Positions 1 to 64,000 of a stretch of 64,000 nt of DNA are shown piece by piece (position 1 is the first letter of the stretch; every line of letters starts with the position of its first letter). The translations under genes and the position numbers were made by a program. Source of the stretch: Desulfovibrio sp. Fe33 (GTDB taxonomy: Bacteria; Desulfobacterota; Desulfovibrionia; Desulfovibrionales; Desulfovibrionaceae); assembly GCF_028532725.1 (NCBI RefSeq), contig NZ_JAQKGU010000005.1, positions 62,001-126,000 on the forward strand, given 5' to 3'. The notes under the pieces are model-generated. The model saw only the letters and a program-made list of their open reading frames with translations. It had not been told where the DNA came from and ran no database searches.

Positions 1-333
1 ATGGCGCTCGATCCCGGCATCCTATTCCTGGACGAGCCGGGAGCGGGCCTGGACCCCATCTCCAGCGCGGCCCTGGACGATTTGATCCTCGATCTTTCGA
101 AAAATCTCGGCATCACCTTCGTCATCGTCACCCACGAATTGGACAGTATTTACAAAATAGCGGATCGGGTTATCATGCTCGACAAGGCGGTCAAATCCAT
201 CGTGGCCGAAGGCGATCCCCGCGTATTGCGGGACACGTCGGACAACCTGTTTGTCAAACGTTTTTTCCACAGGCAGCCGAACATCGGCGTCCCCGAACAC
301 GATCCGACAGGACAACCGTCAGCCCAAGGGTAG
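1..333 (+). CDS. ABC transporter ATP-binding protein, MlaF-like (5' truncated by window)
   Basis: C-terminal 110 residues of an ABC ATPase; the ATG at position 1 is an internal codon because the Walker A and signature motifs are missing and must lie upstream. The visible part begins with Walker B (ILFLDEPGAGLDP, residues 7-19) and D-loop, followed by the H-loop in IVTHELDSI. Ends in a short polar tail. The next gene is an MCE-domain protein 3 bases downstream, which identifies the system as an Mla-type lipid ABC transporter: MlaF hydrolyses ATP at the inner membrane to move phospholipid between membranes. The permease (MlaE) should lie upstream, outside the window. Direction of transport cannot be read from the sequence. 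Confidence 0.9.
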   Translation: MALDPGILFLDEPGAGLDPISSAALDDLILDLSKNLGITFVIVTHELDSIYKIADRVIMLDKAVKSIVAEGDPRVLRDTSDNLFVKRFFHRQPNIGVPEHDPTGQPSAQG

Positions 334-336
334 GCC

Positions 337-1488
337 ATGGTACGCAAAAAAGACTACTTCAAGCTCGGACTCTACATCGTCCTCGGCACGGGAATGCTCC
401 TGGCGATCGTCATCATCCTCGGGGCCGGGCGCTATTTTCAAACAGCCTATCCCCTGGAGACCTACTTCGACGAATCCGTCAACGGATTGTCCGTAGGCTC
501 CCCCGTAAAGCTGCGCGGCGTCCAGGTTGGACGCGTGGCCGAGATCAACTTCGTGACGAACATCTACGACCTTCCCCATACCCACGAAGCGCGCTACGTC
601 TATGTTCGCTGCGAAATCAACCCGGAACTCTTCGAGGAAATGACCGAGAAGGAATTCAACGCCCACATCGAACGGGAAACCAAACGGGGAATGCGTATCA
701 GGGCCACCTCCCTTGGCCTGACCGGCCAGCTCTTTCTGAACACGACCTACGAAGACCCGAAGAACAATCCCCCCCTGCCCATCCAATGGACGCCGACATA
801 TGCCTACGTCCCGTCCGTGCCGTCCACGCTGAGCCGGATCGAGGAGGCGTTCACTACCATCAGCAGGACGGTCAGCGGCCTCAAACAGGAAGATATCGAA
901 TCCATCATCAAGGACGTCAAATCCATCGTCGGCACCCTCGACGACTTCATGAAGGCCGAAGGGGGCAAGGAAGCGGGCACCCGAATCCTCGGCATCCTCC
1001 GATCCACCGAGAGCATCCTGGCCCGCTCGGACAAGCTCCTGGGCGACCCTGCGGCCGAATCCATCATTCCAAACACGGCTTCGATCCTGAAGAACGTCGA
1101 CCGGATCACCGAGGAGTCGGCGGACGACATCATCCAGACGGCCGCCGAAGCCAGAGAGGCCGTAGCGAGCTTCAAACTGGCCACCCAAAACCTGAGCAAA
1201 ACCCTGGCCGACCCCCGCATGGGCGAAGCCATGGACAATATCGCCCCCACCCTGGACAACATCTCCCAGGCGTCGGCGGACCTGGCCGCCGCCGTGGGCA
1301 AGGTCCACACCCTGGTCAACCGCCTCAACGGGGTTGTCGCTTCCCAGGAGACAAACATCAGCTCCATCCTCGAAGACACCAGGGAGATCATGCTGAACGT
1401 CAAGGAACTCACGGACGAGGCCAAAAGATATCCATCCGGAATACTTTTCGGCACCCCGCCAAGCAAACCCCACCCCGAAAACAATTAA
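337..1488 (+). CDS. MlaD family (MCE-domain) lipid-binding protein
   Basis: 383 residues. One N-terminal transmembrane anchor (about residues 10-31) follows a basic start, then an MCE domain (about 38-130, with the typical FDESVNGLSVGSPVKLRGV pattern). The rest (about 150-365) is a long alpha-helical region of the kind that forms a tunnel or needle in oligomeric MCE proteins. Known family role: a periplasmic substrate-binding hexamer of an Mla/MCE transporter that carries phospholipids between the inner and outer membranes. It sits between the ATPase and a lipoprotein, all on one transcript. At 383 residues it is longer than E. coli MlaD (about 180), closer to the long single-MCE proteins with extended helices. 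Confidence 0.9.
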   Translation: MVRKKDYFKLGLYIVLGTGMLLAIVIILGAGRYFQTAYPLETYFDESVNGLSVGSPVKLRGVQVGRVAEINFVTNIYDLPHTHEARYVYVRCEINPELFEEMTEKEFNAHIERETKRGMRIRATSLGLTGQLFLNTTYEDPKNNPPLPIQWTPTYAYVPSVPSTLSRIEEAFTTISRTVSGLKQEDIESIIKDVKSIVGTLDDFMKAEGGKEAGTRILGILRSTESILARSDKLLGDPAAESIIPNTASILKNVDRITEESADDIIQTAAEAREAVASFKLATQNLSKTLADPRMGEAMDNIAPTLDNISQASADLAAAVGKVHTLVNRLNGVVASQETNISSILEDTREIMLNVKELTDEAKRYPSGILFGTPPSKPHPENN

Positions 1489-1500
1489 AGGATGCTCGCC

Positions 1501-2118
1501 ATGAAACGATACGCCATACTCACCGCCATGCTGATCGCGGCCCTGGCAGCGTCCGCCTGCGTCAAACTAGGAGCCCAGCCCCTGGACAGACGGTTCTACC
1601 AGATATCCCCAGCTCGAACCGCTCCACGGGTTGACGCCCCGAAGGATTTCGTCCTCCTTGTCCGCCGCCTGTCGGCCTCGGACCTGTACAATACCCGCGA
1701 GCTGGTCTACAGGGGGGCCGAAGGGCACATCGAATCCGACTTCTACAACAAGTTCTTCGTTCCCCCATCCAACATGCTGACCACCGAACTGCGCCGCTGG
1801 CTGAGTGCTTCGGGCCTGTTCAGGCATGTCATCGAACCGGGCAGCATGATCGTGCCGGGACTGACCCTGGAGGGAACTATCAACGCTTTGTACGGCGATT
1901 ACTCCACCGCCCAACCGGCGGCCGTGGTCGAGATGCAGTTCTTTGCGGTGGACGAGTCCACCCAGGACAACGCGATCGTCTTCTCCGGGTCGTACAAGGA
2001 GAGGATCCCGATGTCTTCGCCCACCCCCGACGCCCTGGTCCAAGCCATGACCCTGGCCGTCCGGAACATTTTCGCAAACCTTGAAACCGATATGGCCGCC
2101 GCGCCGCTCAAAAATTGA
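1501..2118 (+). CDS. ABC-type transport auxiliary lipoprotein (PqiC-like)
   Basis: 205 residues. The start at 1501 is preferred over an in-frame ATG at 1492 because AAAGGA (1487-1492) lies 8 bases before it. The N-terminus is a lipoprotein signal, with a hydrophobic stretch and the lipobox LAASAC. The mature part, with FYQISPAR near the start and FVLLVRRL beta strands, resembles the auxiliary lipoprotein family found beside MCE transporters (PqiC/YmbA-like). Probable role: an outer-membrane-anchored partner of the MlaF/MlaD transporter. Family assignment rests on context plus the overall pattern. Its stop codon overlaps the start of the next gene (TGATG). Confidence 0.75.
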   Translation: MKRYAILTAMLIAALAASACVKLGAQPLDRRFYQISPARTAPRVDAPKDFVLLVRRLSASDLYNTRELVYRGAEGHIESDFYNKFFVPPSNMLTTELRRWLSASGLFRHVIEPGSMIVPGLTLEGTINALYGDYSTAQPAAVVEMQFFAVDESTQDNAIVFSGSYKERIPMSSPTPDALVQAMTLAVRNIFANLETDMAAAPLKN

Positions 2119-2645
2119 TGGGCAAGAAAAAAACAACCTACCGTCCCGAGGAATTCGACGAGTTCGAAGATCGCCCCAGCCGTTCCCAGCTCAAGCGCGA
2201 CATGACAGCCCTGCAACAGCTCGGGGCCGATCTGGCGGCGTTGGGCGACAAAGTGGTCAAGGAAGCGGACCTGCCGCCCGAAGTGGAAAAGGCCCTGCTG
2301 CTTATCAAGACCATGACCAAACATGAGGCCAAACGCCGCCACATGCAGTACGTGGGCAAACTCATGCGCACGTTCGACACTACCCACGTCAGCGAACTGG
2401 TGGAGGCCGCCAAGCTCGGCCACGCAGTCAAAACCAGCGAATTCAAACGGGTGGAATCCCTTCGGGACCGCCTTGTGGACGGCGACGACGACCTGCTCCA
2501 AACCTTGTTCGACAACCACCCCGACGAGGGCCAGAAACTCCGGCAACTGACTCTCGGAGCGCGCCGTGAAAACGCGAACGGCAAGGCTCCCAAGGATTCC
2601 CGCGCCCTTTTCCGCCTCCTCCGCAGCCTGCCGGATGAGAACTGA
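2118..2645 (+). CDS. darP: DarP/YjgA family ribosome-associated protein (DUF615)
   Basis: 175 residues, highly charged and helical, with the family pattern of an acidic N-terminus (EEFDEFEDRPSRSQLKRDM), a conserved LPPEVEKALLLI segment and a KHEAKRRHMQYVGKLMR helix. E. coli DarP (YjgA) associates with late 50S assembly intermediates and helps the peptidyl transferase centre mature. The start ATG overlaps the upstream lipoprotein stop (TGATG), so translation is probably coupled. Nothing in the sequence ties its function to lipid transport; this looks like operon hitch-hiking. Confidence 0.85.
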   Translation: MGKKKTTYRPEEFDEFEDRPSRSQLKRDMTALQQLGADLAALGDKVVKEADLPPEVEKALLLIKTMTKHEAKRRHMQYVGKLMRTFDTTHVSELVEAAKLGHAVKTSEFKRVESLRDRLVDGDDDLLQTLFDNHPDEGQKLRQLTLGARRENANGKAPKDSRALFRLLRSLPDEN

Positions 2646-2708
2646 CCGGCATTTCGAAGAAAATGTCCGGCTTAAAGCCGCCGGGACTCAAAAAATGAAA
2701 TGGAGCTC

Positions 2709-2736
2709 TTGACGGCGGGTTTTCCAGGATTATCTT
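2709..2736 (+). promoter_or_regulatory. Putative sigma-70 promoter for the small zinc-ribbon gene
   Basis: TTGACG (2709-2714), 16-base spacer, TATCTT (2731-2736), 52 bases before the ATG at 2789. It lies in the only gap upstream of that gene. Weak to moderate match. Confidence 0.4.
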
Positions 2737-2788
2737 TGCTTATTGAATCAACGACGGCCTGATCGCCGCATCCAAGGAGATGATATAG

Positions 2789-3058
2789 ATGGTTATCCAC
2801 GAATACGCCGGCATCGTCACGGAATTGCCCGACAGGGACTGCCCGCATTGCGGAAAACGGCTGGACGCCTGGCTGGCCCCGCCCGAAACGGGCTGGGGGG
2901 TTATCCTCATCTGCAACAACAACAGTTGCCCGCACTATATCGGCTCCGAGACCGACATCATGCATAAACGCGACGATTCCCATCTGGGTTGCCGCTATGC
3001 GGAGGACCCGGCCAACGGGTTCAAGCCGGTCAACGTGCTTGCCGTCTGCCCCCACTAG
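2789..3058 (+). CDS. Small cysteine-rich protein, zinc-ribbon-like, function unknown
   Basis: 89 residues. Cysteines occur as CPHC (residues 18-21), CNNNSC (42-47), and singly near residues 68 and 87, suggesting one zinc ribbon or a similar metal site. There is no signal peptide or membrane segment. AAGGAG lies 7-10 bases upstream of the ATG. It has its own probable promoter and a terminator right after it, so it is likely a single-gene unit. I do not recognise the family by name; similar small proteins probably occur in related sulfate reducers, but that is a guess. Confidence 0.65.
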   Translation: MVIHEYAGIVTELPDRDCPHCGKRLDAWLAPPETGWGVILICNNNSCPHYIGSETDIMHKRDDSHLGCRYAEDPANGFKPVNVLAVCPH

Positions 3059-3081
3059 GCTGATATTTCATAGAACACCGG

Positions 3082-3119
3082 GAAAAGGGTCCAGCGAAAG
3101 TTGGGCCCTTTTCTCGTTT
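3082..3119 (+). terminator. Intrinsic terminator after the zinc-ribbon gene
   Basis: 11-bp stem GAAAAGGGTCC (3082-3092) with GGGCCCTTTTC (3103-3113), one G-U pair and a 10-base loop, followed by TCGTTTT. Confidence 0.75.
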
Positions 3120-3230
3120 TGAGATCCGAAACGGCCTATGTACTCCATCCGAATATGTGATGGCGACCGCTATTCCCTTCACAGATTAACAATGTTAGAT
3201 GGTTCGATCACATTCTCAGGAGTATGTTCC

Positions 3231-4136
3231 ATGGTCTTAGCTGAAGGGAAAACGCGCGCATTGGCGGCGCTTTGGGCCGCCGTGCTGCTGTGGGCCAGTT
3301 CGTTTATTGTTCTGAAGATCGCCTTTCAGCGTTTCGATCCCATGGTGGTCATTTTCGGCCGCATGTTCGTGGCCTCGATCTGCTTCCTGCTGGTCTTCAA
3401 GAACCTGCGGAAGATCGACTACCAGCCGGGCGACTGGAAGCTGCTCGCCTTCATGGGCATCTGCGAACCCGGGCTGTATTTCGTGTTCGAAGCCATGGCC
3501 CTGACCTATACGGACGCCTCCCAGGCCGGGATGATCTGCGCCCTGCTGCCGCTCATGGTGGCCGTGGCCGCCCGTCTGACATTGAAAGAGCCGCTGAAAT
3601 GGCGGACCGTCGCCGGATTCTGTCTGGCCATCGTCGGCGCGGTGATCCTCTCCAGCGTGGCCGAACCGACGGCCACGGCATCCAACCCCACGCTCGGCAA
3701 CTTTCTGGAATTCCTGGCCATGGTCTGCGCCTGCGGCTACATGATCTCTCTCAAGAAGCTCACTCCGCGCTACAGCCCGTGGTTCCTGACAATGGTTCAG
3801 GCGTTCGTCGGGTCGGCGTTCTATTTCCCGCTCCTGTTCCTGCCCACCACGGAGTTGCCCACGGCCTTCGACTTCACCGGAGTCGCCGCCATCCTCTACC
3901 TGGGGGTGTTCGTGAGCCTCGGCGCCTATGGGATGTACAACTACGGAATGTCCAAGATTCCCACGGCCCAGGCGTCGGCGTTCATCAACCTGATCCCGGT
4001 CATCACCCTTGGCATGGGACTCGTCCTGCTTGGCGAACGGCTCAACTGGATGCAGTACGCGGCCTCGGCCCTGGTCATCGCCGGCGTGTACGTCAGCCAG
4101 GGCTCCCGAGCCGAGAAAAGCGCCTCGACCGACTAA
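3231..4136 (+). CDS. EamA/DMT family drug/metabolite transporter
   Basis: 301 residues from ATG 3231, chosen because AGGAG (3218-3222) lies 8 bases upstream and the protein then starts directly before its first membrane helix; an in-frame ATG at 3138 would add 31 unsupported residues. About ten hydrophobic segments arranged as two EamA repeats (about 8-140 and 155-290), with typical patterns such as LLWASSFIVLKIA at the N-terminus and LGMGLVLLGERL near the end. Inner-membrane exporter or importer of small metabolites; the substrate cannot be told. Its stop overlaps the mqnD stop on the opposite strand by 4 bases. Confidence 0.85.
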   Translation: MVLAEGKTRALAALWAAVLLWASSFIVLKIAFQRFDPMVVIFGRMFVASICFLLVFKNLRKIDYQPGDWKLLAFMGICEPGLYFVFEAMALTYTDASQAGMICALLPLMVAVAARLTLKEPLKWRTVAGFCLAIVGAVILSSVAEPTATASNPTLGNFLEFLAMVCACGYMISLKKLTPRYSPWFLTMVQAFVGSAFYFPLLFLPTTELPTAFDFTGVAAILYLGVFVSLGAYGMYNYGMSKIPTAQASAFINLIPVITLGMGLVLLGERLNWMQYAASALVIAGVYVSQGSRAEKSASTD

Positions 4137-4960
4137 ATCTCTATGAAAATATCCTCGCGTTCGCAGCCCGCCTCGGCCAAAAGACGCGAAACCGCCTGGA
4201 TTCCGGCCTCACCGACATCCAAACTGTAGTCCGTGACGAAAGTCTCGATATGGGTGCGAATGACCGAGGGACTCAGTTCCTGGGCGTGCTCGCGCACATA
4301 GTCGCGCCCTGCTTCGGGCTTGCGCCGGGCGTAAAGCAGGCTCTGACGAATGGCCTCGTTCATGCGCCGGGCCATTTCCTCCCCCAGCGAACGCTTGATG
4401 GCGATGGCCCCCAACGGAATGGGCAGACCGGTATGCGCCTCCCACCACGCGCCCAGATCGAGTACCCGGTAGAGACCGCGCCCGGCGAAGGTGAACCGTC
4501 CCTCGTGAATAACCACCCCGGCGTCCGCCAGCCCGGCCTCCACGGCGGGCATCACCTCATCGAAAACCATGGGCAGGCGCGTGACCGATATGTTGACCTC
4601 ACGGCAACACAGCCCGAAAATCAGGTTGGCCGTCGTCTTCTCTCCGGGGATGGCCACCTTGCAACCATCCAGAGATGCGAACGGTCTTGACCGTCCCGCC
4701 ACCAGCACAGGCCCTGCGCCGTAGCCCATGGCTCCGCCCGCCCGCAGAAGCACGTAGTCATCCAGAATGGATGCGGCCGCAGCCGTGGACACCTTGACCA
4801 CGTCCAATGCGCCTTGCGCCGCCAGCCCATTGAGTTCCTCCACATCCGCCAAGGTCACGTCGAGCCCCCCCGGCCACGGAACCAGCCCGGTGGAAAGGGC
4901 GTGAAAGATGAACGTGTCGTTGGGACAGGGAGAATAGCCTAGAGTCAGATTTTCTTGCAT
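4133..4960 (-). CDS. mqnD: 1,4-dihydroxy-6-naphthoate synthase (menaquinone, futalosine pathway)
   Basis: 275 residues. The N-terminal LGYSPCPNDTFIFHAL is the hallmark of MqnD, which converts cyclic dehypoxanthine futalosine to 1,4-dihydroxy-6-naphthoate. The fold is like a periplasmic binding protein, but there is no signal peptide, so it is cytoplasmic. GAGGT lies 8 bases upstream of the ATG. It is transcribed away from the TetR-mqnECA unit on the plus strand, so the 124-base gap between them carries both promoters. Menaquinone is the membrane electron carrier in anaerobic respiration. Confidence 0.95.
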   Translation of the reverse strand: MQENLTLGYSPCPNDTFIFHALSTGLVPWPGGLDVTLADVEELNGLAAQGALDVVKVSTAAAASILDDYVLLRAGGAMGYGAGPVLVAGRSRPFASLDGCKVAIPGEKTTANLIFGLCCREVNISVTRLPMVFDEVMPAVEAGLADAGVVIHEGRFTFAGRGLYRVLDLGAWWEAHTGLPIPLGAIAIKRSLGEEMARRMNEAIRQSLLYARRKPEAGRDYVREHAQELSPSVIRTHIETFVTDYSLDVGEAGIQAVSRLLAEAGCEREDIFIEI

Positions 4961-4996
4961 GACAACATACCTCTTTTACTGATTTTCACACCATAC

Positions 4997-5023
4997 TTGA
5001 CACGATTGCCGCCCCCTTGTAAT
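4997..5023 (+). promoter_or_regulatory. Putative promoter for the tetR-mqnECA unit
   Basis: TTGACA at 4997-5002 and TGTAAT at 5018-5023. The spacer is only 15 bases, shorter than the 17-base optimum. It lies just before the palindrome at 5027-5044, so the start point would fall inside that palindrome. Confidence 0.5.
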
Positions 5024-5026
5024 CAA

Positions 5027-5044
5027 GGTGACCACCTGGTCACC
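5027..5044. promoter_or_regulatory. 18-bp palindrome, candidate TetR operator
   Basis: GGTGACCA-CC-TGGTCACC: perfect 8-bp arms around a 2-base centre, the size and symmetry of a TetR-family operator. It lies between divergent mqnD and the TetR-type gene, directly downstream of the predicted -10. Binding there would block initiation of the regulator and mqnECA, and perhaps mqnD as well. Inferred from position and symmetry. Confidence 0.6.
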
Positions 5045-5084
5045 ACTAATGAAACCAAACGGAAAACGCAAGTACGCAAAGACT

Positions 5085-5726
5085 ATGGCAATCAAAAAAA
5101 CTTTTGAAAATCTGCCCGAAGAAAAGCAACGCCGGGTTCTGGACGAAGCAACCGTGGAATTCGCCGAGCACGGCTACCACCAGGCGTCCATCAACCGCAT
5201 CGTGGACCGCCTGGGCATCGCCAAAGGTTCGCTGTTCAAATATTTCGGCAACAAACAGGGGCTGTTCGAACACCTCTTCGGCCACGCTGTCGCCGGTTTC
5301 AAAAAACCGCTCAAAGCCATCCGTGCCACGCCCGATCTCGATTTCTTCGAACGCATCGAGCAGAGCTTCCTGGCCGGAGCCCAATTCGTGGACGAGCACC
5401 CAAACCTTTACCGCATCTATCTGAAAATGCTCTTCAACGAAAGTTTTCCGTTGCGCGAACGCTTCCTCGGCGAAATCCGGGGGGCGAACGCCAAGTACCT
5501 CCGACAGCTCATCGAGAGCGGCATCAAGGCCGGAGAGCTCCCGGCCTCCCTGGATGTGGACATGGCCGTCTTCACCCTCCATGCGGTCATGGACCGCTTC
5601 CTCCAGGGATACGCCGTGCCTTCACTGGATAACGGGCTCGCCCCGGCAGCCAACCTACAGGCCCGCGCCCGCGCCCTGGCGGCTTTTCTACGCCACGGCC
5701 TGGCCGACGCCCCTTCACAGGAGTAA
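5085..5726 (+). CDS. TetR/AcrR family transcriptional regulator at head of the mqn operon
   Basis: 213 residues from ATG 5085 (upstream in-frame GTG 5028 and ATG 5049 fall in or just after the operator palindrome and are less likely). The TetR DNA-binding domain is clear at about residues 10-58, with helix-turn-helix INRIVDRLGIAKGSLFKYF. The rest is an all-helical ligand-binding/dimer domain with no recognisable ligand. The gene lies 4 bases before mqnE and is probably cotranscribed with mqnE-mqnC-mqnA. A repressor of its own operon is the simplest reading. The ribosome-binding site is weak for all three starts, so the exact N-terminus is uncertain. Confidence 0.85.
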   Translation: MAIKKTFENLPEEKQRRVLDEATVEFAEHGYHQASINRIVDRLGIAKGSLFKYFGNKQGLFEHLFGHAVAGFKKPLKAIRATPDLDFFERIEQSFLAGAQFVDEHPNLYRIYLKMLFNESFPLRERFLGEIRGANAKYLRQLIESGIKAGELPASLDVDMAVFTLHAVMDRFLQGYAVPSLDNGLAPAANLQARARALAAFLRHGLADAPSQE

Positions 5727-5730
5727 CCGC

Positions 5731-6825
5731 ATGACCCTGTTCAAGAGCGACTATTTCGAAAACATGAATCTGGCCGACATCCGGGACAAGGTCGAAGCGG
5801 GCCAACGCCTCTCCTTCGAGGACGGCTTGCGCCTCTTCCGCTGCCCGGAACCGCTGGCCGTGGGCGCCCTGGCCCATCGCGCGCGCACCCGTCTTCACGG
5901 GGACAAGGCGTTCTACGTGGTCAACCGCCATGTCAACTACACCAACGTCTGCGTCAACGGCTGCGTATTCTGTGCCTACCAGCGCGAGGAAGGCCAAAGC
6001 GGCGGCTTCGTCCTCACCCGCGAGGACGTCCTCGCCAAGCTCGAAGCCGCCCCGCTCCCGCCGCGCGAAGTCCACATCGTGGGCGGCTGCCACCCCAGGC
6101 TCGGCCTGGCCTATTTCGAGGACATCCTCAGCGCTGTCCGGGACCGCTATCCGGATGCGGTTCTCAAGTGTTTCACCGCCGTGGAAATCGCCCACTTCGC
6201 TAGCCTGGAGGGTATCTCCTCCCGCGAAGTCCTGTCCCGCCTCAAGGAAGCCGGACTCGGTATGCTGCCCGGCGGCGGAGCCGAAATTTTCGCGCCGAAC
6301 GTCCGGGAACGGCTCTGCCCGCGCAAGGCCACGGCGGACCAGTGGCTGGCCATCCATGAAGAGGCCCACGGACTCGACCTCAAGACCAACGCCACCATGC
6401 TTTTTGGCCACATCGAATCTCTGGAAGACCGCGTGGACCATCTCATCCGACTGCGCGAGTCCCAGGACCGGGGCGGCGGCTATACCTGCTTCATCCCGCT
6501 CCCCTTCCTGACGGAAAACAGCCAACTCAAGATCGACAACCCGCTGACGGGACTCGAAGAGTTGCGGACCATCGCCGTCTCCCGCCTGCTCCTCGACAAC
6601 ATCCCGCACATCAAGGCCTACTGGGTCATGCTCGGCGTAAAGCAGGCTCAGGCGGCGCTCAAGTTCGGAGCGGACGACTTCGACGGCACCGTCATAGAAG
6701 AAAAAATCGGCCACGAAGCGGGAGCCACCTCGGAACAGGGGCTGAGCAGATCCGAACTCGAAGACATGATTCGGGGCTGCGGCTGCACTCCCGTCGAACG
6801 CGACGGCTTTTTCAACGAAGTGTAA
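5731..6825 (+). CDS. mqnE: Aminodeoxyfutalosine synthase, radical SAM
   Basis: 364 residues. Radical SAM cluster motif CVNGCVFC (CxxxCxxC), followed by MqnE-type features EVHIVGGCHP and GLGMLPGGGAEIF. The enzyme joins 3-[(1-carboxyvinyl)oxy]benzoate to the SAM adenosyl moiety to give 6-amino-6-deoxyfutalosine. AGGAG lies 7 bases before the ATG, overlapping the end of the tetR gene. Distinguished from MqnC, the related enzyme downstream, by the VGGCHP motif in place of MQGGHHP. Cytoplasmic, oxygen-sensitive. Confidence 0.92.
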   Translation: MTLFKSDYFENMNLADIRDKVEAGQRLSFEDGLRLFRCPEPLAVGALAHRARTRLHGDKAFYVVNRHVNYTNVCVNGCVFCAYQREEGQSGGFVLTREDVLAKLEAAPLPPREVHIVGGCHPRLGLAYFEDILSAVRDRYPDAVLKCFTAVEIAHFASLEGISSREVLSRLKEAGLGMLPGGGAEIFAPNVRERLCPRKATADQWLAIHEEAHGLDLKTNATMLFGHIESLEDRVDHLIRLRESQDRGGGYTCFIPLPFLTENSQLKIDNPLTGLEELRTIAVSRLLLDNIPHIKAYWVMLGVKQAQAALKFGADDFDGTVIEEKIGHEAGATSEQGLSRSELEDMIRGCGCTPVERDGFFNEV

Positions 6826-6915
6826 CAACGCCTTCGCTTCCTCAACCCGCTGCGAACCGCTTGAGACGATTCGAGGCGGGCCGGGGCAACAGGGATAGCG
6901 CTTGCGAGCAATACC

Positions 6916-7986
6916 ATGAGTGAACTGAACAAGATATTCGAAAAAGTGTCGAGCGGCGAACGCATCGGATTTGACGAGGCCCGGTTGTTGTATGCCGAGG
7001 CGGATTTTCACGACCTCGGCCAACTGGCCCATCAGGTCCGCCTGAACAAGCATCCCGATCCGCTGGTCACCTACGTGGTGGACCGGAACATCAACTATTC
7101 CAACGTCTGCGTATGCTGCTGCAAGTTTTGCGCGTTCTACCGCGAACCGGGCGACAAGGACGGGTATGTGCTCTCCTTCGAGGAGATCGGACGCAAGATC
7201 GACGAAACCGTGGCCCTGGGCGGCACCCAGATACTGATGCAAGGCGGGCACCATCCGGACCTGCCGCTGACCTGGTATGAGGATATGCTGCGCTGGATCA
7301 AGAAAAACCATCCCGTGCACATTCACGCATTTTCTCCGCCCGAGGTGGTTTTCTGGAGCGAAAAGGAAGGCATCCCCGTGAGCGAAGTCATCCGGCGGTT
7401 GCGCGAGGCCGGGCTGGACTCCATTCCCGGCGGCGGAGCCGAGATACTGGTGGACGAGGTACGTTCCAGAGTGGCTCCCAACAAATGCCCGTCCGACCAA
7501 TGGCTCGGCGTCATGGAAGAAGCCCACAGGCAGGGACTCCGCACCACCGCGACCATGATGTTCGGCCACCTGGAAACTCCGGCCCAGCGTTTGGAGCACC
7601 TTTTCCGCGTACGCGACGTTCAGGACCGCACCGGCGGGTTCACGGCCTTCATTCCCTGGACATTCCAGCCGGACCACACCGCCCTGTCCCGGTGCCGCAA
7701 GCTGACGAGCATCGAGTACCTGCGTACCCTGGCCGTTTCCCGCATCGTCCTCGACAACGTGGACAACATCCAGGTCTCCTGGGTGACCATGGGGCCGAAA
7801 ATCGCGCAGTTGGCCCTCTATTTCGGCGGTAACGATTTCGGCTCCACCATGATCGAAGAAAACGTGGTCAAAGCCGCAGGCGTTTCTTTCCGCCTCTCCC
7901 GCGAGGAAATCCACCGCCTCGTCGAGGGCGCCGGGTTCATTCCCCGGCAACGCACGATGGACTATACACTGATGGAGGCAAAGTAA
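6916..7986 (+). CDS. mqnC: Cyclic dehypoxanthine futalosine synthase, radical SAM
   Basis: 356 residues. Cluster motif CVCCCKFC fits CxxxCxxC (first, fifth and eighth positions), with an extra Cys in the middle. MqnC features: ILMQGGHHPDLPL, IHAFSPPEV, GLDSIPGGGAEIL and FIPWTFQP. It cyclises dehypoxanthine futalosine. 90 bases separate it from mqnE with no clear promoter or terminator; its stop overlaps the mqnA start (TAATG). The enzyme between MqnE and MqnC that removes the purine base (MqnB or an MTA/SAH nucleosidase) is not in this window. Confidence 0.93.
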   Translation: MSELNKIFEKVSSGERIGFDEARLLYAEADFHDLGQLAHQVRLNKHPDPLVTYVVDRNINYSNVCVCCCKFCAFYREPGDKDGYVLSFEEIGRKIDETVALGGTQILMQGGHHPDLPLTWYEDMLRWIKKNHPVHIHAFSPPEVVFWSEKEGIPVSEVIRRLREAGLDSIPGGGAEILVDEVRSRVAPNKCPSDQWLGVMEEAHRQGLRTTATMMFGHLETPAQRLEHLFRVRDVQDRTGGFTAFIPWTFQPDHTALSRCRKLTSIEYLRTLAVSRIVLDNVDNIQVSWVTMGPKIAQLALYFGGNDFGSTMIEENVVKAAGVSFRLSREEIHRLVEGAGFIPRQRTMDYTLMEAK

Positions 7987-8819
7987 TGTCCGTTCGTCTC
8001 GGGAAAATCGGCTATCTCAATGTTCTGCCCATCTATCATCCGCTGGAATCCGGCATCCTTCCCCTCGATTGCGAAGTGACCTCCGGGCCGCCGGCCGAGT
8101 TGAACAAGCTCATGGACGCGGGCAAGCTCGACCTGTCCGCAGCCTCCAGCGTGGAATACGCACGCCACGCGGACAAATACTACCTCATTCCGGACATCGC
8201 CATAGGCAGCCGTGGCCCGGTTCAGTCCGTGCTGCTCCTGAGCCGTCGGCCGGTGGAGGAACTGAACGGAGAAACCATCCTGGTAAGTTCACAGACCCAC
8301 ACCTCCGCCGCACTGCTCCGGGTCCTTCAGGCCAAACTGTGGAAGATCGAAACAGGCTTCTTCACGGATAACGCCACCGCGATCCTTGAAAAAGGAGAAC
8401 GTCCCGAAGCCATCCTGTGCATCGGCGACGAAGCGCTGAACCTGCGCTATCACCCGGACTACCCGCACCGCATAGACCTCGGCGAGGCATGGCGGCAACT
8501 AACCGGCCTGCCATTCATATTCGGCGTATGGATCGTGCAGCGAGAGAGTTGGGAGCGGGATAGGGGAAGAGTGAAGCAGGCGGCAGAGATGCTCCTGGCG
8601 GGCAAACGATGGGGAATAGAGAACATCAGCGACGTCTGCGTCATGGCCGCCGAGGAAAGCAACCTGAACGACGAGGAAATGTGTTCCTACTTCGACGGTC
8701 TGGTCTACGATCTCGGGGACGAGGAGCAGAAAGGCATGAGGACGTTCTATGAAAACCTGGTTGAGACCAAGATCATAGACCGGGTCCCGGAATTGGTTTT
8801 CCTGCCGGAAGCAGTCTAA
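7986..8819 (+). CDS. mqnA: Chorismate dehydratase
   Basis: 277 residues. The N-terminal LGKIGYLNVLPIYHPLE and GPPAELNKLM are typical of MqnA, which dehydrates chorismate to 3-[(1-carboxyvinyl)oxy]benzoate, the first step of the futalosine route. Periplasmic-binding-protein-like fold without a signal peptide. Start codon overlaps the mqnC stop, indicating translational coupling. The C-terminus overlaps the stop of the opposing LysR gene by 4 bases. With mqnC, mqnD and mqnE also here, only the nucleoside-hydrolysing step is missing. Confidence 0.93.
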   Translation: MSVRLGKIGYLNVLPIYHPLESGILPLDCEVTSGPPAELNKLMDAGKLDLSAASSVEYARHADKYYLIPDIAIGSRGPVQSVLLLSRRPVEELNGETILVSSQTHTSAALLRVLQAKLWKIETGFFTDNATAILEKGERPEAILCIGDEALNLRYHPDYPHRIDLGEAWRQLTGLPFIFGVWIVQRESWERDRGRVKQAAEMLLAGKRWGIENISDVCVMAAEESNLNDEEMCSYFDGLVYDLGDEEQKGMRTFYENLVETKIIDRVPELVFLPEAV

Positions 8820-9700
8820 CTGACGAACCCGACAAACGCCTTCAACGCCGGGAACATGTACCGGCCGCCATGGTGGATGAGATAAAACTCTCTGCGCCCT
8901 TCAAGGGCCGGAGCGTTGATGCGAACCACCTCACCGCTGTCGAGCAGTGATTGAGCGGCCAGCTTGGACGTGAAGCAAACCCCGACGCCGTGCACGGCAT
9001 GAGCCAGGCTTTCGCACGTCCCTTCCACCCTGCAACGGACGTTAAGGTCCTGCAGGGAATAGCCCGCGCTCTTCAAAGCGTCTTCCAACACCATCCGCGT
9101 GGCCGATCCTTTGACCCGCATGACCCACGGCAATTCGACAAGCCTGCCAAGGGACGGTTCGCGCTCGGCGGGCAGCCAAGGGGCGTCGGGCGACGCCACG
9201 AGAATGGTCTCGTCACGGGCCAAAAGCGTGGCGGTCAACTCATCTTCCTCCGGCCGCTTGCCGACAATGCCGACGGGCCAGTCGCCGGATGCCACCCGTT
9301 TGATGACTTCGCAGGAATCCGCGGTATGCACGATAAACGAAACTTCGGGAAACTTGGCGGAAAAGGACTTGAGAAGCTCGGGCAAAATGCTGTGGGAGGG
9401 AATGGTACTGCATCCGACCTGAAGTTCGCCTACCACCCGGTCACGCAGGACCTCAATGGCCGCCTTTGCCCGATCCAGGCTCCGAAAAACGCTCACCATA
9501 CTCTCGTAGAGGACATTCCCGGCCTGGGTGGGCATAATCTTGCGGCCCAGCCGATCAAACAGCTTTACGCCCAACTCGTCCTCAAGATTGGCCACATGGG
9601 AACTGATTGTCGGCTGCGAGAGGAACATGGCCTCGCCAGCCTTGGAAAAACTCTGCAGCTCATACACCTTGCAAAATGCTTCAAGCTTTCTGATGTCCAT
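8816..9700 (-). CDS. LysR family transcriptional regulator
   Basis: 294 residues from ATG 9700 (AGGA 8 bases upstream; an alternative 9724 start adds 8 residues). Winged helix-turn-helix at about 1-60 (LEAFCKVYELQSFSKAGEAMFLSQPTISSH shape), then a LysR substrate-binding domain (about 88-290). The sequence style resembles the LysR group linked to selenium metabolism in sulfate reducers, but that is from memory and tentative. Convergent with mqnA, overlapping it by 4 bases, and upstream of no same-strand gene, so its target is not obvious from context. Confidence 0.85.
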   Translation of the reverse strand: MDIRKLEAFCKVYELQSFSKAGEAMFLSQPTISSHVANLEDELGVKLFDRLGRKIMPTQAGNVLYESMVSVFRSLDRAKAAIEVLRDRVVGELQVGCSTIPSHSILPELLKSFSAKFPEVSFIVHTADSCEVIKRVASGDWPVGIVGKRPEEDELTATLLARDETILVASPDAPWLPAEREPSLGRLVELPWVMRVKGSATRMVLEDALKSAGYSLQDLNVRCRVEGTCESLAHAVHGVGVCFTSKLAAQSLLDSGEVVRINAPALEGRREFYLIHHGGRYMFPALKAFVGFVS

Positions 9701-9745
9701 GTAACCAATCCTATAAATTGACAAAATCTATAATAAAGGACAAAA

Positions 9746-9772
9746 AAAGGGCAGGCGTAAGGCCTGCCCTTT
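9746..9772 (-). terminator. Terminator of the alpha operon
   Basis: GGGCAGGC (9749-9756) pairs with GCCTGCCC (9762-9769), extended by A-T pairs. On the minus strand it is followed by TTTTTTT, 5 bases beyond the rplQ stop. It ends the long ribosomal cluster. Confidence 0.9.
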
Positions 9773-9777
9773 CTTCT

Positions 9778-10258
9778 TTATTCTTCGTCAGCCTTTTTCT
9801 CGGCTTCGGGCTGAGTCTCGGGAGCCTTGGACTCTTCCTTCTTCTCGGCCTTCGGAGCGGGAGCCTTCTTGGACTCGTCCTTGGCGGGAGCTTCAGGAGC
9901 CGACTTCTCAGCTTTTTTGGTCAACTCGATGATGACCATGGGAGCGCAGTCGCCCTTGCGGGGCAGGGACATCTTGACGATGCGGGTGTAACCGCCGACG
10001 CCGCCTTCGAAGCGCGGGCCGATTTCGTCGAAGAGACGCTGAACCATCTGATGGCTGCCGAGGACCTTGTAAGCCTGGCGGCGAGTATGCAGGTCATTGC
10101 GCAGTGCCATGGTGATGAGCTTGTCGACGATGCGGCGAAGCTCTTTGGCCTTGGCTTCAGTGGTGCGAATCTGCTCGTAGGTCAGCAGCGCGCGGGCCAT
10201 ATTCTTGAACATGGCGGCACGGTGCGAATTGGACCGATTCAGTTTGCGACCGGACTTT

Positions 10259-10269
<11 letters not shown>
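9778..10269 (-). CDS. rplQ: 50S ribosomal protein L17
   Basis: 163 residues. The core (about 1-117) is standard L17, starting [18 protein letters not shown] low-complexity Lys/Glu/Ala/Pro tail of about 46 residues follows, absent from E. coli L17 (127 residues); it is probably disordered on the ribosome surface. The start overlaps the rpoA 3' end by 11 bases, so the two are translationally coupled. Last gene of the alpha operon, directly before the terminator. Confidence 0.97.
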
Positions 10270-11299
<1,030 letters not shown>

Positions 11300-11311
11300 G
11301 TAGTCCCCTAT

Positions 11312-11938
11312 TTACTTGGAGTACAATTCGACAATCAGCTGCTCGTTGATCGGGAACTGGATGTCTTCCCGGCTCGGCATGGCCTTAACCGTGCCCTTGA
11401 AGTTGGCGCCGTCGGACTCCAGCCACTCGGGGCAACCGCGGCGAGCAATGACTTCCTGGGCCTCGTTGATCACAGGGATCTTCCGGGCTTCATCACGAAC
11501 TTCGATGACGTCTTCAGCTTTGACCTGCATGGACGGAATGCTCACGCGGCGGCCATTCAGCTTGAAGATGCCATGGCGAACCAACTGGCGAGCCTGGTCG
11601 CGCGAGTTGGCGAAACCGAGGCGGTAGATGACGTTGTCGAGTCGGCGTTCCAGCAGGAACAGCAGATTGTGGCCGGTCACGCCCTTCATGGCGTCGGCAC
11701 GGTGGTAATACATCCGGAACTGTCCTTCCAGGATGCCGTACATGCGGCGAACCTTCTGCTTTTCACGCAGCTGGACAGCGTAGTCGGACATCTTGTGGCG
11801 CAGCCGACCAGCATGTCCCGGAGGATAGGGGCGCTTCTCGTAAGCGCACTTGTCGGTGTAGCAGCGATCACCTTTGAGGAAGAGCTTCTCCCCCTCACGG
11901 CGGCACAGCTTGCATTTTGCTTCAGTATATCTTGCCAC
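11312..11938 (-). CDS. rpsD: 30S ribosomal protein S4
   Basis: 208 residues. Primary 16S rRNA-binding protein. The N-terminus has four cysteines (C9, C12, C26, C31) in the pattern CKLC...C....C, the zinc-binding form of S4. The S4 RNA-binding domain is in the middle (RLDNVIYRLGFANSRDQARQLVRHG region). In many bacteria S4 also represses its own operon; no leader structure was identified here. Confidence 0.98.
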   Translation of the reverse strand: MARYTEAKCKLCRREGEKLFLKGDRCYTDKCAYEKRPYPPGHAGRLRHKMSDYAVQLREKQKVRRMYGILEGQFRMYYHRADAMKGVTGHNLLFLLERRLDNVIYRLGFANSRDQARQLVRHGIFKLNGRRVSIPSMQVKAEDVIEVRDEARKIPVINEAQEVIARRGCPEWLESDGANFKGTVKAMPSREDIQFPINEQLIVELYSK

Positions 11939-11953
11939 GATTTTTCTCCTTAA

Positions 11954-12340
11954 TTAGACCCTGCGGCGTTTGGGCGGCCGGCAACCGTTGTGGGGAATCG
12001 GAGTGATGTCCCTGATGAAAGTGACCTTGAAGCCGACGTTGTTGATGGCGCGCATGGCGGCCTCACGTCCGGACCCAGGGCCCTTGACATAGATACCCAC
12101 GGTACGCATACCGGAATCCTGCGCGCGCTTGGCGGCAGCTTCGGCAGCCATCTGAGCCGCGAAAGGAGTGGACTTGCGGGAACCCTTGAAGTGAGCACCG
12201 GCAGAAGCCCAGCTGACGACATTGCCCTTCACGTCGGTAAAGGTCACGATCGTGTTGTTGAACGTGGCCTTGACGTGGGCAATACCGACGGGAATATTCT
12301 TCTTTTCTTTTTTCTTCCCAGAGCGACGGGGTTTAGCCAT
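11954..12340 (-). CDS. rpsK: 30S ribosomal protein S11
   Basis: 128 residues, full length. Basic N-terminal tail ([15 protein letters not shown]), then [10 protein letters not shown] and the conserved C-terminal [18 protein letters not shown]. Platform protein of the 30S subunit near the mRNA exit. Sits between rpsM and rpsD, 78 bases downstream of rpsM. Confidence 0.98.
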
Positions 12341-12418
12341 TGCCTTTTCTCCGTTGAATAAAAGTCTTGTAAAACGCCCGCACGCTTACGCACGCGCCGG
12401 CGATAGTCGCATGTCGAG

Positions 12419-12790
12419 TTATTTCTTCTTGCGGCCCATGACGGAACGACGGGGACCCTTGCGGGTACGGGCGTTGGTCTTGGATTTCTGACCGCGAACG
12501 GGCAGGCCGCGGCGATGACGCAGGCCGCGATAGCAACCGATGTCCATCAGCCGTTTGATGTTGGTGGTAATCTCACGACGGAGGTCACCCTCAACCTTGT
12601 AGTTGTTTTCGATCTCGACACGGATCTGGTTGACTTCATCGGCAGTGAGATCATCACTGCTGGTCTTCCAGTCGATCCCGGTGGAGTCGAGAATCTGCAG
12701 GGCCATGGTCCGGCCGATGCCGTAAATGTACGTCAACGCAATGTCGATGCGCTTGTTCCTCGGCAGATCAACGCCAGCAATACGTGCCAT
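12419..12790 (-). CDS. rpsM: 30S ribosomal protein S13
   Basis: 123 residues, starting [14 protein letters not shown], with the basic C-terminal tail ([20 protein letters not shown] pattern) that reaches the P-site tRNA. Head protein of the 30S subunit, contacting L5 across the bridge. Begins 12 bases after the rpmJ stop. Confidence 0.98.
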
Positions 12791-12802
12791 AGTTATTACC
12801 CT

Positions 12803-12916
12803 CTATCCTTGACGCTGCTTATGCCGCGGGTTCTCGCAGATCACCCGAAGCACTCCGTTGCGCCGAATTACTTTGCACTTGGAACACATTTTCTTAACAG
12901 AAGGTCTGACTTTCAT
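12803..12916 (-). CDS. rpmJ: 50S ribosomal protein L36
   Basis: 37 residues, starting [14 protein letters not shown]. Zinc-binding form with ligands C11, C14, C27 and H32. Too short for usual gene-length cut-offs but unmistakable by sequence and by its place between map and rpsM. infA, which precedes rpmJ in many bacteria, is absent here. Confidence 0.97.
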
Positions 12917-12952
12917 GACCATCTCCAATGTCTAAATAACAATAATGCCCAT

Positions 12953-12970
12953 ACCCCCCTCTCGGGGGGT
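12953..12970 (-). promoter_or_regulatory. Hairpin with GAGA tetraloop between map and rpmJ
   Basis: Perfect 7-bp stem ACCCCCC (12953-12959) and GGGGGGT (12964-12970). On the minus-strand transcript the loop is GAGA, a GNRA tetraloop. There is no U-run directly after it, so a processing or mRNA-stability role, or weak attenuation before rpmJ-rpsM, is more likely than full termination. Confidence 0.5.
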
Positions 12971-13047
12971 GGCCTTTTAAACGAAGCTGCGTTTTATACA
13001 GCCTTTTGGAATAAAGTGCAAGCCCGAATTTCAGGCCCCCGCAGGAG

Positions 13048-13818
13048 CTAATCGGACACGCTCAATATTCTAGGTCCGTCGGAGGTCACGGCGACGGTGT
13101 GCTCAAAGTGCGCGGAGTATTTCCGGTCCTTTGTCACAGCTGTCCATTTGTCCTCAAGGACATCAACCTCATACGACCCAACCGTGACCATCGGCTCAAT
13201 GGCAAGCACCATTCCGGCCTTGAGAGGAACGCCGGAGATGCCCTTGGGAACGAAGTTGGGGATCTCAGGCTTCTCGTGGAGATGGCTTCCGATCCCGTGT
13301 CCTACAAAACGACGGACTATACCGAAGCCGAACCCTTCAACATATGACTGGATTGCCGCGGAAATGTCATAGAGGTTGTTACCGGGTACGGCTTGTTCGA
13401 TACCCTTATACAGAGACTCACGGGTAACATCCATGAGTTTTTGGCTTTCCTCGGAGACCTGCCCTACCCCGAAGGTACGGGCTGAGTCGCCGTAAAATCC
13501 GTGGAACACTACGCCCATGTCGAAGCTGACGATGTCACCCTCTTCAATGATGCGGGTCCTGGACGGGAAACCATGTACAATTTCTTCGTTAACCGAGCAA
13601 CACAGGGCATACGGAAAGCCCTGGTACCCGAGGAATGCCGGGCGGACGCCGAACTCGTCGCACCGCTTCCGGCAAATCTCCTCGAACAGCATGGTCGGAA
13701 CGCCCGGTCGGACATTCTCTCCCAGCTCGTCGAGTATCTTGGAAACAATACGATTGGCCTCACGCATGAGGCCAATCTCTTTATCGTTCTTGACGAAGAC
13801 GCCCCTGAACTTTTTCAA
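13048..13818 (-). CDS. map: Type I methionine aminopeptidase
   Basis: 256 residues. Removes the N-terminal Met from new proteins. Conserved metal-ligand motifs visible: SFDMGVVFHGFYGDSA (two Asp), RRFVGHGIGSHLHEKPEIPN (His), VLAIEPMV (Glu) and AHFEHTVAVT (Glu). Lies 2 bases from the end of secY. The usual neighbour adk is missing between secY and map, an arrangement that implies adk is elsewhere in the genome. Confidence 0.97.
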   Translation of the reverse strand: MKKFRGVFVKNDKEIGLMREANRIVSKILDELGENVRPGVPTMLFEEICRKRCDEFGVRPAFLGYQGFPYALCCSVNEEIVHGFPSRTRIIEEGDIVSFDMGVVFHGFYGDSARTFGVGQVSEESQKLMDVTRESLYKGIEQAVPGNNLYDISAAIQSYVEGFGFGIVRRFVGHGIGSHLHEKPEIPNFVPKGISGVPLKAGMVLAIEPMVTVGSYEVDVLEDKWTAVTKDRKYSAHFEHTVAVTSDGPRILSVSD

Positions 13819-13820
13819 AA

Positions 13821-15131
13821 CTAGCGCCTGCCTTTCAGTTTGTTACCTTTTCCCATTAATCCCTCGTACTGGCGAGAGATCATATAGGATTCGATCCGGC
13901 CCATGAAGTCCATGGCCACGCCGACCACGATCAGCAGCGAGGTGCCGCCGAAGTAGAACGGAACGCCGAACTTGCTGATCAGGAACATGGGCAGGACGCA
14001 GACCGCAGAGACATACAGCGCGCCCCACAGGGTGATGCGGGCAAGCACTTTGTCGATGTACTCGCGGGTGCGATTTCCCGGACGGATGCCCGGAATGAAG
14101 CCGCCCTGCTTCTGGATATTCTCCGCGATTCCCTTGGGATCAAACATGATCGCAGTATAGAAATAGCAGAAGAAGATGATGATGCCGATGTACAGTATGT
14201 TGTACAAGACGGAATCAGGCCGGAAGTAGGCGGAGAAGTCCTGCAAATACTTGTTGCTCGAGAACTGGGCAAGCGTTGCAGGAAACATAAGGATAGAAGA
14301 GGCGAAGATCGGCGGAATAACACCTGCGGTGTTGATCTTCAACGGCAGATGCGTAGTCTGGCCGCCGAACATGCGCCGCCCCTGCTGACGTTTGGCATAG
14401 TGAATCGGAATACGACGCTGTCCGCGCTCCATGAACACGATGAAGGCCAGGGTGGCCACCATCACGACAATCAGGAGCAGCAGGATGAACAGGGAGATCT
14501 CGCCCACGGTCATCAATTGCAGGGTGTTAATCACCGCGGCCGGAAGGCCGGCGATGATACCTGCATAGATGATAAGGGAGATGCCGTTTCCGATACCTTT
14601 TTCGGTCATCTGTTCACCCAGCCACATCAGGAACACGGTACCCGCGGTCAGGGTCAGGATCGTCATCAGCTTGAAGCCGATCCCGGAATAGAGAACCATG
14701 GGTGCGCCCGTGGGCGAACTCATGGACTCCAAACCGGTTGCGATGGCAAAACCCTGCACGATGGTGATAAGCACCGTGCCGTATCTGGTGTACTGGGTGA
14801 TCTTCTTGCGGCCGGCCTCGCCTTCCTCCTTCTGGAGCCGCTTCAGCTCGGGGCTGACCACGGTCAGAAGTTGAAGGATGATCGAGGCCGAAATGTACGG
14901 CATGATACCCAGGGCGAAAATGGACATCCTTTTGAGTCCACCGCCGGAGAACATGTCGAACACGCCGAAGAGAGTGTTCTGCGCCTGAGCGAAGAACTCG
15001 GAAAGCGCAGCACTATCGACGCCTGGAATGGGGATGTGTATGCCCAACCGGTAGACAGCGAGCAGTGCGAACGTCCAGAGCAGCTTTTTCCGCAGCTCCG
15101 GCAACCGGGCAATATTATCAACTCCTGACAT
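13821..15131 (-). CDS. secY: Protein translocase subunit SecY
   Basis: 436 residues from ATG 15131; an in-frame start at 15155 would add 8 residues. About ten transmembrane segments, with SecY patterns such as RLGIHIPIPGVDS, MPYISASIILQLL and QQGGRRMFGGQTTHLPLK-like cytoplasmic loop text. Forms the protein-conducting channel with SecE (encoded in this same cluster) and SecG. Last gene before map in the spc operon. Confidence 0.98.
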   Translation of the reverse strand: MSGVDNIARLPELRKKLLWTFALLAVYRLGIHIPIPGVDSAALSEFFAQAQNTLFGVFDMFSGGGLKRMSIFALGIMPYISASIILQLLTVVSPELKRLQKEEGEAGRKKITQYTRYGTVLITIVQGFAIATGLESMSSPTGAPMVLYSGIGFKLMTILTLTAGTVFLMWLGEQMTEKGIGNGISLIIYAGIIAGLPAAVINTLQLMTVGEISLFILLLLIVVMVATLAFIVFMERGQRRIPIHYAKRQQGRRMFGGQTTHLPLKINTAGVIPPIFASSILMFPATLAQFSSNKYLQDFSAYFRPDSVLYNILYIGIIIFFCYFYTAIMFDPKGIAENIQKQGGFIPGIRPGNRTREYIDKVLARITLWGALYVSAVCVLPMFLISKFGVPFYFGGTSLLIVVGVAMDFMGRIESYMISRQYEGLMGKGNKLKGRR

Positions 15132-15163
15132 CGTATCAGTACCCTTCCGAATCAATAGTGAGT

Positions 15164-15610
15164 TTACGCTTCAATGGCCTTGGCGGTTCCACCGGCCTTG
15201 GCAATCTTGTCGGCAGCGGACGCGCTGAAGCGATGAGCCTCAATGGTCACGGCCTTCTCGACTTCACCGGTGCCCAACACTTTGACCGGAGCGCCGTCCT
15301 TGACGACGCCGCGCTCGTACATGTCGGCCAGGGTGATCTCGTCCTTGCCTTCGAACAGGGCAATCAGACGGCCCACGTTCACGGCTTCGTATTCTTCACG
15401 GAAGGGATTCTTGAATCCGCGCTTGGGCAGACGGCGAGCCAGAGGCATCTGGCCGCCCTCGAAGCCGGGACGAACGCCACCGCCGGAGCGGGCGTTCTGG
15501 CCCTTGTGGCCCTTACCGGCGGTCTTACCGGCACCGGAGCCGGAGCCGCGGCCTATGCGCTTGCGGTTCTTGTACTCTTCCGGGAAGGCGTAGAGTTCAT
15601 GAAGTCTCAT
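15164..15610 (-). CDS. rplO: 50S ribosomal protein L15
   Basis: 148 residues. N-terminal [20 protein letters not shown] and the glycine-rich [19 protein letters not shown] segment are typical L15. Start overlaps the rpmD stop (ATGA). Late-assembly 50S protein. Confidence 0.98.
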
Positions 15611-15780
15611 GATTCAGTAACCTCCACCAGGTGTCTGACCTTATAGATCATTCCGCGGATGACAGGGGTGTCATCGTGCTCTTTGACCTGATTGATCTTG
15701 CGCAGGCCCAGGGATTCCAGGACTTTCACCTGGTGCGGCTTGCACGCGATCTTACTTTTGATCTGCTTGACTTTAATCAC
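15607..15780 (-). CDS. rpmD: 50S ribosomal protein L30
   Basis: 57 residues beginning with a GTG start (15778-15780): [19 protein letters not shown], then the L30 core [11 protein letters not shown]. Small 50S protein. Its TGA stop overlaps the rplO ATG, and it lies 12 bases after rpsE. The GTG start is the only one that gives the full-length family protein. Confidence 0.96.
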
Positions 15781-15792
15781 GGCGTTATCCTT

Positions 15793-16284
15793 CTACTTTC
15801 TGGGAGTGGATACCGACACGCCGCGCAAGGAGGAAACCTCTTCAGCGCTTCGCAGGGACTCCAATCCGGCCATGGTGGCACGCAACACGTTGTGCGGGTT
15901 GTTGGTGCCGATGGCCTTGGTCAGGATGTCATGGACGCCAACGGCTTCCATGATCGCACGAACGGGACCGCCGGCGATGATGCCGGTGCCTCGGCTGGCG
16001 GGCTTGAGCATAACTCGGCCCGCGCCGTAGCGTCCCAGGACCTCATACGGCAGGGTGCCGTCCAGCAGAGGAACATTGATCATGTTCTTCTTGGCCCGTT
16101 CACTGGCCTTGCGGATGGCTTCGGGCACTTCGTTGGCTTTACCAAGTCCGTAACCGACTCCTCCCTCACCATCGCCGACGACCACCAGGCAGCTGAAGCT
16201 GAAACGGCGGCCACCCTTGACAACCTTGGCGACGCGATTGAGGTAGACGATTTTTTCAATCAATCCACTTTCATTCTGTTCCAT
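15793..16284 (-). CDS. rpsE: 30S ribosomal protein S5
   Basis: 163 residues with double-stranded-RNA-binding N-domain ([22 protein letters not shown]) and the C-terminal domain with [19 protein letters not shown]. Helps decoding accuracy at the 30S A site. Followed directly by rpmD. Confidence 0.98.
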
Positions 16285-16300
16285 TGTTCTTTCCTGGTGA

Positions 16301-16660
16301 CTAGAATTTCAGCCCGCCTTCACGGGCGCCGTCGGCAAGAGCTTTGATCTTGCCGTGATAGATATATCCGTTCCGGTCGAAGACGCAGGTCTCAATCTGC
16401 TTGGCCAGGGCGGCTTCGGCGATAGCCTTGCCCACCTTGGAAGCGGAGTCCTTGTTGGCCTTCAGAGTTTCGCCGTCCTTGTTCAGCACCTGAGTGCTGG
16501 TGGAAGCGAGCGTCACACCGTTTTCGTCATCGACCAACTGAGCATAGAGATGCTGGTTGGAGCGATAGACGACCAAACGGGGCCGAACTTCGGTACCGGA
16601 GATCTTCTTTCTGATGCGGGGCTTGCGAAGAAGCCGCTGTGCATTCTTGCTTTTGCTCAT
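16301..16660 (-). CDS. rplR: 50S ribosomal protein L18
   Basis: 119 residues from ATG 16660 ([20 protein letters not shown]). The frame stays open another 44 codons upstream, but those overlap rplF and match no L18. Binds 5S rRNA together with L5. C-terminal [20 protein letters not shown] is the conserved end. Confidence 0.97.
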
Positions 16661-16670
16661 GACTTTACCC

Positions 16671-17207
16671 CTACTTGGAACCGGACTTACCGGCCTTACG
16701 GCGAATGACTTCGTCGAGATACTTGATGCCCTTGCCCTTGTAGGGTTCCGGCAGGCGCACACGACGAATCTGAGCCGCAACTTCACCGACAAGCTGCTTG
16801 TCGATGCCCTCGATGGTCAGCTTGGAGCCTTCCACCTTGGCTTCCAGGCCGGCGGGAAGATCGAACTCCACCGGATGGGAATACCCGACGTTGAGCACGA
16901 CTTTCTTGCCCTGCACGGACACCTTGTAACCAACGCCGATGACTTCCAGGGTCTTGGTAAAGCCCTTGGTCACGCCGTCCACGCAGTTGGCGAGCAGGGT
17001 CCTGCGAAGACCGTGCTGGCCGCGGGAGCGACGGGAATCATCCGCGCGGGAAACGTACACCTTGCCATCCTCCACCTTATACTCAACGGACGGATCGACC
17101 GGAGTATTCAAGGAGCCCTTGGGACCCTTGACCTGGATTTCGGAGGCTCCGACAGACACCTCGACACCCGAGGGGATGTCGATGGGATTCTTTCCTATAC
17201 GAGACAT
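16671..17207 (-). CDS. rplF: 50S ribosomal protein L6
   Basis: 178 residues, two repeated L6 domains, starting [17 protein letters not shown] and ending with the conserved [20 protein letters not shown] motif and a basic tail. Binds 23S rRNA near the sarcin-ricin loop. 10 bases from rplR. Confidence 0.98.
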
Positions 17208-17219
17208 AACGGAACCTCT

Positions 17220-17603
17220 TTACCAGATTTCGCAGAGCAGCTCGCCGCCGACATTGGCCTCTTTGGCCTTGGCGCCTTCAAGCAGCCCTTTGGAGGTGGA
17301 CACGATACAAATACCGATGCCGTTCTGGACTCGGGGGATATCAGAAGCACCAACGTACACACGGCGACCGGGCTTGCTGACCTTACGCAGGCCAGTGATA
17401 AGCGGTTTGCCGTCGGCGTACTTGAGGGTAATACTGATGTCCCTGTCCTCGACAGCGTAGTCGGCGATATAACCTTCTTCCTTCAGGATACCCGCGATCG
17501 AGGACTTCATCTTGGAAGCCGGTACGGCGACATCGGTATGATAAGCGCAGTACGCATTCCGGATGCGGGTCAACATGTCGGCTACAGGATCAACAACAGC
17601 CAT
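17220..17603 (-). CDS. rpsH: 30S ribosomal protein S8
   Basis: 127 residues. Starts [17 protein letters not shown] and ends in the conserved GGELLCEIW. Early 16S rRNA-binding protein of the platform. In E. coli S8 represses the spc operon by binding near rplE; no such site was worked out here. Confidence 0.98.
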
Positions 17604-17618
17604 TTCGATTCTCCTTAA

Positions 17619-17804
17619 TTACCAGCTCGCCTTGCGGACGCCGGGCAGTTCGCCGGCGAGAGCCTTGTTGCGGAAGCAGATACGGCAAATTCCGTACCGC
17701 CTCAGGAAAGCCCGAGGACGGCCACAAATCGGGCACCGATTGTAAGCGCGGACCTTGAACTTGGGTTTGCGGCTTGCCTTAACGCGTAAGCTTGTCTTGG
17801 CCAC
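17619..17804 (-). CDS. rpsN: 30S ribosomal protein S14, zinc-binding type
   Basis: 61 residues, the short zinc form (type Z), with ligands C24, C27, C40 and C43 (CPIC...CRIC). The longer zinc-free form found in E. coli is about 100 residues. Lies between rplE and rpsH as in other spc operons. Confidence 0.98.
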
Positions 17805-17815
17805 TTTCCGTCCTC

Positions 17816-18355
17816 CTACTTTTTAAAGGGCATGCCAAGGAGGTCAAGAAGGGTCTTGCCTTCCTTGTCGGTCTTGGCCGTGGTGGTCACGGTCACGTTC
17901 ATGCCCTTCACCAACTCCACCTTGTCGATGTCAAGCTCGGGGAAGATGGTGTGTTCCTTGATGCCCATGGTGAAGTTACCACGACCGTCGAAACCGCGGT
18001 CGGGTACGCCGCGAAAATCGCGGACCCGGGGCAGAGCGAAGCTCACGAGCTTGTCATAAAAGTCCCACATGCGGTCGCCGCGAAGGGTGACGCGGCAACC
18101 GACCGGCTGGCCCTCGCGCAGCTTGAACTGCGCGATGGACTTCTTGGCCAGGGTGACCACGGCCTTCTGGCCGGAAACGGCGGTCAGTTCCTCGACAGCG
18201 GCATCAATGAGCTTGCTGTTCTGGCTGGCGGCACCGAGACCGATATTCAGGGAGATCTTCACGATTTTGGGGATCTCCATGGCCGAGGTGTAACCGTACT
18301 CCTTCTGGAGCTCGGGGACGACCTTTTCGTTATACAACTTTTCGAGACGTGTCAT
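17816..18355 (-). CDS. rplE: 50S ribosomal protein L5
   Basis: 179 residues from ATG 18355 ([16 protein letters not shown]). Upstream in-frame codons to 18385 overlap the rplX end and are not part of the family. Binds 5S rRNA and forms a bridge to S13. Conserved [16 protein letters not shown]-type motif near the C-terminus. Confidence 0.98.
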
Positions 18356-18363
18356 ACTGATAC

Positions 18364-18684
18364 CTATTTGAAGGTCTCGTTGCACTTCTTGCAGAAGCGC
18401 ACCTTCTTACCGTCTTCAGTCTTCTTGTACCCTACCCGCGTGGGCTTGGTGCATGCGTCGCAGACCACAGCCACATTGGATACATGGATAGGGGCTTCCT
18501 TCTCGATAATGCCGCCGGGCTGCTGGGCATAGGGATTGGCCTTGGTATGGCGCTGGACCATGTTAACCTTCTCGACCAGGACCTTGTCCTGCTTCTTGAA
18601 GATCTTCAAGACCTTGCCGACCTTTCCCTTGTCCTTCCCGGCGATGACCATGACCTTGTCGTCTTTACGGATTTTAGTCTTCAT
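18364..18684 (-). CDS. rplX: 50S ribosomal protein L24 with zinc-ribbon-like C-terminus
   Basis: 106 residues from the third of three consecutive ATGs (18684), because AAGGA upstream is best spaced for it (about 7 bases). N-terminal KOW motif ([18 protein letters not shown]). The C-terminal part has two CxxC pairs (CDAC and CKKC), a possible zinc ribbon seen in some bacterial L24 proteins but not in E. coli. Assembly-initiating 50S protein. Confidence 0.96.
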
Positions 18685-18694
18685 CATCATTTCC

Positions 18695-19063
18695 TTACAG
18701 AACCTCGGGAGCGAGGGAAACGATCTTCATAAAACCGGCGGCGCGCAGCTCACGAGCCACGGGACCGAAGATACGGGTCCCGACGGGCTCAAGGTTGTTG
18801 TTGAGCAGCACGGCGGAATTGTTGTCGAACTTGATGAAGGAGCCATCGGGACGACCGAGTTCCTTCTTCGTGCGAACGACAACCGCCTTCATGACCGAGC
18901 CCTTCTTCACCTTGGAATGGGGCATGGCCTCTTTGACGGACACTACGATAATATCTCCGACGCTGGCATAGCGGCGCTTGGAACCACCGAGCACCTTGAT
19001 GCAGGCGACCTTCTTGGCCCCGGAGTTGTCAGCGACATCGAGATTGGATTCAACCTGAATCAT
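18695..19063 (-). CDS. rplN: 50S ribosomal protein L14
   Basis: 122 residues, full length, starting [19 protein letters not shown] and ending [10 protein letters not shown]. Contacts the 30S subunit and is the binding site of ribosome silencing factor RsfS in other bacteria. Third gene after rpmC and rpsQ, standard order. Confidence 0.98.
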
Positions 19064-19081
19064 GTGATTTCCTCCTAATCC

Positions 19082-19348
19082 CTAGACGGCTTTTTCGAGG
19101 ATCTTCACCAGGTGCCAGCGCTTGCGCTTGGACATGGGCCTCGATTCGACAATCTGCACCGTATCGCCAACACCGCAATCATTGGCCGGATCATGGGCCA
19201 TGAACTTTTTGCGGCGGCGGATGTACTTCTTCAGCAGCGGATGCTTCACCAGGGTCTCGACACGAACGACAATGGTCTTGTCTGCCTTGTCGGAGATGAC
19301 CAGGCCGGTGAGCAGGCGCTTGTTGCCTTGGTATTTGAACTCAGCCAT
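19082..19348 (-). CDS. rpsQ: 30S ribosomal protein S17
   Basis: 88 residues. OB-fold protein binding the 5' domain of 16S rRNA, with the pattern LTGLVISDKADKTIVVRVE and the end GDTVQIVESRPMSKRKRW. Starts 3 bases after the rpmC stop. Confidence 0.98.
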   Translation of the reverse strand: MAEFKYQGNKRLLTGLVISDKADKTIVVRVETLVKHPLLKKYIRRRKKFMAHDPANDCGVGDTVQIVESRPMSKRKRWHLVKILEKAV

Positions 19349-19351
19349 TTC

Positions 19352-19543
19352 TTAAGCTCCCTGTCGTTCCCGCTGAATAGTCAGGATACGGGCGATGGTC
19401 TTCTTGACGCCGGACAGAGCCTTGGTGTTCTCCAACTGAGCGGTCGCATGCTTGAAACGCATGGAGAAGAGCTCATGCTGGGATTCCTTCAGCTTCTCAG
19501 CCAGTTTGACGTCATCCAATTCACGAAGTTCTTTGGAAGTCAT
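19352..19543 (-). CDS. rpmC: 50S ribosomal protein L29
   Basis: 63 residues, two-helix protein (ELRELDDVKLAEKLKESQHELF and KTIARILTIQRERQ). Sits by the polypeptide exit tunnel near L23. Start one base from the rplP stop. Confidence 0.97.
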   Translation of the reverse strand: MTSKELRELDDVKLAEKLKESQHELFSMRFKHATAQLENTKALSGVKKTIARILTIQRERQGA

Positions 19544-19544
19544 C

Positions 19545-19958
19545 TTACAGACCCTCCTTCACAACGATGGTCGTCTTGATCGGCAGCTTGTAGGAAGCGC
19601 GCTTGAGGGCTTCCTTGGCGAGCTCGATGTCGACGCCCTTCACTTCGTACATGATGCGGCCCGGTTTCACCGGCGCGACCCAACCGTCGGGAGCGCCTTT
19701 ACCCTTGCCCTGACGGACTTCCGCGGGCTTGGAGGTGGTGGGGTGATCAGGGAAGATGCGAATCCAGACCTTACCGCCGCGCTTGATGTGACGCATGATG
19801 GCGACACGAGCGGACTCAATCTGCTGGTTGGTGATCTTTCCGTGCTCCAATGCCTTCAGCCCGATATCGCCGAAGGACACTATGTTACCCCGTTGGGCCT
19901 TGCCTCTGAGTCGGCCTTTTTGCCATTTTCTGAATTTAACTCTTTTTGGAGCAAGCAT
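19545..19958 (-). CDS. rplP: 50S ribosomal protein L16
   Basis: 137 residues, starting [16 protein letters not shown], with the conserved [21 protein letters not shown] segment. Organises the A-site region of the 50S subunit. 2 bases downstream of rpsC. Confidence 0.98.
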
Positions 19959-19960
19959 TA

Positions 19961-20599
19961 CTATTGTACCTCTTTGTCCAGGATCTCACCTTTGAAGATC
20001 CAGACCTTGACACCGATGACGCCGTAAGTAGTGGAAGCTTCGGCGAAACCGTAGTCGATGTCGGCACGAAGGGTGTGCAGGGGCACACGCCCATCACGGT
20101 ACCATTCGCCACGTGCAATTTCAGCTCCGGCCAAACGGCCGGCACACGCGACTTTGATACCCTCGGCGCCGAATTTCCTGGCAAGGCCCACCGTGCGCTT
20201 CATGGCACGGCGGAAGGCAATACGGCGTTCGAGCTGCTGGGCAATGTTCTCAGCTACGAGCTGAGCTTCAACCTCCGGTCGACGGATCTCGTTGACCTCA
20301 ATGGTGAACTCGGTTTGAAACTTGTTGCGCAACTCTTCACGCAACTTTTCTATCTCTACACCCTTGCGACCGATGACGATACCGGGACGCGCGGTGTGGA
20401 TGATCAGGCGAATCTTGCCGCCGGCCCGCTCGATCTCGAGACGGGAAACGCCGGCCTGATACAGTTTTTTCTTGACGAACTTACGGACCTGGTCGTCCTG
20501 GAAGACGAACGCAGGGTAATCCTTTTTGCTGTACCAGCGGGACAGCCAGTTCTTGTTATACCCCAGACGAAAACCGTAAGGATGTACTTTCTGTCCCAT
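19961..20599 (-). CDS. rpsC: 30S ribosomal protein S3
   Basis: 212 residues, starting [20 protein letters not shown] domain in the first half ([24 protein letters not shown] region) and the S3 C-terminal domain with [20 protein letters not shown]. Lines the mRNA entry channel. One base after rplV. Confidence 0.98.
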
Positions 20600-20600
20600 A

Positions 20601-20933
20601 CTACTGTTCCTTGACTACGATGGTAATGTGACTGGTACGCTTCCTGACGCGAAAGGCGCGGCCCATGGCGCGCGGCTGGATACGCTTCCAGGTGGGACCT
20701 TCGTTGACCACGACCGACTCGACGATCAGAGAGTCAACGTCAACACCAGGCATCTGTTCCGCGTTGGAGACGGCAGAGTACAGCACCTTGCTGAGAATGG
20801 CGGCGGGCTTCTGCGGAGTGAACCGGAGGATGTTCAGAGCATCCTCTACGCCCTTGCCCTTGATGTTCTCGGCAACGATGCGGGTCTTGCGCGGAGACAC
20901 GCGGATGAACTTGGCTACTGCTTTAGCTTCCAT
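20601..20933 (-). CDS. rplV: 50S ribosomal protein L22
   Basis: 110 residues with the tunnel-lining hairpin near [16 protein letters not shown]. Starts [18 protein letters not shown]. Its extended loop reaches the peptide exit tunnel; changes there affect macrolide response in other bacteria. Standard S10-operon position. Confidence 0.98.
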
Positions 20934-20945
20934 TATCTACTCCCC

Positions 20946-21215
20946 CTACTTTTTCTTGTCGGCGACGTGGCCGAAGTAGGTACGGGTCGGGGAGAATTCA
21001 CCCAGCTTGTGACCGACCATGTTTTCGGTCACGAACACGGGGATGAACTTACGGCCGTTGTGGACAGCGAAAGTCATGCCGACCATCTCGGGGACGATCG
21101 TGGAACGGCGGGACCAGGTCTTGATCACGCGGCGGTCCTGATTTTCGGCAGCCACTTGGATTTTCTTTATCAGGGAACCGTCGAGGAACGGGCCCTTTTT
21201 AAGAGATCTAGGCAT
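20946..21215 (-). CDS. rpsS: 30S ribosomal protein S19
   Basis: 89 residues, starting [15 protein letters not shown], with [14 protein letters not shown] and [16 protein letters not shown]. Head protein of the 30S subunit near S13. 11 bases after rplB. Confidence 0.98.
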
Positions 21216-21226
21216 TGGTTATACTC

Positions 21227-22057
21227 CTACTTCTGGCCGCGGCGTTTGACGATGAGCTTCGAGGAAGCCTTCTTCCTGTTCCGGGTCTTGTAACCCTTCG
21301 CCGGGGTACCCCACGGGGACACCGGATGGCGACCACCGGAACTACGGCCCTCACCACCACCCAGCGGGTGATCGATCGGGTTCATTGCCACACCACGGAC
21401 CTTCGGGCGACGGCCAAGCCAACGATTGCGTCCGGCCTTACCGATCTTGATGTTCTCGTGTTGAATGTTTCCAACCTGGCCGATGGTCGCGCAGCAGGTG
21501 GCCAGCACCTTGCGGACTTCGCCGGAGGGCATACGCAGCAGCGCGTACTTGCCTTCCTTGGCGATCAGCTGGGCATACGTGCCGGCGGAACGGCAGAACT
21601 GGCCGCCCTTGCCCGGGTACAACTCAATGTTGTGCACGATGGTACCGGTCGGAACCTGAGTCAGCTGCATAGCGTTGCCAGGCTTGATGTCGGCACCTTC
21701 GCCAGCGGCGATGACGTCGCCCTGGTTCAGGCCGACAGGGGCCAGGATGTAACGCTTCTCGCCGTCGGCATAATGAAGCAGGGCGATACGGGCGCTGCGG
21801 TTCGGATCGTATTCGATCTCAGCAACCTTGGCGGGAACGCCGACCTTGTTCCGCTTGAAGTCGATCAAACGGTACAGGGACTTGTTGCCGCCGCCGCGAC
21901 GACGCATGGTCACGCGGCCGTTGTTGTTGCGTCCGGACTTCTTGGTCAGGCCTTTTGTCAGCGACTTCTCGGGAGTGGTCCGGGTAATCTCCGCAAAATC
22001 GGAAACGGTCTGGAACCGGCGTCCCGGAGAAGTAGGCTTCAGCTTACGGGTTGCCAT
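21227..22057 (-). CDS. rplB: 50S ribosomal protein L2
   Basis: 276 residues. Contains the highly conserved [20 protein letters not shown] loop with the histidine long linked to peptidyl transferase function, and an OB/SH3-like RNA-binding core. Needed for subunit association. Starts 3 bases after rplW. Confidence 0.98.
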
Positions 22058-22060
22058 GGG

Positions 22061-22354
22061 TTACACTCCTTCGAAGATTTCGATTTTATCACCAGCGGCA
22101 AGCTTGACGTAGGCCTTCTTGTAACCGGGGATACGACCACCGGTGAGTCGGCCGAACTTCTTGCGGGGCATGGCTTTCTTGCTCACGATATTCACGGACT
22201 CGACTTTGACGTCAAAGGCTGCTTCAACGGCCTTCTTCACCTCGATCTTGTTGGAGTCGGGGTGGACGTAAAAAGAGACGTGATTGGATTGCTCCTTGGC
22301 GTCGTTGGCCTTCTCGGAGACCACGGGCTTGAGCAGGACTTTCGAATAATCCAT
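22061..22354 (-). CDS. rplW: 50S ribosomal protein L23
   Basis: 97 residues. Lies at the tunnel exit and is the docking site for SRP and trigger factor. Pattern KVLLKPVVSEKANDA at the N-terminus and GRLTGGRIPGYKKAYVKL near the end. Its first base is shared with the last base of rplD. Confidence 0.98.
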   Translation of the reverse strand: MDYSKVLLKPVVSEKANDAKEQSNHVSFYVHPDSNKIEVKKAVEAAFDVKVESVNIVSKKAMPRKKFGRLTGGRIPGYKKAYVKLAAGDKIEIFEGV

Positions 22355-22974
22355 TACTTCAACCTCTCTTGAACGTCTTGGGCGGCGGACTCGAGCATAA
22401 CCAGCTCGGGGTACAGCAGCACGTCGTAAACATTCAGCTTGTCGGCCTCAATGACCTTGATGTGCGGCATGTTGCGCGCGGACATCGTCAGGGTCGAATC
22501 GGCATCCTTGGCGACGATCAACGTCTTGTTCAGGCCGAGGTTCTTGGCGACTTCAGCAAAGGCCTTGGTCTTGATCTCGGGGAGATCGATGGACTTGACC
22601 ACCGTCATCTTCGCTTCGGAGACGCGGGAGGACAGAGCCATCTTAAGGGCCAGCTTGCGCACCTTCTTGTTGACCTTGAAGGTGTAGTCGCGGGGCTGCG
22701 GGCCGAACACGGCGGCACCACCGCGCCACAGGGGCGAACGGGTGGAACCGGCGCGGGCGCGACCGGTGCCCTTCTGGCGCCACGGCTTGCGGCCGCCGCC
22801 GGTCTTCAGGGCACGGTTCTTGGTGGCATGGGTGCCCTGGCGCTGCGAGGCGCGCTGGGCGCGAACGACCTGGTTGAGGATTTCGGGCATGATCTCAACC
22901 TCGAAAACCTCGGGAGCCAGCTCGAAGTCGCCCACCTTATTGTTATTCTGATCTACAACTTGAATTTTTGCCAT
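22354..22974 (-). CDS. rplD: 50S ribosomal protein L4
   Basis: 206 residues with the tunnel loop containing KTGGGRKPWRQKGTGRARAG. In E. coli L4 also represses the S10 operon; no leader equivalent was identified upstream of rpsJ. Lies 12 bases after rplC. Confidence 0.98.
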   Translation of the reverse strand: MAKIQVVDQNNNKVGDFELAPEVFEVEIMPEILNQVVRAQRASQRQGTHATKNRALKTGGGRKPWRQKGTGRARAGSTRSPLWRGGAAVFGPQPRDYTFKVNKKVRKLALKMALSSRVSEAKMTVVKSIDLPEIKTKAFAEVAKNLGLNKTLIVAKDADSTLTMSARNMPHIKVIEADKLNVYDVLLYPELVMLESAAQDVQERLK

Positions 22975-22986
22975 GACGTATACCTC

Positions 22987-23619
22987 TTAGCCGTTCTTGC
23001 GGATCATGACGAGGCCATTGTTGGGGCCGGGAACCTGGCCCTTAACCACGAGGACGTTGTCCTCGGGCCTGACATCGACGATTTCCACGTTGCTCAAGGT
23101 CACGCGTGCGTTACCCATCTGGCCGGGCATTCTCTTGCCCTTCCAGACACGGCCGGGGTAGGTCGCGTTACCGACGGAACCGGGAACGCGATGCACCTTC
23201 TCGGCACCATGGGAGGCGCGGGAGCCAGCGAAGTTGTGACGCTTCATGACGCCCTGGAACCCCTTACCCTTGGAGGTACCGGTAACCTTGACCTTCTCAC
23301 CGGCGGCAAAGATGTCGACGGTGATTTCCTGGCCCAGCTCATAGCCTTCCACGACCTCGAGGGGGAATTCCTTGAGGAGGCGGTACAGGTCTTTGCCTGC
23401 CTTGGCCATGTGGCCCTTCATGGGCTTGTTCACCTTGCGTTCGGGAATGGAGTCATAACCGAGCTGCAGGGCGTTGTAGCCTTCCTTGTCAGTGGTTTTG
23501 ATCTGCATGACCGGGCAAGGACCAGCCTCGATAACGGTCACGGGGCAGATGGTACCATCGTCCTTGAATATGCGGGTCATGCCCAGCTTTCTGCCAAGCA
23601 ATCCGAGAGTCTTAGCCAT
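22987..23619 (-). CDS. rplC: 50S ribosomal protein L3
   Basis: 210 residues from ATG 23619 (MAKTLGLLGRKLGMTRIF). The frame is open 81 codons further upstream but that overlaps rpsJ in another frame and is not L3. Contains the peptidyl-transferase-proximal GSVGNATYPGRVWKGKRMPG loop; the following GQMG holds the glutamine that is methylated in E. coli L3. Confidence 0.97.
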   Translation of the reverse strand: MAKTLGLLGRKLGMTRIFKDDGTICPVTVIEAGPCPVMQIKTTDKEGYNALQLGYDSIPERKVNKPMKGHMAKAGKDLYRLLKEFPLEVVEGYELGQEITVDIFAAGEKVKVTGTSKGKGFQGVMKRHNFAGSRASHGAEKVHRVPGSVGNATYPGRVWKGKRMPGQMGNARVTLSNVEIVDVRPEDNVLVVKGQVPGPNNGLVMIRKNG

Positions 23620-23629
23620 AACTATACTC

Positions 23630-23950
23630 CTAGAGCTTGATCTCGACGTCCACACCGGCGGGCAGCGAAAGCTTGCCCAGGGCGTCAACAGTCTGCTGAG
23701 TGGGTTCAAGAATATCCAGAAGACGCTTGTGAATGCGCATTTCAAACTGCTCGCGGGACTTCTTGTCCACGTGAACGGATTTCTGGACGGTGGTACGATG
23801 AATGTCGGTGGGCAGCGGCACGGGGCCGGCAATAGCCGCACCAGTATTCCGGGCGGTGTCAACGATTTCGGTGACAGCCTTGTCCAGAATACGGTAATCG
23901 TATGCTCTCAGTTTAATTCTGATGCGATCGCTCGCCATCGAAGCAGCCAT
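23630..23950 (-). CDS. rpsJ: 30S ribosomal protein S10 (NusE)
   Basis: 106 residues from ATG 23950, supported by GAGGAG 8 bases upstream; a start at 23938 would give 102. S10 acts in the 30S head and, as NusE, in transcription antitermination with NusB and NusG. Conserved [14 protein letters not shown] and [17 protein letters not shown]. First gene of the S10 operon, with its own promoter upstream. Confidence 0.97.
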
Positions 23951-24024
23951 AGTGCTTTCTCCTCAAAGGATTTATCTTTACCGCGCCCGAAAGAAAAAGG
24001 CGCCGAACCATGCGGCGGACGGGT

Positions 24025-24053
24025 TGAATACACCCGCTCCGCAGCACTGTCAA
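24025..24053 (-). promoter_or_regulatory. Promoter for the S10 operon
   Basis: On the minus strand TTGACA (24048-24053), 17-base GC-rich spacer, TATTCA (24025-24030), in the 130-base gap between fusA and rpsJ and 75 bases from the rpsJ start. Near-consensus, so rpsJ and later genes have their own start as well as any read-through from fusA. Confidence 0.75.
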
Positions 24054-24080
24054 GCAAAGGGAAAATCCTCGGCTCTACGT

Positions 24081-26153
24081 TTAATCGTTTCCTTTCATCA
24101 ATTCTTCGGCCAAATTGCTCGGCAACCGCTCGTAATGATCGAACTGCATGGTGAAGGTGGCCCGGCCCTGGGTCTTCGAACGAAGATCCGTGGCGTAACC
24201 GAACATCTCGGACAGCGGCACGAAGGACCGAATGACCTGCACGCCGGTGCGGGCTTCCATTTCGCCCACGCGGCCGCGTCGGCCGTTCAAGTCGCCCATG
24301 ACATCGCCGAGGTAGTCCTCGGGGGTAACAACTTCAACAGACATGATCGGTTCGAGCAGCACCGGCTTGGCGCCTCTGCAGGCTTCCTTGATGGCCAGAG
24401 AACCGGCGATGTAGAAGGCCTGCTCGCTGGAGTCGACTTCATGGTAGGAGCCGAAAACCAACTTGACCTTAACATCGACGACCGGGAATCCGGCCGAGAT
24501 GCCGTTCTTCATGGCATCCTGGATGCCCTTGTCAACAGCGGGAATGTATTCCTTGGGAATCACGCCGCCCTTGATCTCGTCAACGAACTCGTAGCCCTTC
24601 TCGGGGTTGGGCTCGACTTCGATGACGACGTGGCCGTACTGACCACGGCCGCCAGACTGCTTGGCATGTTTGACATCAACCTTGTTCGGCGCGGAGATGG
24701 TCTCTCGGTAGGCAACGCGGGGCGCGCCCACGTTGGCGTTCACGTTGAACTCGCGCAGCAGGCGGTCAACGATGATTTCGAGATGCAACTCACCCATTCC
24801 GGCGATCAGGGTCTGTCCGGTCTCCTCGTCGCCCTTGACGCGGAAGGACGGATCCTCCTTGGCCAGCTTGACGAGAGCGGCGGACAGGGTGTCGCGGTCT
24901 GCCTTGGTCTTGGGTTCGATGGCCACTTCGATAACCGGCTCCGGGATGTCCAGGGACTCCAGAACCACGGCGCGCTTGAGGTCGCACAGGGTATCGCCGG
25001 TGGCCACGTTCTTGAGGCCGACTGCGGCGACGATGTCGCCGGCGTATGCCTCTTTAATTTCCTCACGCTTGTTGGCGTGCATTTTCAGAAGACGACCGAT
25101 GCGCTCTTTCTTGCCGGTGGCGGCGTTCATGAACGTCGCGCCGGACTCGATCTTTCCGGAATAGAGACGCAGGAAGGTCAGGTGACCGACGAACGGGTCG
25201 GTCATGAGCTTGAATGCCAACGCGGCCATGGGCACGTCGTCATCGCAGGGGCACTCGATGACCTCTTCGGTCTTCGGGTCAACGCCCTTCATGATTTCGA
25301 TGTCCAGCGGGCTGGGCAGGTAATCGACAACGGCGTCGAGCAGGGGCTGCACGCCCTTGTTGCGGAACGCAGTGCCGCAGAGCACAGGGCAAATGGCCAA
25401 CCGAGTGGTTGCCTTGCGCACGCCTTCACGCAGCTCTTCCGGAGTCAGCTCCTCTTCGGCCATGTACTTCTCGAGGAGGCTTTCATCCTCTTCGGCGACG
25501 GCTTCGATCATCTCGGCGCGCATCATCTCATACTGGTCCTGATAGTCGGCCGGTATTTCGGTGGTGGTGAAGCTGGTGCCGTGATCCTTGTGATCGTAGA
25601 TGTAGGCCTTGCCTTCGATGAGGTCGACGACGCCCTCGAAGTCATCCTCGGCGCCGATGGGCAACTGAAGGGGCACAGGCTTGGCGCCAAGGCGGGTCTT
25701 CATCATTTCGACGCAACGGAAGAAGTTGGCGCCGATGCGGTCCATCTTGTTCACGAATGCGATGCGGGGAACGCGGTAACGGTCAGCCTGACGCCAAACG
25801 GTCTCAGACTGAGGCTCGACGCCCGCAACGGAGTCGAAGACGGCGACAGCGCCGTCCAGGACGCGCAGGGCACGCTCGACCTCCATGGTAAAGTCCACGT
25901 GGCCGGGCGTGTCGATGATGTTGACACGGTGTTCACGCCAAAAACAGGTGGTTGCAGCGGACGTAATGGTGATGCCGCGTTCCTGCTCCTGAACCATCCA
26001 GTCCATGGTGGCTTCGCCATCATGGACCTCACCAAGCTTGTGGGACACGCCGGTGTAGAACAGGATTCGCTCGGTAGTGGTAGTCTTGCCCGCATCAATG
26101 TGGGCCATGATACCAATATTGCGCTGTTTATCTCTGGGTACTTGTCTCGCCAC
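24081..26153 (-). CDS. fusA: Elongation factor G
   Basis: 690 residues. GTPase G1 motif [22 protein letters not shown] (G3), NKMDR (G4), then domains II-V of EF-G ending in [20 protein letters not shown]. Drives translocation on the ribosome and ribosome recycling with RRF. Follows rpsG by 15 bases. In E. coli tufA comes next; here the next gene is rpsJ, so the str operon has lost tuf and the copy at 39448-40641 is the one seen in this window. Confidence 0.98.
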
Positions 26154-26168
26154 TGTACTACTCCGTGA

Positions 26169-26729
<561 letters not shown>

Positions 26730-26737
26730 CTATAACC

Positions 26738-27109
26738 TTATTTCGGGCGCTTGGTGCCGTACTTGGAACGGCCGCGGCGACGATCGTCGACACCGGAGGT
26801 ATCGAGAGTACCGCGGACGATGTGGTAACGGACACCGGGAAGGTCCTTTACACGGCCGCCGCGGATCAGAACCACGGAGTGTTCCTGCAGGTTATGGCCT
26901 TCACCACCGATATAGGCGGTGACTTCCATTCCGTTGGTGAGGCGCACACGGGCGACCTTACGAAGTGCGGAGTTCGGCTTCTTCGGGGTCGTGGTGTACA
27001 CCCTGGTGCAAACACCACGGCGCTGAGGGCATTCCATCAGGGCCGGGGTCTTCTTCCGCTTGGGCTGCGCTTCGCGCCCTTTGCGGATGAGCTGGTTAAT
27101 GGTGGGCAT
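26738..27109 (-). CDS. rpsL: 30S ribosomal protein S12
   Basis: 123 residues. Decoding-centre protein. Loops [15 protein letters not shown] and [13 protein letters not shown] carry the two lysines at which streptomycin-resistance changes occur; both are the ordinary residues here. The PNSA loop and DLPG loop are intact. First gene of the rpsL-rpsG-fusA unit, with a promoter upstream and the rpoC terminator beyond that. Confidence 0.98.
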
Positions 27110-27142
27110 TCATCCTCCAATCATTAGTTAATACGCTACCTG

Positions 27143-27159
27143 TGCGCAAATCATGCGCA
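27143..27159 (-). repeat. Tandem TGCGCA palindromes in the rpsL leader
   Basis: TGCGCA at 27143-27148 and again at 27154-27159, 11 bases apart (TGCGCAAATCA then TGCGCAAA). They can form a small hairpin or bind a protein as one helical turn-spaced repeat. They lie between the predicted rpsL promoter and its start codon. Function unknown. Confidence 0.35.
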
Positions 27160-27170
27160 AAGAGGACCGG

Positions 27171-27199
27171 AAGTACTCCATTCAGCCGGGCGTTGTCAA
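27171..27199 (-). promoter_or_regulatory. Promoter for rpsL-rpsG-fusA
   Basis: On the minus strand TTGACA (27194-27199), 17-base spacer, GTACTT (27171-27176), about 60 bases upstream of rpsL. Consensus -35, weak -10. Confidence 0.55.
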
Positions 27200-27245
27200 G
27201 GTGTTTCGCCCGAACTTTGGATGTACTTTTCGGCCAAGGCCTTTA

Positions 27246-27280
27246 AAAAAGTTGGAGAGGCCGGGCCTCTCCAACTTTTT
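27246..27280 (-). terminator. Terminator of the rpoBC transcript
   Basis: Long inverted repeat AAAAAGTTGGAGAGG...CCTCTCCAACTTTTT, 15 bp around CCGGG, 43 bases after the rpoC stop. Flanking A/T runs on both sides allow it to work in either direction. Confidence 0.92.
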
Positions 27281-27323
27281 CAATCCATTATATCAATTGC
27301 TGAGGGCGATAATCCCTACAGCG

Positions 27324-31478
<4,155 letters not shown>

Positions 31479-31509
31479 GGATATCCCCTATCGTAAAAAG
31501 TTATATCAT

Positions 31510-31539
31510 GCCCGGCCGGTCGGATACGACCGGCCGGGC
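31510..31539 (-). promoter_or_regulatory. Strong GC hairpin between rpoB and rpoC
   Basis: Perfect 13-bp inverted repeat GCCCGGCCGGTCG / CGACCGGCCGGGC around a 4-base loop (31523-31526), between rpoB and rpoC. On the minus-strand RNA it is not followed at once by a U-run, only ATGATATAACTTTTT, so full termination is doubtful. Could be an RNase III site, partial attenuator or stability element that sets the beta/beta' ratio. Confidence 0.6.
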
Positions 31540-31561
31540 CAATTACCTTGTTTGTCCGGGC

Positions 31562-35695
<4,134 letters not shown>

Positions 35696-35914
35696 TGTAC
35701 CCTCATGCATGAGCGGTTGATGGTTGGGGCGCGGGGCGGGGAGCCCTTACCCTCTGTCTGGCGCAACGGCCTGTTAGAAAGACCGATGCGGAAATTGGGT
35801 AGATAAGCTGCAGCCGGAACCAAAAACCCGGCGCACCGACGAGGAGCAGATTCGCATCATACAGCGCTGAAACCCAATGTCGAAAGGCGATTAAACGATT
35901 ATATATACATACAG

Positions 35915-35960
35915 AGCAAAGAGCGCAACGCCCTTTTCAAGAGGGCGAGCGCTCTTCGCT
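35915..35960 (-). promoter_or_regulatory. rplL-rpoB intergenic attenuator hairpin
   Basis: Two nested inverted repeats: outer AGCAAAGAGCGC with GCGCTCTTCGCT (one mismatch), inner CGCCCT with AGGGCG. On the minus-strand RNA it is followed by a U/A-rich stretch. It lies 23 bases after the rplL stop in a 287-base gap before rpoB. By analogy with E. coli, a partial terminator here would lower rpoBC transcription below that of ribosomal protein genes. I see nothing else in this gap. Confidence 0.7.
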
Positions 35961-35982
35961 ATGTTAGCTTAAGGCGTTGAAG

Positions 35983-36369
35983 TTACTTGACTTCAACTTC
36001 GGCGCCGGCTTCCTGAAGCTGCTTGGCAGCGTCGTCGGCCTCATCCTTGGAGACGCCTTCCTTCAGGGCCTTCGGAGCTTCGTCAACCAAAGCCTTGGCT
36101 TCCTTCAGGCCCAGACCGGTCAGGGCGCGGACGGCCTTGATGACGGCAATCTTGTTGCTGCCGGCGGAGGTCAGGACGACGTCAAACTCGGTCTTCTCTT
36201 CCTCGGCGGCGGCTTCGCCACCGGCGGCCGGAGCGGCGATCACGGCGGCAGCCGGAGCGGCAGCCTCGACGCCGAACACGTCTTCGAGTTCCTTGATGAA
36301 TTCGGAAAGTTCCAGAACGGTCATGTTGCCGATGAATTCGACAACCTGCTCTTTGGTGATATCAGCCAT
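35983..36369 (-). CDS. rplL: 50S ribosomal protein L7/L12
   Basis: 128 residues: N-terminal dimerisation helix pair (about 1-35), Ala/Pro/Gly hinge (about 38-58), and the C-terminal factor-binding domain with [20 protein letters not shown]. Multiple copies form the stalk that recruits EF-Tu and EF-G. Confidence 0.98.
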
Positions 36370-36409
36370 GATGAATCTCCTTGAAATTGATTCGCTTTGA
36401 ACCTTGGTT

Positions 36410-36931
36410 TTACGCGGCTTCCTTCTGTTCCTTGATGGCGGTCAAGGCATACAGGAACTTGCGCTCGATGTTGGCGAACAGACAGACGAAATTGCGAGGT
36501 ACGGCCTGCATCGTGCCGAGGAGGGAACTCAAGAGCTCAGGCTTGCTGGGCATCTTGGCGAGTTCCTTCACGGCGTCGCTGTCAAGAAATTGGCCTTCGA
36601 GAGTGCCGAAACGCATGGCGAACTTTTTGTTCGTCTTGGCGTAATCGGACAGCGCCTTTGCCAGGGCGATGGGATCATCGTACCCGAGCGCAATGGCGCA
36701 GTTCTCTTTAAGGTGTTCGCTCAATACACCATGATCGGTGTCATTGAGAGCCAACCGGGCCAGGGTATTCTTGACGACTTGGTAATCGACGCCGACTTCG
36801 TAGCACTTGGAGCGCAACTGGGTCATTTCCTCAACGGTCATGCCCTTGAAGTCGGTGACGACGGCGATGCTGGCGCGCGAAGCTTTTTCGTGCAGCTGCT
36901 CGATGATCTGGGCTTTTTCTTGCCTGTTCAT
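36410..36931 (-). CDS. rplJ: 50S ribosomal protein L10
   Basis: 173 residues, starting [21 protein letters not shown], with [17 protein letters not shown]. Base of the L7/L12 stalk. The L10-L12 complex usually represses its own mRNA through the leader, for which a candidate structure lies just upstream. Confidence 0.97.
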
Positions 36932-36964
36932 CTACCACTCCTCGTCTTAGGCCCGGAAAGCAGG

Positions 36965-37067
36965 TCAAAGCGTTGTCTGAGCAGGATTTTAAGGGGACAC
37001 AGCCCCACCTGCCTTCTCTGACTCAACCTTCCGTGCGATTATCTACTGGACCCCCGAAGGGGTCCGG
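36965..37067 (-). promoter_or_regulatory. Candidate L10 (rplJ) autoregulatory mRNA leader
   Basis: On the minus-strand RNA between rplA and rplJ, GTTG (37024-37027) can pair with CAAC (36972-36975), enclosing GCAGG/CCTGC (37008-37012 with 36981-36985) and GGGG/CCCC (37003-37006 with 36993-36996), with asymmetric internal loops containing AGAGAA. This resembles the kink-turn-bearing L10 leader known from E. coli and B. subtilis. Just upstream is GGACCCC-TTCG-GGGGTCC (37048-37065), a very stable UUCG-capped hairpin. Assigned by position and pairing; no covariance model was run. Confidence 0.6.
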
Positions 37068-37082
37068 CATTCCTTGGGTTAA

Positions 37083-37790
37083 TTAGGCTTCGAGAAACTT
37101 GCGAACCGTCAGGGGGTCGATCTTGACACCCGGGCCCATGGTGGACGAAACAGCCAGCGCTTTCATGTAGGTGCCCTTCGCGGAGGAGGGCTTGAGGCGC
37201 ATGACGGTATCCAGCAGAGCCTTGAGGTTCTCGAGAAGCTTCTCGGGGCCGAAGGAGACCTTACCGATGGGGGCGTGCAGCACGCCGGCCTTGTCGACCT
37301 TGAACTCGACCTTACCGGCCTTGAGTTCGGACACGGCCTTGGCCACATCCATGGTCACGGTGCCGGTCTTGGCGTTGGGCATCAGCCCACGGGGACCGAG
37401 CACGCGGCCGATCTTGCCGACAACGGCCATCATGTCGGGGGTCGCCACGGCCTTGTCGAAATCGAGCCAGCCGGACTGGATCTTCTCGACCAGATCGTCG
37501 GAACCGTAGAAATCGGCACCGGCTTCCTTGGCCTCGTTTTCCTTTTCGCCCCGGCAGAAGACGGCGACGCGGATGTCCTTGCCCAGTCCGTTGGGCAGGC
37601 TGACGGCGCCGCGGATCATCTGATCGGAGTATTTCGGATCGACGCCCAGGTTGATGGCCACATCCACGGTCTCGTCGAACTTGGCGTAGGCGGCGGCCAC
37701 AGCGGCCTTCACGCCCTCTTCCACATCGACGCGCACAGCGGTGTCGCGATCACCCACGGCGTTGCGGTATTTTTTTCCATGCTTAGGCAT
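37083..37790 (-). CDS. rplA: 50S ribosomal protein L1
   Basis: 235 residues from ATG 37790 ([17 protein letters not shown]). L1 stalk protein that helps release E-site tRNA, and in E. coli represses rplK-rplA. Conserved [18 protein letters not shown] motif and C-terminal [10 protein letters not shown]. 14 bases from the rplK stop. Confidence 0.98.
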
Positions 37791-37804
37791 ACTTCTCCAC
37801 CTCA

Positions 37805-38230
37805 CTAGGCCTTGACTTCGAGGCCCATGCTGCGGGCAGTGCCCTCAATCTGAAGCATGGCGTGCTCGATGTCATTGGCGTTCAAATCAGCCATCTTCAA
37901 CTCGGCGATCTCTTTGATCTGCGCCTTGGTGACCTTGCCGACCTTGACCTTGTTCGGTTCACCGGAGCCCTTCTCAAGCTTGGCGGCCTTCAGCAGAAGC
38001 ACTGCAGCCGGAGGGGTCTTGGTGATGAAATCAAAGGAACGGTCCGCGTACACGGTGATGACAACCGGGATTATCAGACCCTTCTGGTCCTGCGTTCTGG
38101 CGTTAAACGCCTTGCAGAACTCCATGATGTTCACGCCGTGCTGACCCAGGGCCGGACCAACCGGCGGAGAAGGGTTCGCACTGCCAGCGGGAATCTGCAG
38201 TTTGATCTTTCCTAATTCTTTCTTAGCCAT
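37805..38230 (-). CDS. rplK: 50S ribosomal protein L11
   Basis: 141 residues, starting [16 protein letters not shown], with [23 protein letters not shown], the conserved proline-rich switch region that binds thiostrepton and factors. Needed for RelA activation in E. coli. Follows nusG by 43 bases. Confidence 0.98.
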
Positions 38231-38273
38231 TGTATTCCTCGATGAGAAATTTCGCTGTTAGCGACAATCCGGG

Positions 38274-38831
38274 CTATCCCTTGTCCACCTGGACAAAATC
38301 AAGCTCCACAGGAGTCTGACGCCCGAAGATAGAGACGGATACTTTGAGCTTGCCCTTGTCGTAATTGACTTCTTCCACAACACCGTTGAACCCGGAAAAC
38401 GGGCCGTCGATGACCCGAACCTCGTCGCCGCGTTCGAAGTTGAACTTGGGACGGGGCTTTTCCTGGCGGCTCTCCATCATGTTGAGGATGTTCTCCGCCT
38501 CGCTATCGCGCATGGGGGCCGGGCGGTTCTTGCCGCCTACGAATCCCGTCACGCGCGGAATGGACTGGATGAGATGCCAGGAATCGTCGGTCAGGATCAT
38601 CTTGATCATGATGTATCCCGGATAGAACTTTCGGGTCGAAGTCTTCCGCTCACCCTTGACCATCTCGACGATCTTTTCGGTGGGCATAACGACTTCTTCA
38701 ATAAGGCCCTTGTCCTGTCCGGTGCGCATCATTTCACGCACGGTCTGTTCCACACGCTGCTCGAAACCCGAGTAGGTGTGAACTATGTACCAGCGTGCAC
38801 GAGGCGCTGCGTGTTCCATTATGGCATCCAT
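38274..38831 (-). CDS. nusG: Transcription termination/antitermination protein NusG
   Basis: 185 residues from ATG 38831; an in-frame ATG at 38819 would give 181, and both have a nearby GGA. NGN domain (ARWYIVHTYSGFEQRVEQ...) and C-terminal KOW domain (GDEVRVIDGPFSGFNGVVEEV). Binds RNA polymerase beta' and links it to ribosomes or Rho. Conserved partner of secE in this order. Confidence 0.96.
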   Translation of the reverse strand: MDAIMEHAAPRARWYIVHTYSGFEQRVEQTVREMMRTGQDKGLIEEVVMPTEKIVEMVKGERKTSTRKFYPGYIMIKMILTDDSWHLIQSIPRVTGFVGGKNRPAPMRDSEAENILNMMESRQEKPRPKFNFERGDEVRVIDGPFSGFNGVVEEVNYDKGKLKVSVSIFGRQTPVELDFVQVDKG

Positions 38832-38864
38832 GTTGCGTTCCAGCCTTTGCAAGTAGCTTTGGTC

Positions 38865-39122
38865 CTAGGAGAGGATGGCCTCGACGATCTTGGAGAGCGC
38901 CAAATCCACAACGCCCAGGTAGAGAGCGATGACCACGGAAACGACCAACACGGCGATGCACGTGGCGACGGTCTCCTTGCGGGTCGGCCAGACTACCTTT
39001 TTGATCTCGACTTTGGACTCCTCAAAGAACTCCTTGAGTTCAGTGAGCTTGTCCTTCAGACCGGCTGCCTGGGACTGTGCGGTCGGCTTTTCAGCGACCT
39101 TCTTGCCTTTCTTCTTGGCCAT
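38865..39122 (-). CDS. secE: Protein translocase subunit SecE
   Basis: 85 residues. Basic cytoplasmic N-terminus, amphipathic helix (LTELKEFFEESKVEIKKVVWP), then a single membrane span at about 56-80. The conserved VVWPTRKET hinge is present. Stabilises SecY. Lies between tRNA-Trp and nusG. Confidence 0.95.
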   Translation of the reverse strand: MAKKKGKKVAEKPTAQSQAAGLKDKLTELKEFFEESKVEIKKVVWPTRKETVATCIAVLVVSVVIALYLGVVDLALSKIVEAILS

Positions 39123-39209
39123 ATCTCTTTATCCCAAATTATTGAGCATGTGGCGGGGCCCTGCCGTTTTACGAGCAAGACCCCGCACCGCTTTCAAAGA
39201 CTTAGTTGG

Positions 39210-39283
39210 CAGGGGCAGAGGGATTCGAACCCCCAACATCCGGTTTTGGAGACCGGCGTTCTAGCCGTTGGAACTATGCCCCT
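39210..39283 (-). tRNA. tRNA-Trp (anticodon CCA)
   Basis: Cloverleaf: acceptor AGGGGCA/TGCCCCT, D stem GTTC/GAAC, anticodon stem CCGGT/ACCGG with loop CTCCAAA (anticodon CCA), T stem GGGGG/CCCTC with TTCGAAT. The genomic bases after the discriminator do not encode CCA, so CCA must be added, unlike the four tRNAs upstream of tuf. Confidence 0.97.
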
Positions 39284-39295
39284 GCTCTATCGAAT

Positions 39296-39445
39296 CTACT
39301 TGGACTCTTTGTGGAGAGTGTGCTTCTTGTCCCAGGGACAATACTTGGACACTTCCAGACGTCCGGTAGTATTCTTCTTGTTCTTCTGCGTAGCGTAATT
39401 CTTACGCTTGCACTCGGTGCATTGCAGCTGAATGTTGACTCGCAT
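39296..39445 (-). CDS. rpmG: 50S ribosomal protein L33
   Basis: 49 residues, starting [19 protein letters not shown]. Has the first zinc pair (C9, C12) but the second pair is incomplete: C36 is present and the position of the fourth Cys is Asp39 (KYCPWDKKH). It may bind zinc with Asp or His42 as ligand. Found in the usual place between tuf and tRNA-Trp/secE. Too short for common gene-length cut-offs. Confidence 0.95.
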
Positions 39446-39447
39446 GA

Positions 39448-40641
39448 TTACTCCGTGATCTCGGTGACGACACCGGCACCGACGGTGCGGCCGCCTTCGC
39501 GGATGGCGAAGCGCAGACCGACTTCCATGGCGATGGGGGCGATCATCTCAACATTGAAGGTGGCATTATCGCCGGGCATGACCATTTCGACGCCCTCTTC
39601 CAGGGTGACGACGCCGGTGACGTCGGTCGTACGGAAGTAGAACTGCGGACGGTAGCCGGAGAAGAACGGGGTGTGGCGGCCGCCTTCATCCTTGGACAGG
39701 ACGTAGACTTCGGCCTTGAACTTGGTGTGCGGGGTGATGGAACCGGGCTTGGCAGCAACCTGGCCGCGTTCCACTTCCTCGCGCTTCACGCCACGGATCA
39801 GCAGACCGACGTTGTCACCGGCCTGGCCCTGGTCGAGCAGCTTGCGGAACATCTCGACACCGGTGCAGGTGGTCTTGATGGTGGGCTTGATGCCGATGAT
39901 TTCGATTTCGTCGCCGACCTTGACGACACCGCGCTCCACACGACCGGTGATAACGGTACCACGGCCGGAGATGGAGAAGACGTCCTCAACGGGCATCAGG
40001 AACGGCATGTCGATGTCGCGCTCCGGTTCGGGGATATACTCGTCGCAGGCGGCCAGCAGATCAAAGATCGGCTTGGCGGCAGGATCGTCGACGGACTCGC
40101 ATTCCAGGGCCTTCAGGGCGGAACCCTGGATGACCGGAACGTCGTCGCCGGGGAAGTCGTACTTGGACAGCAGCTCGCGAATTTCGAGCTCGACCAGTTC
40201 CAGCAGCTCTTCGTCGTCGACCATGTCGCACTTGTTCATGAAGACGACCATGGCGGGCACGCCGACCTGACGGGCGAGCAGGATGTGCTCACGAGTCTGG
40301 GGCATGGGACCGTCGGTGGCGGCGCAAACCAGAATAGCGCCATCCATCTGGGCGGCGCCAGTGATCATGTTCTTGATGTAGTCGGCGTGACCGGGGCAGT
40401 CCACGTGAGCATAGTGACGCTTTTCGGTCTCGTACTCAACGTGGGAAGTGGCGATGGTGATGCCGCGCTCTTTTTCTTCAGGAGCCTTGTCGATCTCGTC
40501 GAAGGCAATGAACTCGCCATGACCGGCCATGGCGGCCAGCTTGGTGATAGCAGCGGTCAGCGTGGTCTTACCATGGTCGATGTGACCGATGGTGCCGATG
40601 TTGACGTGAGGCTTGCTACGTTCAAATTTAGCTTTACCCAT
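39448..40641 (-). CDS. tuf: Elongation factor Tu
   Basis: 397 residues from ATG 40641 ([16 protein letters not shown]). G1 motif GHIDHGKTT (Ile where most EF-Tu have Val), [16 protein letters not shown], then domains 2 and 3 ending [15 protein letters not shown]. Delivers aminoacyl-tRNA to the ribosome. Immediately downstream of four tRNA genes, as for tufB in E. coli. The only tuf in the window. Confidence 0.98.
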
Positions 40642-40725
40642 TTCAGTAACCCCCTGGATCAATAAAGTTGTGTAGGTTTCTATTTTCTAAATACTTGTTG
40701 ACAGCGCTAAAACAAAAAAACGTTC

Positions 40726-40801
40726 TGGAGCTCACGACCGGAATTGAACCGGTGACCTCATCCTTACCAAGGATGTGCTCTACCGACTGAGCTACGTGAG
40801 C
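40726..40801 (-). tRNA. tRNA-Thr (anticodon GGT)
   Basis: 76 bases including an encoded CCA end. Acceptor GCTCACG/CGTGAGC, D arm AGCTCAGTCGGTAGAGC, anticodon loop TTGGTAA (anticodon GGT), T arm CCGGTTCAATTCCGG. Last of four tRNAs before tuf. Confidence 0.97.
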
Positions 40802-40848
40802 AAAGCCACTCACTGTTGTAATGATGGATTAAGAGAGAGAAGGCTTAG

Positions 40849-40925
40849 TGGAGCGGGAAACGGGACTCGAACCCGCAACCCTCAGCTTGGAAGGCTGATG
40901 CTCTAGCCAATTGAGCTATTCCCGC
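40849..40925 (-). tRNA. tRNA-Gly (anticodon TCC)
   Basis: 77 bases with encoded CCA. Acceptor GCGGGAA, D arm AGCTCAATTGGCTAGAGC, anticodon stem TCAGC/GCTGA with loop CTTCCAA (anticodon TCC), T arm GCGGGTTCGAGTCCCGT. Confidence 0.97.
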
Positions 40926-40988
40926 TCACTCTCTGTAGTCCATCAGCAGCTCCTGAAGCCGCCTCCTACAGTGTGACTCGAAAAAAAG

Positions 40989-41074
40989 TGGTGGTGGGGG
41001 GAGGATTTGAACCTCCGAAGGCGAATGCCGACAGATTTACAGTCTGTTCCCTTTGGCCACTCGGGAACCCCACC
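40989..41074 (-). tRNA. tRNA-Tyr (anticodon GTA)
   Basis: 86 bases with encoded CCA and the long variable arm typical of bacterial tRNA-Tyr. Acceptor GGTGGGG/CCCCACC, anticodon loop CTGTAAA (anticodon GTA), T arm GGAGGTTCAAATCCTCC. Confidence 0.97.
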
Positions 41075-41086
41075 ATTTTATCTTAC

Positions 41087-41162
41087 TGGAGCTGGCGATG
41101 GGACTTGAACCCGCAACCGGCTGATTACAAATCAGCTGCTCTACCAATTGAGCTACGCCAGC
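41087..41162 (-). tRNA. tRNA-Thr (anticodon TGT)
   Basis: 76 bases with encoded CCA. Acceptor GCTGGCG/CGCCAGC, anticodon stem CTGAT/ATCAG with loop TTGTA centred on anticodon TGT, T arm GCGGGTTCAAGTCCCAT. First gene of the tRNA-tuf transcript. Confidence 0.97.
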
Positions 41163-41246
41163 CAACCGGGAACGAAGTCTATATACGCCGCCATGTCAAA
41201 AATCAAGAGTTTTCAACGACCTTTTTTCCCGCTGTCCGGGAAGCGT

Positions 41247-41265
41247 CGTCTTCCGCTCGAAGACG
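41247..41265 (-). other. Small hairpin in the tRNA-tuf leader
   Basis: CGTCTTC (41247-41253) and GAAGACG (41259-41265) around a 5-base loop, about 10 bases downstream of the predicted transcription start and 85 bases before the first tRNA. Could be a 5' leader structure removed by RNase processing. Confidence 0.4.
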
Positions 41266-41270
41266 GGCCG

Positions 41271-41299
41271 GTTTAATTAGAAAAGCGGTAGTTTGTCAA
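41271..41299 (-). promoter_or_regulatory. Promoter for the tRNA-tuf-rpmG-secE-nusG operon
   Basis: On the minus strand TTGACA (41294-41299) and TTAAAC at 17-base or ATTAAA at 16-base spacing, followed by a GC-rich discriminator (CGGCCCG) as expected for a stringently controlled stable-RNA promoter. Lies in the 295-base gap between tRNA-Thr and the solute-binding-protein gene on the other strand; nothing else was found there besides a hairpin. Confidence 0.7.
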
Positions 41300-41457
41300 C
41301 CCTGTGGTTGCTTTTTTTTCAAATTCTTTCTGAACGAGCCCGTTTCGATCCCCTTCCAGCCACCGCCAGCGCCCATATTCGTGTTTACTAATAGCCCTAC
41401 GAATGCAAATGGTATAGTATATTAGCCTGTAGACAACTCACAACCCGCGACGCGACC

Positions 41458-42213
41458 ATGAGATTAGCAGCCCTCCTCCTCATAGCATTAGCTGTGCTTG
41501 TTCCCTGCCCAGCGCAAAGCGCCAACCTTGTCGTGATGACTCACGACCTGGCCGGGCAAGCCTACGTGGACCAGGAGAACTGGGAACTTCGCGGCATAGA
41601 GCACTCGGGCAAACGCGCGTTCAACCTTGAAGTGGTCCGGGAGATCATGCTCGCCATAGGCAACAAGGGCCGCATCCGGGAGGTGTCCTTCGCCCAGGGA
41701 ATGCAGGCCCTCTCCTCCCGGCCGGACACCGTATTCTTCAACGTCTACCGGACGCCACAGCGCGAAGCGCGGTTCAAATGGGTAGGTCCTCTCCAACGGG
41801 AAATCGACTACCTGTACGGCCTCCGCAGCAGCGGTCCCATCGGCGGGCTCGCCGAGGCCAAACAGGTCCCGGGCATCTGCACCGTGGACGGAAGCCAGCA
41901 CCACGCCACCCTGCTGGAACTCGGCTTCACGAACATCGTTCCAGCACGCACCTATCTTCAATGCTTCGCCATGCTCAAAGAGGGGGCCGTCACACTGGCC
42001 GTCTCTTCCGAAGAGACGCTGCTGCGCAAACTCCGGCAAACGAAACTCCCTGCCTCCGACATTAGCCGCGTGTCCGAACCGCTGCTCCAGTCCGCGGGGT
42101 ACATCGCCTTTTCACCGGATATCGACGACACCACCGTCCGCAAGTGGCAAGCAGCCCTGAACGCCCTGATCAGCTCCGGCCGGTTCCAGGAGCTCTACGA
42201 ACGCTATTATTGA
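41458..42213 (+). CDS. Periplasmic solute-binding protein, family 3 type
   Basis: 251 residues. Cleavable signal peptide (hydrophobic MRLAALLLIALAVLVP, cleavage near AQSA-NLVV). The mature part looks like a family 3 extracellular solute-binding domain (amino-acid-type), with AFNLEVVREIMLAIG and a closing LISSGRFQELYERYY. No permease or ATPase gene is adjacent, so it may work with a distant transporter or act as an orphan sensor-like binder, as often seen in this group. Ligand unknown. Confidence 0.7.
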   Translation: MRLAALLLIALAVLVPCPAQSANLVVMTHDLAGQAYVDQENWELRGIEHSGKRAFNLEVVREIMLAIGNKGRIREVSFAQGMQALSSRPDTVFFNVYRTPQREARFKWVGPLQREIDYLYGLRSSGPIGGLAEAKQVPGICTVDGSQHHATLLELGFTNIVPARTYLQCFAMLKEGAVTLAVSSEETLLRKLRQTKLPASDISRVSEPLLQSAGYIAFSPDIDDTTVRKWQAALNALISSGRFQELYERYY

Positions 42214-42278
42214 GTTATCCCGGCGCAAGTCCCTTTTCCTTTGACTCGGGCACATCCAACCCGTATTTGCATCCCGTC

Positions 42279-43298
42279 ATGAACCGCTTTTCCATCACCC
42301 CCGACTCCCCGTGGCTGGCCCCCCTTGCGGGCTACTCCGATCTGCCCTTCCGTATGCTCGTGCGCAAATACGGATGTGCCGTGGCCTGTTCCGAAATGGT
42401 CTCCGTCAAAGGCATGGCCTTCAAGAACTCCGGCACACGGCGTCTTATCGCCACCTGTCCCGAAGACGACCCCATGGTCCTCCAGCTCTTCGGCTCCGAG
42501 GCGCAGTATTTCCCCCCGGTCATGGAAAAACTAATCGGCATGGGATACCGCAATTTCGACCTCAACGCGGGCTGCCCGGTGCGCAAGGTCCTCAAGTCCG
42601 GCTCCGGCGTGCAACTCATGGAGGATCTCGACAAACTGGTCGAATTGGCCTCCATCATGGTGGCCAAGGCCGCCGAGCACCCCGAGGGCGGCCGCGTGGG
42701 CGTCAAGTTCCGCCTGGGCTTCAACAAAGGCGAGGAAGTCTTCCTCGACCTTGCCCGCAGACTTGAAGACGTCGGCGTCGACTGGGTCACGCTCCACCCG
42801 CGCTACGGCAAACAAATGTTCGCAGGCCAGGCCAACTGGGCAAAACTGGCCGAGCTCAAAAAGGCCGTCTCCATCCCGGTCATCGGGTCCGGCGATCTGT
42901 TCTCCGCCGAAGAAGGCGCGCGCTGCATTAAAGAAACCGGCATCGACGCCATCATGTTCGCCCGGGGAGCCCTCTTCGATCCCTCCATCTTCGCCCGCTA
43001 CGCCGCCATCCGCGCCGGCTCCCCCCTGCCCGTGCGCGACGGCGCGTTTCTGGCGGACATCGTCTGCGAACACATTCGCCTGACCCGGCTCTTCGAAGGC
43101 GACACGCGCTCCTTCCGCAAAATCCGCTCCATCGTTCCCCGCTACGCCAAGGGGCTCCGGGGAATCCGGTCCCTGCGCGCCTCCCTGCTCCAATGCGAGA
43201 CCTGGGAAGATCTGGAACGGGCGGCCGAGGTCATCCGGGACCTGGAACCGGCCGACCCCGAAACCGACTGGCCCCCTGTTGACGAAATTTGCCGATAG
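42279..43298 (+). CDS. tRNA dihydrouridine synthase (Dus family)
   Basis: 339 residues from ATG 42279; further in-frame codons upstream overlap the preceding gene. FMN TIM-barrel enzyme that reduces uridine in tRNA D-loops. Motifs: LAPLAGYSDLPFRMLVRKYG at the N-terminus, FDLNAGCPVRKVLKSGSG with the catalytic Cys, and VIGSGDLFSAEEG plus FARGALFDP (FMN phosphate site). Closest in style to DusB; exact subfamily not certain. 65 bases after the binding-protein gene. Confidence 0.92.
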   Translation: MNRFSITPDSPWLAPLAGYSDLPFRMLVRKYGCAVACSEMVSVKGMAFKNSGTRRLIATCPEDDPMVLQLFGSEAQYFPPVMEKLIGMGYRNFDLNAGCPVRKVLKSGSGVQLMEDLDKLVELASIMVAKAAEHPEGGRVGVKFRLGFNKGEEVFLDLARRLEDVGVDWVTLHPRYGKQMFAGQANWAKLAELKKAVSIPVIGSGDLFSAEEGARCIKETGIDAIMFARGALFDPSIFARYAAIRAGSPLPVRDGAFLADIVCEHIRLTRLFEGDTRSFRKIRSIVPRYAKGLRGIRSLRASLLQCETWEDLERAAEVIRDLEPADPETDWPPVDEICR

Positions 43299-43360
43299 CG
43301 TTTACACACACTTCTGTTGCCTTAATCATTTCATACCCTTGACAAGGAAACGATATCATC

Positions 43361-44374
43361 ATGGCCACCCAGTCCACTGACATTCTGCTCGAAGCGGGCA
43401 CCAACGAGCTGGAAATCGTCGAATTCTACCTTGAAGAGGAACCCAAGGAATCCGCCGAAACCGAGGCCAACCAGGAAGACCAGGCGAACGGAAACGGGCA
43501 CAAACCCAGCCGCAAAGGATACTACGGCGTCAACGTGGCCAAGGTGCTGGAGATCATCCGGATGCCCAAGGTCACGGAGATGCCCGAGGTTTCCCACTCG
43601 TCCGTGCTCGGCGCCTTCAACCTCCGCTCACGGATCATCCCCCTGCTCGATCTGTCCATCTGGCTCAAGAAAAAACGGGTGGAAAACGAGCCGCCCAAGG
43701 TCATCGTCACCGAATTCAACCAAGTCACTTCGGCCTTCATGGTCTCAGGCGTGACCCGCATCCACCGCATCTCCTGGGAGGATGTGGAAGCGCCCAACAA
43801 ATACGTGTCCGCCCTGTCCTCGGACTCCATCACCGGCGTGGTCAAATTCGAAGACCGCATCGTCTTCATCCTCGACCTGGAACGCATCGTCTCGGAGCTC
43901 AACCCGGCCATGCGCCTCCGGTTCGACGACAACTTCGTCCTCGACGGCTTCTCCGGATACAAAGCCCTCATCGCCGACGATTCCCCGCTCATCCGCGAAA
44001 TGATCCGCGACATGCTCGGCCAGGCCGGATTTCAGGTGGAAAAAACCACCAACGGCCGGGAATGCTGGGACCGGCTGCTGGAAATCAAGAAACGCGCCCT
44101 GGAAGAGGACCGGCCCATCACTGATTATGTCCAGGTCCTGGTCTCGGACATCGAAATGCCCATGATGGACGGCCACCATCTGTGCAGGCGCGTCAAGGAG
44201 GACCCGGTCCTGCGCAGCCTGCCGGTCATTCTCTTCTCATCGCTCATCACCGACAAGCTCCGCCACCGAGGTGAAACCGTAGGCGCGGACGACCAAATCT
44301 CGAAACCCGAAATCACCCAGCTCGCCCGGCGCGCAGCCGCGCTCATCGAGGACCGCAAGACGCGGAGCAGATAA
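43361..44374 (+). CDS. cheV: Chemotaxis protein CheV (CheW domain plus response regulator)
   Basis: 337 residues. N-terminal CheW-like domain (about 15-185) with an inserted acidic, low-complexity stretch of about 28 residues (EPKESAETEANQEDQ and on) between the first strands. C-terminal receiver domain (about 200-330) with the acidic pair in IADDSPLI, phospho-acceptor Asp in SDIEMPMMDG, and conserved Lys in DQISKPE. Couples receptors to CheA and may tune adaptation. Monocistronic by appearance; no other chemotaxis gene nearby. Confidence 0.93.
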   Translation: MATQSTDILLEAGTNELEIVEFYLEEEPKESAETEANQEDQANGNGHKPSRKGYYGVNVAKVLEIIRMPKVTEMPEVSHSSVLGAFNLRSRIIPLLDLSIWLKKKRVENEPPKVIVTEFNQVTSAFMVSGVTRIHRISWEDVEAPNKYVSALSSDSITGVVKFEDRIVFILDLERIVSELNPAMRLRFDDNFVLDGFSGYKALIADDSPLIREMIRDMLGQAGFQVEKTTNGRECWDRLLEIKKRALEEDRPITDYVQVLVSDIEMPMMDGHHLCRRVKEDPVLRSLPVILFSSLITDKLRHRGETVGADDQISKPEITQLARRAAALIEDRKTRSR

Positions 44375-44459
44375 GCGGCCAAGCCTGATATAAACTTCCA
44401 AGACAAAGGGGTTCGGTTTGCCGGGCTCCTTTTTCTTGTTTTTGAAGAGCCTCCGGCGG

Positions 44460-44497
44460 CCAGAGGAGGAAACTTTTGAAAAAGTTTCCCCCTCTGG
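44460..44497. repeat. Long intergenic hairpin after cheV
   Basis: 18-base arms, from CCAGAGGAGG onward (44460-44477) and the reverse complement (44480-44497), with one mismatch and a GA centre. Preceded by CTCCGGCGG and followed by CCAAACTTTTTGGCGCCGC. T-runs lie on both sides but not in standard terminator position. Possibly a dispersed intergenic repeat; it could still act as the cheV terminator. The 498-base gap 44375-44872 holds this, the repeat at 44571-44763 and the hypE terminator. Confidence 0.7.
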
Positions 44498-44570
44498 ACT
44501 CCCCCTTCCAAACTTTTTGGCGCCGCTTCGCGGGGGAGTGAGCGCGATCATTTTTCCTTCTTTTTTTTAC

Positions 44571-44763
44571 AAAGTGGACCCTTATGGCAACTCCCCGCTT
44601 TCACGGCAGGACGCCGTGGAGCAAGGAAAAATCCACGCCGAAAGGCGCATACAGGGGATGCAAAGGAACCCTTGCCCGCGGAAGGCGAAATCATCCGGCT
44701 CTTTCCGCGAAGCGGCTTTCAATGCTTGATTTTCGTCTTCAGGGAGTTGAAGGGGTAATTTCC
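44571..44763 (+). repeat. Dispersed 190-bp element, copy 1 (structured)
   Basis: About 193 bases that align, with few gaps, to the reverse complement of 59994-60185. Shared blocks include TACAGGGGATGCAA, CCCTTGCCCGC, GGCGAAATCA, CCGCGAAGCGGC and CTTCAGG. Hairpins: CACGGC/GCCGTG (44602-44607 with 44613-44618), alternatively CGTGGA/TCCACG (44615-44620 with 44632-44637), CGCC-GAAA-GGCG, GCAA.GG/CC.TTGC, and CCGC-GAA-GCGG. Lies between the convergent genes cheV and hypE. An open frame across it is not conserved codon-wise with copy 2. Confidence 0.8.
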
Positions 44764-44820
44764 TTTGCAAAGGGTGCCCTCGCTCCCCTTTCCTCCTGGC
44801 TGTCGGAGGCAGAACAAACA

Positions 44821-44849
44821 AAAAGGCCCGGCTGATGCCGGGCCTCTTT
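44821..44849 (-). terminator. Terminator of hypDE
   Basis: GGCCCGGC (44825-44832) with GCCGGGCC (44837-44844), loop TGAT. On the minus strand the stem is followed by TTTTTGTTTG. 24 bases past the hypE stop. Confidence 0.9.
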
Positions 44850-44872
44850 GTTTATTCTGCGGGCGTCAGCGC

Positions 44873-45877
44873 CTAACAGATGCGGGGGAGTTGTTCGCCT
44901 TCCAACATGCCGAGGAGCCGCTTCCCACCGAGGGGAGTGACGAGCACGACTTTGCCGGGGTTGGCGTCGGTCATGGACCCGATACGGCGGGCGTCCCGGC
45001 CCAGGGGGTCGGCGCGCATGATTTCCAAGGCCTTTTCGGCGTACTCTTCGGGCAGGACGCAAAGGAACTTGCCCTCGTTCGCCAAATAAAGGGGATCGAG
45101 GCCGAGAATGGAACAACCGCCCTTGACCTCGGGCCGCACCGGGATATCGTTTTCGATCAATTCGCAGCACACGTTGGAGCTTTTGGTGATCTCGTTGAGG
45201 GTAGTGGCCAGGCCGCCGCGGGTGGGATCACGCAGGACGTGCACCTCGGGCAGTTCGCTGACGAGCTTGACCAAAAGATGGTTAAGCGCGGCGGAATCGG
45301 ACTGCACCTTGGCCTCGAAATCGAGTCCCTCGCGGGTGCCGAGCACGGTCAGCCCATGATCGCCAATGGTCCCGGAGACAAGCACGGCATCGCCGGGACG
45401 GGCGGCGTCTCCACTGGGAACAGGGTCGGCGATGACATCGCCGATGCCGGTGGTGTTGATGAATATCTTGTCGCAAGCTCCCTTGGGAACGACCTTGGTG
45501 TCGCCGGTGACGACCTTGACCCCGGCCTTGCGGGCGGCCTCGCCCATGGAGGCCACGATCCTCTCCAGGTCGGCCATGGGCAGGCCTTCCTCGATGATGT
45601 AGCCGCAGGTGATGTAACGCGGGACCGCGCCCATCATGGCCACATCGTTGACCGTGCCGTGCACGGCGAGCGAACCTATGTCGCCGCCGGGAAAGAAGAT
45701 CGGGTCGACCGTGAAGGAATCAGTGGACATGGCCACCTTGCCGGACAGGGAAAGCACGGCCGCATCATTGAGACGGTCGAGTTCGTCGTTGCCCAGGTGC
45801 TTGAGAAAGAGTTCGGAGATGAGGCGCTGGGAAGCGCGCCCGCCGCTGCCGTAATCGAGTAACACCTTGTCAGACAT
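44873..45877 (-). CDS. hypE: Hydrogenase expression/formation protein HypE
   Basis: 334 residues from ATG 45877 (MSDKVLLDYGSGGRASQRLI); the frame stays open upstream into hypD but that is not HypE. Ends in the hallmark C-terminal PRIC, whose Cys receives the carbamoyl group from HypF; HypE then dehydrates it to thiocyanate, the source of the cyanide ligands of the [NiFe] hydrogenase active site. ATP-binding PurM-like fold with MSTDSFTVDPIFFPGGDIG. Two bases from the hypD stop. Confidence 0.97.
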   Translation of the reverse strand: MSDKVLLDYGSGGRASQRLISELFLKHLGNDELDRLNDAAVLSLSGKVAMSTDSFTVDPIFFPGGDIGSLAVHGTVNDVAMMGAVPRYITCGYIIEEGLPMADLERIVASMGEAARKAGVKVVTGDTKVVPKGACDKIFINTTGIGDVIADPVPSGDAARPGDAVLVSGTIGDHGLTVLGTREGLDFEAKVQSDSAALNHLLVKLVSELPEVHVLRDPTRGGLATTLNEITKSSNVCCELIENDIPVRPEVKGGCSILGLDPLYLANEGKFLCVLPEEYAEKALEIMRADPLGRDARRIGSMTDANPGKVVLVTPLGGKRLLGMLEGEQLPRIC

Positions 45878-45879
45878 GT

Positions 45880-46974
45880 CTAATCCAGTTTGTATTTGTA
45901 GTATGCCGCACAACTGCCCTCGGTGGAGACCATGCACGGGCCGACCGGATCGGCCGGAGTGCAAGCCTTGCCGAAAAGAGGACATTGATCGGGCTGTTTG
46001 ACGCCCTTGAGAATGTCACCGCACTTGCAGCCGGGCAAGGACGGACTTTCCTTGATTTCGATGCCGAATTCCTTCTTGGCGTCGAACTGCTCCCACTCGG
46101 AGCGTATTTCAAGGCCGGAACCGGGGATCAGGCCGAGGCCGCGCCAGAGGGCGTCGCAGGGTTCGAACACCTCATACATGATCTCCAGGGCCTTGGGATT
46201 GCCGTTCTCGCCGACGATGCGCGTGTAGTTGTTGGACACATGCGCCTCGCCCTTGTTTCGCCACTCGATCATCTGGTTCAGGGACTGGAGGATGTCCAGG
46301 GGCTCGAACCCGGTGACCACGGCGGATTTGGCGTAATCGCGGGCGATGAACCGATAGGGTTCCACACCGATGATGGCCGAGACGTGGCCAGGCAGGATGA
46401 AGCCGTCGATGTTGATGGCCTCGTCGGAAAGGAGCGCGTCAAGGGCGGTGGGCACGGTCTTGTGAAAACAGAGAATCCGCAGATTGCCGATGCCCTGCTG
46501 GCGGGCCATCTTCATGGTTCCGGCGATGGTCGGCGCCGTGGTTTCGAAGCCCACGCCGATGAAGACCACCAGGCTGTCCGGATTCTCCTTGGCCAGCTTG
46601 AGGGTGTCGAAGGGCGAATAGACGACCTTAACCCGCGCGCCGTCGGCCATGGCCTTCTTGAGGTTGCGGCCCTTGTCGCCGGGCACGCGCATGAGATCGC
46701 CGAAGGTGGCGATGATGACCTTGTCGCGTCCGGCCAGATCAAGGAAGGCGTTCACCTCGGACTCGTGGGTGACGCAGACCGGGCAGCCCGGGCCGCTCAG
46801 ATGCACCACCTTTTTCGGCAGGAGGGAACGCAGTCCGCTTTGGAAAATGGCTACAGTGTGGGTGCCGCAAACCTCCATGAAGCGCAGCTCCCGGTCCAGC
46901 TCGGATTCCATCTTGTCGAGGATTTTCCGGCACAGGTCAGGATCACGAAATTTTTCAAGTAATTCGAAGCTCAA
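45880..46974 (-). CDS. hypD: Hydrogenase formation protein HypD
   Basis: 364 residues. Iron-sulfur scaffold on which HypC, HypD and HypE build the Fe(CN)2CO unit. Conserved FMEVCGTHTVAIF, GPGCPVCVT, and the C-terminal cysteine-rich part (CKCGDILKG...CPLFGKACTPADPVGPCMVS) that binds a [4Fe-4S] cluster. AAAGGA directly upstream of the ATG. hypC, small and usually just before hypD, is not visible in the 404 bases upstream, so it and hypA/B/F must be elsewhere. Confidence 0.97.
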   Translation of the reverse strand: MSFELLEKFRDPDLCRKILDKMESELDRELRFMEVCGTHTVAIFQSGLRSLLPKKVVHLSGPGCPVCVTHESEVNAFLDLAGRDKVIIATFGDLMRVPGDKGRNLKKAMADGARVKVVYSPFDTLKLAKENPDSLVVFIGVGFETTAPTIAGTMKMARQQGIGNLRILCFHKTVPTALDALLSDEAINIDGFILPGHVSAIIGVEPYRFIARDYAKSAVVTGFEPLDILQSLNQMIEWRNKGEAHVSNNYTRIVGENGNPKALEIMYEVFEPCDALWRGLGLIPGSGLEIRSEWEQFDAKKEFGIEIKESPSLPGCKCGDILKGVKQPDQCPLFGKACTPADPVGPCMVSTEGSCAAYYKYKLD

Positions 46975-47378
46975 AGCATAATCCTTTAGGCTGAATGATG
47001 AACCGGTTTCTTTAGGTTAGCGACAGTCATATACTCTCTGAAAGATATGGGCAAATGAAAAACCGGGAGATTCGGCCGGTGGTTACGATAGATGAAAATC
47101 GACTCAATTTTCGGAATGCGGATTCTCCCTCCGGGACGGGAACCTCCTGTCGCCCGGCGATCGGGGATTCTCCCGCCCAGCCGGGAAAGTCGTGCTGAGG
47201 ACTCCGTTACATGGCGCGCATTTCCCTTGGAATCCTGGAAAAAGAATAGCCTGGGAGTGAGCCGTCCGTTTTTTCCCGTACCCGCCAGCTTTATTTTTTC
47301 CGGCCGTGCTGATAGATTGAAGACATCGGATGCGCTGGTGCATCCCGGCCAACCCGACGCGCTCCGCGCACGCATGCC
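46975..47378. other. 404-base divergent intergenic region, no gene found
   Basis: Between hypD (-) and the HD-domain gene (+). Contains two copies of GGATTCTCCC (about 47120 and 47163) with nearby CGGGA-rich imperfect inverted repeats, but no clear sigma-70 or sigma-54 promoter. No hypC-like frame with a start motif (MCLA/GIP type) was seen on either strand. Confidence 0.6.
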
Positions 47379-48020
47379 ATGTCTGCCAAAGAAAACACTT
47401 TCCGACCCGCCGGTCGGTATAGATCGCCCCTTCCCCCGCCGCCGCCCGCCGTGCACGCCCCGGGACAATTCGTCCCGGACGACGCGCAGTGCTTCCGGTA
47501 CTGGGAGGAATTCGCCATGCTCGACAACGTGGCCGAGCACAGCCGCATGGTTGCGGCCGTCGCCACCTGCATCGCCGAACGGGCCGTCGAAAAGGGCATG
47601 GACGTGCACGTTCCTACGGTGCGCGCATCGGCCCTGCTCCACGACCTGGCCAAGACATACTGCATCCGCCACGGCGGCAATCACAGCCAGCTCGGCGGGG
47701 CCTGGGTGGCCGAACTGACCGGGAATCCGGTCATCGCCTGCGGAGTGAGCCATCACGTCTATTGGCCCTTCGACATGGATCTTGCGCGCTACTTCACGCC
47801 CCTGGCCGTGCTTTACGCGGACAAGCGGGTGAACCACAACGAGCTGGTGTCCATCGAAGACCGCTTCAAGGACCTGATCATCCGATACGGAATCCCGATG
47901 AACCTCCAGGACCGCATAAACGAAACCAAGCGGCAGGCCCTGGAATTGGAACAACTGATATGCGACACACTCGAGGTGGACCTCAATGCATGTGATTTTG
48001 ATAGCGGGCGGCTGGTCTGA
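47379..48020 (+). CDS. HD-domain phosphohydrolase-like protein
   Basis: 213 residues. N-terminal Pro-rich stretch (about 10-35) then an HD domain: His in AEHSRMVAAVA, the HD pair in ALLHDLAKTY, and further His in GGNHSQLGG and GVSHHVYWP, with a late Asp in YADKRV. Metal-dependent phosphohydrolase fold; substrate unknown. Start uncertain: the ATG at 47379 has no good ribosome-binding site. The 3' end overlaps ddl by 35 bases, implying coupled expression. Confidence 0.8.
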   Translation: MSAKENTFRPAGRYRSPLPPPPPAVHAPGQFVPDDAQCFRYWEEFAMLDNVAEHSRMVAAVATCIAERAVEKGMDVHVPTVRASALLHDLAKTYCIRHGGNHSQLGGAWVAELTGNPVIACGVSHHVYWPFDMDLARYFTPLAVLYADKRVNHNELVSIEDRFKDLIIRYGIPMNLQDRINETKRQALELEQLICDTLEVDLNACDFDSGRLV

Positions 48021-48897
48021 CGAACGGGATGTTTCCCTGGTCGGAGCAAAGAAGATTCGGACCGCGCTGGATGAACTCGGCCATGAAGTGACGTTTTTCG
48101 ACCCGGCCGACGACTTCAGAAACCTGCTCAACATAGCCAAAGACGCTGATTTCGCCTTTATCAACCTGCACGGCGAACCGGGCGAGGACGGCCTCATCCA
48201 GGCCGTCCTGGACAAGGCGGACTGCCCCTATCAGGGCGCCGGTCCCGCCGGTTCCTACCTTGCCTTGAACAAGGCCGCCGCCAAGGAAGTCTTCGAGGCC
48301 AACGGCATCAAGACACCGGACTGGCAGCTCGTCACCCCCACGCAGGGACGGGAGACTCCGCTGAAACTCCCCCTGCCCGTATTCGTCAAGCCCGACAAGG
48401 GCGGCTCGTCCCTGGGCATGTCCCTGGTCCGCACGGCCGAGGAATTCCCGGCGGCATTGGACAAGGTATTCGCCATGTGCCAGTCCGCGCTGGTGGAAAC
48501 CTATATCCACGGCGTCGAGCTGACCTGCGGCATTCTCGGAGAAAAGGCCCTGCCCCTCATCATGATTACCCCCAGGGACGGTTCCGACTTCTTCGACTAC
48601 GAAAACAAGTACGCGGCCGACGGGGCCGAGGAAATCTGTCCGGCTCCCGTGGACGAGGCGCTGTCCAAGTCCATTCAGGACCAGATGCTCGTCGCGCATT
48701 CGGCGCTGGGCCTGAGAGGCTACAGCCGAGGCGACTTCATCGCCACCGCCGATGGGGATACCTATCTGCTCGAAGTCAACACCCTGCCCGGCATGACTCC
48801 CACCAGCCTGCTGCCCAGGGCAGCGGCCCACGTGGGCTACTCGTTCACCGAACTGATAGGCGAGCTTATCCGGCTCGGACTCCAAGGCAGGGGCTAA
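47986..48897 (+). CDS. ddl: D-alanine--D-alanine ligase
   Basis: 303 residues, the short Ddl class. ATP-grasp enzyme making D-Ala-D-Ala for peptidoglycan. Motifs: LIAGGWSDERDVSLVGAKKI at the N-terminus, FINLHGEPGEDGLIQ, FVKPDKGGSSLGMSLV (glycine-rich ATP loop), and LEVNTLPGMTPTSLLPRAA (Mg/product region). Starts inside the end of the HD-domain gene and its stop abuts the waaA start, so it is part of one operon. Confidence 0.93.
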   Translation: MHVILIAGGWSDERDVSLVGAKKIRTALDELGHEVTFFDPADDFRNLLNIAKDADFAFINLHGEPGEDGLIQAVLDKADCPYQGAGPAGSYLALNKAAAKEVFEANGIKTPDWQLVTPTQGRETPLKLPLPVFVKPDKGGSSLGMSLVRTAEEFPAALDKVFAMCQSALVETYIHGVELTCGILGEKALPLIMITPRDGSDFFDYENKYAADGAEEICPAPVDEALSKSIQDQMLVAHSALGLRGYSRGDFIATADGDTYLLEVNTLPGMTPTSLLPRAAAHVGYSFTELIGELIRLGLQGRG

Positions 48898-50184
48898 ATG
48901 GGAAAAACCGGCGTGAACATGGGCCTGCGGGCCTACGGGTTGGCCTGGAAGGCCGTCCTGCCCCTGCTCAGGTTCAACGGACGGCTCAAGGACGGCTGGG
49001 AGCAGCGCACCCTGGACGGCGGCCTGCCCGCACCGGCCCACCTGTGGATACAAGCCGCCAGCGGAGGCGAGGCGTACCTTGCCTGGGAGATTCTCAAGCA
49101 TCTGAGGCCGCCCGCATCCGCATCCCTGCGCGTGCTCGTGACCACCAATACCCTCCAAGGGCACCAGACCCTGGCCCGGGCGGCGGACGAGATCAACGGC
49201 CGCAAGTCCGGCCTCGCGGTGCAGCCCTGGTATTTCCCCTTCGACGATCCGGGCCTCATGCGCCGCATGGTCGACCGGGTGCGCCCGGAATTGGCCGTCA
49301 TTCTCGAAACCGAGATTTGGCCGGGCTTTCTGTCCGCCTGCAAGACCGGCGGCGTTCCCGTGCTTCTGGCCAACGGCCGCATGACCACCAAGTCCCTGGC
49401 CGGATACATGAGCTGGCCCGCCCTGTTCCGCGAACTCGCGCCGGAACGGATCATGGCCGTATCCGAAACCGACGCCCGACGCTTCGGGACCCTGTTCGGC
49501 CGCGACCGGGTAGAGGTCATGCCCAACATCAAATTCGACCGCATGGGCGACGCCGGCCCCATGACCCGCGCGAGCAATCCCCTCAAGGACATTGTCGCCG
49601 CCGAAGACGACTTCGTCATATTCGGCTCGGTCCGCCGCGAGGAACTGGACGCCGTCACCCGTCTGGCTGCCGGACTCCTGTCCGCCCGTCCGGGCACGGT
49701 GCTCGGCCTGTTCCCCCGCCACATGCACCACCTGGACCTGTGGCGCGCAGCCATCGACGGAGCCGGACTCAACTGGGTCCTGCGCTCCCGCCTGACCGGA
49801 ACGGCGAAACCCGGCACCGTGATTCTTTGGGACACCTTCGGCGAGCTGGTTCCGGCCTATGGACTCGCCAAAGCGGCCTTTGTGGGCGGCTCCCTGGCCC
49901 CGCTCGGCGGGCAGAATTTTCTCGAGCCCCTGACCAGCGGCGTGACTCCGGTGACGGGTCCTCATTGGAAAAATTTCTCCTGGATGGGCCGCGAGATCAT
50001 CGATTCCGGCCTGGCGGTGGAGGCGGCCGATTGGCGGGAAGCCCTGGAATCGCTGAAAAAGATTCTGGAAGAAACGCCGCCTCGCGAAAAAGTGACCGCG
50101 GCCGCCGGGCAATATATCCGGGATCGCCGGGGCGGCGCGGAAGCGGTCGCTAAACAGGTTGCCGATTTCCTCAATAACGATTAA
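48898..50184 (+). CDS. waaA: 3-deoxy-D-manno-octulosonic acid (KDO) transferase
   Basis: 428 residues from ATG 48898, directly after the ddl stop, with AGGGG upstream. GT-B glycosyltransferase that adds KDO to lipid A precursor at the inner face of the cytoplasmic membrane. Conserved AASGGEAYLAWEIL, ETEIWPGFLSACKTGGVPVLLANGR, and the C-terminal GGSLAPLGGQNFLEPL with the sugar-nucleotide-binding Glu. One membrane-associating N-terminal helix. Next gene makes its donor, CMP-KDO. Confidence 0.93.
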   Translation: MGKTGVNMGLRAYGLAWKAVLPLLRFNGRLKDGWEQRTLDGGLPAPAHLWIQAASGGEAYLAWEILKHLRPPASASLRVLVTTNTLQGHQTLARAADEINGRKSGLAVQPWYFPFDDPGLMRRMVDRVRPELAVILETEIWPGFLSACKTGGVPVLLANGRMTTKSLAGYMSWPALFRELAPERIMAVSETDARRFGTLFGRDRVEVMPNIKFDRMGDAGPMTRASNPLKDIVAAEDDFVIFGSVRREELDAVTRLAAGLLSARPGTVLGLFPRHMHHLDLWRAAIDGAGLNWVLRSRLTGTAKPGTVILWDTFGELVPAYGLAKAAFVGGSLAPLGGQNFLEPLTSGVTPVTGPHWKNFSWMGREIIDSGLAVEAADWREALESLKKILEETPPREKVTAAAGQYIRDRRGGAEAVAKQVADFLNND

Positions 50185-50202
50185 ATACGCAGCGCAGCAG
50201 CA

Positions 50203-50943
50203 ATGAGCGAATTCCCCGAATGTCACGGCATCATCCCCGCAAGGTTCGAGTCCTCGCGGTTCCCGGGCAAGCCGCTGGTCGAGATCGACGGCAAGCCCAT
50301 GTTCTGGCACGTCTACTCTCGGGCTTCGGCCTGTCCCCAGATGACCAGCGTCACCCTGGCGACGGATGACGAGCGCATCCACGCAGCCGCCCGGGAACTC
50401 GGCGTACCCGTGGTCATGACCCGCTCGGACCACAGCAGCGGTACGGACCGCGTCCTCGAAGCGGCCAGGACCCTGTCCATTGACTCCGACGCGGTAGTGG
50501 TTAACATCCAAGGTGACGAGCCATGCCTGGAGCCGGACATGCTCACCGAATTGGTACGGCCCTTCTCAAACCGCCGGGTGCGGGTGGCCACGCTGGCCAC
50601 ATCCATAGGCCCGGACGAGGCGGCCTCGCCCGATCGGGTCAAGGTGGTCCGCGCCCGGGACGGACGCGCGCTCTATTTCTCGCGTTCGCTGGTACCCTTC
50701 GACCGTGACGAAAAGCTGCATGGCTTTTTGCTGCACATCGGCCTCTACGCCTTCCGCATGGAAGCGTTGGAGCGGTTCGGCAGCCTGGACCCGAGTCCGC
50801 TGGAGCTCCGGGAAAAACTGGAGCAACTCCGTCTTCTTGAGGACGGCATCGATATTTACGTAACCGAGACGCGGCACACCTGCCACGGGGTGGACAGGCC
50901 CGAAGACCTCGTCAAGGTCAAGACCATTCTGGAGAATCATTGA
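50203..50943 (+). CDS. kdsB: 3-deoxy-manno-octulosonate cytidylyltransferase (CMP-KDO synthetase)
   Basis: 246 residues. Makes CMP-KDO, the donor for WaaA encoded just upstream. Nucleotidyltransferase loop [23 protein letters not shown] (split-conserved), [15 protein letters not shown] with the Mg-binding Asp, and [11 protein letters not shown]. 18 bases after waaA. Its stop overlaps the carA start (TGATG). Confidence 0.93.
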
Positions 50944-52067
50944 TGAAAGCGATCCTTGCCCTCGAAGACGGCACGATTTTCAAGGGAACGAGTTTCACCG
51001 GGCAGGGCGAAGCCTCCGGTGAGGTCATCTTCAACACCGGCATGACCGGCTACCAGGAAATCCTGACCGATCCGTCCTACACCGGGCAGATGGTCACCAT
51101 GACCTATCCGCTCATCGGCAACTACGGCGTCAATCCCGAGGACGTCGAATCGCACAAGGTCCAGGCGGCGGGCTTCATCGTCAAGGAATGCTGCAAGAAG
51201 CCCAGCAACTGGCGTTCCTCCATGTCCCTGCCCGAGTACCTGACCCAGGCCGGAGTCATGGGCATCGAAGGCATCGACACCCGCGCCCTGACCCGCCACC
51301 TGCGCATGAACGGCGCACAGCGCGGCTACATTGCCACCGGCGACGCCGATCCCGCGGAGCTGGTCGAGAAAGCCCGGTCCATCGAAAAGATGGAAGGCCT
51401 CAATCTGGCTGACCGCGTGTCCTGCGAAAAGCCCTACACATGGGACGGCAAAAAGCCCGTCTTCATCGATGAATTGAAAGATTTCGCCTGGAAAGGCACC
51501 GGGCCCAAGCTCGCCGTGTACGACTTCGGCATCAAGTGGAACATCCTGCGCCTCATCGAGGAACAGGGCTTCGACATGATCGTCCTGCCCTCCCATTTCA
51601 CCGCCGCCCAGGTGCGCGAACTCGGCCCGGACGCAGTGTTCCTATCCAACGGCCCCGGCGACCCGGCCGCCGTCACCACCGCAGTCGAAGCCGCCAAGGA
51701 CCTCTGCGAGGACCTGCCCGTGGCGGGCATCTGCCTCGGCCACCAGATTCTCGGCCTCGCCATGGGCGGAACGACCTTCAAGCTCAAGTTCGGCCACCAC
51801 GGCTGCAACCATCCGGTCATGGATCTGCAAACCGAGAAGATCGAAATATCCTCCCAGAACCACGGGTTCTGCGTGGATGTGGAAGGCCTGGATTTCCTGG
51901 AAAAGACCCACGTAAACCTCAACGACAACACTCTTGAGGGATTCCGGCACAAGGAAAAGCCCATCCTGGCCATCCAGCACCACCCTGAGGCAGGGCCGGG
52001 TCCTCACGACAGCCGCTATTTCTTCCCGAGGTTTCGTGATATGGTCAGGGAAAGAACCGGGCTGTAG
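50943..52067 (+). CDS. carA: Carbamoyl-phosphate synthase small (glutaminase) subunit
   Basis: 374 residues from ATG 50943, overlapping the kdsB stop. Supplies ammonia from glutamine to CarB for carbamoyl phosphate, feeding pyrimidine and arginine synthesis. Class I glutamine amidotransferase domain in the C-terminal half, with nucleophile Cys in [14 protein letters not shown] and the His/Glu pair in [15 protein letters not shown]-terminal CPSase domain begins [14 protein letters not shown]. carB is not next to it. Confidence 0.96.
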
Positions 52068-52094
52068 CCCCACAACCTCCGCCAGGAACGAACC

Positions 52095-52895
52095 ATGTCC
52101 ACTGATCTGATCAAGTCTCGCAAGAAGCTGAACTCCGTCTCCACCCTCCTGAAACAGGGCAAATACATGCCCGCTGTTCAGGCGGTCCACGACGGGCTCA
52201 TCCTCTTTCTCAAGAATCAGGTCATGAAAAACGAGCGCGACGAATTCGAAGAGATCCTCAAACGGGTTACCTACGTGCTCAATTCGGACAAGGAACTGCG
52301 CAAGATATACCCCCTGGTCATCAGCTACGAGCCGGGCCAGGAACGCCCGCTGCTCGACGCCATGCGCGAGCTCCTGCAAGAGTTGCAAAAGGCCCTCAAC
52401 GAAGAGGTTCAAAGCGACCTGAAGGCCCTCAACGCCCAGAAAAGGGCCGAATTGGAGAAAGGACAGGCACATCTGGACGCCCAGGAATGGGATAAGGCCA
52501 ACTCGGTCTTCGACCAGCTCGTCCGCACCTTCAGCGGAGATTCGGAGCTCAAGGCGGACATCGCCGACCGCTACCTCAACGCGGGCCGGTACAAGGAAGC
52601 GTACTCCATGCTGGATGACGCGCTCAAGGACGACCCCAACGCCATCCATCTATACAACCGCATCGGCATGGTCCTGCGAAAGATGCAAGACTATGAGACC
52701 GCCGAAAAGTATTACCTCAAGGCGCTCACCCTGGCCTCCGATGACGAATACCTGCACTACAACATGGGCCGACTCTACTACGACTGGCGCAAATGGGCCA
52801 AAATGGCCAGCTCCGCCAACAAAGCCGTTCAGATCAACCCCGACTTCGCCGAAGCCGTCAAAATGCTTAAATTCGCCCAGAAGAAAATGAGCTGA
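52095..52895 (+). CDS. Tetratricopeptide-repeat protein
   Basis: 266 residues with no signal peptide or membrane span. The N-terminal half is helical (possibly coiled coil around 85-120). The C-terminal half carries about three TPR-like units: 117-150, 150-185 and 185-255, with patterns such as AEKYYLKALTLASDDEYLHYNMGRLYYD. Probable protein-protein interaction scaffold. 27 bases after carA and before a strong terminator, so likely the last gene of this operon. Function unknown. Confidence 0.8.
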   Translation: MSTDLIKSRKKLNSVSTLLKQGKYMPAVQAVHDGLILFLKNQVMKNERDEFEEILKRVTYVLNSDKELRKIYPLVISYEPGQERPLLDAMRELLQELQKALNEEVQSDLKALNAQKRAELEKGQAHLDAQEWDKANSVFDQLVRTFSGDSELKADIADRYLNAGRYKEAYSMLDDALKDDPNAIHLYNRIGMVLRKMQDYETAEKYYLKALTLASDDEYLHYNMGRLYYDWRKWAKMASSANKAVQINPDFAEAVKMLKFAQKKMS

Positions 52896-52927
52896 CGGCT
52901 GACGGACTCTACCTCATTCACGACTCA

Positions 52928-52960
52928 AAGGGGCTTTCAGCAGAAAGCCCCTTCTTTTTT
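52928..52960 (+). terminator. Terminator of the ddl-waaA-kdsB-carA-TPR unit
   Basis: AAGGGGCTTTC (52928-52938) with GAAAGCCCCTT (52943-52953), loop AGCA, followed by CTTTTTT. 32 bases after the TPR gene stop. Confidence 0.92.
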
Positions 52961-52979
52961 GCCTCCGGCCGCCGGAGGC
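52961..52979. repeat. GC palindrome between two terminators
   Basis: GCCTCCGG-CCG-CCGGAGGC, perfect 8-bp arms. GCCTCCGG also occurs beside the other intergenic repeats at 44450 and 60069 of this window. Possibly part of a short dispersed repeat family. Confidence 0.5.
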
Positions 52980-52990
52980 GAATCTTCAAC

Positions 52991-53027
52991 AAAAAAACCG
53001 GACCGGGAGTGCCCCCCGGTCCGGTTT
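52991..53027 (-). terminator. Terminator of the minus-strand hypothetical gene
   Basis: AAACCGGACCGGG (52995-53007) with CCCGGTCCGGTTT (53015-53027). On the minus strand the stem is followed by TTTTTTTGTTG. 24 bases beyond the stop of the gene at 53051. Confidence 0.9.
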
Positions 53028-53050
53028 GTTTCTACGACAACGCCCCGGCG

Positions 53051-53431
53051 TCAGGCGAGGGTGATGGTCAGGGGGATAACGTGAAGTTCGCGGGAGAGTT
53101 CGCGCGTATTGCCGAGTTGCCATTCGGCGGACGGAGCGCCTGCGGCTTGCGCCACGGCATCGGCGATGCCGTTGACGTTGATTACCGGGTGCCGGGAAAA
53201 GACCTGAGGCAAACCATAGGTCAGGTTGCAGGCCAGACACTTGCCGGGCCGCTGGACGAGCTTGAGTTCGAAATTAAGGACTTGTCCCTCGGCTCCGCCA
53301 TAGGCCAGGGCAATATCGTAGCTTCCCTCTTCGGCGTCACCGAACAGGGCCTCGAAAAAAGCCTCGGTCCGCTCGGGCGGGAAAATGGTCCGCAAAATAT
53401 CCTCTGTAAAAATTCGGCCGTATGGGCTCAT
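53051..53431 (-). CDS. Conserved hypothetical protein, function unknown
   Basis: 126 residues, no signal peptide or membrane segment. Notable features: FFEALFGDAEEGSYDIALAY near the N-terminus and the central RPGKCLACNLTYGLPQVFSRHP with a CxxC pair. The rest is a mixed alpha/beta pattern. I recall similar proteins in Desulfovibrio, sometimes carrying misleading eukaryotic names, but cannot assign a role. It stands alone, with its own terminator, 104 bases from the end of the DUF401 gene. Confidence 0.7.
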   Translation of the reverse strand: MSPYGRIFTEDILRTIFPPERTEAFFEALFGDAEEGSYDIALAYGGAEGQVLNFELKLVQRPGKCLACNLTYGLPQVFSRHPVINVNGIADAVAQAAGAPSAEWQLGNTRELSRELHVIPLTITLA

Positions 53432-53535
53432 GAACAGTCCCCCAAAGAAAACAATTGGTTAGCGCTGGTACCTACATTGACGAAGTTTGGTGTTTACCCA
53501 AAATACCGGCACCGGGCAAGATGAACCGGCGGTCA

Positions 53536-54822
53536 TCAGATGTAGAGAAAGAAAAGAGCCACTCCCGATGCGAGGAAGACGAGACACGGAGGCACAACCT
53601 TGCGCCAGGTCCGCCCCAGGTCGCACTGGAAGTATTCGCAGGTGAGAATGAAGCAAATGTGAATGGGCGATATCATCACGCCCGTAAAGCCGCAGAATGT
53701 GGCCAGCACGATGTAGGGAATAGTCTGATCCTGCATACCGAGGGAGGCGAGCACGCCGAGCAGCAAAGGAAAGGTCGCGCCCACGAAGGCCACGTTGATG
53801 CCCGCCACCATGCCGACGAGAAACGGCAGGAAAGCGGCCGAGGCGAACAGGGCCGCGTTGCCGCCCGCCACGCGGGCCATCTCGCTGACCACGCCCGCGG
53901 CCTGGAGAATGTCCTTGAAGACGAAGATGGCGGTAATGACGAAAACCATGGACCAGAGGGATTTCTTGGTCAGCACCTGCCGGAAGAACTCCAGCCCGAG
54001 CTGCGTATTCTGGACCATGACGCAAGCCACCGCCGCGGCCAGGGCGGCGACCACGCCGAACTCGAATGGGATGGCGGGCGCGAAGGCGGCGATGGAGGTC
54101 TCCAGCCCGATGGCTCCCACAATGGCGATGAGCAGCGGCAGCCCTTCCCTGAATGCGGCGGACTTGCTGCGGGAGGTGACGGGCATGGGGATGGCCAGGT
54201 CCTGGCTCCCGAGCACGCCGGGCCGCAGGAAGAATATCCAACCGGCGAAAAGCATGATGGGGGTGCCGGGCCAGGTGTAGGAAATGAGATCGATGATCTG
54301 GATGTCGGCCAGGGCCAGGGTCAGAATGATGCCGGGGTAGAGCGGCCAAACCAGCTCCCAGATGTGCCGGAACCAATAATTGAGCACGGCCCGATCCGAA
54401 TTGGTGATGCGCATGTCCTCGGACACGGTCTTTATCATGGGCGCGGAAAAGACCGCCCCGCCGGGCATGGGCAGCAGTCCAATGAGCGCGGGGAAAAAGA
54501 TGAGCCTGAGCCTCGGACTCGTCAGGAAACCGGACAAAGCCTCCATGAGCCGTCGGGACTGGCCCGACCGTTCCATGGCGTCGCTGAGAATCAGGATGAG
54601 GCCGACAATGGCCGCCAGAAACAGAAATTTCTCCTGAGCCAGGGCCAGAACGCCCGTCTCGACAATGGACGCGACGCCCATGCCGAAAAGAAGCCCCATG
54701 GCCGCACCGCCCAGAAGGATGGACAGCCCCAGCCCGATGCGCAGGCGCATTCCCGCAAGCATGAGCAGAAAGGAGAAAAGCACCTTGAGAAAGGGCGCGA
54801 GAGTAACGAGAAGGGAATCCAT
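53536..54822 (-). CDS. DUF401 family membrane protein, probable permease
   Basis: 428 residues from ATG 54822, with AAGGA 8 bases upstream; the frame is open further but that text is not conserved in style. About ten to eleven transmembrane segments. Features: LIGLLPMPGGAVFSAPMI and GINVAFVGATFPLLLG, glycine-rich loops like those in GntP/ion-transporter-type families, and ATFCGFTGVMISPIHICFIL near the end. Family substrate unknown to me. Followed by the small hypothetical gene on the same strand. Confidence 0.8.
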   Translation of the reverse strand: MDSLLVTLAPFLKVLFSFLLMLAGMRLRIGLGLSILLGGAAMGLLFGMGVASIVETGVLALAQEKFLFLAAIVGLILILSDAMERSGQSRRLMEALSGFLTSPRLRLIFFPALIGLLPMPGGAVFSAPMIKTVSEDMRITNSDRAVLNYWFRHIWELVWPLYPGIILTLALADIQIIDLISYTWPGTPIMLFAGWIFFLRPGVLGSQDLAIPMPVTSRSKSAAFREGLPLLIAIVGAIGLETSIAAFAPAIPFEFGVVAALAAAVACVMVQNTQLGLEFFRQVLTKKSLWSMVFVITAIFVFKDILQAAGVVSEMARVAGGNAALFASAAFLPFLVGMVAGINVAFVGATFPLLLGVLASLGMQDQTIPYIVLATFCGFTGVMISPIHICFILTCEYFQCDLGRTWRKVVPPCLVFLASGVALFFLYI

Positions 54823-55010
54823 GCGAAGCATCCTTGCGGGTTGGACGGGACGTAATGGGAACCGGCACAGTTTCCGTTCTTCGTTGCGAAAAAGCAAGCA
54901 AAAGCCGCAGCAAAGGAATGGAGCGAACCGCGCCCCCTTGCCCGGACCGACGCATTGCGCTACAGAAGGAATCTGCGGCAAGGCCGATCATCAAGTGGAG
55001 ACAAGGACCG

Positions 55011-55484
55011 ATGAGCATGAACAGAAAACAGATACGAGCCCATATTTTCGCCACCATTATCAGCAAGGTCGAAGAACAGGACGAGACCCGTCGGCTTGAA
55101 GCGCTGAACGAATTTCTGGCCGTTACCGGCACGGCAGGCAACGCCTCCGAACAGGTGGCCAGCCTGATCCCGCCCATCATGCACGAGCTTTACGAAAAAT
55201 GGATCACCATGTTCATCGATCGGCTGCTGGAAACCGTGGACGTGAACAATATCGAGCTGCTGTGCGACGGCTCCGACGGCAACAATGCGGCGTTGGTGCT
55301 CGCCTACATCATGTTTCTGGAATCCGCGCGCATGGAGAAGCAGATCGACGACGATTTGCGGGAACACGGCATGAAGACCTCGGGCCGCGAAGACCTCGGC
55401 GATGTCGCCGCCAACTACATCCGCGCCCAGATGGCCAAGATCGCGCAGCAAGCCGGCGACGACGAGATCAAGGGCAACTGCTAG
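55011..55484 (+). CDS. Hypothetical protein
   Basis: 157 residues from ATG 55011 (or 155 from ATG 55017; AAGGA upstream fits the second better). Mostly helical, acidic, no signal peptide or transmembrane segment. Cysteines only at about 86 and at the very C-terminus (KGNC). Segments such as IMHELYEKWITMFIDRLLETV look amphipathic. No family recognised. Shares the large terminator at 55487 with the convergent TPR gene. Confidence 0.65.
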   Translation: MSMNRKQIRAHIFATIISKVEEQDETRRLEALNEFLAVTGTAGNASEQVASLIPPIMHELYEKWITMFIDRLLETVDVNNIELLCDGSDGNNAALVLAYIMFLESARMEKQIDDDLREHGMKTSGREDLGDVAANYIRAQMAKIAQQAGDDEIKGNC

Positions 55485-55486
55485 CC

Positions 55487-55546
55487 CCTGCGGGCGCGAA
55501 AAAGCCCCGTCACCAGATGGTGCCGGGGCTTTTTCGCGCCCGCAGG
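55487..55546. terminator. Very long bidirectional terminator
   Basis: 28-base arms, CCTGCGGGCGCGAAAAAGCC onward (55487-55514) and its complement (55519-55546), with one G-T wobble, loop AGAT. Central part CCCCG...CGGGG is preceded by AAAAA and followed by TTTTT. It separates convergent genes ending at 55484 and 55556. Confidence 0.92.
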
Positions 55547-55555
55547 AAAGATGTC

Positions 55556-56083
55556 TCACCCAACGTCGTCGCCGGATTCGGCGATGGCCTTTTCCACTGC
55601 CAGGGCTATCTCATCGTCCGGGTCGGGCTGCCCGGTTTCGATGAGCCCCAATTGCAAATTGAGCTCGCGCATGACCTTCACTGCGGACGGATTGAAATAA
55701 CGCGACCACAGCGCCGGGACCTTTTCCGTCCGCCCCAGCCGAACCATGGTCAGCCCGAGATAGAGAAAAGCGTCCTGATAGGTCTTGTCGATCCGCAGGG
55801 CGCGCTCGAATTCCAGCTTGGCCTGGCGGTACATGCCCAGGCGGTAGGAACAGACACCCAAACGGTAACGCACGTCCGCGTCGTTCTTGTCCTGCTCGAG
55901 GCACTCCTTGTACTTGAGGCGCGCCTCTTCCCATTTCTCGTCCACGTACAGTCCGTTGGCGGCCTTGACCACCTCGATGCCCCCGGCGGTGGAGGCCACG
56001 GGCTGCTCGTCTTCCTTTTTCAGACGGCGAACGGCCCCAAACAGAAAATTGCGGCGGGATTTGTCGATCTTCTTCTCGGCCAT
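55556..56083 (-). CDS. Tetratricopeptide-repeat protein with Tat-like N-terminus
   Basis: 175 residues from ATG 56083. TPR-like units at about 35-145 (YVDEKWEEARLKYKECLEQ, VRYRLGVCSYRLGMYRQAK, AFLYLGLTMVRLGRTEK). The N-terminus has DKSRRNFLFGAV, close to a twin-arginine motif, but the next residues are charged (RRLKKEDE) with no hydrophobic core, so export is unlikely. The C-terminal part repeats a ELNLQLGLIETGQPDPDDE acidic tail. Divergent from the AOR gene with only 92 bases between the starts, so the two may share regulation. Function unknown. Confidence 0.78.
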   Translation of the reverse strand: MAEKKIDKSRRNFLFGAVRRLKKEDEQPVASTAGGIEVVKAANGLYVDEKWEEARLKYKECLEQDKNDADVRYRLGVCSYRLGMYRQAKLEFERALRIDKTYQDAFLYLGLTMVRLGRTEKVPALWSRYFNPSAVKVMRELNLQLGLIETGQPDPDDEIALAVEKAIAESGDDVG

Positions 56084-56175
56084 GATTCCTCCGGCCCGAA
56101 GAATACCCGTTTCGCCCGCATCGTCAAGACGGCAACCGGTTGCCTTTTCAGGCTGTTCGTGAAAGATTCCTCCAC

Positions 56176-57927
56176 ATGGGTGAACAGTTGGGCCGGACCG
56201 GCAGGGTCCTCCATATCGATCTGACCACAGGCAAGGCCACGGCCGAACATCCCGACGCCGAAGTCTACGACGCATATATCGGCGGCCGGGGGCTGGCCGG
56301 ACGCTATCTGCGTCCCTTCGCCGACCGGGAATATTCCGATCCCGAGCTGCCGCTGCTTCTCTTCACCGGGCCTTTGACGGGAACGGACTCGCCCACCTCG
56401 GGACGCGGCTCCATAGTAAGCCGCTCCCCCCTGACCGGCGCCGTGTGCGACGGCTCCATCGGCGGAGGCTTGCCCACCCGGCTCAAAAAAGCCGGATACG
56501 ACGGCCTTGTCATAACCGGGCGCGGCTCCACCCCCTGCGGCATCGAAATCGATGACGACGAAGTGCGCGTGGTCGAAACTTCTCTGTGGGGCCAAGATAC
56601 GGACGCGGTCCTGTACGCGTTGGAGGAACGACTCCCCGAGGACACCTCCCTGGCCTGCATCGGACCTGCGGCCGAAAACGGCTCGCTTCTCGCCTCGGTG
56701 GCCGTCGACCACCGCCATGGCGGAGTGCGCGGCGGACTCGGGCTGATATGGGCGGCCAAGAATCTCAAATACCTGACCGTGCGCGGCACGCGGGACGTGC
56801 CGATCCACGCCCCCGGCGCGCTTGCCGAAGCCCGCGAGGCCATCGTGCGGCTGACCATGGCCTCGCCGGTGCTCATGGGCCGCCACGGCTTCTCGCGCTG
56901 GGGCACTGCGGCCCTGCTCGACCTGATGAACTCCCGCCGGATGCTGCCCACCGACAATTTCCAAAAGACGCATTTCGACCACGGCGCAAAGGTCAACGCA
57001 TCGGCCCTGGCCAAATTGTGCGAGCCGCGAGACCATAGCTGCCTCGGTTGCCATATCCATTGCCGCAAGATCGCCCAGGACGGACGCAGCCTGCCCGGCT
57101 TCGAGGCGCTGGCCCACTTCACCGCGCTCATAGGCAACGACGACCTCGAAATGGCCATGGCGGGCGTGGACCTCTGCGGCAGGCTCGGCCTTGATCCGGT
57201 CTCCGCCGGTTCCGTTCTGGCCTGCCTGCGGGAACTCGACGGCAAGGACTACTCCGGCAAGACGCTTCTCGCCGCCCTGCACGATATGGCCGAAGGCGGC
57301 CAGTCGGGCCAGGGGGCCTTCCACCTCGCCCAGGAATGCCACCGCCCGGAAACGGCCATGACGGTCAAGGGCATGGAGTTGCCCGCCTACGACCCGCGCG
57401 GCGGCTACGGCCTGGCCCTGGCCTACGCGGTTTCCACCCGGGGCGGCTGCCACCAACGGGCCTTTCCCCTCAGTCATGAAGTTCTTCGCAAGCCCGTGGC
57501 TACGGACCGTTTCTCCTTCAGCGGCAAGGCAAGGATCGTCAAGCTCGCCGAGGACACGCTCGCGGCCGCGGACTCCATCAACGCCTGCCGCCTCATTTTC
57601 CTGGCCGCAGGGCTTGAGGAATACGCCAAGGCCCTCACGGCGGTCACGGGCAAGGACTGGTCGGCCCAGTCCCTGCTCGAAACGGGCGAACGGATCACCG
57701 TCAACGAACGGCGCATGAACGCGGCAAACGGTTTCGGCGCGGCGGACGACGATCTGCCCGAGCGATTCTTCACCGAGCCGGGCACCCCCGGCGGCGGCAT
57801 CGAAGTCCGCCCCATCGATCGGGATGCGTTCCTCCAGGCCCGACACAATTATTACGTCGTGCGCGGGCTGGACAAGAACGGCGAGCCCACGGCTGAGACC
57901 TTGCTGCGACTGGGACTGGACGAATGA
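56176..57927 (+). CDS. Aldehyde:ferredoxin oxidoreductase family protein (tungsten pterin)
   Basis: 583 residues from ATG 56176 (MGEQLGRTGRVLHIDL). Oxidises aldehydes to carboxylic acids and passes electrons to ferredoxin, using a tungsten bis-pterin and one [4Fe-4S] cluster. Cluster cysteines C289, C292, C296 (CLGCHIHC) and C471 (DSINACRLIF) are at nearly the spacing of P. furiosus AOR. Pterin-binding regions: GPLTGTDSPTSGRGSIVSRS and VRGGLGLIWAAKNLK. No signal peptide. Substrate unknown; the coupled aldolase gene suggests that the aldehyde comes from a sugar-phosphate or similar cleavage. Confidence 0.92.
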   Translation: MGEQLGRTGRVLHIDLTTGKATAEHPDAEVYDAYIGGRGLAGRYLRPFADREYSDPELPLLLFTGPLTGTDSPTSGRGSIVSRSPLTGAVCDGSIGGGLPTRLKKAGYDGLVITGRGSTPCGIEIDDDEVRVVETSLWGQDTDAVLYALEERLPEDTSLACIGPAAENGSLLASVAVDHRHGGVRGGLGLIWAAKNLKYLTVRGTRDVPIHAPGALAEAREAIVRLTMASPVLMGRHGFSRWGTAALLDLMNSRRMLPTDNFQKTHFDHGAKVNASALAKLCEPRDHSCLGCHIHCRKIAQDGRSLPGFEALAHFTALIGNDDLEMAMAGVDLCGRLGLDPVSAGSVLACLRELDGKDYSGKTLLAALHDMAEGGQSGQGAFHLAQECHRPETAMTVKGMELPAYDPRGGYGLALAYAVSTRGGCHQRAFPLSHEVLRKPVATDRFSFSGKARIVKLAEDTLAAADSINACRLIFLAAGLEEYAKALTAVTGKDWSAQSLLETGERITVNERRMNAANGFGAADDDLPERFFTEPGTPGGGIEVRPIDRDAFLQARHNYYVVRGLDKNGEPTAETLLRLGLDE

Positions 57928-59096
57928 AAAAACTGTGCGAAAAATACGCGGCCAAGCTCGCCGCCCAAGGGATAGCCCCCGCCCAGGGACCGGACGCGCC
58001 GCTCATAGGCGGCCTTGACGCCGAACTGGCCTGGAACCGGGAGGACCCGAAAATTCCCCTTCTCTCCGGCCTGTTCGACAACCTGTCCATCAACTCGCTG
58101 GTTTTCGTCCGTCCCGCGGAGCCGTTCCGGACCATCCTGGACTTTCTGGCCGCGCGCAATCCGAAAGCCATCCGCCCCGAGGACACCGAGACGCGCACCT
58201 TTCTGCACGACATACCCGTGTGCCCGGAGCTCGCCCTTCCGGCCATGACCGACAGGCTCAAACGACGCAAGGTCATCGTCCTGCCGGGCCAGGGCGTCAT
58301 CGCCTGCGGCACGGTCACTCCGGAGCAGGGATTCGTGTCCGTCTCCTCCGCAATTTTCTCGACCTTCGTCCTCTTCTTTTCCGACTACCTCAACCGCGCC
58401 CGGCGCGACGAGCTCGACAGCGAATACGCTGAAGCCTTCTCCCGTGTGGTTCGGCTCCTGCCGAAACCGCGCACGGACCTGCCGTCTCTCGCCCAAGGCC
58501 CCTTCCGGGACGAGGAAAGCGTTGTCTCCGCCATGGCCGAAGCGGGCCGCAAGGTGGTGGAATTCGGCTTGGTCGATTCATTTTTCGGCAACATTTCCTA
58601 CCTGTTGAACGGCACCATACACATCTCGCAGACCGGCAGTTCCCTGGACGAGTTGGCAGGCTGCATTGATCCGTGTCCCCTGGACGGTTCGTCCACCAAC
58701 GGACTGACCGCTTCCAGCGAATTGACGGCCCATGAGGACGTCTACCGCCGCTCGCGCTACGACTGCATCCTGCACGGCCACCCCAAATTTTCGGTCATCA
58801 TGTCCATGGACTGCGATCGCGGCGATTGCCCGAACCGGGGCCGATGCCACATCGCCTGCAAGGAATGCCGGACCGTGGACGGCGTGCCAGTGGTGCCGGG
58901 AGAGGTCGGCACGGGGCCGACCGGGCTGTGCCACACCCTGCCGCCCGCTATGGCCGCCAACGGCGCGGCCCTGGTCCATGGGCACGGCCTGTTCACCGCG
59001 GGCGAGCACGATTTCAACGCGCCCTTTGCCCGGCTGCTCGAAATCGAAAACCGCTGCCGTGAACTCTATTTCGAAAGGTTGTCCCAATATGTCTGA
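57924..59096 (+). CDS. Two-domain class II aldolase family protein with cysteine-rich insert
   Basis: 390 residues; start overlaps the AOR stop by 4 bases. The C-terminal domain (about 195-390) has the full class II aldolase signature: GNIS (222-225), TGSSLDEL, SSE with E266 and H270, zinc ligands H284/H286 in LHGHP, and H352/H354 in LVHGHGLF. After HGHP is an unusual insert C297-x4-C302-x5-C308-x3-C312-x2-C315, likely binding Fe-S or zinc. The N-terminal part (about 40-160) looks like a worn second copy: RKVIVLPGQGVIACG matches the aldolase HG(V) motif with His replaced by Q123. Expected reaction is retro-aldol cleavage giving an aldehyde, possibly the AOR substrate; this is inference. Confidence 0.82.
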   Translation: MKKLCEKYAAKLAAQGIAPAQGPDAPLIGGLDAELAWNREDPKIPLLSGLFDNLSINSLVFVRPAEPFRTILDFLAARNPKAIRPEDTETRTFLHDIPVCPELALPAMTDRLKRRKVIVLPGQGVIACGTVTPEQGFVSVSSAIFSTFVLFFSDYLNRARRDELDSEYAEAFSRVVRLLPKPRTDLPSLAQGPFRDEESVVSAMAEAGRKVVEFGLVDSFFGNISYLLNGTIHISQTGSSLDELAGCIDPCPLDGSSTNGLTASSELTAHEDVYRRSRYDCILHGHPKFSVIMSMDCDRGDCPNRGRCHIACKECRTVDGVPVVPGEVGTGPTGLCHTLPPAMAANGAALVHGHGLFTAGEHDFNAPFARLLEIENRCRELYFERLSQYV

Positions 59097-59967
59097 TTCC
59101 CCCGCATCGTTCCGCCCGGGTCCGGTCCTGGCCTTCGTCCTGCTCACCTTTGCGGCGACATGGGGCGCGGAGGGCGCGCTCATCGCCTCCGGGCTGCGTT
59201 TTGACGACCTGGTAAGCCGGTCCTCGCCCGCCCTGTGGCTCATGGGCGTCATGTGGATTCCCGGACTGGCCGGGCTGGCCGTGGCCATGTTTGTGGAGCG
59301 CACCGGCCCGCGCGATCTCATCCTGGCCTTGAGCCTGCGCATGGGCTCGGTCGGCCCATACTTCCTGAGCCTCGGTCTCATCCCCCTGGCCTACGCCGCC
59401 ATGTACGGCCTCACCTGGGGTGCGGGTCTTTCCGGTTTCGATCCCGACCTGAACGAACTGGCCGCCCTGTCCGGCACGCCCATCGGCAGGGACGCAGCCC
59501 TTAAAATCATGCTCCCCCTGTCCATCTTCCTGGGGCCGCTCATCAACTTCGTTTTCGGTCTTGGCGAGGAACTCGGCTGGCGCGGATTTCTCCTGCCCCG
59601 ACTCATGCCGCTCGGCAAAGTCCGCGCCTATCTCATCCTCGGCCTGCTCTGGGGCGTCTGGCACGCTCCGCTCGTTCTGGCCGGACTCAACTATCCCGGC
59701 CAGCCCATCCAGGGCGTCGTCATGATGTGCCTCATCTGCCTGGCATTCGGCGCGTTCCTCAACGAAATGACCCTCCACTACCGCTCCTCCATCCTGGCCG
59801 GATTCCTTCACGGCGCGGCCAACGCACAGGGCTACGGCATATGGACGTGGATGTTCCCCGGCGCGCACCCGCTCCTGGGCGGGGCGATGGGACTCACCGG
59901 CGTGTTCGTCTGGACCGCCGTCACCTGCGTCACCATCATCATCCTTCGCCGCTTGCGGCAGGTGTAG
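59089..59967 (+). CDS. CPBP family intramembrane metalloprotease (CAAX protease-like)
   Basis: 292 residues from ATG 59089, overlapping the aldolase end by 8 bases. About eight transmembrane segments. CPBP/Abi motifs: GEELGWRGFLLPRL (EExxxR), LGLLWGVWHAPLVL (second His motif) and FLHGAANAQG (third). Family members are glutamic-type or metal-type intramembrane peptidases, including Rce1-like CAAX enzymes; bacterial roles are varied. Link to the AOR-aldolase pair is only positional. Confidence 0.88.
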   Translation: MSDSPASFRPGPVLAFVLLTFAATWGAEGALIASGLRFDDLVSRSSPALWLMGVMWIPGLAGLAVAMFVERTGPRDLILALSLRMGSVGPYFLSLGLIPLAYAAMYGLTWGAGLSGFDPDLNELAALSGTPIGRDAALKIMLPLSIFLGPLINFVFGLGEELGWRGFLLPRLMPLGKVRAYLILGLLWGVWHAPLVLAGLNYPGQPIQGVVMMCLICLAFGAFLNEMTLHYRSSILAGFLHGAANAQGYGIWTWMFPGAHPLLGGAMGLTGVFVWTAVTCVTIIILRRLRQV

Positions 59968-59993
59968 CTTCGAGTCGATTCCCTTTTTTTTGG

Positions 59994-60185
59994 GGAAATA
60001 GCCGTGAATTTCCTGAAGAGTAAAATCAGGCGATGATAGCCGCTTCGCGGCAATAGTCAGGTGATTTCGCCTCCGGCGGGCAAGGGCTCGCACCCTTGCA
60101 TCCCCTGTAAGCGCCTTCGGCGCGGGCTTTTTCGCTCCGCGGCATTACCCGCGATAGCGGAGAGTTGAGTCTATAGGCCCTTTTT
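59994..60185 (-). repeat. Dispersed 190-bp element, copy 2 (structured, inverted)
   Basis: Reverse complement aligns along its whole length with 44571-44763. Relative to copy 1 it has a 4-base insertion that completes the stem CAAGGG-TGCGAG-CCCTTG. The hairpin corresponding to CACGGC/GCCGTG is CGCGG/CCGCG here (60138-60142 with 60149-60153), so an A-T pair has become G-C. It lies in the convergent gap after the CPBP gene. No gene is supported between 59968 and 60551; that stretch holds this repeat, a terminator and a candidate RNA. Confidence 0.8.
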
Positions 60186-60330
60186 CCCGTCCGCCTTGTG
60201 GCGGCCCGCCCAAATAGAAACCTTCATGAAAGACGATGATACGGCTGTAGACGCTTACGTTAAGTTGCCGGGAAAAGCAGGGCTGACGCAAAACGCAGCA
60301 CGTTTTGAAAAGCCATTTGCTCAGCCACAA

Positions 60331-60358
60331 AAAAAGCCCCCTGGTCGGGGGCCTTTTT
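60331..60358. terminator. Terminator between the CPBP and rubredoxin units
   Basis: GCCCCC (60336-60341) with GGGGGC (60347-60352), loop TGGTC, with TTTTT on the plus strand and TTTTTTT on the minus strand, so it can work both ways. Confidence 0.85.
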
Positions 60359-60533
60359 CAAATGTTGTTTTCGAGGTTGCCGGGGTACGGGCCTCAACCA
60401 AAGGATTCGTTGTTGTTAGCGAGGTTGCCCTGAAACACTTTCCGATTCGAAGAATCTTGAGGTTGTCTGGCGTTGCCTAGAAACATTCCTTTGACTTGAT
60501 TCAACCATACACCCCTATTCGCGTGTATGGCAA
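60331..60533 (-). ncRNA. Candidate small RNA or long 3' UTR downstream of rubredoxin
   Basis: On the minus strand: possible promoter TTGCCA (60528-60533), 18-base spacer, TATGGT (60504-60509), overlapping an inverted repeat CCATACAC/GTGTATGG (60505-60512 with 60523-60530); then about 170 bases ending at the terminator at 60331. Within it GGCAACCTCG occurs twice (CGGCAACCTCGAAAACAACA and GGGCAACCTCGCTAACAACA), and a third related GGCAACGCC...CAACCTC. Might instead be the rubredoxin 3' UTR. No protein is supported. Confidence 0.35.
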
Positions 60534-60551
60534 GTGGCCCCGTCCGTTTTT

Positions 60552-60707
60552 TTAGAGTTTTTCGAAATATTCTTTTTCCGCGCCGCACTGGGGACAGACC
60601 CAGTCGTCGGGAAGGTCCTCGAACTTGGTCCCGATGGCGATGTTGTTTTCCGGATCGCCTTCAGCCGGGTCATACACATAGCCGCACGGGCATTCCCATT
60701 TATCCAT
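60552..60707 (-). CDS. Rubredoxin
   Basis: 51 residues from ATG 60707, with GGAGG 8 bases upstream. Iron ligands in the two motifs [11 protein letters not shown] and [11 protein letters not shown]. The first is CPCG, i.e. CxCG, not the usual CxxCG: one residue shorter between the ligand cysteines, as in type II rubredoxins (for example Rd2 of D. desulfuricans and others). Small cytoplasmic electron carrier, for example to superoxide reductase or oxygen reductase systems; no such partner is adjacent. The reading frame upstream is open but is ruvB antisense-free spacer and not coding. Confidence 0.93.
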
Positions 60708-60793
60708 TTCTCGTACCTCCATTTTTTTCAAGTTGGATTCCATGATAGCAGAACCAAGTTGGGAAACAACCTTTTTCTGAGAACGAGTACTAT

Positions 60794-61780
60794 TTAGCGT
60801 AACGGCAACTGGCCGTCTTCCATGCGCAACTTGAGGTGCTGGTACGCCTTGGCCGTGGCGACCCTGCCGCGCGGAGTGCGCTTCAGGAAGCCGCATTGAA
60901 TCAAATACGGCTCGTAAATATCCTCAATGGTCCTGACCTCTTCCGCACAGGCCGCGGCAATGGTCTTCAGCCCGACCGGGCCTCCGTTGAAGTGCTCGAC
61001 CATGAGCGTGAGAATCTTGCGGTCCATGTTGTCCAGGCCGTATTGGTCCACGTCGAGACGTTCCAGGGACATCTCGGCAAGCTCGCGAGTGACCACCCCG
61101 GTGCCGTGAACCAGGGCGTAATCACGCACGCGCCGGAGCAGCCGATTGGCGATACGCGGAGTACCGCGCGCCCTGCGGCCGATAATCAGCGCTCCCTCGG
61201 GCTCCACCTCGACACCCAGGATAGCCGCGCTTCGCTCCACGATGCGGCCCAGCTCCTCCGGGGAGTAGAATTCGATGCGGAAAATGCAGCCGAACCGATC
61301 GCGCAAGGGCGAAGTCAGGAGTCCGAGCCTGGTGGTGGCCCCAACCAGGGTGAACGGCTCCAGGTCGAGCTTGACCGTGCGCGCGCCCGGACCGGAGCCG
61401 ATGACCAGATCGATCTGGAAATCCTCCATGGCCGGATAGAGGACCTCTTCGACCGTGGCGGGCATCCGGTGAATCTCGTCGATGAACAGGATGTCCCCGC
61501 GCTCCAGGTTGGTCAGGATGGCGGCCAGGTCGCCGGACCGTTCAAGGACCGGGCCGGAAGTGGAAACCATGTTCACGCCCAGTTCCGAAGCCATGATCCG
61601 GGCCAGGGTGGTCTTGCCCAGGCCGGGATTGCCGTAGAACAGGGTGTGATCCAGGGAGCGTTCGCGTTCCCGGGCCGCGCGGATGAATACGTCGAGGTTC
61701 GTGCGCAGGTCCTGCTGGCCGATGAAATCGGAGAGTTTCCTGGGGCGGACGTTTTCCTCGGGAAGGGTGCATTTGCTCAT
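60794..61780 (-). CDS. ruvB: Holliday junction branch migration helicase RuvB
   Basis: 328 residues. AAA+ motor for branch migration. Walker [12 protein letters not shown], Walker [10 protein letters not shown], sensor GATTRLG, arginine-finger region [15 protein letters not shown], and a winged-helix C-terminus ending [19 protein letters not shown]. Starts inside the end of ruvA (4-base overlap). Confidence 0.97.
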
Positions 61781-62397
61781 GAGCGTGCCGCGTTGATTTT
61801 CTTGAGCACCGCACGGATTGCCCCGGCGGCGTCGAGGTCGGGTTCTTCGTCGAAGGTTTCGATCAGCATGGGCCTGATCTCGTCCTCACCGTAGCCCAAC
61901 CCCTTGAGGCCCGCAAGGGCGTCCAAATATTCGCTCCGGGGGGCCTTCGTCTCCTGCGCCGCGCCCGCTCCTCCGGAAACGGCGGGCTTGAGCTTGTCCA
62001 CCTTGTCCTTGAGATTCCAGAGAATCTGCTTTGCGGATTTGGGACCGATACCCGGCACCATGGACAGGGTGTTCACATCCTCGCGGAAAGCTATCTCGCG
62101 CAGGTGCGCCGCATCGAACATGGACAAAATGGCCAGGGCCTTCTTGGGACCGAGCTTGTCGATGGAGATGAGCGTCCGGAACAGGTCTAGGTCGTCGGCG
62201 GTCAGGAAGCCGAAGAGATCGATGGCCTTCTCGGCCACCTGCGTATGGATGAACAAGCGCACCTGTTCGCCCCGCCTCGGCAGCCCGGCCAGGACCGACG
62301 TGGGCGCGGCCACTTCATACCCCACCCCGCCGGGGGTGAGCAGAAGAAGCCCTCTCTCGTCGGCCGAAATCAACTCGCCCTGCAAGAATCCGATCAT
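61777..62397 (-). CDS. ruvA: Holliday junction DNA helicase subunit RuvA
   Basis: 206 residues: domain I OB-fold ([10 protein letters not shown]...), domain II with two HhH motifs ([17 protein letters not shown] and [16 protein letters not shown]), flexible linker, and domain III ([22 protein letters not shown]) that binds RuvB. Overlaps ruvB by 4 bases. Confidence 0.97.
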
Positions 62398-62549
62398 GGA
62401 AATCCTCCTGACGTGACGTTATCCGAATAGTGAACGTAATTCAAAGGGTATCCGGCTTGACCAAACGATGCCGTAATTTTATATTCAATGAGAAATATCT
62501 CGCTCTCCGCCATCGGTTTGCGGAGCCAACCTGTTACGATGGAGTTCCC

Positions 62550-63011
62550 ATGAAAACGATAGCCTGCCTTTTCATGGCCGCCGGTCTGCTGATCGCGGCC
62601 CCCTCGCCGACTACTGCCCAGGGAGACGATCTGACCTGGAACGAACTCGCCATCCTGGTCGGTGAATCGGTGGTGCAGGAGGTTTCGGATTCCGAAGAGG
62701 AAGTGGCAAGTGCCCAGAAAATTCTGGATGCCCTGCGCAATCGGAAAAGCGCTTCCCGCGAGGAGCTGACCCGCGCTGAACTGGACCTGGAACAGGCCCG
62801 CGAGCGCTACGACAAGGCCCACTCCAACCTCGACAACGCCCGTGTCGACAAGCTCGCCTTCGAGTGCGGCAAAACCAGCGACCAAATTCGGGCCATGCGT
62901 AATTCAGGGATGGGCTGGGGCCAGATCGCCAAGCAGTGCGGCGCGCATCCTTCCGCCGCGGGCAAGGCGAAGGGAAAGGACAAGGGCAAAAGCAAGGCGC
63001 ATAAGAAGTAG
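62550..63011 (+). CDS. Secreted coiled-coil protein with lysine-rich tail, function unknown
   Basis: 153 residues from ATG 62550 (GGAG 5 bases upstream). Signal peptide (MKTIACLFMAAGLLIAA..., cleavage near TTAQ-GDD). The mature part is mainly a heptad-like charged helix (about 45-105; SEEEVASAQKILDALRNRK, ELDLEQARERYDKA), a short region with two cysteines, and a tail of Gly/Lys/Ala repeats (KGKDKGKSKAHKK). Sits on the plus strand between ruvA and ruvC and splits the ruv genes. Own terminator. Function unknown. Confidence 0.75.
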   Translation: MKTIACLFMAAGLLIAAPSPTTAQGDDLTWNELAILVGESVVQEVSDSEEEVASAQKILDALRNRKSASREELTRAELDLEQARERYDKAHSNLDNARVDKLAFECGKTSDQIRAMRNSGMGWGQIAKQCGAHPSAAGKAKGKDKGKSKAHKK

Positions 63012-63025
63012 CCCCGAGCATACGG

Positions 63026-63061
63026 AAAAGGCCCGTCCGGCAGATGCCGGGCGGGCCTTTT
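63026..63061. terminator. Bidirectional terminator between the coiled-coil gene and ruvC
   Basis: AAAAGGCCCGTCCGGC with GCCGGGCGGGCCTTTT (one G-U-type pair), loop AGAT. A and T runs on both sides. Confidence 0.9.
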
Positions 63062-63079
63062 ATCGCGCCTTGCCGAAAA

Positions 63080-63583
63080 TCAGACGCCGGTCATGCGGCG
63101 CATACGCCGCTCGTTCAGATGACAGATGGCGATGGCCAGCGCATCCGAGGCGTCCTCGGGCCAATCGGGCCGTTTGATCCCGAGACAATGGGCGACCATG
63201 AAGGCCACCTGGGACTTGGGAGCGTTGCCCACGCCGACCAGGTTCTTCTTGACCTTGGACGGCTCGTACTCGCCCATGGGGATGTTGTTGGTGGCGCAGG
63301 CGGCCATGCACGCCCCCCTCGCCTGCCCGAGTTTGAGGGCCGACGAGGGGTTTTTTGAAACGAACACGTTTTCAATGGCGGCTTCCGCCGGTCCATGGAG
63401 CCGGATAAGCTCCTGGATCTGGTCGAAGATGACCCCCATGCGGGTGGCCATGTCCTTCTTGACCGGGGTGCGGATGGTGCCGGTGGCCACCAGCTCCGCT
63501 TTGCCCGAGAGTTCCCGGACAACGCCGTAGCCCGTGACCCGCGTGCCGGGGTCGAGCCCCAGAACGACCAGCCCTTCGGCCAT
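63080..63583 (-). CDS. ruvC: Crossover junction endodeoxyribonuclease RuvC
   Basis: 167 residues. Resolves Holliday junctions. RNase H-like acidic residues: D in VLGLDPGTRVTGYG, E in AAIENVFVSKNPSS, and the pair in WPEDASDALAIAICH. Lies 4 bases after yebC, the usual partner, but ruvA-ruvB are separated from it by the plus-strand gene at 62550. Confidence 0.96.
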   Translation of the reverse strand: MAEGLVVLGLDPGTRVTGYGVVRELSGKAELVATGTIRTPVKKDMATRMGVIFDQIQELIRLHGPAEAAIENVFVSKNPSSALKLGQARGACMAACATNNIPMGEYEPSKVKKNLVGVGNAPKSQVAFMVAHCLGIKRPDWPEDASDALAIAICHLNERRMRRMTGV

Positions 63584-63587
63584 GAGC

Positions 63588-64000
63588 CTAATCCTCTCCG
63601 TCGAACAGGTCGTCCGGAAGATCGGCGTTCATGTAGACGTTCAGAGCATCGTCGTTGTCATCCAGCGCGTCGAAAAGATTCATGACCTTCTTGCCCACGG
63701 TGGCGTCCACCGGGATGAAAGTCTCGGGAACCTGGTTGAACTCGGCGGATTCGTACTCCATGCCCGCGTCGGCAAAGGCCTGCTGCACGGCCATAAAGTC
63801 GGCCGGGGCGGTATGCACGGTGAAGGAATCGCCGTCATCGATAATATCCTCGGCGCCCGCTTCCAGGCCCACTTCCATGAGCTCGTCTTCCGTGTACTTA
63901 TCCTTCAGGAAAACAATGACGCCCTTGCGGTTGAACAGATAGGACACCGAGCCGTTCTCGGCCATGTTCCCGCCGTGCTTGGAAAAGGCGTGACGAATTT
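63588..64000 (-). CDS. yebC: YebC/PmpR family protein (5' part outside window)
   Basis: C-terminal 137 residues of YebC; reading continues past position 64000. Conserved RHAFSKHGGNMAENGSVSYLF, VGLEAGAEDI, and the acidic C-terminus (NVYMNADLPDDLFDGED). YebC proteins act as transcription regulators in some bacteria and, by recent work, relieve ribosome stalls at proline stretches. Gene order yebC-ruvC is typical. Confidence 0.95.
   Translation of the reverse strand, partial: IRHAFSKHGGNMAENGSVSYLFNRKGVIVFLKDKYTEDELMEVGLEAGAEDIIDDGDSFTVHTAPADFMAVQQAFADAGMEYESAEFNQVPETFIPVDATVGKKVMNLFDALDDNDDALNVYMNADLPDDLFDGED

Follow-up and report, generated by a model that had tools for sequence, protein, structure and literature searches.

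The window analysed here, a 64,000-nucleotide stretch of the Desulfovibrio sp. Fe33 genome, carries two copies of a structured repeat. Searches of the window found both in the opposite orientations and at the places given in the original prediction, and gene calls retrained on seed genes bore out that each lies in a gene-free gap, in both cases between convergent genes. Copy 1 (44575..44764, plus strand, measured from inverted repeat to inverted repeat) is flanked by a CheW/response-regulator protein (43361-44374, plus strand), which we take to be CheV, and by an AIRS-domain protein (from 44873, minus strand), presumably HypE. Copy 2 (about 59993..60180, minus strand) lies between an Rce1-like protein (59089-59967, plus strand) and a rubredoxin (60552-60743, minus strand), these descriptions being those of the Pfam domains. 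Seven of the best eight relatives of the CheV-like protein, 79-84% identical to it, come from Pseudodesulfovibrio, and the best (85%) is assigned to Desulfovibrionaceae; judged from these closest relatives, the genus to which the genome counts below refer is Pseudodesulfovibrio. Just upstream of copy 1 is a second repeat (window 44448-44545; CCTCCGGCGGCCAGAGGAGG...CCTCTGGACTCCC...CGCTTCGCG), whose layout of a GGCGG hairpin, a longer hairpin and CTCCC resembles that of the element. The same gap in the nearest genome tested, G034, has it too, and when up to three substitutions are allowed, 514 kb of loci from the Fe33 genome contain part of it 6 times.

Aligned over 160 bases, the two copies share 77.5% identity, and a search of the fetched loci matches them at E ~1e-28. 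Copy 1 sits between a left target duplication, TTACAAAG (44567..44574), and a right one, TTGCAAAG (44765..44772), which agree at 7 of 8 positions, while the corresponding duplication at copy 2 is just 5/8 equal. The terminal inverted repeats of copy 1 (44575..44596, plus strand, and 44743..44764, minus strand), placed by the family consensus, are degenerate. Inside these ends is a conserved core of four hairpins, at 44636..44715 on the plus strand in copy 1 (hairpin 1, 44636-44647; hairpin 2, 44660-44675; hairpin 3, 44677-44687; hairpin 4, 44705-44715) and at 60039..60123 on the minus strand in copy 2 (hairpin 1, 60111-60123; hairpin 2, 60080-60099; hairpin 3, 60068-60078; hairpin 4, 60039-60051). 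The CCGC-GAA-GCGG motif singled out at the start is hairpin 4 and is indeed unchanged between the copies. Hairpins 2 and 3 of copy 1 are both degenerate, and what had been read as a 4-base insertion in copy 2 is instead the family norm, with a 4-base deletion inside hairpin 2 of copy 1.

The family is large. The original prediction was to fall if the genome held only these two copies, and it holds many more: a covariance model built from 45 copies gave at least 149 matches at E<=0.001 in the 3.46 Mb genome, where a plain DNA search gave 47. Strong copies number at least 123 (125 of 142 rows from the fetched loci exceeded 100 bits, minus 2 cut duplicates), which by arithmetic is about 0.7% of the genome. 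Among the genomes of the genus, the model made from the genome's own copies (R1) matched at least 28 of 36, Fe33 included, at E<=1e-6. In the relatives' copies examined, except those of G034 and G023, the likeness was mostly confined to the core, and the strong copies of G034 among the matches listed, five in number, were all at places common to both genomes. At four loci (L023:11-512, L032:1975-2522, L036:1994-2613 and L124:2001-2551) three units follow one another in direct tandem at a spacing of 180-230 bp, and locus L019 has two tandem units where G034 has one.

The stem on which the original prediction leaned, CACGGC/GCCGTG in the left arm of copy 1 (44602..44618, plus strand), was said to show pair-preserving changes, but its pairing is not kept in the family. 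In alignment A1, made of 45 of the 50 own-genome copies listed, 68.8% of 266 cells were paired against a shuffled mean of 69.1%, the covariation score (0.125 vs 0.119 shuffled) was reached by 169 of 500 shuffles, and 13 of 44 copies had A facing C at columns 22/37. An alternative left-arm pairing, CCGC/GCGG, was kept in 28-33 of 44-45 copies and the outer left-arm pairing in 32-38 of 42-45 (plain counts), and pairing counts gave no support to the idea of two alternative folds. The covariance-model check proposed at the outset thus came out both ways, with covariation no better than chance in the named stem and with hairpins that covary across the genus in the core.

The core is about 100 nt long. 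Its alignment (A4) draws 35 of its 51 sequences from other genomes of the genus and 16 from Fe33. Eleven of 60 candidates were dropped by eye as chance matches or as degenerate or redundant copies (among them L167, L176, L177, L181, L023:391 and L152:9331), and the two window copies were added; the paired percentage, 92.5% of 1061 cells against 79.2% when shuffled and 33.5-44.3% when slid, is somewhat raised by this dropping. Both sides had changed in 15 of the 21 pairs. Covariation was 0.341 against 0.136 for shuffles, none of 500 being as high, though the statistic ignores kinship, and relatedness by itself can beat shuffles. One old split between types A and B is part of this signal, so that the cells are not independent events: GCAAGGG...CCCTTGC stands against CCAAAGGG...CCCTTTGG, with GGAAGGG...CCCTTCC and GCAGGGG...CCCCTGC as other forms. 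Within the Fe33 genome the core stems are nearly invariant and the RNAalifold covariation term is about nil. Taken across the genus, the aligned sequences indicate that the core structure is maintained through compensatory change.

The fold of the 199-nt consensus, to which the inverted ends contribute, had a z score of -6.15 as RNA, -4.47 on the other strand and -5.15 as DNA. Counted as a clue to the strand, wobble pairs were G-T in 2 cases and A-C in 8 in A1, and 27 and 28 in A4; a looser parse, which itself favours G-T, gave 14 G-T vs 11 A-C in the genome's own copies and 43 vs 11 in relatives, where 19 were at one loop-closing pair. At curated thresholds Rfam matched only five tRNAs in the window and nothing in the element; these tRNA genes (Trp, Thr, Gly, Tyr, Thr; 39207-41162, minus strand) are ordinary. 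With four loci searched at E<=5, the sole row within a copy was Clostridiales-2 in L010, at 19.8 of the 58.6 bits needed. One copy, L177:2001-2119, has cleanly lost hairpin 2, as though by recombination between hairpins 1 and 3.

Outside the core, the consensus begins with GGGAmCTATannTTTAACTCCC and ends with its inverse (short form GGGAmCTAT...TTAACTCCC). The two ends are mutually inverse in the consensus and degenerate in most copies: both were recognised in 46 of 88 solitary copies, and the other 42 were without one recognisable end. An 8-bp direct duplication, at least 7/8 equal, flanked 7 of the 46 copies with both ends, against a shuffled mean of 1.2 and a maximum of 5 in 300 trials. The excess was smaller at 9 bp than at 8, and at 10 bp fell inside the shuffled range. 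Four duplications were perfect (ATATGAAT, ATAGGAAT, TACGGTAT and AAAGAAAA); most have decayed, and in A/T runs such short duplications are easily matched by chance.

Comparison with G034 (40 stretches and 13 loci) located both flanks of 23 copies. No element was present in 17 of the 23 comparable rows. Ten rows, from 9 loci, were empty sites with short gaps of 3-56 bp, and seven held other sequence, with core-like remnants seen by eye at L043 and L149; the site of copy 1 belongs to this second class. The element was at the same place in five rows (4 loci), and one row (L140) had other core copies. Loss in G034 is possible site by site, given the seven rows of other sequence and the five occupied ones. 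The clearest empty site is that of L009, where a single ATAATAAT in G034 corresponds to ATAGGAAT on both sides of the Fe33 copy. In addition, the cheV-to-hypE gap was without the element in five of nine loci listed (L044, L045, L047, L048 and L051). Copy number, inverted-repeat ends, the 8-bp duplication and the empty sites of G034 together point to a MITE-like non-autonomous transposon, so the early suggestion of a structured mobile element rather than junk was well founded. A pattern for the terminal inverted repeats, with up to two mismatches, was then run over the 36 genomes of the genus. It gave 18 matches in Fe33 and 6 in G023, all at copies of the repeat and each of the 18 beside an R1 match, while a reversed control pattern gave 9, in other genomes. 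No autonomous element with the same ends appeared in these 36 genomes at this stringency. Orphan MITEs exist, so a missing autonomous partner weakens the assignment to MITEs without ending it.

The element prefers gene 3' ends. A first round of gene calling produced antisense shadow ORFs and 35 divergent placements and missed the cheV-like gene; it was replaced by a caller retrained on hand-chosen seed genes. Context and flanks were examined for 121 strong copies; the other two of the 123, L174 and the leading unit of L023, were truncated and left out. Fifty-eight lay between convergent genes, 31 in gaps whose genes run against the element, 24 in gaps whose genes run with it and 1 between divergent genes; 7 were unplaced. 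Counted by gap, 49 of 98 occupied gaps were convergent, 48 same-strand (27 against the element and 21 with it) and 1 divergent, compared with 9, 60 and 35 of the 104 element-free gaps of at least 100 bp in the same loci. Of the 88 solitary copies, 52 adjoined a terminator-like stem with a T tract; among 1500 control points drawn at random from 111 element-free 3' gaps the share was 8.1%. An A/T run of at least 5 was found at 51 of 88 copies against 169 of the 1500 points. By the rule applied, 36 of the 88 had no terminator hairpin. The terminator was on the left only in 17 cases, on the right only in 34 and on both sides in 1, a 17:34 split that may reflect a preferred orientation. The evidence for transposition and for target preference is good.

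It is probable, at about 0.8, that the repeat is a terminator-preferring MITE-like element whose conserved hairpin core has a wider range than the element itself. On this reading it is a gene-free DNA transposon of about 190-200 bp, bounded by terminal inverted repeats of about 22-26 bp and duplicating 8 bp of its target. It has spread to more than 120 places, with a preference for the A/T tracts of intrinsic terminators at gene 3' ends, and would have been moved by a DDE-type transposase supplied in trans. Such sites would tolerate insertion because a terminator keeps a T tract through the 8-bp duplication. As for the core, the likeliest guess is a cis-acting structure required by the element or its forerunner, or one that blocks transcription at gene ends.

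No description of the repeat was found in the literature searched (open-licence PMC only), but it can be set beside several known systems. Prokaryotic MITEs such as the QMITEs of Coxiella and MITEAba12, as presented in PMC10969869, are likewise short and gene-free, with terminal inverted repeats, target duplication and many intergenic copies; compared with those described there, the present element favours terminator tracts and has a multi-hairpin core in common with relatives that lack these ends. The BOX, RUP and SPRITE repeats of pneumococcus are also small and intergenic, with terminator-like or structured parts, and belong to an unrelated host (PMC10969869). Class C group II introns are mobile and insert downstream of intrinsic (Rho-independent) terminators, according to PMC3522654. 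They are ribozymes with a reverse transcriptase (PMC3522654), whereas the present element is about 200 bp long, has inverted repeats and duplicates 8 bp. A reverse transcriptase would not fit into that length, the window had no group II match at curated thresholds, and this candidate was rejected.

The core neighbours found on opposite strands within 230 bases of each other face by their 5' ends in 14 of 16 cases, and 11 of these 14 pairs consist of one type A and one type B core. A script found four inverted core pairs in the Fe33 genome itself, each with a CCAAAGGG-type and a GCAAGGG-type member (L165:8608-8915, L180:2001-2300, L152:9150-9451 and L156:8999-9329). Such inverted pairs, with the extragenic hairpins and the high copy number, recall the REP, BIME and REPIN sequences, and a repeat of REP/REPIN type would have been moved by a Y1 transposase (RAYT). 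This is very improbable here: Y1_Tnp occurs in 17 of the 36 genus genomes and is absent from the repeat-rich G004, G007, G029, G031 and G033, and the core anchor was found in none of 20 fetched Y1_Tnp loci, which gives a RAYT link no support. The present repeat also has a longer core, and its 198-column consensus, the form in which the tags were sought, is free of GTAG and CGTC on both strands.

How the middle of the element has stayed uniform bears on two further explanations. Over 104 own-genome copies, divergence was 0.32 in the ends. Linkers, like the loops of hairpins 2 and 4, had 0.12-0.14, and the values were lower still in the loop of hairpin 1 (0.045), that of hairpin 3 (0.019) and the stems (0.008-0.025). 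If the family came from a recent burst of a few source copies whose ends already varied, the core would be alike from youth alone. The tandem arrays, the differing core consensus among relatives and the absence of most tested copies from G034 would fit, but within the very same copies decay has gone much further in the ends and duplications than in the core. The common core variants, moreover, are unlinked, with all four combinations at 45 of 45 site pairs and a mean r2 of 0.015, unlike the tree expected of a recent source, and this explanation is quite unlikely.

The other explanation makes the core a functional host RNA or DNA element, either a structure of the 3'-UTR or one that insulates convergent genes from each other, selected locus by locus, with the transposon ends as a mere vehicle. 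The genus-wide compensatory changes, the placement at gene 3' ends and the low divergence of the stems speak for it, as do the ten common core polymorphisms, all ten of which lie outside stems (chance ~0.0025 for random placement in 98 columns, 42 of them stem) and so favour selection on pairing. Rare variants, however, are hardly more frequent in loops (0.016-0.029) than in stems. Six comparisons of orthologous cores, two of which used one and the same G034 copy, gave 38 differences in 582 positions, barely closer than paralogous cores (0.084), although orthology still shows in the ends (47 differences in 382 positions over three pairs, vs 0.29-0.33 for paralogous ends). In copy 1, hairpins 2 and 3 are damaged. 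Selection of the core at each locus on the host's behalf is somewhat unlikely. The scarce loop variants, the unlinked common variants and the likeness of orthologous to paralogous cores favour exchange among copies, even if independent mutation at tolerant sites would also produce unlinked variants. The uniformity of the core would most simply be explained by selection on pairing plus gene conversion among copies of the MITE-like element.

The core is also found beyond the element. With strict filters, the core model (R2) matched at least 73 of 149 genomes of the family, in 25 of 44 genera, Fe33 and its genus included. In the order it matched at least 58 of 150; nine belong to a single genus from a different family, and all others to the family of Fe33. 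In the phylum it matched at least 2 of 198 (strict filters), both again of that family. A 20-nt core anchor with up to four substitutions was absent from 80 named loci examined; L052 has a stretch resembling hairpins 2 and 3. At least two core-like matches were seen in viral contigs of IMG/VR (L364:7209-7558 and L365:14032-14064), by a pattern that misses one common type, and these may be host flanks of prophages. On the evidence of these model matches, the core occurs in relatives without the ends of the element and thus outranges it. A bolder proposal, which we hold tentatively and consider doubtful, is that the four-hairpin core is an undescribed Desulfovibrionaceae structure older than its carriers, occurring alone, paired or in tandem, which was captured by a terminator-targeting transposon and selected as a transcript end or insulator at more than 100 loci.

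A DNA transposon that favours terminators would parallel, by another chemistry, the way in which class C group II introns settle at safe sites. Its decaying ends and kept middle allow transposon decay, selection and gene conversion to be told apart within single copies of about 200 bp, for which G034, as a sister genome of empty sites, serves as a control. The core is the more novel part, compared with the MITE-like element, and its presence across the family without an Rfam match makes a role for its hairpins at gene ends directly testable.
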